From assembly GCA_021432605.1 (NCBI GenBank), contig MU271157.1:434001-498000 (forward strand): a stretch of 64,000 nucleotides of DNA, given 5' to 3'. Source of the DNA: Coniochaeta sp. PMI_546. Taxonomy: Eukaryota; Ascomycota; Sordariomycetes; Coniochaetales; Coniochaetaceae. This document shows positions 1-64,000 of the stretch, in pieces. The position numbers were made by a program, and so were the translations under genes. A model generated the notes under the pieces. That model was not told where the DNA came from and searched no databases. It was given only the letters and a program-made list of their open reading frames with translations. How positions within the stretch are numbered: position 1 is the first letter of the stretch; every line of letters begins with the position of its first letter.

Positions 1-17
1 GCCAAGCGAAAACGTAC

Positions 18-725
18 GAAGTCTGTCAAATGGACGTGTCCATCAGCGTCTAACAGCACGTTGTCCGGCTTTATATCCCTATGTATGATGTTTTGCCCGT
101 GGATATATCTTATGGCGCAACCGAGCTCAGCAATCCAGAATCTAACCGCCTCTTCTGTAAACGTCTTTCTTGATATGTGGAATCGCAAATCACCGCCGCT
201 CATTAGGTCAACCACCAGGTACCTGCAACACAGTTTAGCCTCAAAGTTGCTGGAAGCAGAGGTATCGGCAAGGGGAGTCCTACATATACTCGATGTCCTG
301 AAAACTGTAGCGCAAGTTGCAGATGAAGGGATGGTTCACATGCTCAAGCATTCTCCGTTCTCGGATGATATTGCGAACGCTTTCGGAGCGAACGACTAGA
401 GGTCCCGTTAGTCTCGTCGCAGACACGACTGGAAGACACCGCAAAGCATTAGCGGCGCGAAACACGGGATATGATGCGCACCTTCATCCTTCCGTATGTA
501 TTTCAGCGCAAACGAGAGACCGGTATCCTTCCGCTCGACAATGCGGACCTTTCCAAAAGCGCCTCGGCCGACAACTCGCAGGAGGCGGAAATGGTTTAGG
601 TTCACTGATGGAACGGTACAGTAGTCAGAAATTGGTAGCTTGGAACGAGGATTGCAGGTTTGGGGAGGGCCTCGAAACTCACCTTCGCCGTCGAGGTCGA
701 CCGGCTTGCCCTGGCTGTTACCCAT
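18..725 (-). CDS. AGC-family serine/threonine kinase, STK32/YANK-like (3' part lies outside the window)
   Basis: Four exons are visible: 683-725, 482-604, 284-395 and 18-222. A fifth would lie beyond the left edge, because exon 4 ends at a GTACGT donor. The spliced frame gives the first 161 residues. Residues 27-32 are the glycine-rich loop GRGAFG, K49 in FALKYI is the ATP lysine, and H140-RDIKPDN-147 is the catalytic loop. The fragment stops just inside the DFG region (TDF). The N-terminus MGNSQGK fits the N-myristoylation consensus with Gly2, suggesting membrane anchoring. Family knowledge: fungal kinases with this N-terminus group with STK32 within the AGC class; substrates are poorly known. 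The start was chosen because it gives the myristoylation motif directly before the kinase domain. The kinase assignment is very safe; the subfamily is likely. Confidence 0.9.
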
Positions 726-3700
726 TGATACTTGGCCCGGGTGTCCTCCACAGTCGACGATGACGGAAGAGCAGCTCTCAGAAAGCGATAAGAAAAGCAA
801 TCAACGCTCTGAAAGTTGGGACATCCTACGCTCGGATCTCTTGCACGTCGTATGTCCTCCGAGGGAGTTGTATCTCCAAGAATTTCGCGGTACTCTGAGT
901 ATTTCGCTAAAGGGAGATGGGCGATCGCGAAAGTGAGTGGAGGGGGCGAATGGCTGTAGGTTCGGCACTCGAAACCTCGAAGCGGATACCGGAGAGCGGA
1001 GACAGTCGATGATTCGCCCGGTGCGTCAAGCGGTGACGGTGGAGGTCGTGGGAGGTCGTGGAGGTTTTGTCGTCCAGCACCCGCGTGGCCAGGGCCCCGA
1101 TTTACCGGGTCGGCTATTCCGCTTTTTGAAGGTGAAGCCGAGGACGTACTCGCCGTAAACTGATCAGTGGAGGGATGCCGCAATTGCTTGAATATCAGAG
1201 TTGGCGGATTACTGAGCAGGGCGATGAGGAGGAAGGTGTGTGGAATACGTGGCCAATGTCTAGCCAAGGAACGAGGAGGCTAGAATCAAGAAGATGGACT
1301 GGTTGGAAGGTGTGTTATAGGGGACTCGAGCTATACAAGGTGTATCAGGCGTGGTGGTGACAATGATAACAGGCGGTCAGCAGGTCAGCACTCTTCGTTT
1401 CTGGAGGAGATTGTAGAGGGGCTAGTCGAGCATAGCTCCATTAAGGAGACACATTGCAAGGGAGGGTATTGCCAATCTTTTAATCTTGCCAATTGCTGCA
1501 CACGAAAGATGAGATAGGAGGGGGTGGTCCGTGACGGCGATTTGCAGAGGAAGACAAGACCTTGTTTGGTCCTTGGTGCAGCTTGACACGGGCTTGACAG
1601 GGGTTAAAGGTGAAGCTTTGCAGTAATGGACATTGAGGGGTCCCCAGGATCTGATTACACGTACACTACGACTATATAGATGCTGCATTTGCGTAAAAAC
1701 ATCGTTGCAACGAACTGAAGCATCTCTGGCCTTGAGTCTCCCTCTACACTCGCCAACACTGCTCTTCACCTTCGGCTACCTACCTTCTACCCCTTGCGAT
1801 GTTTTCACGATGACGGGGCACGGTATCACGATGGTGTTACGTACCAAGCGCTACTAAGGCACTATTTCCACGTGTCGCCACTCCACGCCAGCCCCGGACA
1901 GGACAGGCGTCGTCTGCAGCACCCCGTCCTGCTTGCCCCCCCATTCCAACAGTGGCCAGTCACGAGTGATTGCGGGATCAAGTTGCAGCATGTGCTGCAT
2001 GTCTGACGGCAAGGAGAGGGTAAGGACTTACTACTATGGTATGCACTGTGGTAAACATAGAACTGGTGTCTGGCAGGCAGAGCCAAAGGAGCGCCGCCCG
2101 CCGATAGACGGTCACATCGGCAGTGAGTGCCCGTTCTGCCCGTTCTGCCCGTGTCTCTGCATGCAGCAGCCCTGGAGATAAACTTTTAGCATGCTGTACC
2201 GGTAAGGCTAGCATGGTGATCGCTATCATTTTCCGGCTTAACGTGCATAACCCAGCCCTCGCTAACCTGATCATCCATCCTGCGCGTGACTAGTGTACAG
2301 TGTCTTCATGTGCTAATCTCTGAGAAGTTGCCGTATAATGAATGCCATGATCATTATAGCCTGTGGTCACTGCCGCACGAACACAAAGGCTTATTATCGG
2401 AAAGCCGTTACCAGTCCATACATTACGGAAACGAACATGTTGTGTGCGAGGCCGGGCGATGACGAATGACGGCAGGGTCCAGAGGATCTGAGCGCTATCC
2501 GCATTCTGAGACTTGCCCTAAGCGAGGGCGGTGAGTTCTTCGGATGACCAGCAGGTCGTCTTAAGGGTGGGATGGCGAAGTGCGGGGAAATCACAGATGC
2601 AAATCAGCGAACCCAGAGTTTCTTTCAATCAGCGTAGCACCCGTCACCCAAGCGAGAACGCAGATAAAAAGGAACGGGATGGTTCTGGGCGGAAGTTGAG
2701 CCTCGTGGAGCCCCTGACAGCCACGGCAGCGGCATCCCTGTCCACCACGTGTAACTCGTGCCGCTCCAAGTTGGGTGCATCCAGCCGCCGAGGTGTATAG
2801 TCCGGCCGGACTGTGTCCTCGGCGGACTATCCTGAGTGCCACCGCTGTACAGCAGACGCCATTGCGTTAAAGTAGGCAATTCTAAACGCTGGTGTCACCC
2901 AATATTCGGCCTGACTGCGTGTCGCAAATGGAGGACTGGTGGTAAGGTTGCACGATGAAGTTCTGCTGGTATGCGATCTTCCTCTGGTTAGAATGCAGAA
3001 CCGTCATTATCATTCCGGTCGTGGCAAGGAAACGTCTCGGACAAGCTTTCTAAGGAGTATATGCCGTGACCATGAGGTGCGATCTCTAGGGCAGTCCGGC
3101 AACTGCTAAGTCCCAATATGCTTGATGAGCCCTTCATGTTCTTATCATTTCCCCAGTTGGCTGAAATATATTGTTTACGTCCAACACATGGATGGATTCC
3201 TTCTGGAACCCACAGAAATCCTTCAGTCTTCGTGTTCCTGGGAGACTTCAGTCATAGTGTCATGCACGCCAGCCACCAGCAAGCCACCAGAACTGTAAAG
3301 CGTGCCAATAATCGAACCTTGGCTCGCGACGGAAGAGCGTGGGTGTGCTGCAGGGACGCAGGACCTGCCTCCAGTAGTGAAGACAGAAGGCTTTTAGCAC
3401 GTCTTCGGCCTTTCTTTAAAAAGCTAAATCTAGACTATTTGCTCATCGCAGCGGGCTCGGTCCGTTGTGGCGACCGAGGCTGTTGTCCGCTTTCATAATC
3501 ATGAGATGGACACTGGACGGACAAACATCAAAGGCGTCTTGCATTTACTGGTATTATGTAAGCTAAAATTCCATGCCAGCCAGATCGCAAGCGACGGAAT
3601 TCCCCGAGGTTTGCTCTGAGAGGAGACGTACCTTTCCCGAAATGGACATCATCGTCATGACGTCACGGCAACCGCAATGTCAATGACACCAGCTTCAACA

Positions 3701-3821
3701 AAAGCCATTTCATCCAATTCGACGTAGAGCACATAAACAATACTATTGTCCTCATCAATTCGTCCAATTGACACTCAAATACCTCACAGTAAATTGCAAA
3801 AGAGCTCAGCAACAACTCACC
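726..3821. other. Intergenic, no supported gene
   Basis: This 3.1 kb stretch separates the divergent kinase and the small mitochondrial gene. Reading frames on both strands are short and lack recognisable domains or consistent splice signals. It holds a threefold run of a 9-bp unit (CCCGTTCTG) near 2131-2155. A TATA-like CTATATAG near 1673 is followed by a pyrimidine-rich stretch (1735-1800) that looks like a leader, but no credible coding region follows, so an unannotated non-coding transcript is possible. Nothing else was seen. Confidence 0.5.
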
Positions 3822-4214
3822 ATGCTCTCTCTACGTGTAACCACCCTCCGCGCCCTTCGCATCCAGCGCCCCCTCACCATCGCCTCCCGCCAGTTGCACA
3901 CGACCGCCCCCGTCCGGGCCTACAAAGACGACCAGGACCGCGAGTCCCTGAAACCCAAAGCCCCCTACGGCAGCCAGTCCGCGGGCGACGAGGCCGCCTC
4001 TCACAACCCGGACTCCTACTCCCGCAAGAAGACCGACCCTTCCAAGGAGAAGGGTGACAATCCACAGGACCTGGATGTCAGCGGCGCCAACCGAGACCTC
4101 AGCAAGCCACAGGGCGACAACGCCGCCAAGGAATCCCGCGCCTCCGGACCGGATCGCAAGGAGAGGAGCGGTGGGAGTACCGGAGCGGGCAAGGCGGGCA
4201 AGCCCGATGTTTAG
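3822..4214 (+). CDS. Small hydrophilic protein with predicted mitochondrial targeting peptide
   Basis: An intronless 130-residue frame with codon use like the neighbouring genes. Residues 1 to about 32 form a classic mitochondrial presequence: Ser, Leu and many Arg, no acidic residue, then RQLHTTAPVRAY, a typical processing-site neighbourhood. The rest is very hydrophilic and low in complexity, rich in Lys, Asp, Ser, Gly and Pro, with no membrane segment, so it is probably disordered. The ATG follows an A-rich leader with CACC immediately before it. It is convergent with GEM1; their stops are 564 bp apart. I do not recognise a named family. Proteins of this plan are common conserved hypotheticals in filamentous fungi. 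Mitochondrial location is an inference from the presequence only. Confidence 0.75.
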   Translation: MLSLRVTTLRALRIQRPLTIASRQLHTTAPVRAYKDDQDRESLKPKAPYGSQSAGDEAASHNPDSYSRKKTDPSKEKGDNPQDLDVSGANRDLSKPQGDNAAKESRASGPDRKERSGGSTGAGKAGKPDV

Positions 4215-4778
4215 AGGGAGGTCTCGGGATGGTATGATGGTGGCCTTGGTGGGAGACTACATCGAGGCTTTTGATTGAAGTAGAGGGTGGTGTTGAGAAC
4301 ATGGGTTGAGGTGGTAACGGAACAATGTCATCATTCAATCGGCGTTTAGTTGCTCGTTTTTGCATTGACAAAAAGTTCGACCGTTTTCGGTGTGCTATGC
4401 TTTCCAATTGCCAAAACGATTGTACCTCCTGGCAACAACGGCTGTACATACATGGAACAATGTGAGAGGGGAATAAGGACAACACTCTATGCTCGCTGCT
4501 CGCTGCTCTCCACCACAAGGTCCATAACCAAGTGCTCCGGCGAGGAGTCTGCCTAATGCTGAGAGGCTCGTTATGCTGATTAAAAACTATAATTATTCAT
4601 GCTGTTGGTTGCAAAACGGATAAAGAGTTGGGTATCATCATATCTGGGGTTCCAATACGGCCTTCCCTCCACTGCCCAGACGATCTACTAAAACGAGAGT
4701 GAAGAAACAGAACCGCTTCATAGACCGCTCATGCGAGCGGACCGCCGGCCTCCGAAATCAGAGCGCCAAGTCCTCAAA
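4215..4778. other. Convergent 3' flanks
   Basis: This is non-coding space between the stops of the small mitochondrial gene and GEM1. An AT-rich stretch near 4575-4605 is suitable for polyadenylation signals. Nothing else was seen. Confidence 0.5.
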
Positions 4779-6735
4779 CTAAGTGGAGTTCGTCGACCTC
4801 CGCCAGATCATAAAGGCCGCCAGAGCAGCACAGGTCGTCGCCCCGAGGGTAATATACAGACTCGTCCGGTCCGGCGACGGCTCTTCGCTCTTAGGGAAGG
4901 CCGTGCTGGGATTCGTCGCCGCCTCGGCCAGCGCGATAAACAGCTCGGTAATGCTGTTCCACGTCACGCTCACGTGAAGCGGGGCAGACATGTTGATACT
5001 GGACGTGTAGGTGTCGGGCTGCAGCTCGCTGCGCTGCGTGGTCTTGTCCTTGTCGGCTTTCAGCGCCGTGTAGATGGCGGGCAGCTCGTCGAGCTGCGGG
5101 AACCGCTTGCGGAGGTCGACGATGTGCGAGAACGAGTCCGGATCGGACGAGTCGTAGGCGTAGCAGATCAGGTCGCAGGCGTCCAACTTTGCTTGGTTCT
5201 CAAGTATGGCGGGCTCGAGCTCGCCGAGCTCTTCTAGGATGAGATAGCATTGCTTGCCGCCATGGAGCTCGACGCTGTTGACGGCGCGGCGGGGCTTGAT
5301 CGTGGGGTGGTAGAGCGAGTCGAATGGCCGGTTCAGAAAGGCATCCAGGAGAGAGGATTTGCCTGCTCCGGGACCGCCCAGAACGTAGCATAGCACCACG
5401 TTCCGCTCTACGCGGCCGGGCTTCCGTCGGCGTTTGCGAGCCTTGGTAATCTTGAGCGCGGCTGTGATGGGGTCGCGGGCGTTTGGTGCCTCGAAACCGA
5501 GGTATGCCAGGTACTCCAACGTGGTCTTGGGCTCGAGAAATGTTGTCATGCTCCACTGTGCTAACCAACCTTGAAGTGTGATATGGCCCGCTTCGTTTCT
5601 CACAGTGGAGGAAGGAAACGACGACTCGGTCCATGATGCGGGGAGACCGGGTGTCGGGGCAAACAGTGCTGATAGTTCTTGATCGTTCAAGCCGCCGTCG
5701 TTGTCTTGGTCGAAGAGCAAGAACAAGTGGACAAAGAAGCTGTAGCCTGCCGGGCTGAGTTCGGCCGACGAGTATTCGGGCACGTCGAATTTCGGATGGA
5801 GGAACCCGTCTTCTAGACTCAGACTGTCTGTGTAATGGTGCTTTCGAAGTATGACCCAGATCGTCTCGTGCCGACCTTTTTCGGCGTATATCTTGTTCAA
5901 CACCAGAAACCCGGCGAGATCAATCCCCTTTACTAGGCTAGTGCCGGGAGCCGCCTTACTGATTGTCATCTTGATATTGTCCAGGTCGTCCTGGGATAGA
6001 GGCTTGTCGAAAGACTTGGCCTGGAATTCCTGCATCTCTTGGTCGTTGAGGTACCCGTCATGGTCCTTGTCGCAAAGATAGAAGACGCGTTTCAGAGCGT
6101 CAACGCAAGCAGGCTTCAGATTCCCTTCTTTGTAGTCGAAGAGAGGCGCTATCGGATGTGTGACAGCTTTCTGACAGAGGAAGAACACTTCATTGACGTT
6201 CCGGTGCTCTTTGGCGCTCGATCGGATGCATGAGTCAATCTCTCTGAACTCGGCCATGACGGGCAACATCTCCTCTTCGACAACCTGGGCAGTATTGCCG
6301 TCCCCTGTCAGGTCGGATTTGTTCGCACACAGCACCACGGGGACATTAACCCCGAGGGAGCGGAAGTAGGGCATCCAGAACAGGGCAACCCGCTCATAGC
6401 TGTAGTGGTCCGAGTATACGAGTAGTATAACGTTGGACTTGCGGATCTCCTTTCGCAAGGTTGTGCGATCCTGGGGTCGGGCGGATGTATCGACGATGAT
6501 CGTTGTGACATTATCGGGCGTGCCCAAGGCGGGAGGTAGCGTTATCTGGGGGAGGACAGGTTGGATCTTGTTGGCGACAAAGACATCCTTGACGAGAGAT
6601 GCTATAAGACTGGACTTGCCGGTGCCTTCGTCACCACAGACACATACGCGAACTTTGACACGGACGATCAGTTTCTGAAAGCTTAGGATGCAAATAATAT
6701 GTACATGTATGGCTAGGACGCTCACCTGTAGTCAT
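4779..6735 (-). CDS. GEM1: Mitochondrial Rho GTPase Gem1 (Miro)
   Basis: Two exons, 6726-6735 (only 10 nt) and 4779-6652, encode 627 residues, close to other fungal Gem1 proteins. The spliced start reads [18 protein letters not shown], so the P-loop is residues 10-18. The first GTPase domain is followed by EF-hand 1 ([10 protein letters not shown]) and EF-hand 2 ([10 protein letters not shown]). A second GTPase domain (GGPGAGKSS) follows, then a C-terminal hydrophobic anchor at about 602-620 with a basic tail (WRRSTNST). This is the Miro order for a tail-anchored outer-membrane protein. Known role: mitochondrial morphology and inheritance, and regulation of ER-mitochondria contacts. The 73-nt intron uses donor GTGAGC, branch CTGAT and acceptor AAAG. 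A nearer CAG is out of frame and the intron sequence stays open, so automated calls may start wrongly in the intron. It is divergent from creC. Confidence 0.95.
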
Positions 6736-8040
6736 TTTGTCTCGAGAGTCCGCTATATATTTTGGCTATAATGGTGGCATGGTGGACACAGGGTTCTGGA
6801 CAGATGCGTTGTTGAATGGACAAGGGATCAGACTCTATGTCCGGGGTTTGTTGTAGAGCCGTCAAAGAAATCACCAGGCTCTCGAATCAGCTCCCGTTGA
6901 CCCTCAAGAGCACTGAAGTAAAGGGGAAAGGGGAAAGCAGCCTCTTGTTCGTGACTTCTGGTATGTTGATAGATGGCAATGGGATCTAGTGTTCTCTCTT
7001 GATGCAATCATCGAACGAGACTTTGGCAGCTACGATTATCGAGAGCTCTGACGAGAGCATTAATTGGCTCGAGCGCTAAAGGCGCGTTGTCACCAACCCC
7101 ACCTCTCCCCGGCGCATTTGTTGGCTCGTCAGAGCTTCCCAGGCAGGGAACTTAAGGTACTGTGTAGAGCTTCAACAAGCAGATTTAACGATGTGCACTG
7201 AGCGAACCCAATGTCTTTCCTCCTTGCTCCGGCAACTTAGGCATCATTTGCTTCGAGGGAGAACTGGAATGCTTGGTCTTCCATCGTTCCTCATGGTGTA
7301 CATCTCACTGGCTGACGCGGCTCGTCTATGAAGTACAGACGGCAGCCGCCTTTCTCAGTTTGGCCGAACGGTGCTTAGTACAAATCAGCGAGTCTGAACA
7401 GTATCTTTGGATTGACAGAACTTATTGGGACTGTGGCCCGCAGGCCGGCTAGGACTATTAGCCGTGAACATCGGTTGAATACGACCCTATGTTCTTCCGT
7501 AAGAGTGAGTCCAGTTGAAGAACAGCGCTTGTCCATGATCCCCTCATGCTTGACTTCCCCTCTCCACTTCCCCACAAATCCTGGGCAGGAACGATCCGGG
7601 GTTCTATTACTGTACTATGTAATGTATGCGCTGCGGCACCTTCCCCAAAGCTGCTGTTGCTCCTCTTCTGAACCCTGGTTCTGGAACGACACAATATGAG
7701 AGACAGCAACCCCTGTGCTTGCGCATCTCACCGATAGCACTTATGATAATCCTCAGCCCTTCTCTTGCCATGATGCCGCTATCGACCTGAAGCCGAACGA
7801 CCCAGCTGGTTTTCCAACCCATTTGTGGCGGATATTTGACACTACACGTGTAGACACTTCACACTCCTCCTTCGTTGTCAGCAAAAAGCTACCAAGCTAT
7901 ATCCAGGCACTCGTGTCCTTGTCTTGGCGCCGTGCCGAAATCAGGCAGTTGCGCGATATCGCTTGGTGACTTTGCAGTGCTGCGTTCGACATTATCTTCT
8001 TATCCTGGAGGCTGCTAGACGCAGCTAATCAGTGCTAGCC
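6736..8040. other. Divergent promoter region between GEM1 and creC
   Basis: This 1.3 kb region separates two genes transcribed away from each other. No frame has coding character. Just upstream of the GEM1 start on the minus strand is an AT-rich TATATA stretch (about 6752-6760). Nothing else specific was seen. Confidence 0.5.
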
Positions 8041-10321
8041 ATGTTGTAAGATAGCTTCCTGCCAATCCGCGTATCTTAGCCAAGCCTCTCCAGACCCTAC
8101 ACACCCGAGGCGCAACAGCTCTAACTCTCGCAACTCTACAGTGTTCTACCTCCTCCCCCGAGATATCCTACCCAGGCCTCCTACAATGCCGCCCTCGCCG
8201 GTGGCCAGGTTGCGCCCATGATCGAGACGAACAACATCCTCACCACTCCGTCAGGACCTGAATATCAATTCCTTGTCGGTGAAGGACTGTACGTGCTCAA
8301 GGATGACCTACATCTCGCGACACCTCCGCCGCATCCGTCCGAGGCACCTATCGTGAACCCAAATCCTCTCGCGACTACTCCTCAACCCGCCTCGGCCGGA
8401 ACGAAGCTATCGTTGATCAGCCTAACTGTACGCCCTCTACCCCCATCGTTCTACAGGATCACATCAAGAGCATCCGGTCTGGAGCCAAGCATCCAGGAAC
8501 ACCCTAACGAAAGTCGCTCGTCCACCGATGTTCGCGACAGCAGCGATGGTGGCCCTCTGAGCTCGACGGATGGTTTCGTGTCTAGCGCGCCGGCGTTTGG
8601 TGAGGGAAACACGTCACTCACGCAGACAAATCCGAAAGACGCAGGGAAGAGGAAGAAGCCGAAGAACAACATGACCAAGAGCAACTCGTCCTTCATATCT
8701 CGAGTTATCGCACATGAAACCCTCAATAAGAGGTTACAAGACCGGCCAAGCGATGGACTGTTCGCCTTCGCAAACATCAACCGTGCTTTTCAATGGCTGG
8801 ACCTCTCATCCTCGTCCAAGGTAGAGTCTCCCACCGGCAGTCTAGGTATCTTGGGCTGACCATACTGCAGAATGACTACCTAGTCAAGATACTCTTCACA
8901 AAGGCGCACTGTCTATGTCATGACGTGAATAGGATCACAAAAAGCTCGACACATATTGACGTGATAATGGGATTCTCTACAGGCGAGATATTATGGATGG
9001 AACCAATATCTCAGCGGTATACCAGGCTCAACAAGAACGTAGGACAAACCACCTTCGATGATATATCACGTTGACGTCGCAAGCTTACCAGGTCAGGGAA
9101 TCATTAATGGCACTCCAGTCTCCGAGATTAGGTGGATACCCGGCTCAGAGACGCTGTTCCTCGCTGCACACATGGACGGGTCTCTCGTGGTGTACGACAA
9201 GGAGAAAGAAGATGCTCTCTTCACCGTCGAAGAAGAGGGGGCGGCGAAAGAAAACGGCGAGACCAATGGGACGAACGCAGCCGTCAACTTTTCAAACCAC
9301 ATCCAGGTGAAGAAATCGGTCTACTCCAAGAACCAGAAGACCAACCCCGTTGCCGTGTGGAAGCTGTCGAACCAACGCATCAATGCCTTTGCGATCTCCC
9401 CGGACAATCGGCATCTTGCAGTCGTTTCTGAAGACGGATCACTGAGGATCATAGATTACCTCAAAGAGGAGTAAGGATTCTCCCTCACGTTGGTTGTCAT
9501 GGGAATAAGACTCACATGGTGCGCAGGCTTCTGGATCTGTTTTACTCATATTATGGCGGACTTACATGTGTCTGCTGGTCGCCAGACGGCAGGTACGTGC
9601 TCACCGGCGGACAAGACGACCTCATCACCATCTGGTGCCCGTCCGAGTCGGCGATCATTGCGCGCTGTCAGGGTCACCATTCGTGGGTCACTTCCGTAGC
9701 TTTCGATCCGTGGCGATGCGACGACAAGAACTACCGCTTCGGCAGTGTCGGAGAGGATTGTAGGCTTTGCCTTTGGGACTTTAGTGTGGGAATGCTTCAC
9801 AGGCCAAGAGCGGTGAGTAACACGTAACACCCGCCACATCGGTCCTGCGACTTGACTAACGAACAACGAGCTAGGCCTCTGTAAGGCAAAGAGGGTCAGT
9901 AGCATCCCGGCTAGCTCCATTGCAAAGGGCAGAGACACAAAACACGTCGACAAGCCGTGTGCGCTCGAACTCGAACCTGTCCTCCGGCGACGTGGATGAG
10001 GAGAAGATGTTCCCTCACCCAGTGGAGCCTAGATCACGGACGGCAATGCTCCCGCCCGTTTTGGTGTGTAACATCCGTCAAGATCCACTCGTTCGAACCA
10101 ACGGCTAACCATTAATGCAGAGCAAGATTGTTGACAAGGACCCTCTTTGTTGGCTCGAGTTTACAGAGGACTCCGTCCTCACGAGCTGCAAATCAGGTAC
10201 GCGTCGGAGATTAAACGTGGTCTATAATAGGAGCAGACTAACACAGGAAACAGGCCACATACGGACGTGGAACCGGCCCTCTGACTCGACAACCCAGCCC
10301 GATGAGGCTGTAAAAGGTTGA
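8041..10321 (+). CDS. creC: Catabolite repression protein CreC (WDR20-type WD40 protein)
   Basis: Eight exons (8041-8045, 8142-8820, 8871-9038, 9097-9470, 9527-9812, 9875-10063, 10121-10196, 10254-10321) give 614 residues; Aspergillus CreC has about 630. The start is a 5-nt exon ATGTT spliced to a frame beginning [11 protein letters not shown], which restores the conserved N-terminal segment [12 protein letters not shown] proline-rich, Ser-rich region leads to a basic KRKKPK (171-176). The conserved block [20 protein letters not shown] follows, then WD repeats at about 375-408, 419-446, 458-495 and 571-600 (for example [19 protein letters not shown]). Family knowledge: CreC binds and stabilises the deubiquitinase CreB and is needed for carbon catabolite repression. 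All internal junctions keep phase. It is head-to-tail with creD, 3.8 kb upstream of it. Identity is very sure; the 5-nt first exon is slightly less so. Confidence 0.94.
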
Positions 10322-13300
10322 AACGGGACGACCATCGTCTCGGTGCCCACCACCGATACCACCGAGGGATTAACGACATGGGTCCCTGAATGAGGTCTCC
10401 GGCAGTGGTGACCGACAAGGCAAGATCTACATCATATGCCCTAGCCGCATGGACGGCGCCTGCCGGAGTCGCGGCAGCAGAAAAGCTTGGTATTGGGTTA
10501 CGTACCCAGCCGCCGCGTAACGAGATCGAGGCTGAAAGCCCGCCACCCAGATCGCGCTACGTGTTTAAGGTGAAGGTGGCGTACATTATTTGGGTATGCC
10601 TGAGTGGCCAGGGTGGCGCTTGTCTATCTTCATGTGTACCAATATGTAGGGAGTATCTGGTCCGTATCTACTTGGAATCTCAGAGTAACGTTGTTGATAA
10701 GAAAACTCTTCTCACTGCAGACTGGAATTTCACCAGGGAGAACAGCTACGAGGTAATGCCTATCCGTATCAATGCTCGCTCTTAACTCAACGAGGGTCCC
10801 CAATTTTCCTCGCCGCCCTCGCCTTGGCTACCTTAAAAGCAATGCACCCTGGCACCTTGCTGTCTCTCTGATTATGCAGGTATCCACGTGTGGCTACGTC
10901 CGCTACACGTGTACCGGGGCGTTAACGACGGTTGGGCAACAGAACAAAGTGGGTTTGCTTTGGGCGAGGAGGTCGAAAGAGTCACAGCGGATACCATTGT
11001 TCCCTTTTTGTTTCGAGTTGAGGAAATGTACACGTGAAGTGGTGCTCTGCGTATCGGAAGACGCCATCGGGGGTCCAATGGTGTCTGAAAGAAGGGCTGT
11101 TCAACAAATTCTCGCCCCTATCTGCCATGATCCCTGAAGCCCTCTTGAGAAGTGATGTCACGACGTTCGAGAAACATATACCGCGTAACAGAAGCCCTGG
11201 AAAGGCGACAGAAAGCTAGGGAGGTGTGGGGCCGAGAACCCTGGCATGCGCCGGGCTCACTTTAAGCCTCCCGCCCTTCCATAAGGTACCCACAAATGCT
11301 ATATTTGTATTTGCGGCAGTGTCAAGCTCATACATTGCACCCGCAACTGCGGGCTCAAAGAACTGGAGACGGTAATATGTGTTCTGAAACTTCTTTATCG
11401 GATACCAATCAATTTGCCATCCTATCGATTCAGGTACCACATGTACATCATGTTCAGGTACCGGGTAAGCTCCAGGGGAGGTAAGGCGGTTAAGGGATGA
11501 GATGGAAAACTTGCTCGCGAATTCTTCCGGTCCGACCAAAGATTAAGGTGAGTTCCGTTGCTGCCATTCACGTGCGGCCAGCTAACCTGTAAACCGTTTG
11601 CGTTCGTTCCAGATGGGAGGAATGGTTTGCCTGTCGGAGTTTCTTGCACAGCTCTTCAGTTCGGCCACAAGATACCGAGACGTGCCGAGGTGGCTCCGTA
11701 GCTAGCTTGAACCGTTTTTCCATGGGCAAAGGTCCGACGGAACTGAGTCAGACCTTGGACAATTTCTGTTGTCTCTTTTTCACATGTGCATCTGGACCTT
11801 GACACGGTGAGAGAACGCGGACGCAAGAACGTGTCTAGCCTGCCTGTGAGGTTGTCAGCAAACAACAGCCGCTCGGACAACTGGCTGTGATATATGGCTC
11901 GCCGATGCTCGGAGCCGGTACGGAAGTACGACAGGTATGTCAGCCGTCAGCATTTCCAACGGCCAACACGTGCATTTTCTCTCTCTGACCGTTGGTCCGG
12001 TCCGGAGATAAGGCCGGAAGGCTTGACTGTTGACACACTTGCGATCCGTTGGAGCCCTTCGTCGTTGTCCTCGTGTGATGATGCCAGCCACGGAGACAAT
12101 TACTACAGGGCGCGGAGGAGCATGACACCTGGTAGCTGTCGCAATGGTGAAAGTGCTGCTATATCTGGCATAATAAGAGGTGTTGAGTTTATGATCGCAT
12201 GGTATGAGAGACTCACTCCCATATAGGCGCACTCTCCCCCGCGATACCACCATCCAAAAAGCATGTCTTTCGGCTCGTTCCAGAGCTCATAATGGTGTGT
12301 TCATTGCAGGGCCTGCATTCGCATGCTTAGGTGTTAGGAAGGTAACACACCCTTGCCAAGGTGCTGACGACGCGGCACGCTGTCACGCTGGCGGTTTGGC
12401 GACCGCAGCAAGTAAGACCTCCTTCATTGGGCCGTCAAGTAACCGGATCAGCCGATCCAGCCCGGCGGGATTTGATGCTGCGGCAGCCTCCGCATGATCA
12501 TGGGCAAGAGTATACGCGATTGCCTGCTGTGGTCGCTTACTTCATACGCTGCCGTGTCAATCCAGTTCACAAGCTCCCACCTCTCCGCCTTATTTGAAGC
12601 CAAGTGCCAGGGTCATAAGACTGACAATGAACTGATTCTTTTGTCGTGATGGCATCAACAGCAAAGACATGCAGCCAAGGCGCCACCCCCATGGCCGTCA
12701 CTCGGGGGCCTTCAGCTCCGTCTGCTTCTACTGTGATATTACCAACGTAGTTCACGTTTGCCGCCGTGCCGTATTGTTTGAGCCGTCGCCAAGGTCGGTC
12801 GTTCGGGCGCTAGTATTGTGTCATCTCAAGCCTTGCCTTTGCTGAGATAGGAATGCTTCGAAGAGGGCGCGGCATGCAGTGGGGGTCGCCGTCCAGTGGG
12901 CCGTGGGTAGCGTGTGGCTTGACACCCTGGCAGGGGTCCCAAGTGCTGTCAAGCCATATTTGGAAGTCCAGTGGTCATGATACGCAACGATACGGCCAGC
13001 TTGGGGGGGCACGCTTACCACACAGTATATTGATCCGCAGGCGAAAGTTGACGAGTCTGAGTCTGCCAATATAATCCTATTGTGCCAGTGGTTGAGTGAG
13101 CGCATACGAGCGTTCCAGTCGAGGAATATTCGATAGTTTCTGAGGCGCAGCAAGAGCAAGAAGTCAACCTCTTTCTCGGATATATGGCGTCAGATTTCAG
13201 AAACATCTTCCTGTGGTACACAGTGGTTCTGAGGAGGGGCTTGACCTCCGTGTCAACTGTCAAGAAAAAAGAAACTGGATCCGAATCGGAAACGTTTGCG

Positions 13301-14100
13301 ACTGCCCTTTTCCCGGTACAGCTGCTCCTGTTTCCGGTGACTCCACTTTTGCCTTCTCAGAGCTTCTGATGCCATTCCTTTTCGGCTTTTTTTTTCTTCT
13401 CGTCTCGTTTTGTTTCCTGAGAGACCCGATCGTGATCTGTCGAACGCCATCCGTTATCGCACGACTCAGGCACTGCTCATAATTCCCCACCAATCCGGAC
13501 GGTACATGGTCAGCTTGTACTTGCAGGGGTGTGTGCGCTGAATGAAGCCTTTGATGGTCTACCCAGGTAGGCTGAACACGGTGATGCCGCGCTACGTTAA
13601 TGCATCGTTGGGTCGGGTGGTGATGTATCTGTCAGGCATGGCACCCTGCCCCCCATCTGCATGCGTCGTGAATACTTGCGGACCTTCTGAGGATGATGTA
13701 CACAAGTACCAGTTTGTGGTGGAATGGTGTGGTGGTCTGCCAGTCTGCCGTCACCTTTCCATCACCTTTTTCCTACCTCTTTCTCTTTTTCTCCAATTGC
13801 TCCATGATCGTATAGTCTGTATGGGATTTCTGTTGTTGACCGTCCCCTGTCTTGAACAATCGTCCTCCCCCTTCGTCTCAGAGTTGGTAAGCGCAGCATC
13901 TTCTTGCCTTCCTCCACAAATAACCATACATTCACCACAATCCATTACTATTTCGATTGCCTCCTACGAGAGTCGAACCTGCTAGCATCCTACCTAAGAT
14001 ACCTTATCTTATCGTAGCGCATGGCTACAATCTAAATATCATCACGGACACCAACAATCCCACTCCCTAGAGGGTGCTTACTCACTCTAGTAACGCGGTG
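10322..14100. other. Intergenic between creC and creD, no supported gene
   Basis: This 3.8 kb stretch contains the creC 3' flank and the creD promoter and leader. A minus-strand frame at 11216-11539 (107 codons) reads reasonably but has no domain, no partner exons and no leader that I could identify. The last 350 bp (13750-14100) are pyrimidine-rich, as expected of a fungal promoter and 5' UTR. Nothing else was seen. Confidence 0.5.
14021..14035 (+). promoter_or_regulatory. Possible upstream ORF in the creD leader
   Basis: ATG GCT ACA ATC TAA forms a four-codon frame ending 65 bp before the creD start. If transcription begins upstream of it, it could lower creD translation. The transcription start is unknown, so this is only a candidate. 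Confidence 0.3.
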
Positions 14101-16050
14101 ATGCCTTCGTTCAATCCATTCTCGTCCGTCACGGGTAGAAACGCTGCCACGCTCTTCGAGATTCGCCTGGACAGCGACTTCCTCGTGTTCCGCGGGAACG
14201 AACACGAATCGTCCGGCCAGCTGCTAAAGGGGACTGTGGTACTATGTCTGCCTTCACCATTGAAGGTTGAGGATATACACCTAAGACTGACTGGCACCCT
14301 TCACTTATCGTAAGTCATGCGCCAGGATCTTGCCGGTGCACCTTGCTGAACTAAGGCTGACAGCAAAAACAACAGATGGACGGATTCGAAAGTCACGCCG
14401 ACTGGCATCTCAAATCAGAAAGTCGACAAAACCTCGGTCATACTTAACCACAGATGGAAGCCATTTGTGGGTATAGGGGCGGACGACTCGTCGAACGCCA
14501 CGCGAGCCATCACCCTGCCGGCGGGGAACTACGAGTGGCCATTCGAGCTCGAGCTCCCGGGAAACACATCTGAGAGTGTCGAGGGTCTTCCGGAGGCAAG
14601 CATCACATACAAGCTGAAGGCAACAGTCGCAAGAGGAAAACTGGCATACGATCTGCATGCCTACAAGAGATTACGGATAATACGCACACTGGAATCTTCA
14701 GCGTTGGAATTCCTCCATTCGATGAGCGTCGAGAACATATGGCCCAACAAGGTCGAGTACTCTATCCTCATTCCCCAAAAGGCCATTGTATTTGGAAGTT
14801 CGGTGCCTCTGGAGATGCGATTCACGCCGTTGTTGAAAGGCCTAGAGTTGGGCGATATCTCGATCAAGCTGGTCGAAGTCCACGACATCATAGTTCAGGG
14901 GCCGACCGGGCACGCCATCAAAGAACACAAGAAGGAGAGAGAAGTTGCGCATTGGACGGTCCCTATGAGCCGGGAAGAGCATTGGTGCGACATGATTGAG
15001 GATACAGGCCAGGAAGGCTGGGTGATGAGCACAACGCTCGACCTGCCGAGAAAGATCGGGAAGTGTGTGCAGGACGTCAACGTGCAGGGGATCAAAATTC
15101 GGCACAAACTCAAAATGGTGGTGGCACTGAAGAACCCCGATGGTCACATATCCGAACTTCGCGCCACCCTCCCGGTCACTATATTTATCTCGCCAAACAT
15201 GCCTCTGGATGATGACGGAAACCTCGTCCACGGCACGCCCCTCAGCGCAACTCCTGAGGAAGCAAGAACCATGGCCCCTCCGACATACGGCGACCACGTG
15301 CTGGATGAAATTTTCCGGGATCTTGAGAACGATGGTTTGCAGACACCAGGCGTGCGGTCAGGTGTCAGCAGCCCGTTTTATACTCATTCTCGGGCTGGCT
15401 CAACTGAGAATTTAGCAGCCATGCTACGCATGAGTGATTCCACAGAAATCACAGCGCAGGCTCTCCAGTCTAGATTGCAAAACGTCTCGCTGGACCCGTC
15501 GCACCGGAACAACTCCTGGCAGTCGATGAATTCTCTGTCTGGAGCGGCCACCCCTCATCACGTACACGATTCGCACCCAGGACACACGCCGACGTCGGCA
15601 CCCCAGTCAGCGCCGCAGTCGGCACCGCTCTCTCGCCAGCCTAGCCCGGAGCATTCTTCTGGTTCGACCAGTCCGCAGCACATTGACCTACCGGATCTGA
15701 CGCAGCTGAGCAAAGTTCCTAGCTACCAGACGGCCGTCAGGACTCCCGTCAAGCCGTTGATGGTCTCGTCTCAAAACGGTACGCTTCCCGATTACAGGAC
15801 AGCAGTGAGCGCCCCGACTTCGCCGACACTTAGCCATGCCACGCTCGCACCTCCCCCGCCAGCAGCCATGACAATGATCCCGGAGGCATCGCACGAGGAT
15901 GGCGACCATCTTAGGCGACCGGCAGTGGGTGGACGAAGGCAAACTGCTTCCGGGGCAGTTGGCCTTTCCTCCTTTCACCCTTCGTTCTCAGGGGAAATGG
16001 ACGAACCACGCCGACTACATCTAATGCGAGCGCGAGAGCGGATCTCATAA
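14101..16050 (+). CDS. creD: Arrestin-related adaptor CreD (Rod1/Rog3 type)
   Basis: Two exons, 14101-14309 and 14376-16050, encode 627 residues; Aspergillus CreD is about 600. The N-terminal arrestin fold starts with FEIRLDSDFLVFRG and KVEDIHLRLTGTLHLSW. The C-terminal arrestin fold follows the segment VENIWPNKVEYSILIPQKAI and ends near PVTIFISPNMP. A PPTY motif (371-374) and two weaker PxY motifs (PSYQTAV, PDYRTAV) sit in a Ser/Pro/Thr-rich tail, as expected for binding the WW domains of a Rsp5/HulA-type HECT ubiquitin ligase. Family knowledge: CreD adapts HulA to targets such as transporters and acts opposite to CreB/CreC. A GTG-initiated in-frame extension exists upstream, but the first ATG fits the family start. 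It lies in the same direction as creC. Confidence 0.94.
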
Positions 16051-17200
16051 GCCGTGACTTGCTGAATTGTCCTGTTCACTTTTTTTTTACTTGATTTGTC
16101 AAAGCTTGCCGATGGAACCATTGAGCATTCCTGCTGGGCGTTTGGCATCCTTCATGAGTACATATTGAAGCCATAAGGAGGTTTGAAGGTTTTTGTTTAG
16201 GTCCCTTGGGGGTAAATAGACTCGGGATAGGAGTTCGGATTGGCGGCATGATTTGGATGCATTGCTGGTTTCAGCTATCACACAGCGGCGTTCGCAAAGC
16301 GGATTATAGACATACCACACATCAGTCTGTGTCAGGTTTCGATACCCTCGTCGACATATTATCGATAAAATCACTTAGCGAATAAGATATACGGACCATT
16401 TAATACTCACTACAAAAGCATGCCGTCAATGGGTGATTCAATTCATTTGAATAGGATTTGAACGACCCATCCCCCTCTAGCAATTTAGAACCAGGATATG
16501 TCTGTCACCCAACTAGCATATGTGCCAAGACAGCAATGTGGTTGACAGCCATTTGAACCAAAAGGCTGGGTCACGAGGGGTCCAACTACGTCATCAGGTT
16601 TTTTTAATTATCTCAAAGACGTCCGATAACCTGATAAGGCGGTCAACCGACAGGTCATGCAATCTCGCGATGCCTGGTCCTCTTTCCTTCAAACTAAACA
16701 ATCAGGAGCAGGTCTATGACTTCAGCAAAGACTTCTCTTGACCTCCTGATCCCGCTGTCTTCCAATCGGTAAGCAACATTGCCATCCGTCAACCTCTAGC
16801 GCTTGATGGGGTTTCATCGTTTCCCATGCCAGTCTTGTCCTTCTCCCTGCACTGCGGTCTGCGCAGAGGATCTACGTGTATACAATGTACACGAGATGAA
16901 TGCGAGCGCTTTCCTGGGGCTTTTGAAACGTGCGGCCGACGTCACAGCATGCCGTGCTACATTACAGCCGAGAGTCGAGGGTGTGGTGTCTCGCACTGCG
17001 TGAGCGGTGACTTCATCTCGCATGCGCTCATATGTGCACTTCTTCTCCCCAATCCCTCTTTGCGTATCTGTTATTAGTGCTGCTACAATAGCTTCATATG
17101 AAGAGGCAGCAACATATTCTCCTTTTTATTTTGACTCCGCCCACTGCAGCACATATCTAACAAAGCCAAAAGATTAGCGAAAACCGAATAAACTGGCAAT
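16051..17200. other. Intergenic between creD and the Slm1-like gene
   Basis: Contains the creD 3' flank (an early poly-T run) and the upstream region of the BAR/PH gene. Short frames on both strands have no recognisable product. Nothing specific was seen. Confidence 0.5.
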
Positions 17201-18870
17201 ATGGCCACACAACAGTCAGAGCTGCCCTCGAGGCAGGGTACAGGCATGAGCACCTTCAGCGATGACGCTGTGCCAGACGTAGACCCTAGCAGCGTAAGCT
17301 TTTCAGAACTGCTTTCTAAATGCCGATACGTCGCACTCCGCAGCAGGCACATACTAATCGCCATCAGACCGCCGGTCTGCTCGCAGAACGTCTGCAAGCC
17401 TGGAAGCATGCCGTCGTCTATCTCGAGGAATACATAGGAGCTATCGAGAAGATCCACCATGCCCAAGCCAAGGAATATGAAAAGGCTCTCAAGGTATGGC
17501 TCTTTCGGCACTGTGTCGCAATGACGACCTACTGAAGATGTGTTCTATAGACGATCTCGAAGCCCTTACGAGAGGGGCAGCACTTCGACCAGAGCCTCGG
17601 TGGCGTGGCCGGGTTTTTCGAGAACATGCGAGCCAACACTGAGGCCCTCATCAACACGAGCCTCGAAACTGAGAAGCACATCAAGGGCAGCGTCCTACCC
17701 ATCATCGAGCGCCTGCACAAGGAGATCAAGAATAAGTCCAAGGAACTCTCGCATGGAGCCCAGAAGGGTGCAAAGGAGATCGAGAAGGCGCGCAATACAA
17801 CGCAGAAGCACATCGAACTCCTAGGCCAGTACACCGCCACCTTCGAGTCCACCGGCGGTAAGGTCACCCCGGAGAACGACCCTTACGTCGTGCACCGTCA
17901 GGTGCTGCACCGCCTTAACCACCAGGTCCTCGAGGAAAACAACCACCGCAACGACCTGATCGCGGTGCAGAACAACTTCCAGAGCTTCGAAGCCCACGTC
18001 GTCGGCGTCATGCAGCAGACCATGGAGGCGTTCAACCAGTACGCCGGCGGGCAGGCCGAGAAGACGCGTGCCCTCTACAGCGACATGCTCGGCGCCGCCC
18101 AGCGCATCCCGCCCGACTTCGAGTGGCAGCGTTTCGTAACCCGCTCCGGCGACGTGCTGATCAACCCCAACGAGGGCCCGCGCAGTGTGGACTCGGTCCA
18201 GTTCCCCAACATGAACCACCCCTCCACCAAGCCTCTGATTGAGGGCAGTCTCGAGCGCAAGAGCCGCAATAAGCTGAGCTGGGGCTACAGCACGGGGTAC
18301 TACGTCGTCACTCCCTCTAAGTTCCTGCACGAGTTCAAGGATAGTGACAACCTCCGCAAGGACCCCACCCCCGAGCTGAGCATTTACCTACCCGATGCCG
18401 TAATTGGCACACCGGTCGGCGAGAAGTTCAGCGTCAAGGGTAAGGACCGCTCCAAGTCAGTCAGCAGCAAGCTGACAGGCACCGCGGAGCTGCACTTCAA
18501 GGCGCACACGGCCGCCGATGCGCAGAAGTGGTTCAGCATCATCTCTGGTGTAGCAGGCGCCACAGGCCCGGCAGTGACAGCTTCGCCTGCCGAGTCGCCG
18601 GTGCGCGAGGAAGAGAAGAGACTCGAGGCCGGTGTACCACCGCAGCAGCAGCAGCAGCCGCATCCGACGGTGGCGACGACCACGGACAAGGCGCAGGAGG
18701 CGGGTGTTACGGGTGGGCAGACGGTTGCCAGTCCGACTACCATCTCGCCTGCTACGACTACCAACACCGCCGCTAAGGACACGGCGGCTGTGCACTCTGC
18801 CCAGACGTCGACTGGGACGGTCGGGACAGGGACTGCTAGTTTGCCGGTTGAGAAGCCGCCTGTTGCTTAG
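17201..18870 (+). CDS. SLM1: Slm1-like BAR/PH-domain protein (PI(4,5)P2-binding, TORC2 effector)
   Basis: Three exons, 17201-17293, 17368-17493 and 17551-18870, encode 512 residues, shorter than yeast Slm1 (about 690). Residues 32 to about 270 are a helical BAR/F-BAR-like region (for example RLQAWKHAVVYLEEYIGAIE and many Lys/Glu heptads). Residues about 300-404 form a PH domain (PLIEGSLERKSR, then WGYSTGYYVVTPSKFLHEF, ending AADAQKWFSIISG). The tail is low-complexity, with a five-Gln run and Thr/Ala/Pro-rich sequence. Family knowledge: Slm1 and Slm2 bind PI(4,5)P2 at eisosomes and recruit Ypk kinase to TORC2 under membrane stress. Intron 1 has a clear TACTAAT branch point. The N-terminal 31 residues are acidic and disordered. 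Identity is sure at family level. Confidence 0.92.
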
Positions 18871-21800
18871 GAGCCTCACATTTGATGCCCGCCTTGCTGG
18901 AAATAAGGCTAACGGCAGACGCCACTCATGTCTACGACTGGGCTGGGACGAGGTGTGAAGGTGTGTGAAGGCATGGCATGGAGCTGCAGTTATATGTCTT
19001 GTGAGACGTGAGGGGATACGTGATATGGCACCTGACTGGAAATGCATACTTTTAGCTTTGATTATGCTTGTTACAGAGGAGAAAGGAAGGGAAGTCAGAT
19101 GGACGACGGTGTGTTGACTGTTGTTCGTTCTGCATGTGGAGACAGTTTGAATAATTTGATATCCCCTACAAGATCTATCTGATAATGCTATTCACTTTGT
19201 TTCCCCGAGACAGGTATAGATCTGATAATGCTATTAATACACTTTGTTTCCTCGAGACAAGTACACTATGCACTCAGCCTTCAAACATCAGATCTTTGAC
19301 GCTGCGTTTCTATGTGGCCAAGCTCACATGACGAAATTATACTTGCCCGTTTGTTTTCGGGCAACGGGACGAGGTGACTGGATGGTGTCGCTCGGAGGGT
19401 GTCCGGACAGGACCGGTCTAGGCCTTACCTGTGAAGCAGGCGTAGAGCCTTCTTATCTTCACACGTTGCAGCCATGCTGTGTCTCGCGCGATCACGGGAC
19501 ATCGTGCTCGACTGACTTTCGCACTTCACTGGTCAACGAGAATTGATCCATAGAGGAAAAAAGAGCTAATCTTACCTGGACAGCAACATGTGTCACGCCC
19601 GAGATGTGCTGTCTTTGTTAATCGATATATGATACTCTTCCAAACTGCCAACAGCATGTCATAGCTATACGAGAGGCATCGGCAGGGTCTTGGAATTGGT
19701 TCGGACAAGTCCGACTAGAATGGAGGATAAGAGACTGACAAAATGATATCTCCGTCCACCCTCTCCTCTGGCCCACTGCAACGCTTAGTGGGTGAGCCGT
19801 CGTTGGAAAGGAGCATCTGGGCAACAGAGGAGGTCGAGGTGAATCGATATAATGACGCGATTCGGCGAAGCAGGTCGCGTGTTCAGATATCGTTCGCTTG
19901 CTTGCCTCACTCTTATGACCGGTGAATGCAGGTCTGTCTCGACGGGACCATGACTGACCGTGGACTGTAACGGCGATCTTCTGGAGGCGGAGCAACGTGC
20001 AGGATGGCATCGCAGTCCCTGAGCCACTCGTGTATCGGTCTTTGTCCTGACTGTTGGCAGTTACTTGACCATGCTGCTTCCCTCTGATTGTGCACGACAC
20101 GCAGTGTTGGCTTCTGGGGATATTCTCCCTTGGAGATGGGCAACAGCAAAACAGTGCTTTTTATCTTTGCATCATGCGTCATGGTCGGGCAATCGTGTCT
20201 TCAAATCGAATAGCTCGGAGCCCAGGCAACCATGGACAGAGTCGAGTTGACTTGGCCCTGCGCCGACAGTCTAGTTGATGTGCTGATGTCTCGTGCAACT
20301 GTCCCATGGTAGTGGTTTGACACAACTACCTCCGAAACACGGACGTGATCACAGTCGCGCTGCTGTCACAACGCCGCCCAGGATAAACCAGAGTGTCCCA
20401 GCGCCACAGTGGCTTGCGTGTGGGATGTCTGGTCTTGTGCGTTAGGATGGACCACGGTCTGGACTTCACCGGGCCGAGCTAGACTTGTGTGTACCGCCGC
20501 GCGGCATATCGTACGGTTGAGAAGGGGGTCATCGAGGAGTCTCCTTGGGGGAGAAGGAAAAGGCTACGGAATTTCGGTCTAACCCATTGGCTACGCGATA
20601 AAGCGAAACAACACGATCCGTAACATTAGGCCACGGAAGAATAGACGTGGTGAGTTATCAAGATCGGATGCCTACGGAACAGGATCCGATTGCATCAGCG
20701 CATCAATGTGAGATCAGACCGTGCCTGGGAAGTCAGTCGAGGCTAGTGACGCATCAAGAAAAAGATAACAGGACTTCATGGATTGCTGCCATGCCGGGCA
20801 ACGGATCAGACCCGAAGGATGAAGCAGAAGTCGAGCCGGAAGACGTCGACGTGGTGTCAGTCTAGAGGTCTAGACCCACAAGGAGGCTGAAGGCCAACCT
20901 ATGAGAGGAACAAGAGTCACCGAAAGGCAGCGCGCGAACCATTCGGACAGGGGTCTAGAGAAGGCGGCTGAGGGTGAGAACGAGGCAGACAAGACTCACG
21001 CGTGCAGTCTGCATGGTCTTCGGCATGTTTGACATTATTAGGACTTCCAAGGTGTCGTTGCGCGATGTCAACTCTTGTATTGAGGTTGGCTTTCTGGCTT
21101 GGCAGGTGTGTCCGTTGTCGAGAAGTATGCCTAGCAGTAGCATTAGGGAATCAATCTGCTATGGTTGATCTGTGGCTTGGACTTCCCAACTCTTAAAAAG
21201 AGGTGTGTAAGTGAGATGTGTGTGGAGTAATCGACATGCGGATGGGGTATGTTGGCCAGTCGGCTCGCAGCAAAAGTCAGAGCCTCGTCTCTTCACACCA
21301 TGCTTACCGCTGTTCAGTACGCGCAAGTTACCCATAGAACATATTCCGCTATGATCTCCGAGTCCCCAATGCCAGCCTCATATTTTCGTTCATCCTGCCT
21401 GCGCTGCTGTCAAATGCGATTATTTATCTACCTACCTTGACCGGTAGAGAATGGTGAGCACCTCGCCGCCCGAGGCAGGTCAGAAATGCTGAAGAGGGAA
21501 TGGTCAAAATGGCGGGCAGCAATCTCCCACAAGGACAGCTACGATATACCGTGGTCCTGGATAGGTGTCTCACCCGGGGAGAGCAAGACCTCGGGAAGCT
21601 AAAGCTCCTGTGCGGAACGTATTGCGCACACTCACATCTACCTCGATAGGAGCCTTGCGCGTATATCCAAGACTGCATGATGCTACGTCGCGATCCTCGG
21701 CCACATCCTCATAGCCACAATAATACTGCTGTATCTGTACCATTGTATCTCTAATTGGTCGCCCTAGATTCTCAATCACATCTGGCCTCGATGAGGACAA

Positions 21801-22163
21801 GCCCAGGTCGACCTTCTCCACACAAGACTATTCTGCCTTGGGAATGGATGCAGCTCACAGCGAGCGACCAAGCGGGACGTGCTTCTTAATCCCTATATCA
21901 TGTATCAGGGCCTCGATTACTTTCGATACCGCCATGTCCATCTATTGCTCTTTTCCATCTTCCCATTCCCAATGTCGCCGAAGGTTTGCAGCTTGTCAAG
22001 CCCCTTCTTGCCGGTTCCCAGCATCTGGTTGCTGTCGTCACCATTCCCCTGCCCGCAGCCCTTATGCTACACAGCAGTCGACGTGCCATCACGAGGCGTT
22101 TCCGACCCGCACATTATCACACTGTAGGCGATCAGCAACCGGCAGCTTTGTACCGCAGTTACC
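18871..22163. other. Intergenic, no supported gene
   Basis: A 3.3 kb stretch with only short frames. It contains the short direct duplication at 19178-19259 and, at about 21930-22090, a pyrimidine-rich stretch that is probably the promoter or leader of the Clr5-domain gene. Confidence 0.5.
19178..19259. repeat. Imperfect direct duplication, two copies of about 35-39 bp
   Basis: TCTGATAATGCTATT followed by CACTTTGTTTCC and CGAGACA occurs at 19178-19212. It recurs at 19221-19259 with a four-base insertion (AATA) and one substitution. It lies a few hundred bases downstream of the Slm1-like stop, in non-coding DNA. Confidence 0.85.
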
Positions 22164-23051
22164 ATGACGAAAAGATGGGACGAGTACAAATCCATCATCA
22201 TCAGTCTCTACAAGGAGCAGCACAAGCCTCTGCATGAAGTCCAGAGACTCATGGAAGAGCAACACGGCTTCCAAGCCTCGTACGTCCGCTCTCGTCTTTT
22301 CGGTTTCGAGTCCCTCATCTGACCGTGCTGGCCTTGTAGCGTACGAGCATACCGCTCCAGGTTCGATAGATGGCGAGTTCACAAGTACAACTGCCGCGGA
22401 CGAGGAGACTCGGCGTCAAATGGGAGTGGCGGGGGCAGTCCAAGAACCGATGACTCTCACTGTAGTCCGAAGAGGGAGGAGCCCGACTCGCCTCGTACGG
22501 CCGTGACGCCGCCGTCGACCCCTCACAATGACCAAAGGACACCCTACGCAGGAGACCAGGCACGACGGCAGCAACTGAACCTGCAGCCTGTCGCTATCAT
22601 GTCGACGGACCACCGCTACCTTCCTGAGTCGGCAGGAGGATCTGGAGGAGGAGGATGTCTTGTGCCACCATCCCCGGGCGGCGCAGAGTCAATCACCAGC
22701 GACTCAACCATATCCCGGACATCCTCTGTCTCTTTTCCGTACAACAGTGACTCTAGCGGCCTTGTCCCCAGCAACCATCATCACCGCCACAGTTTCAGCG
22801 CTTCCCCAACGGAACATCAGTACACTCATTATGATTTATATCGGCACCCCTCGTTCCCGCAGCCGTACCAAGGTGGCCACCAGTACCATCCTCATCTAGA
22901 AGGGCCTGCGGCTACAGGTGTCCTCGCTCCGCCGCAAGGGCTACCGATACAACATAACCAGGATGGCGGGGTGTATGGGTGGCCTCCCGCGTCACTCCAG
23001 CCACCATCGTACCATGTCCCCAGTGATGCCATTAAAGCTGCAAGGGACTAA
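22164..23051 (+). CDS. Clr5-domain protein
   Basis: Two exons, 22164-22279 and 22340-23051, encode 275 residues. Residues 1 to about 55 match the fungal Clr5 domain: MTKRWDEYKSIIISLYKEQ, HKPLHEVQRLMEEQHGF and, across the intron, YRSRFDRWRVHKYN. The pattern of helices with Trp, Leu and terminal basic residues is typical. The remainder is disordered: Ser/Pro-rich, a Gly run, NHHHRHSF, and Tyr/Pro/Gln-rich. Family knowledge: the Clr5 domain is found at the N-terminus of many fungal proteins, often followed by other modules; a role as a DNA- or protein-binding module is suspected but not settled. Here nothing recognisable follows it, so this is a short-form member. The start was chosen because the domain normally begins within a few residues of the N-terminus. 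It is convergent with NSE2. Confidence 0.85.
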
Positions 23052-23617
23052 TGACTTAGTGGTCGGTATCGCGGTGGAGGATGGGCTTCGCTTCTTTGTA
23101 CGACCGACTTGCTTTGGGGTATCTTTTCGGGTGTCGATTTAGTTTTGACGATCATGACTGGTAATGATGACGCGTATGACGCATAGACGGAGAGCCAGGG
23201 AGGGATGGGGGATAAGAGTGCCCGGTTCCACAGCGAAGGGAATTTGGCGTCACTTACAGACCGCCAAATGGTCACTAGAGAAACAACATCTCGACGATTG
23301 TCGAAAGTATTCCTCGGTGGCCATGAACGAAAATCTCGTAGGTATTTCATGTATCAAAGAGCTTTGAAAGATCATCAAGCCAGTTGTTGTGGCAAAATCT
23401 CTATTCCCGCACTGTGTAAGCTGCTAAGTGGTTGATCCTCTCGTCAGTCCCTTTTTGGGCCAGTCACGGTACTCAAGGGGCCAAAACGCGGCCAGCATTG
23501 AAGCTACGTCGGACCAGAGGGGTGAAGCGGAAGACACACCCGGGCTTGCAGCATACTGATGGGTTATTGAAAGGGGTATCTAGAACAGAAAAGGCATGAC
23601 GCCAGTGGCGAAAAAGA
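23052..23617. other. Convergent 3' flanks
   Basis: 566 bp of non-coding sequence between the Clr5-domain gene and NSE2. No feature was recognised. Confidence 0.5.
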
Positions 23618-24966
23618 TCACTCGTCATCCTCAATATCGTCCACGACCTGACCACGGCGTCTCTCAGATTTGATCTTCCTCTGTGACCCGGCGATCACTG
23701 TGTCGCCATCTTCATCGGCCTGCTCATCGTCTTGCTCCATGCCGAAGTCGTCCTTGTCTTTCTGAGCGTCGGCCTGCTGCTGTCTCTTGATCTTTCGCAG
23801 CAGAATCTTGTCCAAGAAGAAGTCTTGCATAGAAAGTTGCTACAGATAATGTCAGCAAGATGCAGTCGGATGGCCGAATCGTGGGCGAGATGACTTACTT
23901 GAGTGCAACCCGTCTCAGGACACTGGACCACCCGGTTGTTCCCCATATAATCGATGATAGACTTCTTGTCAAATGTATGTTTGCATTTATTGTTGCTGAA
24001 TGGCGCTTCCATGACCTGCAACGACAATGGACACCTGAAAGTGCGCACTTCTCTAGCGATCTGCAGCTCGTCGTCGTCATCTTCGCCGGGAGCATCTGTT
24101 TCTCCGACTTTCGACAGTACCGGGTGACCGTCTGGTCCAAACCACGTTGAGGCATGTGGGAGAGTTGTACCGTCGCTCGGATGCTGAGCATCATGTAGCG
24201 TCCTCTTGAAGAGAATGTAGTCGTTGTGGGAGGCGTATCGTTGGCCCATATCCATTTGGGTCCAATCCTCCGCTTTGGATTGACGGACCTTTTGTAATAC
24301 CTCGCTGACGCCGGTAACGACGTTGTCCTCCGGTTCTATCATCTCCGAATCCTCTTCGTTTTCCTCATCGTCTTCTGCGTTTCCGCCATCGTCCATTGCA
24401 TCGCCGAGGCCGCTAGCCGCAGACTGGCGCGGCTCCTTCTTGCTCTTCCTCACGACATCTCTTGGTCTCCAGTTCTGCGCTTGTGACTCTAGTTCGCCAC
24501 GGACCATATCTAAAACCACCGGCTCGTCCTCCAATTCGACGCGGTAGTCGATAATATCACGTAGTGCAGCCTCCAGCTTACCCGTCATAGCAGAAACGTC
24601 CTCGCCCAATCTTGCGACATAGTTTTCAAGATCGATGTCAGCTTCCGTCTTGTCCCGTCCCGTCTGCGCTAGCATCTCAGCACGTCGCTGCAGCGTCGCG
24701 TGATTTTCCCACGCACGATCGTTGGTCGCACCAACTGCATCCCGTATCAATTCCGTCGATTTCTTCAGGTGGTCGTCGAATTTCCTGGTGCTACGGTTGT
24801 TGGAGATCTGAGCCAGAGCACGCCTCGCTGCATCGTTCAGGGGTTGAGACGGCGCCTCATATGGTGGCAGCTCCTGAGAGGAGTCGACCCGGTGGTTTCC
24901 AGGAGCAGATGCTGAGGAAGGGTCAGCTCGCCGTCGGCTATTCTGTAAAAGACGACCCGGAGCCAT
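23618..24966 (-). CDS. NSE2: SP-RING SUMO E3 ligase Nse2/Mms21 of the SMC5-SMC6 complex
   Basis: Two exons, 23899-24966 and 23618-23839, encode 429 residues, longer than yeast Mms21 (267). The first 230 residues are helical and acidic, as expected for the coiled-coil region that docks on the Smc5 arm, with an acidic run near 215-235. The SP-RING lies at about 309-356: FRCPLSLQVMEAPF, KCKHTF and VVQCPETGC, with ligands C312, C328, H330, C349 and C354. The tail is rich in Lys, Asp and Glu. Known role: SUMOylation during DNA repair and sister-chromatid resolution in the nucleus. The intron uses GTAAGT, branch CTGAC and acceptor GTAG. The extra length comes from the acidic linker and tail. Identity is firm from the SP-RING pattern. 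Confidence 0.92.
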
Positions 24967-25662
24967 GGCACCACTTCGAAAGGAGTATCAGGCGGTTATG
25001 TCGCAGAACCTGACGACTTTTGATATGTCGATATACGATGTTGTGATTGGGTTGTGTTGGGTTGTGCACGCGAATCGGTCGATGGAAAGAAGGGCACTGC
25101 AGTGCGACCGACCGCGAGGACGCGTTGTGGCCCTCTTGACAGCCTTACAGGTCCAGATCTCACCGAAAAATGCGACCTTGCCTCGGGTTTCCTTGAGATC
25201 GGATCTAAGACAGTTTCTCGTATTTCCTGGCGAGATACGGCGATAAAGGTTCCATCTGCTGTTCTTGCTGCGGTGCTGCTTGACGGGGTTCAAGTCCAGG
25301 GCAAGTCCTCGAGTCGCGTTGAGTTTTGTGAAACTCGCGTCTAGGTACTTTGAAAGAGGTGGGTCTCGATGTTGACCACTTGTGCGGGGTTCCTACCACC
25401 GGTACCTAATTGCTCGCTTCGTAGGGCGGGCCAGTTCTGGCCCCTCAACAAAGCGGGAAGACATGCAAGCGAGCCAGCAAGCGAACATAGCAGGTTGATT
25501 GGGTCACACACCCTTGTCTCAGACAACAACAATGACATCAAGCGGGGAGAAATGCGCCGCATCGATGGAATTCGCGATCTCGAGCACCAATGGTGAGCAT
25601 TGTGACACGTGATGCCTGTACATAGTACATACGTAGGTCTACGTACACACTCGTGTACGGTG

Positions 25663-25692
25663 TACACTACACTATAGTGTACATGTAGTGTA
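25663..25692. repeat. Nested palindrome and inverted repeat
   Basis: TACACTACA (25663-25671) and TGTAGTGTA (25684-25692) are exact inverted copies. Overlapping them is a perfect 14-bp palindrome, TACACTATAGTGTA (25668-25681). The surrounding 80 bp repeats GTAC and TACGTA motifs. Confidence 0.85.
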
Positions 25693-26819
25693 TGCTAATT
25701 TGCAAATGGATTCTCGATTTGCACATGTCGAGGAGATACCCACGGCCACGAGCGCACCATGAATCGCCTTCTTGCCCCCAGGCTTGTTACCATGCGATGT
25801 CTGTCTCTCCCCGGGTTTGTCAGGCCAGGATATCCACGTTTTCCCCGACAGTACACATCGACAGTTCATGCGATTCCCTGATTGGTAAGTCGTAGTCGTA
25901 CAATTTCGAGCTACCCAGATTACGGGTGTACGTACGTATTGGCAGACGGATGTGAACATCAACTGCCAATCAGCCCGACATTCGTCGGCTTTGTCCAGCA
26001 AGGGACCGACACCGTGATTGATGCGAGCCTCGCAAGTGTCGCAAGCTTCCATATTTTCTGTTCAGGAAAGCATGCCTATCACCTTCGTGATGGCTCGCAC
26101 TGGAACCCTGCTGTGTGCTGCGCCGTAGATCACGGTACGGCAGCTTCCGCGCCTCCATCCTTTATGTTTGCTCTTCTGCTCTGTTTGGCAGGACCCGAGG
26201 GCTCGTTGCCTCTAATATCATGGTTGTCTATGGAGGCATCCAGACTTTGGCAACGTGACCATCCATCATTGGATTACATCTCGTTTGTTCTACATAACGG
26301 GTGGGAGGACAGTCAGTTGCCGTGTCGACGGCACATCGTCTTCTTCTCTGGATAATAAATTCTGCTGCTTTCAGATCAATGTCATACAGATTAGGTAGGC
26401 ATCAGATTCTCTCTGTCTCTGTTCTGAATCTTGTCCTTGAGGCATTCCTTATCACGGAGACAAGGAGGCGTCCATCCGCTGTTTCCCCCGCCGTCATTTA
26501 GCTTTAGCCTAGGCAAAGACTATCAGTACACTGGACTCGGTATCAATTCCTACCTCCAACGACCTTGAAACTTTCTATTTTCCTCTACCTCATCCCCATT
26601 TTTCACGTCAGCCGCCTGTCTAGGAAATGGAGTACGAGATACAATGATGCTGAAGGAAATCGGATGCGGTACAGTCTAAGCTATGCATGCATGCATACAC
26701 GAGCCTCTGGAGTGGAATCAAGGTTCAATGCCCCTGCCGTATCCTGGATGCTCAACGTTCCATCTAGTGCCGAACTGGGCTAGTCCATCTGGAGTCCGCA
26801 CGCTTGTGTGGATATCCAT

Positions 26820-26830
26820 GATCTTCGATC
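26820..26830. promoter_or_regulatory. Candidate White Collar light-response element
   Basis: GATC TTC GATC, two GATC half-sites 3 bp apart, about 1.05 kb upstream of the VIVID start. White Collar complex sites in Neurospora contain paired GATC-type half-sites. Candidate only. Confidence 0.25.
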
Positions 26831-27049
26831 ACCGGGGTCTGGGCGATCTGACCAAAGCCGCTTCTTTGCCGGCGATCGCCAGCCATCAAGCCTCTACCGA
26901 GCAAGGAAAAAAAGGTCCGCCAACTCGGCCCGTCAACCAGCAACTACCGCATATAGACGGCCTGTCAATGCAGGTATTCGAAGCGGGTAAGACTGACTGT
27001 GCTGAGTGAACCCCCTGTCAGGCTGCTGGAACACACCCACGGTTTGTCA

Positions 27050-27062
27050 GATCGTTCCGATC
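27050..27062. promoter_or_regulatory. Candidate White Collar light-response element (best match)
   Basis: GATC GTTCC GATC has two half-sites 5 bp apart, the same spacing as I recall for the Neurospora frq proximal light-response element. It lies about 820 bp upstream of the VIVID start. Confidence 0.4.
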
Positions 27063-27562
27063 GCGTTGGTCTCGTGTGAGCGTGCAAGGGCCATGTGAGA
27101 CATATCTGACGCGGAATCCTCCAACTACCAGGTGTTATGGAATATGGATATGTTGGATATGGATTACACCACCTGGGGAACTTTGCCAGCCTAATCCCCG
27201 TTGCCGATTGATTGGACCCAAGGGATCAAAAACCTTCCTGGTGGATGCCGCCCCCTTCTCTGTCCTTTGAGATAGCTCCGATCACTGCCCCCGCAGGAGC
27301 ACGCTGCAATCAGAACCACATTGTTACCTACTGAGTGGATGGCCCCATGATTTGGCTTGAAAAAGAGGCTTCGGCTTCAACATCGCGCCAAAGTGCCAGC
27401 GGCGTACGCCTACCGCAGGGCCAGATCGTGCCATAACCAGCGCACCGGTCTTTTGTCTCACGCTGTCATGTTGCTCCCCTGCCGTATCCAGTATCCCGCG
27501 GTTTTGCTCCTGGTCACGCCTGGCTCGAGTGATCTGGGTCACAGAAAGCCGGAGCTTTCGAA

Positions 27563-27572
27563 GATCTCGATC
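27563..27572. promoter_or_regulatory. Candidate White Collar light-response element
   Basis: GATCTCGATC, two half-sites 2 bp apart and followed by C, so it includes a CGATCC core. It lies about 300 bp upstream of the VIVID start. Spacing differs from the other two candidates. Confidence 0.3.
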
Positions 27573-27871
27573 CAATCTTCTTCTATGGCAAAAGCGATAA
27601 TTGCGAGGTCGGACAAGCGTTTGACACGGTTATAGATGATCCCATGCTTCAATTGTGATATTTATCTCTTTCTTCCTCCTTTCAGACTCCCGTTTCCTTC
27701 CACCTTGAAATATTCGACCATCCTAGACGGTCACATCGAGTCCAGAGCAAATCGCCGATATACGTTATCGTTTATTGCGACTTAGAGGTTGTTACGCACC
27801 GGCATTTTGCGATACATCTTCGGCATAAACACCCCTGAAATCAACAAACCAACACCGACGACTCAGTGAAG

Positions 27872-28624
27872 ATGAATAGTTGGGAACATAGTGCTCTGGA
27901 GGTAACTTCGAACCGGCTCTAGATCTGCCGAGACGCGAGCAAGCAAAAATAGCTGATATCCCGTCTCTTAGTACCTAGAGCAGGAAGCACAAAATGGGGA
28001 TGCTGCAGCCGCCCAGCCAACGATATTCCACCCCACACTCTATACCGGGTCAGGTGTAGATGCCTTGAGCATCATGGTGAGTAACTACCCAGCATCGGGC
28101 GGTGTTGATATCATGAACCGAGCATCACTCGATAAGAGAGGCATAGGAGGATTCAGTGGCCACCTGTCGTCCGCATGGTATCAATACATCATCTTCTAAT
28201 ACATCAACAGCTCCAGATATACAACCGACCGAACCCGCAAGTCGAGATTGGGGCGGTCGATGCCTCCTGCGCGCTTATTCTCTGCGACCTGACGCAAGTG
28301 GACTCGCCAATTATCTACGCTTCCGAGCCATTCACAGCGTTGACCGGCTACTCTAAACATGAAGTGCTAGGACGCAATTGCCGCTTTTTACAAGCACCTC
28401 CCGATGCTACAACATTGCCTAGGAAATCGACAGCCGATAAGGCCGCCCTCAGGGAGATACGGCACGCTGTCAGCCACAACCGGGAGTGCCAAGTTGAGAT
28501 CACAAACTATCGAAAGGACGGGTCCAGGTTTCTGAACTACCTCACCATCATCCCGGTGCGGTGGAATAGTACCGAGTTCAACTATTCGGTTGGACTGCAG
28601 AGTGTGGCGGCGGAGTACGCTTGA
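27872..28624 (+). CDS. vvd: VIVID-type LOV blue-light photoreceptor
   Basis: Three exons, 27872-27901, 27972-28076 and 28211-28624, encode 182 residues; Neurospora VVD has 186. The N-terminal cap (MNSWEHSALEY, then HPTLYTGSGVDALSIM) precedes LQIYNRPNPQVEIG. The flavin motif GRNCRFLQ is at 99-106, with adduct-forming C102 (VVD C108). C65 and C70 match VVD C71 and C76. The VVD-type insertion between the E and F helices is present. Q177 or its neighbour in the final strand (YSVGLQ) matches the flavin-facing Gln. I68 and I79 match VVD I74 and I85; I128 and I158 occupy VVD M135 and M165. Known role: VVD dimerises in light and damps White Collar signalling (photoadaptation, circadian gating). All three junctions keep phase 0, and the gene stands alone. 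Confidence 0.93.
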
Positions 28625-29158
28625 AGAATCAGGGAACGGCTTGACCGTATGTGGGAGAAAGGTCATGGGTGTACGGAAGTGGGAATCACAGCAGGTTTCG
28701 CGTTCGGTAACGAACATGGATGACGGTCACTATTACGAGCTCTATTGGAAGAGCCTTGGTGCATTGGTATGCAGCATGTCATGGTTGTCTTTGGTTGATT
28801 TAGACGGTTGATTGGGTTGCATTGCTAGTGATAGAAAGCGGCATCCTGCTTTTAGGCATCGACGATACCCCTTTCGCGTTTTGGCCGGAGAGATGGCATT
28901 GGGCTTCACATTCGAACGGTTCACCTACGCATTTTAGCGTCCGGCCGCCGGCATTGACTTGTTTGTATCATGATGGATGGAACGAAAGAGCTGGTAACTA
29001 TCTGCATCGGGCGTTTGGGTTGAAAACATTACGGACCCTTGGGAGTCACTTACAGCATATCGAATTTGAGGGAAACAAGCATACTTACTGTCCAGAGGCT
29101 GACCTGCCCAACTTATCATCTGCATGTTGAGTTCGCACGGTTTCTCGCACGCTTCCTT
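28625..29158. other. 3' flank of the VIVID homologue
   Basis: Non-coding sequence leading into the repeat island. No gene or RNA signal was seen. Confidence 0.5.
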
Positions 29159-29675
29159 TCAAATCTCATTCTCCCACCGTTCTGCCCAAATACCAGACCA
29201 TATAGCCACTGCACACTGACGTTTCAGAAGCACTACTGATACTGCTTCCTTGTTCACCTGTGCCTCCGGAAACATTCTTCTCCATGTCTCCCATGGCACA
29301 GCAACAGCATATTTAGAGCGTGCCTCGCCCCAATCCTTCTCAGCCTTTAGAACCAGCTTGCGGAGCCGCCTTATATAGCCTTTAAGCTCCTTTCTTCGTT
29401 CAAGATCCTCGCGGCTAGTTACCTGAAGGCCCTCGATAATAAGTTTGAACCTGGCTATATTATCTCGATCCGTAGGCTTGTTAGGGAGGTCGATATAGAT
29501 AGTCTTGATCTCCTATTTGGTACTGGGGACTGGGACCTCGTAATTGACGGTAGTGGTTTTGGATATTGTGGACTGCGGTTGCGATAGGAGGTTAGCGGCG
29601 CGATAGATTCCTGGTGTTAGAGGGTGCCACTTGCCTAGAGTGATTGATTCGGTTGATGGATGGAAGTGGTGGAAT
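29159..29675 (-). pseudogene. Broken, unidentified reading frame
   Basis: On the minus strand a frame runs LGKWHPLTPGIYRAANLL ... VNYEVPVPSTK, then a TAG at 29513-29515, then resumes as EIKTIYIDLPNKPTDRDN and ends WAERWENEI-stop at 29159. The downstream half looks clearly coding, with charged helical stretches (SREDLERRKELKGYIRRLRK) and tryptophans. No ATG opens it, and an upstream TGA blocks extension. One nonsense change and a missing start suggest a relic, perhaps of a repeat-encoded gene, since it sits beside the SRP40 relic and possible LTR debris. I do not recognise the family. Confidence 0.45.
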
Positions 29676-30002
29676 CAATCGGTGGGAGGACTTGTGTGGG
29701 AGACCCGATTGCTTGGCTCGTAGGACAGGCGGCTATTTTGTGTGCCGTGGGCGAAAAGCTTGTTCTGGCAAGCTGGTATCTTTATGGTCTGGTTATTTAG
29801 AGTTCACGGCTGTGACTCGGTTCGGTGATGTGACTCGGTTCGGTGATACTGTTGATGAGTTTTGGGTTTGCGTAGGCGAGGTGTTTCGAAGTTGGGATGA
29901 AGGTTATTGTGCGAAATGGATAACGGGTATCTATCCAACAGTGTTAATTCTCTTGTACTTCAAGCTAGGAAGCCTTACGTGTCGGCGGACTTATAACTAA
30001 AT
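29676..30002. other. Spacer between two relics
   Basis: 327 bp without coding signal. It contains a short direct repeat (CGGTTCGGTGATGTGACTCGGTTCGGTGAT, two 15-bp units) near 29818-29847. Confidence 0.45.
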
Positions 30003-30790
30003 AGTAGCTACCCTTCTTCTTCTTGTTCTTCTCCTTGGTGAAGCCCTTGCCACGCGCAACAATCAAGTCTTCGTATGCCTTCTATCCCCACTTATGACTA
30101 GCAAACGCGTTAGAAGCCAACCGCGGGTCCATTACTATATCATCCTTGATACGGGAAAATGGTTTCGGCGGTTCCCTTCTTTCGCTACCATTCTTCTTGC
30201 CCCGGTTGTTTGCCTTGATGGTCGGGTTAGGAGGTAGCGGGGCGAATATAGATACCGGGAAGACCTCGGGCGAAGCCTTGCCTACGGTGGCCGAAGTGTC
30301 GGATCCGGAGGTCTCCTTTTTCTCCTGTTTCTTGGCCTCCTTAGCCTCCTTTTGCACTTGTTTAGCGGAGTCAGACTCCGAGTCGGAGGAGTCGGAAGAG
30401 GAGGAGTCGGAAGAGGAGGAGTCGGAAGAGGAGGATTCGGAAGAGGAGGAGTCGGAAGAGGAGGAGTCGGAAGAGGAGGAGTCGGAAGAGGAGCAGTCGG
30501 AAGAGGAGGAGTCGGAAGAGAAGGAGTCGCTATCACTGTCACTTTCGCTCGACGATGTGGAGGACTCGCTGTTAGGGAGAGGAACTTGGGCAGCTTCCTC
30601 GACCTCTGACTCAGCATCTGAATTCGATTCAGAAGACGAGTCTTCATCTGAGGATGACTCTTCCTTAGACGACGATTTTGGTATATGGCTTCTCGTCCTC
30701 GGAACTAGACTCAGAGCTCGACTGAGGAACTTTCGCTAGCCGACTCGGCCTTGCATTTTTACGTGGTTGACTTGGGCTGCGCGGCAAATT
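30003..30790 (-). pseudogene. Broken copy of SRP40/Nopp140-type nucleolar protein gene
   Basis: Read on the minus strand, a Ser/Asp/Glu-rich low-complexity region (repeated SSSSD units) leads to KEAKEAKKQEKKE and then the SRP40 C-terminal domain: PFSRIKDDIVMDPRLASNAF, then KAYEDLIVARGKGFTKEKNK and KKKKGSYY. The frame is broken. There is a TAA in STT-stop-KCKAES near the upstream end, at least one frameshift in the acidic region, and a TAG between SHKWG and KAYED inside the C-terminal domain. The N-terminal LisH part is missing, and similarity stops at GSY, before the usual GG end. Family knowledge: SRP40/Nopp140 is a nucleolar snoRNP chaperone. This is a truncated, decayed copy; an intact gene is expected elsewhere. 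Confidence 0.8.
30384..30527. repeat. 15-bp tandem repeat inside the SRP40 relic
   Basis: About nine copies of a 15-bp unit (GAGGAGTCGGAAGAG, with occasional single-base changes) encode Ser/Asp repeats on the minus strand. Confidence 0.9.
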
Positions 30791-31060
30791 AGTTTTAATA
30801 AGCTTTCTAGTAAGAGACGCCAGAACTACCGTTACGGTCTTCCTACAGTACCTTATACAAGTAGACTCAGATTATAGCTTGCCATATAAGACTACCGCCA
30901 TCCGAGCGGATGTCGTATGAATCTCAACTGGTAGCTCCGTTTCATCATTGTCTCTTAAGGACGGGTTTACCCCGTCGAGGTTTGTGTAAGGGTTAGGAAG
31001 CGGTTCTTCAGCCTTGCTGATATTGGAGACGCGCTTCCTTCCTCTTCATGTCCCTCAACC

Positions 31061-31139
31061 TCCTTCCCCCGGAGCCTCCTTCCCCTAGAGCCTTCTTCCC
31101 CCAGAGCCTTCTTCCCCCAGATCCTCCTTCCCTAGAGCC
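31061..31139. repeat. 16-bp polypyrimidine tandem repeat, five copies
   Basis: Units of the form TYCTTCCCCCRGAGCC repeat five times with few changes; the last is 15 bp. The opposite strand is polypurine. Confidence 0.88.
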
Positions 31140-32011
31140 CCTTCTCCCTCCAATAGCCGGTAGTTAATAAGACCCTGGAACACTGAGTCTTGACATCACA
31201 GACAGGCTAGTGGCCTAATGGTCATGGCGGTGATGAACAATAACCTTGTTACGGGCTAACAGCTTGTTCGAGCTATAGCATGGACATAGATCCTCTCGTG
31301 ATGATAACAGTTAAGTCTGAGCCATTGTTTTCTAGTTAGTCAGGTAGCCTTTCTCTTTTTAATAACAAAGGGTTTTTTAATCACATACCTGCTTTGATTG
31401 TTACTTTTCTTGAGTTGATATGAAGAGATAAGAATGAACAAGCTGTGAAAGGAAGTAGCTCGGTTTTGTACCTTCCTCGTGGCCATCCCTCCTACATTGC
31501 TCGCCGGTGACTCGGGGGTGGCAAGAAGCCGAGAAACGTTAACCAAGCTATATATTAAAAAAGTGTAACATGCCCGAGGGCGACAAGTATCAGAGAAGTC
31601 CTCAATCTTATTCGTACCAAGACCTCTTTATCCGAACCCAGGAGTCACGCCGGACCTCTTAACTTCTGCATAAAGTTGCCTTCCGCATGCGCTGCGCGCT
31701 ACGCGTAATACAAGCAAGCCGCCGCCGGAGGTGCTCATCCGTTGACGATTACCCTAACCAGAAGGAATAAGCACTATTTGAGCTACCTTTGAGTCACACA
31801 TCGATGTCGTCCAAGCTATTCGAGCACAAATATCAACCCTCTAGCCATTTAGGCAAATCAGGATTCAGGAATTAGCTCCGTAGTTTTACCGAATAGCACG
31901 ACGCCTATAGGGGCTCTGACAACGTAACGAGTTTGTTATAAGACTCAAACGGTCTTTTCACCCTATTCTATACGCCTATCCTGAAATAGCGTGTAAGCTA
32001 TACGGCCAATT

Positions 32012-32032
32012 CCGCCTGTTACCAATGTTCGG
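32012..32032 (-). mobile_element. Possible LTR-end and primer-binding-site junction (retrotransposon relic)
   Basis: The minus strand reads CCGAACA then TTGGTAACAGGCGG. This resembles an LTR ending in CA followed by a TGGT-type tRNA primer-binding site. No paired LTR, target duplication or reverse transcriptase could be shown, so the call is tentative. It would place a 5' LTR at higher coordinates and internal sequence toward lower ones. Confidence 0.25.
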
Positions 32033-33128
32033 CCCGGTATATGGCGGTATAGAGTCTATCGAGTGACCCGCCAGTATAGCTGTTGCTGCCGTGGGCGGGC
32101 TCAATTGGCTAGATGACCGTCTCCAGCGTGGCGCGCGGTGTGGGATGATGTCTGTTCAAACTTTAAGACACAGCAGGGTGTCGTCTCGGTTTCTCCCTTA
32201 GATATTATGCTCCTAAATTGAGGTGCGGGCGCTCAGGCGGGAGGTTTAGGAGCTGAGGGCAAGCCGGCAGGTGCCCCAAGCTATGGCAACTAGAGAGGAA
32301 AGTGCCACGTAAAATTCTGCCACCTATACGCCGATGTCGAGTATACCGCAAAATCGCCAGGCTCTAGTACTTTAGTACTAGCTAAACACAGATATGTATT
32401 GACCTTAAGGGTAGCAAGATGGGAGGTCGTCTGTATCAAGCGCTGCCACAACGCCTTGGAAGACCCTACTAATGGCCGTGGGGGAAGCTGTGGTGCCAAA
32501 GACCGATTGGTCAATATACGGCTCCCACAGCCAATTTTGCGATCGTCTGCTTATCTATGGGAGAGCGGACGGGATCCCGAGTTCTCAGACGTCTGTGGTC
32601 GTACGTGGAAGAACAGCAGCGTAATGTGGTTCTTCAGACCCGGATGCCTCAGTTTGCTTCCATGCTCGACCTAGCCCTCTCGGTCGAATGAAAGCATAGG
32701 ACCATAGCTTACGCCAGGTTTTCCATCCTCAACTATGGTCCAACGAAGGACCGGCACACCCGACGATTGCAGCACCAATTTTGGCCACTTGGGGAAGAAG
32801 CCACCGGAAAAGTCTTCCCCCGATCATTGGCCTGCTCACAAAACCTGGAATTATTTCGGCAAGGAATATAAGTGGCTAGCGTGTCGGGTTGTCGTGTGCT
32901 TTAGAAGCTGCCGAGAGGAGGGGAACAAAGTCTCCGGCTCGAATGGCGTGATGTGAGACTCAGAAGTTGACAAACGCATGGAATTAGTACTGAACATAAT
33001 GTGAGATACGGGACTGATCGATCTGCTCTGAATGCGGGTTTATCATCAGGCTTATCATGCGCAGGTTGCCGGAGGCCATGGACTTGTCTATAACAGTGTC
33101 GGAAAATCTTGGGCATCTACCTAATGAT

Positions 33129-36100
33129 CTACGCTCTCTCATCCCATGAGTCGCTGTCATAATCATCGTTGAACCTGTATCTGGTTAGTAAAGTCACCAC
33201 ATTTAGGTTAGGCAAACTCACCCTTGCTCTCCAACAATGAGCTTGCTATACATCTCCAACTCCTCCAGCTGCGCGACACATCCCGTAAGACTCTCGTTAT
33301 ACGAATAGCTATAAATCTGCACCCACTTCTTCCTCTCGCCCAGCTGGCGGATTTCACGGTTCCTGTCCGTCTCGTACTCGTTCTCAAGCTCAATCATCTT
33401 GTCCATCAGTCGCTTCCTTGCCAACGCAGCGCTAGGCAGGTATTTGGGCACCTTCCGATCTGCTCGGAGCGCTCCCGCCAGGATGTACAGGTTGGTTAGG
33501 ATCGACGCTACGGCGTCTCGGCGATAACTCAGTAGTGCTGACATGGCTTCGTCGTTGTCTCTGACGAACTTGGGGTCGAAGTAGAGCGCTGACTCGCGGA
33601 CTGCGACCAGAAGCTCAAAGAATCGCTCGCAGCCGTTGACCAAGGCGGAGTAGTGCAAGGGGTCGAAGGGCGCCCTGAGACGGATTTCGTGCCGGGTAAG
33701 GCCCTATATCAGGTTAGAGTTCGCATAACGAGATCCATGATGGTCCAGCGCTTGCATACCATTAGTTGCCGCACCCTAACGAACCCCTCGCGCAGTCTCC
33801 CTTCTAATATCTCAGATCGGTGGATGTCCTCGGCTGTCGGTTTGTGACCTTGCTCGTAGTAGATGTATTTCGCGACAATGCCTGTCTGCGTTAGACACTC
33901 TGACGTCCTGTTTTGCTCGTGGCCAGCACTTACTCCTATAAATAATGCTCAAGAAGAATAACATCGCCGAGACGGCTTTCCTCAGTTCGTGTCTCGCAAC
34001 GAAAGGCCATAATATCCAGTTGATGATCACGGCCGCAACCACCCCAACTACGAACGCAAGACCGCGGCTGATAGTGATTGTGACCGGCGATCCGCTGTCT
34101 GTCATCAAGGAAAGTGATATCACCGTGAACGACAGACACCCCACGAGTCCAGATCTCTGCTCCTTCGTCAGCTATTGTCCGACCAAGGTGAGGTCAAGTT
34201 GCCTGTCTTACCGGATGGGAGCTCTGAGTGAATCGATAGAGCATCGGCAAGAGGTAGATAGCTGCAAACACTCCCATGACGTACGGGCTACCCTGCCCTG
34301 CGGCATAACCAGCTCCAGCCCAGGCAGCACCGAGCACACCCATAGAGGCCCGGGTGACTAGATCTTGAAGGTTCCCCCCTACTCTGTGCTTTCACGTTAG
34401 TATCATATTCGGAGCGGAGCATTCCCAAGTGAAAGTAAATGTACCTCGGATGCATCATCATCCACGCCATAACAACGGCCCACCACGACGAGTAAGCATT
34501 CCACCACTCCCTACTCTCGTTTAGCCAAGCTGGCATCGAAAGTAAGACGGTCACAATAACATTCTTCAGCGCAAAGCGCATCTCGAACCCCTGCAACCGA
34601 TGAAGTATTTTCCAGACACCATAGCGGAAAGTGCTCTTCTTCAGCGGTGGTCCGTCGTTAGCCCTCTCCTCCACCCGCGAACGATCACTAGCAATAGTTT
34701 TCGAGTTGAACAGCTCCGGCTCCTGTGGTGCTAGCTCCGGATTGGGGTGGTGAACCGAGGACTTGATCTTGTCTATCAGGTGTGATATATCGTCGAAGCT
34801 CCTGTAATACGAGCCAGCCGTGACCCCGCCGCGATCGTGGCGTACTTGTGGGTTGGTCCTGTTCAAAGCTTTCCGCCAGGGATATGATGGCGCATATATC
34901 CTGGGCCAGGTTGGTTTCCTTTGTTCCATCTCCATCACCTTGACTAGCACGGCTTCTATGGCCTTGGCTGCCTGTCGTATGGGACGGCAGTACGCAAAGA
35001 CTTCGACAACTTCTTGTACGAATGTAGCAGCCATTTCTTCGCCATCGAGAAGGGCATCTTCGGCGGCGTCGAACTTGTGCATTGCTTTTCGTAGCTTCAC
35101 AAGGGCTCCTAGCAGGTCAGACTCGACGTCTTCTCCTGGCCCGAGGTACTTTCTGTAACCCGACCTGTCCATGAGCTCTGCGTGGCAGGCCCGCAGAGCG
35201 TGTTTCATGTGATGGATGAGGCGACTGGTCGGATCCTCGAGGTTGTGCGACACAAGATGAATCGCTTCCTCTCTGGATGTCCTCCCTCCTTGTAGGTGAG
35301 GTAGGCTGAGAACTCCAGCAAGTTCTTCATCCAGGGCTACATTCTCCACGTCAACAGCGGCCTCAATGTCCTGGGTGTTGCTGGACTCCTTCGGTCTTAT
35401 GCGACCATCGGCCACATCATGCAGGTTAAAGACCTCAGGTCTAGGTCGCAGTGCCAATAGACTTCGGACAACAGCCTGTAGCAGGTTGCGTAGTGTATAA
35501 ACGTCCTTGGGGTCGAACAAGGTCATACTGAAGTCGATGACGAGATCCCTGTACATTTGGGAGACATTGACGAAAGTTTGGGCCAGGCGCCGGCGAGTAA
35601 GCGTTAGCTGAGCCTTCTTCTCGTCGAGTCCATCCAACATTGCGGCGAACGCATTGTCCAGGGATACCGCAAGAGGCCTAGAACCGGCATCCGGGAAGAA
35701 TACAAGACAAACCACCAGACATAGCCCTTGCCCCAAGAACCAAGGAATGCCGTAATTCAGTAGCTTATCCCAGCGGACTGCCTCGTTAGACACCTCGGAC
35801 AGAACGGTGTAGCAGACAGCTATACCAGCGCAGATGACGAACTGGTAAAGCCGGATGAAGTAGGACCGTATGGCTGCAACGATGAAGATGTAGACGCCCA
35901 GGAAGACGGCCAAAATCGCTCCATAACCGACCTTGGCGGCCACAGTTGATGTCGACAGCCATAGTCCGAAAGCCCCCCATCCTAGACCAGTCAGAGTGCC
36001 GAGTATGGTCGAGACACATCCGTCGAGTTGAGCCCCAATGGTTCGCCCGGGATGATTGATAATGGCCGAAATGACCATGACATAGCTATACCTCCCGAGC

Positions 36101-36651
36101 CATGCCCGTATCGACGGAACTAGGCATAAGACATATGCCGCAAAAACAGCTACGAATGTCTTTACGAGCTTGACACCTCCTGATGTTGTAAAGACACGTG
36201 CTGCGACATCCTTAATACCACGCCACTGCCTTGGGAGAAATGCCGTCAGAGACAGCGGGTGCTGTTTTTGCAAAGCCACTGGGAGTGTCCGCTGGGCACG
36301 TCTGTCCAGCTCCTCTTGGTCAATTGACCGTGGCCTCGTGAAAGCAGCATCGAAAAACCCATCACGGAACTCGGTCAGACCGTATGTCTCCTGGTCGTAC
36401 TCGTCACCGTCGATAAGCTGGTTCACCTCATTCAATGCCCATTGCGAGCCTGGCCTGCTGAGGGGTGGCCGGACATCCTCGTCCTCACCTTCCTCGAATA
36501 CCGATGGATGAGGGTCCCGAGTCTTGGTATTCGCGTCAAAGGTCAGGCGGCGACGTAGACGCGAGAAGCTGGAGCCTGCTCTGGACCTGCGATGCGAGTG
36601 GCTCGTTGATACTGAGAAGAGACCTTCCTCATGGCTTGGAACAGACGACAT
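33129..36651 (-). CDS. Bre4-like ArAE_2 family membrane protein
   Basis: Six exons (34445-36651, 34212-34383, 33934-34156, 33760-33881, 33222-33703, 33129-33174) encode 1083 residues; yeast Bre4 has about 1125. A basic, Ser-rich cytosolic N-terminus (HSHRRSRAGSSFSRLRRRL) precedes a first membrane bundle at about 165-340 (LVKTFVAVFAAYVLCLVPSI and following). A long cytosolic helical region follows, then a second bundle spanning exons 1-3 (ALKNVIVTVLLSMPAWL, WWAVVMAWMMMHPR, then GVLGAAWAGAGYAAGQGSPY and ITISRGLAFVVGVVAAVIIN). This duplicated FUSC/ArAE-like plan matches the fungal family named for yeast Bre4 (brefeldin A sensitivity). The substrate is unknown. The last intron has two in-frame acceptors 6 nt apart (CAG at 33181, ACAG at 33175). 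The second suits the TACTAAC branch point better; the first would add two residues (1085). Confidence 0.85.
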
Positions 36652-37253
36652 GGTGATCAGGAAGACGACTTCCGATCATAAACCCGGCCATATCAGATAG
36701 CTTCTTGTAACTCCTGGTTCAGGCGAGACAGATCCAAAGTCATCCTTTCTTTTGAGAGTCACGAGGTTGTTCATGGCATCGTCCCTGCCCTCAATGCTAA
36801 GGTACCTAGTAAGACAACACAAAATATCCCCACTTCCAAAGTTGACGTCGAAATGACCCATAAGGTAATGGAACCTTGAAAACATTGCACACGACAGAGT
36901 CTCTTAGATCATGATTTCGCTATATTTCACAAAGTTAGTAGTAGTGACAGTCCAGAATATAATGCACAGACAAGACCTCCACGAATCCGTCCCAGGTTGA
37001 CGCCCTGGCTTTCAACGCAGAAGTACGGATGAGCTGGATCTCCCAGCGTCGAGCCACATGTGGCTTAGCCCTCACAATCACATAGTACCTGATAGGCTGA
37101 TAGACATACTGCTGTGGCTGAAAGCCCCCCACTCTCGGTCTCGGCCGCCCAACGAGTAGCGAGACCGCGAAGTGAGCTGACCTTTCTGTGTCAAAACCTC
37201 CAGGTTTCTGTGACACTCACAGCTTCTGCCGTTGACAACCGCAGCGAGCTAAC
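36652..37253. other. Divergent promoter region, Bre4-like gene and COX15
   Basis: 602 bp between two starts facing away from each other. No coding signal and no specific motif was recognised. Confidence 0.5.
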
Positions 37254-38711
37254 ATGGCATCCTTCCAAGCCGGGATGCGCAGGGCAATTACCCAGCTATC
37301 CCGCTCGTCATTCGTTTGCCGTCAATGTCTTCGCCAGCAACGGACTTTCTCTCCCTTGTCATCACCATCGCCATCACCTTCACCCATCCTGAGTTCGCTG
37401 CGAGCGTCATCACGACGATATGAGTCGACAGCAGCTCAAGCTCCTCCAGCGAACCCTATCGCAGGTAGAGTTTCTGCGGTGACAGCAGAACTGAAGGCAC
37501 AATCCAGCACTCAGTCCTCTTCGGGATCCTCCTCCTTCCCCGAAACAAACTCCAAATCTGTTGGCATCTTCCTTCTCGCCTCCGCCGCCTCAGTCTTTGG
37601 AATCGTCGTTTTCGGCGGCCTCACCCGCCTAACAGAGTCCGGCCTCAGCATAACAGAATGGAAGCCTGTAACCGGCTCCCTGCCGCCCATGTCCCTCGAA
37701 GACTGGCAGTCCGAATTCGACAAGTACCGCGCCTCCCCCGAGTTCAAGCTGCTCAACCCGCACATGGACCTCGCCGAGTTCAAAAAGATCTACTACATGG
37801 AGTGGACGCACCGCCTCTGGGGCCGCTTCATCGGTCTCTCCTTCGTCATACCCACAATCTACTTCATCGCCCGCCGCCGTGTCACCAAGCGCATGGCCTT
37901 TGGCCTCGTCGGCATATCGGGCCTGATCGGCTTCCAAGGTGTCATCGGGTGGTGGATGGTCAAGTCCGGCCTGCACGACGACCTCTTCGCGCCTGGGTCT
38001 CACCCTCGCGTCAGCCAGTACCGACTGACCACCCACCTGGCCGCGGCCTTTGTGTGCTATAGCGCTATGCTCCTCGCCGGCCTGTCCGTCCTCCGAACGA
38101 ACCGCCTCCTCAAGGACCCGGCAGCCGCTTCCGCCGCGTTGAAGGCTCTCCAGTCCCCAGCTCTCGTACCGCTTCGCCGCTACGTCACGGCACTCACGGC
38201 CCTGGTCTTCGTGACAGTCTTGTCCGGCGGGCTGGTTGCCGGCCTTGACGCTGGACTCATCTACAACGAGTTCCCCAAGATGGGCCTCGGGCTCACCCCT
38301 CCCGCCAGCGAGCTCTGGAGCGACTTCTACTCCCGCCGCGAGGACAAGAGCGACCTCTGGTGGCGCAACATGCTCGAGAACCCGTCCCTGGTACAGCTCG
38401 ATCACCGAATACTGGCCACCACGACCTTTTTCGCGGTGCTGGCGCTGTTCGCTTACAGCCGTACCGGCAGGGTGGCCGCCGCTATGCCCAGGGATGTCAG
38501 GAAAGGCGTCATGGGTATGGTGCATCTTGTCTCGCTCCAGGTTGTGCTGGGGATCAGCACGCTGATTTACATGGTCCCTACGCACTTGGCGGCTACGCAT
38601 CAGGCCGGTGCGCTGGCGCTGCTGAGCGGGGCGTTGGTGTTGGGGTCCAGGATGAGGGTGTCGCCTAGGACGATCAAGTTGGTGCAGAGGAGGTTGCTGA
38701 CGAGGGTGTAG
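37254..38711 (+). CDS. COX15: Heme A synthase Cox15
   Basis: A single intronless exon encodes 485 residues, the usual fungal length. The first 60 residues form a mitochondrial presequence (MASFQAGMRRAITQLSRSSF, many Arg and Ser, then SSRRYEST). About eight membrane segments follow, starting with SVGIFLLASAASVFGIVVFG. Conserved heme-ligand histidines lie in family motifs: EWTHRLWGRFIG, RLTTHLAAAF, QLDHRILA and ATHQAGAL. GGLTRLTESGLSITEWKPVTG is the signature loop. Known role: an inner-membrane monooxygenase converting heme O to heme A for cytochrome c oxidase, working with ferredoxin Yah1 and reductase Arh1. It is divergent from the Bre4-like gene and convergent with lysyl-tRNA synthetase, with only 252 bp between stops. 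High confidence. Confidence 0.97.
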   Translation: MASFQAGMRRAITQLSRSSFVCRQCLRQQRTFSPLSSPSPSPSPILSSLRASSRRYESTAAQAPPANPIAGRVSAVTAELKAQSSTQSSSGSSSFPETNSKSVGIFLLASAASVFGIVVFGGLTRLTESGLSITEWKPVTGSLPPMSLEDWQSEFDKYRASPEFKLLNPHMDLAEFKKIYYMEWTHRLWGRFIGLSFVIPTIYFIARRRVTKRMAFGLVGISGLIGFQGVIGWWMVKSGLHDDLFAPGSHPRVSQYRLTTHLAAAFVCYSAMLLAGLSVLRTNRLLKDPAAASAALKALQSPALVPLRRYVTALTALVFVTVLSGGLVAGLDAGLIYNEFPKMGLGLTPPASELWSDFYSRREDKSDLWWRNMLENPSLVQLDHRILATTTFFAVLALFAYSRTGRVAAAMPRDVRKGVMGMVHLVSLQVVLGISTLIYMVPTHLAATHQAGALALLSGALVLGSRMRVSPRTIKLVQRRLLTRV

Positions 38712-38963
38712 TCCTTGTCACTTGCGTAGACACGAAAGGTGGTAAACTTGTACGATCATGAATCTTCGTATAGACTCTCCATTCTTCTCATGTTAATACC
38801 ATATTCTGGACCGATCGGCTCCATCGATTTCTGCATGGTTGGCACAGAGAGAGCTGCACACCGCCACGCATCTCCTCATTTGGGAAAGCTACCTATAAGA
38901 GTCTAGCCCACCATGAATATGATACCACCTTTGCAACCCATCTTCTAATTCCCTTCCCACCAT

Positions 38964-40961
38964 CTATTTATGGGCTATAGTTATGTCAGTAACGCACATC
39001 AAATCTCGCCTGGGAGTAGACTTACGAATGCCTTCCTCAGGCAGGGGCTCAACACCCACAACCTCAGCAGCAAACTTATGGTTGGCGCCTGACCGCTCAT
39101 CCTTCATGAACGGGAAAGCCTGCACCTCCCTGATGCTATACTTGTCCGTCAGGAACATGACCAGGCGGTCGATGCCCAATCCCCATCCGCCGGTAGGCGG
39201 CAGGCTGTACTCGAGCGAAGTCAGGAAGTTCTCGTCCACCATCTGCGCCTCGTCGTCGCCCTGCGCCTTCTGTCGCGCCTGCTCCTCGAACCGCAACCGC
39301 TGGTCGAAGGGGTTGTTCAACTCGGTGTAGGCGTTGGCGATCTCCTTCTTGCACACGAAGGCCTCGAAGCGCTCGCACAGACCCTTCTTGGAGCGGTGGT
39401 ACTTGGCCAGAGGAGACATCATCTGCGGGTGCTCCATGATGAAGGTCGGGTTGATGCACTGCTCCTCGATGAACTCGCCGACGAGACGATCGAGCATGCG
39501 CGCGTTGGTGAGGGGCGGGGGGCACTCGACGTTCATCTTCTTGAGGATGCCCTTGAGGAACTCGCCAGTGGCTTCGGTGTGCATCTCGTCGTAGGGGGGG
39601 AACTTCTCGCCACTGATGCGTTCGAGTTCCGGTATCATCTCGATGCGCTTCCAAGGGGCCTCCCAGTTGACGTCGTAGGTCTCGCCGTGCTGGTTGGTGA
39701 ACTTGGTCTTGTAGCCGCCAGTCAAGTGCTTGACGATGCCGGAGACGAGCTCCTCGGTGATGTTCATGACGTCGTAGACGTCCCAGTAGGCGGCGTAAAA
39801 CTCGCAAGAGGTGAACTCGGGGTTGTGGGTGAGGTCGATGCCCTCGTTGCGGAAGTTCTTGCCCAGCTCGAAGACCTTCTCGAAGCCACCGACGATCAAC
39901 ATCTTGAGGAAGAGCTCGGGGGCAATCCGCATATACATGTCGATGTTCAGGTCGTTGTGGTGAGTGACGAAGGGAAGAGCCGTGGCGCCGCCGGGGATGG
40001 CGGTCATCATGGGCGTCTCGACCTCGAGGAAGTTGCGGTCGTTGAAGAAGTCACGAATGTACCTAATCATCTTGCTGCGCTTCCAGAGAACCTCGCGTGA
40101 GGAGTCGTTGAAGAGCAGATCAAGATAACGCATCCGGAACCTCTGGTCGTGGTCCTTGAAGCCATAGTGCTCAGTCGGCAGCATGTGCAAGCAAGGAGCT
40201 AGTAGCTTGACCTCCGTTGCGAAGATGCTGAGCTCGCCCTGCTTTCCAAGCTCAATCTGCTTCTTGGGCGCTGTCCGGCCAGGGTATCCAACAATGCCGA
40301 TGACATCGCCTCTCCTCAGAGCCTCATGTTGCTTCTCGAAGGGAATACCTCCCTCGGCTGCCTCCTGAGCTTGGCAGACAATCTGAATGTGTTGACCAAT
40401 GTGACGTGTGTCGGCAGCAGTGCGCAGATCGTAGAAGATAAGCTTGGAGCTCGAGGTACGAATGTTGTAAATACGGCCCGCAAGTCTGATGACGTTAGAC
40501 TTGTCAGACTCGCCCGACTTGAAGTGGCCGAACTCCTCGAAGAACTTGGAGTGATCGTAGGTGGCTTCGAACTTGTGCGGGTACGGGTTGAGGGTCGGGT
40601 CAGTGGTGCTGGCATCGAGCAGGGCCTTGACCTGGCGCGAGCGAATCTCGTAGTACTGGTTCGGGTTCAGGTCCTTCTCCTCTGCGCCGGCCTTGGGCTT
40701 GGAGGCGGGCTTGGGAGGAGCGGCGGCGGCCTTGGCGGCCTTCTCTGCCTCCTTCTGACGTGCCTTCTGGCGCTTCTTGAGCTCTGTCTTGGAGACCTGT
40801 TTCGGCGTCGTCAGTAGTCAGTCGTAAGTTGAACGTGAACATGGATGTCCAAGTCAAGGAAGAATGGCGGGGTAGAGACTGACGCGTTCGCCCGTCACCT
40901 CGTCGAGATGAAGGTTTGCGATCTCCTCGGTGGGAGGGGTGGGATTGGTTGAGTCCGCCAT
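38964..40961 (-). CDS. KRS1: Cytoplasmic lysyl-tRNA synthetase, class II
   Basis: Three exons (40884-40961, 39026-40796 and an 11-nt last exon 38964-38974) encode 619 residues. The N-terminus [20 protein letters not shown] leads to a Lys/Ala-rich helical tRNA-binding extension ([20 protein letters not shown]). An OB-fold anticodon-binding domain follows ([20 protein letters not shown]). The class II catalytic core has motif 1 around FLEVETPMM, motif 2 [20 protein letters not shown] and motif 3 [12 protein letters not shown]. Splicing the final 51-nt intron (GTAAGT, branch CTGAC, ATAG) changes the C-terminus from a read-through to GIPHK, a typical eukaryotic LysRS ending, which supports the tiny last exon. 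It charges tRNA-Lys in the cytosol. The start matches the expected cytoplasmic form; no mitochondrial presequence is present. Confidence 0.96.
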
Positions 40962-41402
40962 GTTGTGACGTCCTCAATGGCAAATATTCAAAGTTGGTTC
41001 TCAGTATCCCTCACATTCGAGGGCGAGATAGAACATCAACTCAATTTATTTCCCACAGCGGGGTGAAATTTTGACTCACCAAACTGTGCTGCTCCGAGGG
41101 GGAATTGTGGCTTGGTATCGCGGGGTGACTCAAGTCAAGCCACACCAGATAAGATAAGAGGAGTGGCCTATGTGCTTAGTCAGTAATATCAACCAACACT
41201 TTCATTTGAGAGAGTGTGTGGCTGAGGCGTGACCCATTCCACGGCATTCGCCACTAACTGAGGTATAAATGTGGCTTTGCGCCACACTTGTGTCTCCTTT
41301 ACCTCCATTGCACTTCTCAACAACATCAAACAACCATTCAATACTTGTGTCCAATAAGCTCAGATATCAATATTTGCCTCAACCAGATCATACACCCGCA
41401 CG
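40962..41402. promoter_or_regulatory. Divergent promoter region between lysyl-tRNA synthetase and the 70-residue gene
   Basis: This 441-bp intergenic region holds a good TATA box (GGTATAAATG, about 41261-41270), 135 bp before the small gene. It is followed by a pyrimidine- and CAA-rich stretch typical of a fungal leader. No comparable TATA box was noted on the KRS1 side. Confidence 0.55.
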
Positions 41403-41615
41403 ATGTCAGCCTCAATACAAGCATCCACCCAGGCCCCTCAGGCTCAGGCTGCTCAAATCCCGGATGTTGCCTCTGCCGAGTCTCGCCCTACTGGTGCCGG
41501 CGTCGATACCGGAGCTGGCTCGACCCGGCCGAAGACAGAAGCTGAGCGGGAGGCTGATCGTCAATATGACGAGAGGATGGAGGAGGAGTACGCTAAACGT
41601 GAGGGAGGTGCTTAA
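41403..41615 (+). CDS. Small conserved-looking hypothetical protein, 70 residues
   Basis: An intronless frame of 70 residues. The N-terminal half is rich in Ala, Gln, Ser and Thr and looks disordered. The C-terminal half is strongly charged and helical: TEAEREADRQYDERMEEEYA, then KREGGA. A TATA box, a pyrimidine-rich leader and a normal stop support transcription. I do not recognise a family with a known function. Short proteins ending in such an acidic/basic helix occur as conserved hypotheticals in filamentous fungi. No signal peptide or membrane segment. Location and role unknown. Confidence 0.65.
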   Translation: MSASIQASTQAPQAQAAQIPDVASAESRPTGAGVDTGAGSTRPKTEAEREADRQYDERMEEEYAKREGGA

Positions 41616-42782
41616 ACTTTGACTGGCCCTTCTGTGAGGCAGAATCTCAACACTACCACATTCTATTTGATGTAAAGTTACAATAGACATTGATCTCTCT
41701 CCACCTCTGACGTCCAATATAGGCGACGTGATATTACGACTACCTAGCTATTCTTGTTCTTGACGTGTAGGTCTCATTGTGACGCATTCATAGATATGCA
41801 CAAGTGTGCGGATGATTCCTGGGTGTCGGAGTTTCCTTCAACTGGGTTGTCCATTACAAACCGAGGTCTACGCCTGGTCACAAGTTAGGGAGCGACTTTT
41901 TACGATGGGATGCAAGATTTGCTACGGTTGTATCCCATATGAACAGATCAATATACGCGGCTATCCGCTCCCGAAAGTCAGTCGGCCCTATCTCTCGGGG
42001 GTGCTGCAGTTGCAGTCTCGCCTTCGAGCTATGGAGGTTGAGCGGCTTGGTTGTCCGTCTAGGCATTCGTAGTCTACTCATGTGATTTTTCTTTCTTCAG
42101 GTGTACTGTTACGATGCGGATGTGCGCGTTAGGGAAGCGAAGCATTGGCACCCGGCGGGTGATCTTCCGCTGATCGTCTTCTCATAGCCAGCTTCAGCTC
42201 AACAGTTGTTTCGATGTGCTCTCTTCCATCACTCAGCTCTCGCAATCGTCCTCAATTGTTAAGGAACTCAGTTTCCATTACTTGAGAGCCTAACCAAGTA
42301 GCAAGTCAACGGCAAAGAGTCCCTCATTCAGCCCTGATCCTGGATTCTCGCAGTGTTCATGCGCTCGTCCGATCACGTCACTCAGAACCAGACCAAATGC
42401 CGGCCGAAGCCCGACGATGCACCCCGGATTCTGCTCACGAGCCAGGAAATCGTGCTCAAGGTTATTGTATGTCTTCCATCGCATTTAGAGTGGCACAATA
42501 TACGGAGTGCTTCCGAATGGCGTCTTCCCCCTATTTAGCCGGCGGGTAACCCACCTTACGCATGGCCGACTTCCATGCTTCCGGATAGGGATGACGGTCC
42601 TCCGCTGGCCACCTGTGCAGCGAGTATGGGGATGAAATGGTTGATATAAGGCTCTACCCGGGTCTCCTGGGTCTTGGCACTCAAGTTGCTTGCCCTCCAA
42701 ACGTCACACAACCCCTCTGAGCCGGTTTACTTGACTCAACAGTCTCCACGACGACTACTCCGACTGTGGAACGATTGTCAAT
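41616..42782. other. Intergenic upstream of the AA9 gene
   Basis: 1.2 kb without a supported gene. It contains the 3' flank of the small gene and the promoter of the AA9 gene. No regulatory motif was assigned. Confidence 0.5.
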
Positions 42783-43514
42783 ATGCACGTCCTCCCAACT
42801 CTCCTCCTCGCCGCCGGCGCGGTAGAGGCTCACTGTAAGCTACTGATCCTCACCTGTAACATGCCTTGTCTGACACAACCAGACACATTCCCTCAACTCC
42901 TAGCAGGTGGCAAAGCCACCGGCGAGTGGGTGAACGTTATCAAGACCACACATTGGCAAAACAACGGCTTCGTCGGCGACGTCAAGTCCGAGGGGATCCG
43001 ATGCGACGCCCTATCCATGGGCAGCGCGGCAACCATCAACGTCACTGCCGGCTCGACCGTCGGCTTCAGCGCCTCCCCCAACATCTACCACCCGGGCCCC
43101 GTGCAGATGTACATGGCGCGCGTGCCCGACGGCAAGAGCGCCAAGACCTGGGACGGGTCCGGGTCGGTGTGGTTCAAGATCTACCAGGAGCAGCCCAACT
43201 TCGGGGCGCAGCTGACATGGCCGAGCACGAATAAGGCGACGCAGAGCGTGACCATTCCGAGGTGTTTGAAGAACGGGGAGTACCTGTTCAGGATTGAGCA
43301 TATCGCGCTGCATAGCGCGAGTAGTAGTGGCGGGGCGCAGTTTTATATCTCATGTGGGCAGATCTCGCTGAGCGGTGGTGGGAGCACGGAGGGTGGCCCG
43401 ACGGTCGCGTTTCCGGGAGCGTACTCGGCGAGTGACCCAGGGATTCTGATTAATATCAACTACCCTGTGCCGACGACTTATGTTAACCCAGGCCCCAAGG
43501 TCTTCTCCTGCTAA
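42783..43514 (+). CDS. Secreted AA9 lytic polysaccharide monooxygenase (former GH61)
   Basis: Two exons, 42783-42834 and 42883-43514, encode 227 residues. Residues 1-16 are a signal peptide (MHVLPTLLLAAGAVEA). Cleavage exposes H17, which becomes the N-terminal copper-binding histidine (HYTFPQLLAGG). The second copper ligand is H87 in NIYHPGPV, and the axial tyrosine is Y172 in AQFYISCGQ. C58-C175 is the likely core disulfide; C145 and the final C227 may form another. No carbohydrate-binding module or linker is present, so this is a single-domain enzyme. Known role: copper-dependent oxidative cleavage of cellulose or related glucans outside the cell. The 48-nt intron is a multiple of three without stops, so an unspliced model would appear open and insert 16 residues after the catalytic His. 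Splicing gives the family sequence. Confidence 0.95.
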   Translation: MHVLPTLLLAAGAVEAHCKLLILTCNMPCLTQPDTFPQLLAGGKATGEWVNVIKTTHWQNNGFVGDVKSEGIRCDALSMGSAATINVTAGSTVGFSASPNIYHPGPVQMYMARVPDGKSAKTWDGSGSVWFKIYQEQPNFGAQLTWPSTNKATQSVTIPRCLKNGEYLFRIEHIALHSASSSGGAQFYISCGQISLSGGGSTEGGPTVAFPGAYSASDPGILININYPVPTTYVNPGPKVFSC

Positions 43515-46500
43515 AGGGTGCGTTGGGTGCGCTGAGAAGCATGTAATGGAGTTAGGAACTCTGCAGCAGTCGCATGGGTTGTCATCTGCTGAGAGATATG
43601 ATATGTTTAGGATCGCTGATTCGTCATGACACACAAATTGAAACCCATCACAAGAAGACTCGAGACTCGAAGACGCACGACACCAAGCGGGAACGTAAGG
43701 GGAGATTTCTCAGCTAAGGTATCTCAGTGATGCCCAACGCAGGACAGTCAGAGACCACCGTGCCCTAACGCGGAGCTTCATCTGACGCTTTGAGGCAATA
43801 TGCCTGCGCAGACCTCCGGTACAGCGTGTTGTCCATATCTACGGCGAATTAAACAAGACTCGGCCGTTCTCACTTGATGCGGGAGATGGCCAAGTCGTGT
43901 CGCGGCTGTGTCGCCCTCGTACACCACTGGAACAATGAAGTCAAAAATAAGGGCTCGCAGTTTTCAATATCCAGCATCAATGCAGGATCTCAAGTAGTAT
44001 TATCCCCTTCTCAGGGGTAGTTAGTAATCAGGGGGAGGGAACTATCTGAAAAGCTAGCATCAAAGGTTTGAGGATGCATCTCCCTGTCATGTCACGCAAG
44101 CATCTGTCTACTGGACCTCGAGAACCACACAAGGTGAATGAGAGCCAGGACATGTCGAATGGCAGTGACTGGTTTCTCCATGTTCCGCGGGGAAGAGACT
44201 CGACTGAGGCACCGGCCGAGGCTCGTCAAGTTGATTGCTAAGTCACAGTCTCCCATCGTAGGGATATCTCGCGTCATGCCATCTTCCAGACAAAGAGTGA
44301 TGCGTCGCTGCGAACTTTCTCAAGGATCCTCAGATAGACTTCAGATAGACGCGTCCACGAATGCACGGCAGCCGGGGTACCCCATTTTTGCCGACGGGAG
44401 TCAAATTATCTCAGTAGCAAGTAGGCAGGGCTCGAGCTTGAACTGTCGGACTGGAAATAGAGTTACAAGAAGCAGGTTCATTGACGAGAGACAGCAATGT
44501 ACAGAGAAGGTCGCATCCGAGCTTTTTACGCAGCAGGCCTCGCGTATTGTCATCCTCGTGCGGCTAGCAGCATCATCAACATCCAATATGCAAAAACTCG
44601 CTTCGGCGGCAGGAATAGAAGCTCGACGGACCTCATCGCGGAGAGAAGCTACATAAGAGGGGACACCATGTCGGATGCAAGGGACTATGATAGCAAACTT
44701 CTATAGCCTAGAGTCGCCGGTGTGTATCTGGCACAGGTGAGAATATCGTGACAGTTGAGCCGTCCTCAGAATATGAAGGTGGGACGAAGCCCTGAACCAC
44801 GGCTTCATAGTAAGGGACTGGCCAATGTATGATCCGTTATAGCGGTACCCATGAGCCGGTCTTCCTCATCTCGACGGCTAGGACACGCGATGTATGGGTG
44901 ATATTCTTCATCTCCGCAACCTATACGCATGTCGAACGCACGGGGAAAGATTACCCAAAATAGAAGGTCAAAAGGAGAGCCCAGTGTTGACACTGCTACT
45001 CAATGCGCTGTGAAGTGTAGTACCGGCTACTCCAACGCGTAAGAAGGAGCGATTCAGCTGGATCAGGTTCTCAGGGGTATGGTGGAGGCAGGAGGTCCAC
45101 TGTCCTCACTCGTGGCGAGTCTAACCTCGCATGACACGTGCGACTATTCAGCTGAGAGGCACTGTACCGGCTGCCTCCAGTACGCCACTACACTCTAGAA
45201 TGAGGCGAACCACAGTGAATAAGCTAGGGGCAAGAAGGTGGGTGGACAGAGTTAGCACCCTGGCACGCCGTGGCTGGAGCAGTCGGTGTTGCGGCTCTGC
45301 TGATATGGTGTTCGTCGACCTTGACTAGTCCGCCCGCCGTGACTCCACATACTTACGACGCCTACTGTGCCTGATGACTGCGACTCGGCAGTCAATTATC
45401 GCCGCCCACAAGGCGTATCCGGAGTCCATGACTTTTGACGGTGTCGCCATATCTTTCTGCAATCCTGTGGGGTTTCTTCCTGTATACAACGTAACCTCGC
45501 CGCAAGCTGAAATATTCGCGAGAGCCGAGAACGTGGATGTCTCGCAGGTTGAGCTATACTGGTAATGTGATCGATCAATGATAATCAATAAAATCCGATA
45601 CATCGAATATATTGGAGCCCGCATTGGATGGGGCACATCAAGTTCGAGGACGATTGAAAATTGGAGCCGTCGAAAGGCTTCTAGAAGGCGCCGATCGAAG
45701 CTGTCAATCGGGAATAGCGGCTCTGACAATATACATCCGGTAGCAGCTCCGTCCCCGGGACAGGTGGATCTTGGCCGGGTTTCTGGCACTGCCGACCGAC
45801 AAAGGCCCGATCGAGAACCCCGCCTCGAAGCTCGGAAGGTGCCAGGGATCGTGCTAACCAACGCCTCTCGCTGTTTCGGTGATCAACACCGAGTCTTCAC
45901 AGGAAATATTGCTTACCTCAGGATCCCTGCGCCGATCAGTAGTACCATGGATTACATCAAAGAACTCTGTTGCATTTTTGCACTCTTCCTTCGAGAAAAT
46001 CTCAACAATTCAGCGGGGGGTGTAATTTTCTCCAAAGTGATAACATCAGCACTCTATTCAAGTCACGACCGCACGAGCTAGGACCAATGGGAGTACTCAT
46101 GTCGTCCATGACAATAAGAGTGATAACCCAACAGAGTCACGGCTCACAGCCGCTTGCGTTTGTAGACGGTACTTCGTGTGGTCTCTGTCAATGTCATGAC
46201 TTTCGTATTCTGCGTCATGTCCTTCTCAGTGACCAGCCTGACCGCGCCGCTACGTTGATTGAAAATATACTTTAATAGGATCGATTGGCCATGTTCTCAA
46301 CCAGAACGTCAACAAAAACAACAAACCGATTGTGTTGAGCTGTGAGTGGTTGGACGGCGCATCTCATCCCCCACGTACCAAGATCCTTGATCCCATGCTG
46401 CCCCGCGCCAGATCATGCCGCGATCAATTCGTGACATGCTGGGATGCCTGAGCGAGTAGCGTCGAGCAAAATGCAGCCCAGGCAGACAAGAGATGGATTT

Positions 46501-49500
46501 CAACCCAACTGGAACAAATGGCCGGGCAGGTGGCTCAACCTGCATGTAACTCGATATGTACCGGGTCAGCGATGCCATCCAAGGCTGCCGGCCGCCCAAC
46601 ATCTCCAAGGTCAGCTATATCATTGATCCGGGGGAGCGAGCATTCCGGATCCCGGTACAACTTAAAAGTCGGTGAGAGGGCTTCTGGCGATGCTGATTCG
46701 TGCGAACAAGTGCGGCTGCGAGCTCGGTCTCCTGCAGACACGGACTGTGGTGGTGTGAAGTCGCTTCGGCATGGAGGAAATAATTGGTGATGGAGGGGTT
46801 GCAACGATAGCAGGGTTCGATAAGCCTTATCGAAGCTACCCCTCCATGATCGAAGCCATTATGGTGTAAGATGATTCATGACCAACCAAGCGGCATGAAC
46901 TCTCGACGTCTGATGAGCTGCATTTCCTGCAGATGTGAAATACAGCGAGTAAATAATCGTATGGTTAATCTATGACGCGAGAGGTAAACGGTTCTTGTAA
47001 TTGATCAATTATTTGATCTGGGGAGGAACCATTAGGATCACGGAATGCAATTTGATAGCGAGCCTTGTCAAACGCGCTCCTCGCAGTCAGCGACATCGCG
47101 CTCGGTCTTTGATAAGGTTTGGAAGGCACGGCCATCTTGGGTTCTGCTCAGCCGCTGTATCGAAATGGAAGTCACCTGTCACGCCCAGACCATCCGTGTG
47201 TTGGACCTGTGATACCCGATCTCGAACGCTTTGCATCGCTTAATGCTGGCCGTGATCTTCTACAACTGTCAGACTTTCTGAATGTCTATTTGACCCCTTT
47301 CACCAGCATACGAGGAGAATGACCGGGGGACAGCCGGTCCAGTCACATACCAGCCATGACAAACAAAGAATAGGATGTGACTCCTGGAGTAGCCATACCA
47401 CAGACAACTGATCAACTCTGATGTCGGTCGCCTTTGGCCAAGACGAGAGAAACCCTCCTCAGCTGTCCCAAGTACGTGAATTGTCAATCGACAAACACAT
47501 GGTCCAACAGATAAAGTTTAATGTAGCTAGAGAATACGCTAGCAGGCGTGGCATTGTGTATCTTGCCGTGTCGTGGCTTACACTGTGAGGTAGTTGAAGG
47601 CGGTGAACAATCTGGAAGCTGGAAGTGAATATCATCCAGGTTCCACCCATGCCTTGCATTACGCAGTATTTTCCCGCCCCGCCGCAGGAGGTTGACCTGC
47701 CGTCGCATTTGCACGCGCTGAATTTCAGGCCGTCAAAATCCACCATTCACTGGCGCCTGGTCGATAGACCGATGCTTCCACTTCACTGACCCGGAAGACG
47801 CTTCTCCCGCGACCTTTGATTCCGTCACTAGGTACCCTGCCGTTCCTTAGGTCTTTGAATTATCCTCAATGTGGACCGACTGAATCAAGTTTTTCCGTCT
47901 CTGAGGAGGCGTCAAAGCAAAACGTTTGTTACAAATTGTGGTGCTCGAAGGACCCACGACGAGGGTAACATGCACCGTCACTTTGACATGTGTTTCCAAA
48001 GCACACGCCCCTACGATGATCTGCTTCAGAGTGACCCGCATTTGGGCTTTCATGCTCGAAATAACTGCATATTCGAAGGGGCACTACTACATAGGGCAGC
48101 AATCTAAAACTCAGGCAAGAGTTCTTGTTGGTATGGTGGCAGTCACCGTTTCCGCTCAGGGCAAAGTTAGCGGTACTCGGCTGGTTGACCCGGTCACCTT
48201 GACACGTTCACCTACACGACGTAGCGAGTTATCTCCCAACGATATCTTCAAACCCTTGCATCGTTATAACATGAAGAGGCAAAAGTGCTCTCAGCAAGCA
48301 TGAAACACTATCTCATAGGGTCCAGTGGCTGGCAATAGGACTACTGACCGACCAAACGCGCATAGAGCTCTTTTAAGCCAGGTTATAAGTCTGGTTGTTT
48401 TCGCACCTTGGCAGTATCTACAATGCAAGACCATCGGCCTATAGCGTCTATCAATTGCTGGAATAATCATTGACAGAGACCTGTGCTACCTACTCACCAG
48501 CCGGCTATCTGTGAGCGTTAGAACGGATGTTCATCCGTTCGAGCCACGAAATGCTGCTAGAAGCTCTTAACACAGCAGACTCAGGGATGGATCTGCGCGA
48601 TCGTGGTCCGTCGGCGGTTTGATACATCCCTATATGTTCATCGTTCTAATAACAATTTGCTATGCTGGCTACTCGTCGGATATGTTGAATAGCGCCCTTG
48701 CTTGTGTGACTGTATCCGAATTCCTGAGACAAACTTGACTACCGTCTGCAGTGTTCACTGTGGTTCATAATCGTTGGTTGTCGCTTGTCGATCCCGCCTC
48801 GGGCCGCCAGCTGATCTACATGTCGGCTCCGCGACAATGGAGTGCACAGGCCACTGAACGACAGCCTTCGGCGCTGGCGCCGGTGATATCCGATCCCTTC
48901 GATGCTCATGAGATCGGCAAAGACACATATATGAAGTCTCAGATGCAATGCATTATACAAGTCTGATCTCTAGTCCCGCCACAGTACAAGGCATGTTCCG
49001 CGTCTCTCAGGTGATTACTGGAGACAAGATCAAGCAAGCGAAGATACTCGATCTAACATGCCTACGTGCATGTGGCTGTGTATTGAAGGTATGAGCCACC
49101 AGAACTCAGTTGATGCGACAGTCCTCTCACGTCGGAGAACACCAAAAACAAACAACTACCGGTAGCAAACATCCCCTTCCCCTACTCCAGCCTCCTTAGC
49201 AACGAAGACTTAAGATCGTCAAGCCACGTCTCACCAAAAACGCGGGGAACAAGGATCACGCTTCGGGAGATCAGAAGCAAATGCTGCATACTGTCAAGGG
49301 AGACAGCATCAGATGCCATTCTCAGCGCACATATTCCCCGTTCCTGACGCGTCCTATGTTCGGGTTGGCATCCAAAAAAGGCTTGTCGAGTCTAAAACTT
49401 TTTAAGGCGGGGACAATAAGCCGGCTCTATTGCATGTATTTTCGACAAGAGAACATGCGAAAAATGCCCATCTTGGACGCTGCCACCTAGCGGTATCGCA

Positions 49501-50940
49501 GATTCCGGCACGCAAGCCGCTGACGCTTAGACGTCCGCTCTTTTGGTGAGACATTCTGGCCGCGTCGAGCCGCAAAGGGAAAAAAATGGTGAGTTGAGAG
49601 GAATTGCTTCAGGTCCCTCGGGAATATAGGTTATTACCTTATCCACATACCCAAACAAGGCTTCGACAAGGTTACATCACGAGACACGACTGCGGCGACG
49701 TTGACGTGACAAGCCATGCCTGAGGTATAGTCAGCATCTTTCTGTCACATGCCCAGTCTGGAAATTCTCGCTGAAATCGGACAAGGTCCGCCGGGACCCA
49801 GGTCAGCGAGATTCAAATATACATAGTACGGATCCTGTGGTCCGCCCAGGACACTACGAATTTTCCCGAGATGCACGCTTAGCCTCAGCACTACCGGCTC
49901 GACCCCTCCACGCTTCGGAATTAAAGGTTTTGGAGCCGCAGAGTCTCGGGTATTGGATCGCGTCCATGGTAGCGCTCGTTTGTCAATGTCACTCACAGTT
50001 GCAGAAGCTGAAGAGCAGAAGTAGATATTTTGAAAGTCATTTTATTCTTGTTTTTGGTTATGTTTGACCGGTTTTGCTGGTTTTTTTCTAAGTACCAAAT
50101 AATAAGTGGTCGGAATCGGTCCATGTCTTTCCCTTTCGGCCCTTCGCCGATGTCCCTCTCAGACAGGATCCACAAACCAACAGGTCAAGGGCCGGAGGCT
50201 GGAGACCAACCGCCGCTCGCCCACAACAACCGCTGCCGAAGTTTTCGCTTCGCGTGCCAATGCTGCCAGTCCCTCCTAAAACACTTTTTGCCCTTGCCTC
50301 TTTTGATGAATGCTTTTTGAGGCTTTTTCCCCTCCTCCGTCGCAATGCTCGCATCTTCCCCCCCTTCCTCCCGGACCCATGATCACAAGAGACATGGTCC
50401 ATACAAGTACACACTACCATTGACTTTTTCTCCCCCCTGCGAGCGTTGACAGGTAGCAAGCCCACACCGGGGATTGGGAGCGAAATGAGCCCAAAGCTCG
50501 AAAAGAAAATGCGCCAAATGCAGAGAAGCGCGTCGTGGTATCATAGTGATGAAGCCCAGCGCCAGAATGTGTAAAGCCACCCCTTTGTGTCCTGGTATAG
50601 AGGGCAGTGATGCCACCATTGTAAACATCGGTCAACCATGCCAGTTATTTGTGTTCCAGACCATGAGGAGACCATCCGACCCTAATGTCCGCCAGATATT
50701 ATGTGGGGCCGGATTGATGCATGCAATGAAGACAGTTTGGCCATCGAGTCGATGTGCCGAGAAAATAAAGAACGCCGCCAAGTCATGCAGGATGTCGTTG
50801 AAAGGTATCACGCTTGATAATGCTGATGAGAAGTTGTACATGGCGGGACGGGGGTTTGGCTGCGACACAGTGTGGCAGTTGTGTCCCCAGGATATCATTG
50901 ATGGATAAAGAAAAAGTATATCGGATGGTTTTTGAAGAGA
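43515..50940. other. Gene-poor 7.4 kb stretch, no supported gene
   Basis: Frames of up to about 180 codons exist (for example 44138-44656 plus, 45325-45861 minus, 45578-46081 plus). They show random-looking composition, no domains, no signal peptides and no consistent introns. A 63-codon plus frame at 45374-45565 reads more like protein than the others but is isolated. No tRNA, rRNA or clear transposon coding sequence was found. The last 600 bp are probably the 3' UTR and flank of the Mks1-like gene. Confidence 0.45.
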
Positions 50941-52727
50941 TTACCATCCCTGTTCGTAGTAGTTGTTCGGCGATCCCCAGTTGGTGACCTCGAGGTTGTC
51001 CTTCATAAAAGGCTTGTCTGGTTGTTGCCTGAGATTCTGCCCCGGATACTGCTTGAGGTTCGCTACGTCATGCGAAGTATGGCGGCGCTTGAGGACTGCG
51101 TTGAGCGTAGCGTTCTTCTGCGACCTCTCCCAGAGGAGATGACGGCGGAGGGACTCTGTGAGCTCGGTGGCGAGCATGTTGCGACGCGTCGTCCTAGGCG
51201 AGAGCATGGTCTGATGGGCGATACCGTTTGTTGTGGTCATTATGGGAAGAGCGGCAGAACGAGGGACCTCATTGATGGACTTCATGGGCGGGGGACGAGG
51301 ACCGCGCTTCATCATGAGAGGAGCCTCGTCGGAATCATTCGGCGAGACGATAGGTCCATTTGGTGACGTCCGGGTACGAGGTAGTGCTGAAGTAGACTGT
51401 GAGGCAATCCCCCTCGGATTGCGTTGAACTTGACCCTCGGTCTGAGCAAGCATGAGAGTGATGAGAGAGCGGCGAGACGTGAGATTTGTTGTCGAGTCGA
51501 TCCGCTTGAAGTTGAGCTTGCTGTCAACACTAGACTTGCCGCTCTCTTCGTTGGAGTCTTCCCATTCGGAAGATTCGTCGTCATCATCGATTGCGCTCTC
51601 GTCGAAGACAGCGTCGTCTTCGTCGTCGCTTTCTATCGCCGAAGCGTTCATGTAGTCCGCGTAGTTCTGCTGTTGGACGTTTCGAAGGTTGTGGGCCTTC
51701 GGGTTGCTGTCGGGTGTGTTCTCTTCCGAGGAGCCTCCGAGCTTGAACATGGGCCTCTTTGCAGGTGGTGGAACAACCTTTGTCTTCGCGACCATGCTCT
51801 CTCGGTCGCTATAGGAATCATCCCCAGAAGAGACACCCAAGGCGAAGCGAGCCTGTCGGCCCTTTGGCTGGACAAGTTGCGCCGCCGGAGCAGCCTTGGG
51901 CTCAGGGATTGCGCTCGGGGACGGCGCCTTCTGGGACTGCGAAGTAATGCGGCAGATAGGCACTGTGGATGGCGAGAATCCGCGAACCACGACGGTAGGG
52001 TGTGACTGGGAAGAAGGCATCTCGGTAGTGGGAGATTGTTGTTGGTTGCTGTCGAGAGAAGGCGCGTCTGTTGAGTCGTCGCATGACTCCTCTGAAGTCG
52101 TCGATCCTGATCGATCGGTCCTGAGAGGGCACATCTCGGCGTCCTCGACTCGGATGAGACAGGAGTCCACAAGATCGGGTAAGGGAGCATTCAAGGGCTC
52201 CTTGCATTGGATGATGGTGGCGACCATCTTCTCCAAATCGTCTGAGGTGATGTGGCGGTCTTTGCGGCTTCGACTGCTAGCGCAGGAATCTTGTCTCCGG
52301 ATTCTGGGACGGGCAATCTCGAGCGCTGGTGTCTCAGAGTAGAACTCAACGGCCTCCTCGTCTGCTACGGAGTCGAGACTGCCAGACAACTCAGGAACGT
52401 CCTCGGATGGCGAAGACCGACTCTGCTGGCGGATTTGCTTTGGTAGAGTGGTGGAGTTAGGTGCGGTGGTTTCGTCGCAGCAGATCGTCTCTCTTGTCCA
52501 CAAGCGCCAACTGAGGTTCTCCAACCGGCGACCTTGGTCGACAGATCCTGCGCACTTGGCAAAAACTATAAATTTTAGGGTTAGTAAGAGTCTCATACTT
52601 TAGAGAGGGCGGGCGCTGTCGACTCACCTGTCCACATGCTAAAGAGGTTATCGGGGTTTTGGGTGTCAACCTGATGGATGACGTTGGTATCGACCTGTAG
52701 CACGGGTGTTGCTAGACAAGCTGGCAT
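50941..52727 (-). CDS. Mks1-like regulator with AreA GATA-like (DUF1752) and DUF3295 regions
   Basis: Two exons, 52628-52727 and 50941-52565, encode 574 residues. Residues about 25-60 match the short domain at the N-terminus of AreA-type proteins: DNLFSMWTVFAKCAGSVDQG then RRLENLSWRLW, interrupted by the 62-nt intron. The C-terminal half has the DUF3295 pattern: ARFALGVSSGDDSYS, MFKLGGSSEENTP, a strongly acidic block ending DDDDESSEWEDSNEESGKSS and LTSRRSLITLML, then RRNMLATELTESLRRHLLWE. Between them the chain is Ser/Pro-rich and disordered. Family knowledge: this architecture groups with yeast Mks1, a negative regulator linked to RAS-cAMP and nitrogen/retrograde signalling; the function in filamentous fungi is not settled. 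The start MPACLATPVLQVDTNVI is the first ATG before the domain. A stop-free stretch of 40 codons without ATG precedes it. Confidence 0.85.
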
Positions 52728-55700
52728 GGTCGGAGTAATCTTGCTCGAAGAAGCGAGCAGACTGTCCAGACGAATAGGTCGAATCTTAGGATTGGGAGGG
52801 AATTCGCGACAGCGGTCACGAATGTCGTCGCCAGCTGCTTCCAGTAATCAAGTTACTTTGTTCGAAATTCGTTGGGTCAAGTCGCAGGGTTGAGTAGATG
52901 TGCGAATTGCTGGTATGGTTGTAGTGGGTGAGGTTTTCGCGACTGTTCTAGGGATGCGCTTCTTTTACAGTGATGCTCGCGCAGGAGTGTCGAAAGTTAG
53001 TCGTTATTCTGTATGATACTGAACAATGAGAGTGCTGATATTGTTCAGGTCGAAAGGCTGCCAAAAGACGTCTGCTCTGGCGTATCTGGTGGACAGCGAT
53101 TAGTTGCGTTGTTGTTTGCAGAGGAGGACACAAGAAGATGGTCGGCTGGTGGGGAGCGGGTGTAGATGTATGTAATTGACTTCCGGGACGTTGGGGGGGT
53201 GGGAGCGTGGGATGGGTTCGATGTTCCTTGAAAGCGCGGTGAGGTAAAAGCATTCACAACAGTGGATCACCCCCCTGACACCCCCCGTACACGGTACAAG
53301 GGGACTGTTTCCGGTACGTACCTGAGGGCTGTACCTTCGTACCGAGTGGGTCCCCGGCCGGGGTACTGCGATGGTGGACAAGGCGCCTGGAGATGGAGGG
53401 TGGTGGCGTCCGGGTCTCTGATTAAGGGTGGGCCCAATAACGCGCAGGGGGGAGTGGAAGAGGTACCGCAGTCCCGAATCAGTCGGCGCAGCCTCCGAAT
53501 GCCTCCCTCAAAACTGTGCACGACTCGTAACGATGCTTTCAATGGCTGACTCGAAATGACCTCTCCGATGCTCTTTGACAGGTGCTGCTCATGGGGATCT
53601 GGCCCGGGGATTCCAACATAACGTAGTCGAAAGCGCTGTTACTGCAGATAGATGGGTGGCCTCAGTTTCTGCTCGCGGCATCTGAGGACATGACACCGGC
53701 ACGACTGAGAAAATTACCGGATCAAGGACGCTCTCCGTAGCACGGAAGCGCTTTCTGCCCACCTTACTGTGAATCTTTCTGGAACCAGACTTTTGCTGGC
53801 AGACCGAGGAAGACAATACGCTCCCTCTTTGGCTCTAGCCGTCAGAGACTAGAGGCGGCTGTGCTAACCAAAAGTGGTAGTATACCAAAGACGTGGGGCT
53901 GTCGAGTTTCTCGGAGCCGTGCCAATCACATGACAAGCGTTGCAATTGACAAACGCTTGGAAACGTCCAGGGTCCCAAATGCGGTTTTGCCTGAAAAGTC
54001 TAGACACTTCCCCATTAGGTATGATCGCCCCCAGCGGGGTCTCGTCTCGCTATTTCACCGAAATCAAGTCCATGGGCTCCACCTGACAGGAACAATCGTT
54101 CCAGGAGAATCTTGCTGTCCCAGGTCCCGTCCCTTGCGAATCTCCCCGCAAAACGGCTAAACGGTCGATTTCTCGACTCAAGCCGTCACAGTGCCCACCT
54201 CACCAAGGGACCGGACCTTTCTCGACAGCCCCAGTCACTGTCAGCTGGCCCAAAATGCTGGTTCGGAATGTCCAGGCCTTTTCCCCGCATCGCGACATTC
54301 CCCGTGATTCCAATCTGGTGAAGCGATGACGGATCGCTGGTCCGTCTGCCCAATATCTACACGTGAACACTGAATGGGTCGTTTCCCGTACCACGACTCA
54401 CCTCTCACCATTGTGGTCAATGCAATTCACACTCAAATACCCGTCACAAGATCACGAGCTCACAGTGCCGCATCGCCTATGCTTCATCGAGATTGAAAGC
54501 GACCGCGAATTGAATTGTCTTTCCATGTCTTGACTTATGCAGACATCGCGTCCGTAGGATCTCATTTGCGACCATTAATTTCCTGGCCACGGAAAGAAGA
54601 CAAAGTGTCAAGATTGATTAGTGAATGGGCAGTTGTGATATCGCCTCCAGCGATCGCCAGTCGCCAATTGCTGCCACTATCGATAGTGCTGAAGGTCAAT
54701 ACGGAACCTGCCTACCGAGGAACGACGGCCAATTCGTCGGCGCAAAATGCCCTGTCAGGCCTGTGAACGAATCGATGGCGCAAACATGTGCTGTGCTGAT
54801 ACGGGGGACGGTTCGCTAGGGGCTCACTGTGATTTGGCGTCGCCAACTGAGGTGGCCGCGGCAAAGGGTCTGGCCATTCCGGCGTAAGAACGGACGAAAC
54901 GCAATGCTCCATTTTGCCCCAGCTGGACCTCGTGACATGTTCTATCACAGGGCAAGTTTCCGCTTACCGCGGGCTGACCCTCAATAACAGGGCTGCGACA
55001 ATGCAGCTTGTAGTGTATTCTACCAATTCTAGGCCTCGGATGGATGTGATGCGCTGTCGCCATCGTGATCTCTGCTTTCTCTTACCCTGAAAGCCCCACT
55101 GCATGGAGAGGCATTGTCTACATCGATTCGCCATCACACATACACTGTACACTAGGCAGACAAGAAGGACATGTGCCCCTGGTGCTACTGATCATGGCTT
55201 GTACGTACATGTGCCGTGGTCGAGATGACCCAGAGAAATTACCCAGCAACAAGATGAGCTGTAACGACAAACATAAGCCCCTCGGAAGTTTTACTTCTCG
55301 GGAGACTGCCGTCGACGATTATTTTGGGGGGATGATCCTCAGCACTCTTTGCATCAGCCTCGGCAAGTTGATGAAAGCTCATAGCAAACAGCTCGCGCCG
55401 GCGAGATCACGGCAGCCGCTTTCCGAGGCCATTGCGAGAAGGTCTTGGACAGCTTCCAATCTCGGCTTCTTTGCGACTTTGCCGGCAATGAAGAACATAT
55501 CTTTCGTCGGCGGCCGTTCCTCCTCCTTCGTGATACTTGTCCAGAACCGGACACCCCACGCCGCTAGGCTTTTGCGACGGTGCAACAACTAAAATCCATC
55601 GACAGGATCACGAGCGCTTCCCGGCCGATTCACCTTCCCAGCCCAGGTTAGCGTACATAGCGTACACGTGGGATAGCAAGCTCCCTCCCTTCGCACACTC

Positions 55701-58700
55701 GCCGTGGCTCCTCGGTCAAGTCATTCCTAGCACCATGTCAGAATCTCCTCCCTGTCTCTCGCGTACTTATCTGGCCCCCGACCATGTATTCTATTTCCTC
55801 CACCATGGTCAAGGGTATTGACAGTGTTCATAGCATGCCACTGAAACACTTGTGATTTGTTCCCGGCGAGAAACAGCACTAATGTGCAGCCCTGGCTCCG
55901 GGAGCCCGGGTCGAGATTGGATCCTTAGCCTCGGTGACATTGTGGTCCCAGTTGCTCCCAAAGCACCGGTTGAGATCTTCGCGTTCGCCTTCCTGGAATT
56001 GACACTAGTAGATCGGGGGTTCTCTCCCGCGTTCTCAAGCCAGTGATGTATTTGAAATAAGCATTGTCTAGGCTCTTTCTCTATGTTATCCTAAGGTCTA
56101 ACTCAACGGAGGCATGAATTGTGAGCTTCTGAGGTTTGCCTCGGGATGATAAGGATGACCAAGAGGCCTTCTCGGTGGTCATCATCGGCATGGCTCTATG
56201 GCAGCCAGAAGAACATCGTCGTGCCGATAGCAACGACAACAACGTTGCAGTCCTAGATTGGCAAGGATTGTCGTTGGTGCAACCTGCCTGCGGTTTCAGT
56301 GTCTGGAAAGCATGAGGAACAGTTACATCGTCGAAGTCAAGGTATGTGGCAGCCTTCCCGAAAACGGCAACCGTGGTCAAAGACACACGTACGATGGCTT
56401 CAACAACTTCGCCTGCTGAATTGTTTGATCATTTACCTTTGACCCACGGGATGAGATATACAGTAGACTCGTAACCTGGCCGGGGGAAAACAAATCACCG
56501 GTATCACGCCAGCCGTAAGAAGAAGCAAATGAACAGGGTGGACCTGTCTATCAAAGTGACATGTCGCACGCCTCGAAACCAGCTCCGTGATGCTGGGACG
56601 GCGGCCGGATTCAAGCCAAGGTGAAGTTTTGTCGAAGCGATATCCGCGGAAGACGTTCCCCGTTGCGCCAGTTGCGACGTGCATTACCTGGTACACGTGC
56701 TGATTGGTCAGGCCAAAAAGGCTGCGGGGCGGGGACGCTAGTGAGAAGTCAGGGGAATTGCCTCTTTGACGTTGTTGGACTCTGCTGACGCGAGCTCTAA
56801 TCCCGAACTCCAAGGAAGACTCGACCCGGTAACCGCCTCCCCAGACTATGCTCCAGCAAATGGACGGCGCAATATATACAGTGCTGACATCTCGGTGCAT
56901 TGACGACCGAGAACAAGTTCCCAGTGCTACAAGCACTCAGCTGTAACAATCTGAATCTCGAATTGTCCGGTGCTTCAGACATCAGCGGCTGAGCAGACCT
57001 CAAGCTCTGGTGAACGGGACGACCCCAGGCCGTCGTCACTTCCAGGTTGTTCTTGTCCTGGGCGAATCAATACACAGTAACCACGTTGTTCTGAATCTGC
57101 TATCTGCGCCTTCCCGTGGAATAAGCGAATGCCATTTCACACCCCCACGCAACCAGACTGTCAATAGCGAGCTGCACGTACCCTTGTACCTACGACCACC
57201 CAACACACCACCTCACCTCCTCGATCAACACTAGCGCGTTGACAAGCAACAATAAGAGGCAGCTGTTAACGTCGCGGTTGATATCGCTTCCCCCCGCGCC
57301 CACCCTCGCGCTCGGTGACCTTTTCTAGAAACAACAGGTCAAGCACACCACTTTGCAAGGCGCACGTGGGTATAAACTGCTTCTTGATGAAGTCGCACCC
57401 TGAGACAGACCCAGAACCATGGCGACGAGCGAGGGTTTTGTCTTTGGATGCAGCCTCTTAACGCGTGAAGCAAAGTCCAAGCAATCATAATGCCGCATTG
57501 CTCGCTTAAGAGTGTGGCAGACAATCACTTGACATCTCTTTGCTTTTTTCAACCCCGTTTTGGTAGTGAAATATTACCAGTCACTTGGATCAGCACGTTT
57601 TCAATAACTAGAACGTCATGTGAGGACCTAAACGGCAAGCAGCTGAATTTGCAAACATCATTAAACACGAGGAAAAAGAAATGCGGCAGCTGCTTTTCGG
57701 GTGTCGCGTCGCGGGTTGGGTTCCGTCCCCATGGATCAGACCCGTTACCGCACCCGGCCTCATCTCCTGGGATGCAAACCCCAAAGCCCCCCGAAATCTG
57801 TCAGTTGTGATGAGAAACAGCCACCGGATCTGTTCCCCGGACCTGGAAATACGCAGAGACACAGCAGGGGCAGTGGTGTTTGTGTCAGGGGAGGCGGGAA
57901 GACAGGGCTCTTGGTGGGGGTTCATCCAGGCTGTGTGACAAGCTGCAGGCCGCCGTCAAGCATGCAGCACAAAGATAATCACTGTTGTTCATCCCCCCAA
58001 TTTCCATTGCATAAAAGCGAATGAGATACGTGAGAGGAACTGGACAGCGCGTTGTGTCACGCCCTGTGCAGCCGTTATCAATCTCTTCAGCAAATCTTCC
58101 ATTGCAGCAGAGGATCTATTGCTGGTGAAAGAGAGAGACGGCTGGTGTCGGTTACTTAGACCTAGCGTTACCTATTCAAGACCTCACACACGTCCATCTA
58201 GGTATGGTCTATGTACCTAGGTACGAATAAGGTGCATGTCCTGAAGGCAAACACATGCCATCATGTGAAAGGGAAGGGGAAGGGGACACGGGGACAGCTG
58301 ATTTACGTGATCGCCGTTTGACACAACGAAGGGAACAGCAACCAGCACCACGACGAAGAAACAGTTTTGTCGCGTACGTGTTGAACGTCAGTTCATCACA
58401 GTTGCAGCTGTCTCATGTCTGCGTGGAAGGTCTAGACTCTGTGATTTCCCATCTTTCCAGCCATGCACCCTCAAACCCGGCTCCACGCTGATCGTCATCG
58501 TTTCGTTGATTAAAATATCTTCGTTGTCAATGCAAGTCAAGAGAGCACGTACATAGAGACGAACTGTCCCCGATGACCAAGTACGAGCATACTATGTAGA
58601 AACCCCTCGATTTGAAACAAGCTTTTAAAGTGCTTCGACAACTTGATGAGGGCGCTCCGTCTGACATCGTTCCTGCTGTCCAACGTATTCGAGCCAAAAA

Positions 58701-61700
58701 TGAGATATAACCGTCATATAACCCTAACCACAACCCTCAAGTGTCCCAGCCACATGGTTGGAAATTGCAGAAATCGGAGATTCAAGATTAGCGAGCATTA
58801 TAGAATCCATCGGCCGAGTGATTGGGAAATCCGGAGAATCACAAGCCGACGCACATGTGTTATATCAGTCGGTCTTGGATACCAATTCCGGCTCTGCGAT
58901 ATGCCTTCACCTACCAACACAGGCGCGAGGCCCGCTGCGTGTCTTGCAAATCTTTGATGGCACACCCCGATGGCCCGAACTTGACCGAGAGACAATAGAA
59001 CTCGAGGCTCCGGAACGCACCACGCCACGTGCCACACATGGGTGGCGCCCATCTTGTGGGCAGTATGAAGGTTCCACTTCGCTACGTTTCTCCGGACATT
59101 CCTTCCTCTGCTTTGCCAGCAGAGAAGTGACATGCTGGAAGGGCGAGCGGCTGTCAAAACCACGCGGCAAAAATTAAGGGTCCATGGACCCGGAAACTCT
59201 GCTGTCGCAGGCGCCTCCCAGTAGACCGGCCTTGTCTGCAAATCGCAACGTTCGCGAATCATTCGATCTGTGAATGACCAGGAGCGGGGTTCCGAATGGT
59301 CATGCAGACCCTGTTTTCTTTTGTGCAAACGGATGACACTACCGTAGACTCAGGCCGAGATTCCGAGTGTACATGGTGAGAAATTGAAGCAGAAAGCTCA
59401 TTCCTGTGATCGGTACGCTACTCCACGTTGAGGACCCTGCTTGCAGACGTTCGCGAGCCTAGACCTATTACCCGGCGCAAAACGACCCGGAAGTTGAAAA
59501 ATGCGTGACTAGGCTCCGGAGAGATGGGCTAGTGATCGAAGCGTCAAACTCAGGGTCCGAAACAGATTCCTCGTGGCCCGGATATAGTACCGGACCGGCT
59601 CCTGGATCACCAGGGTCGACAACTCGCTACGGTAGGTGAAGGCCTACATAGCCTGCACAGTGCCCAAATAAGGACCAAATCAGACTAAAACTCCAGATCA
59701 CACGTCACTTCCGCGATCAGGCTGTCTACCCCTCACACTAGTCAGCACTACTTGGTGAACTCCGGCAATGCGTCTCACTGACACGAACACGGCAGGGCAC
59801 GGTAGAAGCAAGGCTAGCAACAAGGATGCAACTTAACCCGATGGATGCTCCTGACCGCACATGTGAGAAACTGGTCCCCGACCTTTTTGGTCAAAGCCGG
59901 CCCACCATAACAGTCCCCTTCTTCCCGGCCGGCGGAGTGTTAGTAGGAGCATTTGCCGAAGACAGCCGGGGAGCGAGCCGAGGATGGAGCTCGTGCCGTC
60001 ACGAAGCAAATGGCATTTGCCTGCCCGGAGGGCATCACGGGTAGATCATGTTGTAGTGCTGCGACTAATGATCCCAATCGTACGTCAATTCCAACGCTTG
60101 ACGCAATGCTCGGCGGTTCATCACGAACTGGTCTACGGAGAGTATGGAGGATCAACAAATGCTACATTTATGGACCATTCCTTGGATCTGCAACGGACAT
60201 GTACATCCCCACATACGGACCGTACAAGTGACGAGACCACTTAACGTCATAATCCCAAAAGGATCTCCAATTTGTCTCCAGCAAGACGAAAGTTGGTATG
60301 TTGAACGTATTAGAACCAGTTGATCAGATGCGTGGAGGACTGTTAAATGAGATTTAAATCATTTGATCGATATATTCCTGGTTGAAAGAAGATATCCTGT
60401 TTATTCCGCATTCCGAGGTATATCTGAAGCGTGTAATGAGTGACCCATCCAGACACAGACGTATCGTCTCTGCCTGAGTCATCATTGCGGGATACCAACC
60501 TTAGCACGGCGAGAACAAAGAGGCTGAGCAGGCTGCAGCCTTCCAATATGCATACAAAGGTAACGTTCAGCCAACACCGCGCGCCGTCGCGGCCGTTTTC
60601 ATTCGGCAGTGAGCTACTTTAGCCCGCTGCAAGAGTGATCATGAGGTGCCGTCCCAGCTCAGCTTGCCTTTGTTGGTTGGATCAGGGCCGCCATTACTGA
60701 ATGCTTTCAGCGCTTACTGTATACATGTCCAAGCCTACCTCGCTCTAAATCTGCCTTGTTGGGCCATGCCACACCTCTGTTAGCGGCGTTACAATGGCAT
60801 ATCAAGACCTCCAGGGCGGATGTTGATGAGTTGTTCACCTCGATGCATCCCTCATCAGCAGGCTAGTATCAGGGTTCCTATTGATCGCCTTGATGGTACC
60901 GTGATTGAGACAACGGGATCGGACGACCATGCAAACGAGCCTTTGACAGCTCGACATGTGTTTTTCGGCTGGATCATCTGGCCCAGGTCAATATGCTAGC
61001 ACGTCAGCCTACCTTCATTACCTTCCTCACTCGACACAGACATCCTCCCTAACGGTTATGTAGTCAGTCCGCGAATCCCTCCGGAGTCCAGAACAACAAG
61101 CGTGGCGGCTTGACAGCGCAAGCTTCGCACTGAAAAGGCACAATTGTCGCTCAAGTGACCGATTTGACGCACTGTTCGCTGCAGTTGGCCAACACCCCGA
61201 CAGCTTCGCTGTCGGATTCGTTATAGTGTCAATCCAGTCAGTGGCATAACATGAACGCCTGGTTGTTAGACAAGTGTAAAAGATCATCGCATCCCCCCAC
61301 GAGGATTGCTCGTCAAGTGATGTCTTTTGTGACAAGGGAGTGCTTGTTTGCATAGTTATTATGCGATCCGGCTCGTACAGGAGTCCCAGCCACAGCAAAC
61401 CGACAGCTCGCAGGGTAACAAACTGTGGATATTCGCGCGCATGTGATTCAGCTACGTGGCTTACGACGCAAGCTGCAAGCGACGGCAGTCTTGCGCAACG
61501 GTCATCTCTGGATGCCTCGTTTGGTTCCTGCCTTGTATCAATCCTTTGTGCTTGACTGTCATGTGCTGCTCATGGAAGATTTTGTCGAAGGTATAGATAT
61601 CCGAACCTGAGTCTTCGGTACCGAGCGGGCCAGACGGATGGCTGCTCCAGGCGACTCAAGCCAACCGCAAACACGGACAATGGAAAGAGAATGACATTCC

Positions 61701-64000
61701 GACCTGCTTCAAAATCCTATTGTGGCAGAAATGACGGCAGAAGTATATTGCGACGCCGGCTACAAACGTGCAAGTACCTGACAACTCTCCATATCCACGT
61801 GGCGTATCAATCAATGTATGCACATGTTCCCAGTTTAGGAGGAAGAGTCGCATCCCTTTTGCCTGATACCCTGGTGTCCGGCCCGATTCCCTGGAGTCTT
61901 GATTAAGGCAATGAGAAGGCGAGTTCGTTGCAAAGCCGCAGGATGTACTTGCGGCAGTAACCTGTACATTATGTTTCGCAAGGGATGGGACATGATATCA
62001 AATGTCGTCGGCTCTCTTTGCTCCGCCTTTGCCCCCCTCGCTCGGTCATGCATCTACATGTTGTCCAAGGCGGCCAGACTCTCACCGACCACCCACATAA
62101 GCAACAATACGGGGAATGAATCCAAATCATCGATCTAGAATCTCGAAGACCAACTCGACGCAGACTTAATCATCATGATATTCACTATGCCATTAAAAAT
62201 GCGCTTTCCATCAAAAGAAAAAAAAAGAGAACCGGTGAGGTGTGAAAGAGCGCGGTTGTTGACCAATCTGGCCACTGCCGGGACCAACCACACACGCTGT
62301 TTAGCCGCCCGTGACTCAGACTCAGCCTCAGCCGCTGGAGATATTCATTCTTGATGTCCTCTGTGCAAAGGCATGGCTTCACACATGACGATATCACGTC
62401 TAGGCTTGTCAAGGACGCTGAGTGTAAGCAATATGAGATGGCAATGCTCCCGTCCGCACTGCGGCGAGATGCAGGCGGTGAGGCGGTAGAAAAAGGGCAA
62501 AGTCGGATGGCCTCCTTACAGCTCCTGACTGCAGGCCTTTACCTCATATTTGTCCGAACGTCTGAGTACTTAAGAAACCACCCTTCAAGACTAGGAACTT
62601 GTCAACGCAGGAAGCGTAGTTGTGCATCCACAGCTACCGTCCACAAGCGGGCGGAAACGATGCACGACCATCCATCTTGAACTTAGTAAGGTAGATCCTC
62701 CACTTATTGCTGACTCACATGAAGCGCTCGACAGCAACAGTAACCAAGACCCTGACTTTTCGCGAACGGTAACGCAGATCTTCTTATTAGTGCAGACAGG
62801 AACTATGAACGCCTCTTCCGTTCTCCGGTACGACCATGGCTTCAACCACGACTTCAGGACGATGGTTCACCTTTCCTCAAGATCTGGTATGCTCACCCAT
62901 GCAATTGCTGTCTACGCTCACGATCCCTTGTTGAAGCTAGTCTGAAGGTTTCATGTCAGCTCGAATTTGAGGCGCAAGATATACGAAGTGCAACGGCAGC
63001 CAGCGTCTTGTGCTAGGCCGCCGGGACACGACGATCAAATGCACTTTACCTGGGTAGCTGATCGGCCACGACTATATCAGTGGCGTGCTGAGCGTAGCAG
63101 GCACAGATGTATCACCCGTCGCCCTCAAAACCCTTTGCGCCAAATGGCGGGATCAGGCGGATGACTTTGTGCTCCTCCGTACGCTGAATCCTCAGCCACA
63201 GGACACGAGACGACGCAGCTCCAGGGATGCACCAAATCGGATACAGTGTTGGGGTCGAGACATCTCACCCGCGTCGACCTTCCACAGTGTCAATACTGGA
63301 CACTCCGCCCTCAAAACCCAAGACCTGGGACTCTTTCTCAGACATATGGCAGGGAGTCTCCTCTCTCATCAGTCTATCAATGCCGTGGCCCTGCACCCAG
63401 GTTCGTAGTTACAGAGGTCTCGAAGCTGCACTTGGACTGCGCCATCGTAGCACATGGTTGGGCAGTCTCGCTGGTGCACCTTGTTTCGGACGTAATCCGT
63501 TGCCACGGCCTGGACAGCGAATGCGGGATTGATCTGCCTAGTCGTCGACTCGAAGATTTGACCTTTGGAACCCTATCTGCCTCTGACGAGAGATAGAGAG
63601 AAGGAAGCTCTGGTAGTACAATATCTGCACTACTCCCGCTCAAGTGGACCCTGAGGTTCGGACCTCCACCCTGTCGCAACTTTGTAGTGTCAGGTCCGGC
63701 TGTGGTCTTGTCCGTCTACCTGAGATATGCCAAGTGAAGTCGATCCCTTTCTCTGTCGGGATGGCCGCACGCATGCTGTCGTGGCATTGTCATTCGGCGT
63801 ATGACTCGCCTGTTTCACCAAACCAAACCTCCTCGAGGGTAGTCCAAGCTGCAATCAGAATGGCGTAAAGTGGAAGGAGTAGATGTTTCGGAACGACTTT
63901 GACAACTTTCGGATGACGTAATATTTCTCACGGATGTTGACTCTCCCACGAGGACCCTAGTGCGATATCAAGTAAGTCTAGTGCGTGCGATGCACCAACA
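52728..64000. other. Right-hand 11 kb, no supported gene
   Basis: The first 550 bp are the promoter and probable long leader of the Mks1-like gene (CAA- and CT-rich on the minus strand). Beyond that, frames up to about 175 codons (for example 55065-55592 plus, 58798-59328 minus) lack domains, targeting signals or plausible exon partners. No tRNA or rRNA genes, telomere repeats or intact transposon genes were seen. I could not tell whether this is true gene desert or holds lineage-specific genes with many introns. Confidence 0.4.

Follow-up and report, generated by a model that had tools for sequence, protein, structure and literature searches.

Can a long-lived light state be read from two residues of a LOV domain? 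The question is raised by a predicted gene for a VIVID-like (VVD-like) protein in the window, the 64-kb stretch of DNA analysed here, which belongs to a genome of 24 contigs and 33.5 Mb. The original prediction took the product to be a homologue of Neurospora VVD with a natural slow-cycling double isoleucine, that is, with Ile at the equivalents of both M135 and M165. A splice model built from the sequence places the gene on the forward strand at 27872–28624, with three exons running from the ATG at 27872 to the TGA at 28624. Spliced, it gives 549 nt that translate into 182 amino acids with no internal stop. Its parts are as follows.

27872–27901, forward strand: exon 1, encoding MNSWEHSALE
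27902–27971, forward strand: putative intron 1, 70 nt, GT-AG
27972–28076, forward strand: exon 2, covering the N-terminal latch and the N-cap with Y34 (equivalent to VVD Y40)
28077–28210, forward strand: putative intron 2, 134 nt, GT-AG
28211–28624, forward strand: exon 3 with the stop codon, hinge and LOV core; PAS_9 at 63.4 bits
28379–28381, forward strand: codon TGC of C102, the adduct cysteine (equivalent to VVD C108)
28457–28459, forward strand: codon ATA of I128 (equivalent to VVD M135)
28547–28549, forward strand: codon ATC of I158 (equivalent to VVD M165)

Several lines of comparison support the view that this gene encodes a fungal short LOV protein of the VIVID type. The only Pfam matches of the protein are to the PAS family, so that by Pfam it is a short protein without an effector domain, and its LOV core carries C102 within GRNCRFLQ, a form of the GxNCRFLQ motif of the VIVID type. 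The N-cap latch and hinge and the glutamine facing N5, likewise characteristic of that type, are represented by Y34, C65 and Q175. Among the sequences of solved structures, the best 60 of 141 matches are headed by eight VVD chains (3rh8_B at 170.7 bits, the seven others at 163.6–168.9), followed by ENVOY in ninth place and a plant LOV domain in tenth (E 4.4e-20). Pairwise alignment with Neurospora VVD gives 79 identical residues out of 144 aligned, and exon 3 shows 57% pairwise identity to VVD versus 42% to the WC-1 of the same genome. The predicted structure (mean pLDDT 87.7) adopts a LOV fold, and the model puts I128 within a long helix and I158 within a strand, as would be expected. A structural comparison of the model returned no VVD entry in the best 50 of 998 aligned chains; since it covers just those 50, the absence is not evidence against the match. 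The homology claimed at the outset thus stands on the VVD chains as top structure matches, on PAS_9 and on the alignment to VVD.

The residue assignments were equally sound. The adduct cysteine and both N-cap cysteines are conserved (C108, C71 and C76 of VVD correspond to C102, C65 and C70), as are the isoleucines I74 and I85 (I68 and I79) and, in addition, Q182 (Q175) and Y40. At the two pocket sites VVD has M135 and M165 where our protein has I128 and I158, and on the dimer face I52 and M55 are replaced by L46 and Y49, the Leu and Tyr that had been predicted; P66 and Y50 of VVD correspond to A60 and I44. In an 83-row alignment I128 and I158 again share columns with M135 and M165, and the stretch between the two sites is free of gaps. 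Misalignment of the pocket residues is ruled out by the two alignments together. Of the methionines that VVD has in the aligned region, seven in all, our protein retains none, so the isoleucine pair fits a general divergence from VVD. The product could also be no working photoreceptor at all, the gene being a pseudogene or wrongly modelled. An alternative start at 28175, which would omit the N-terminal latch, leaves some room for this; we nonetheless regard it as very improbable, given a frame that stays open through three exons, GT-AG introns and the conservation of the key VVD residues. From its sequence, the protein is best described as a further natural VIVID, in which the residues of engineered slow VVD would occur naturally. 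A Botrytis VVD is reportedly the subject, by its title, of Foley et al. 2018.

How unusual is the pair? A scan of genome contigs gave at least 578 confirmed relatives, and we looked at the best 80, whose titles are all bacterial or archaeal; there are no fungal orthologues among them. They are not orthologues of our protein, and they were picked by similarity to an Ile/Ile query. At the site of M135 these prokaryotic LOV domains carry I in 32, V in 22, L in 22 and M in 4 cases, and at the site of M165 the counts are I 42, L 18, V 18 and M 2. The commonest pair is Ile/Ile, found in 20 of the 80 (16.8 would be expected if the sites were independent), and Met/Met does not occur among them. Rarity of the pair in LOV domains is ruled out by this prokaryotic sample. 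Nor does the share of Ile/Ile appear to be an artefact of the similarity ranking: the four quarters of 20 domains hold 6, 4, 4 and 6, with no thinning downwards, and the artefact was rejected on this one look by quarters. Isoleucine at both pocket sites is ordinary in LOV domains outside fungi. In viral contigs, the exon 3 query and a three-row profile gave 18 and 36 pattern matches and no confirmed relative.

Within fungi three proteins could be compared: VVD with Met/Met, ENVOY of Trichoderma reesei (ENV1, PDB 4WUJ), which by eye unlike our protein has Met at the 135 site and Ile at the 165 site, and the WC-1 of the same genome with Leu/Met. This WC-1 (L001, on G000:C12, frame 49–3117 of the reverse strand) also has Val at the I74 site and reads GQNCRFLQ, with Gln for the Arg of VVD and of our protein. 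We lean, with some reserve, towards the pair being neutral or clade-wide and the Met/Met of Neurospora being the unusual state, a reading with which the mixed pairs of ENVOY and WC-1, the loss of all seven aligned methionines and the lack of Met/Met in the prokaryotic sample agree. Set against it are the small number of fungal comparators, three in all, and a survey of 10,017 LOV sequences, passages of which place both sites, I466 and L496 in AsLOV2, among the few flavin-facing positions with a raised frequency of Met (PMC11151830). The same passages give Met as reaching about 20% at several LOV positions, still a minority, although more than in our 80 domains.

The other possibility is the one originally proposed: a natural VVD whose adduct far outlasts the 5 h seen in Neurospora VVD because it has no Met at two flavin-facing sites and retains I74 and I85, giving the fungus a long light memory to exploit. 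Its premise about Neurospora VVD holds. The M135I:M165I change is reported to lengthen the adduct lifetime 10-fold (PMC4682037), the in vitro figures being 5 h before and 50 h after the change (PMC4433212). This engineered variant, VVD-II, resembles our protein in having Ile at both pocket sites and differs from it in being made in Neurospora VVD and in having a measured slow reversion. The letters of 3RH8, the source of our top PDB match, contain NTIRKAI and LTIIPVR and thus Ile at both 135 and 165; the entry is described as the light-adapted VVD dimer (PMC4682037). Because the pair slows VVD about 10-fold and our protein keeps the same I74/I85 background, slow cycling is a fair expectation, and a natural example exists in PpSB1-LOV of Pseudomonas putida (PDB 3SW1), which by eye has Ile/Ile and shows a very slow recovery of about 2400 min (PMC13322254). 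PpSB1-LOV is however bacterial, and its slowness has been linked to a cluster of arginines at the flavin phosphate (PMC13322254); the single change R66I, elsewhere in the protein, takes it from 2471 to 23 min, about 100 times faster (PMC6047819). AsLOV2, with Ile/Leu at these sites, is fast, recovering at 0.013 per s, and two methionines raise this only to 0.019 per s (PMC11151830). Moreover, 65 of the 144 aligned residues differ between our protein and VVD. Four papers that name sites 135 and 165 (PMC4433212, PMC4682037, PMC11151830, PMC13149671) concern engineered variants.

By analogy with AsLOV2 and PpSB1-LOV R66I, then, the isoleucine pair would not fix the kinetics. The double isoleucine of the original prediction is indeed present, while its slowness is not readable from the pair; elsewhere, Ile or Leu at these positions is common and occurs in fast and slow LOV proteins alike. 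The adduct may outlast that of Neurospora VVD, but how long it lasts is not something two residues tell. That reversion is clearly slower than in Neurospora VVD we would call possible yet somewhat doubtful, an estimate of our own that was not computed, and we are just as hesitant about the whole proposal of a slow VVD exploited by the fungus. A light state held for a day or more, which would be a natural multi-day memory in the VVD/white collar circuit, seems unlikely. Were it true, a wild fungus would naturally possess the engineered pocket and offer a ready-made slow optogenetic part; if slow at all, the protein would give the engineered VVD of optogenetics a natural equivalent and would allow one to test whether fungi tune the length of the photocycle. 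The more general point is that residues engineered for slowness can be natural and common LOV states, and therefore the length of a photocycle is unreadable from them alone.

What would such a protein do in the fungus? The genome encodes a WC-1 (a frame of 1022 residues with LOV, PAS and GATA domains), a FRQ (1091.8 bits) and a candidate WC-2, whose PAS domain lies in a frame of 484 residues that ends within the start of the GATA finger, the GATA match being in a short frame beside it. Protein search and tblastn found LOV-core matches in this genome in the VVD-like gene and WC-1 only; four further PAS_9 matches (L005–L008) are absent from the tblastn result with the LOV core. With WC-1, the WC-2 candidate and FRQ all at hand, the protein most likely serves photoadaptation as an ordinary VVD. 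By analogy with Neurospora VVD, from which photochemistry, dimerisation and role are carried over, blue light would form an adduct between Cys102 and the flavin. Gln175 and the hinge at C65 would pass the change on to the N-cap, and the protein would pair with itself and with the LOV domain of WC-1, damping the white collar complex, which is photoadaptation. The isoleucine pair would be an ordinary variant of the pocket.

The claim that the pair changes light adaptation is disfavoured by the Neurospora M135I M165I strain. This strain has no significant colour phenotype, its decay of frq mRNA is not significantly changed, and its slightly higher binding of the white collar complex is not significant. 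A longer adduct lifetime would thus probably make little difference to the fungus, though light regimes other than that of the published Neurospora test may give a different outcome. We consider it likely, with good though not full confidence, that a VIVID role, an ordinary isoleucine variant of the pocket and little organismal effect of a longer lifetime hold together. The direct basis of this explanation is the sequence, the residues, the predicted LOV fold, WC-1, the WC-2 candidate and FRQ.

The region upstream of the gene was also inspected for motifs that we take to be light elements, namely GATC words, GATCGA and a spaced repeat.

26872–27871, forward strand: 1 kb upstream of the VVD-like gene, somewhat GATC-rich, with possible light-responsive elements

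Here GATC occurs 10 times versus a mean of 4.5 per kb for the whole stretch, and 4.7% of 253 overlapping windows have at least as many; for CGATC and GATCG together the count is 8 versus 2.19 per kb, with 2.0% of these windows having at least as many. Neither of the two stricter motifs shows enrichment in this 1 kb (GATCGA 1 versus 0.51, the spaced repeat 0). Taken together, the counts suggest a weak enrichment of light elements.

Around the gene, several further features were seen. About 700 bases downstream, the segment 29322–29900 has a second copy that is 85% identical at G000:C7:683632-684209, the only other copy found, and is perhaps a dispersed repeat. Near the gene there are no Rfam matches up to E 1; further on, 32513–32606 on the reverse strand matches 5S rRNA at 38.6 bits against a gathering score of 38 and is perhaps a degenerate copy. 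By Pfam, the neighbours between 4779 and 40817 are ordinary (a Miro-type GTPase, an arrestin, a BAR/PH protein, an Nse-type zinc finger, an ArAE-type transporter, COX15 and a class II tRNA synthetase), and there is no photoreceptor family in the 20 frames scanned. An AA9 lytic polysaccharide monooxygenase at 42735–43514 on the forward strand (188.8 bits) is the sole plant-cell-wall enzyme family matched in these frames.
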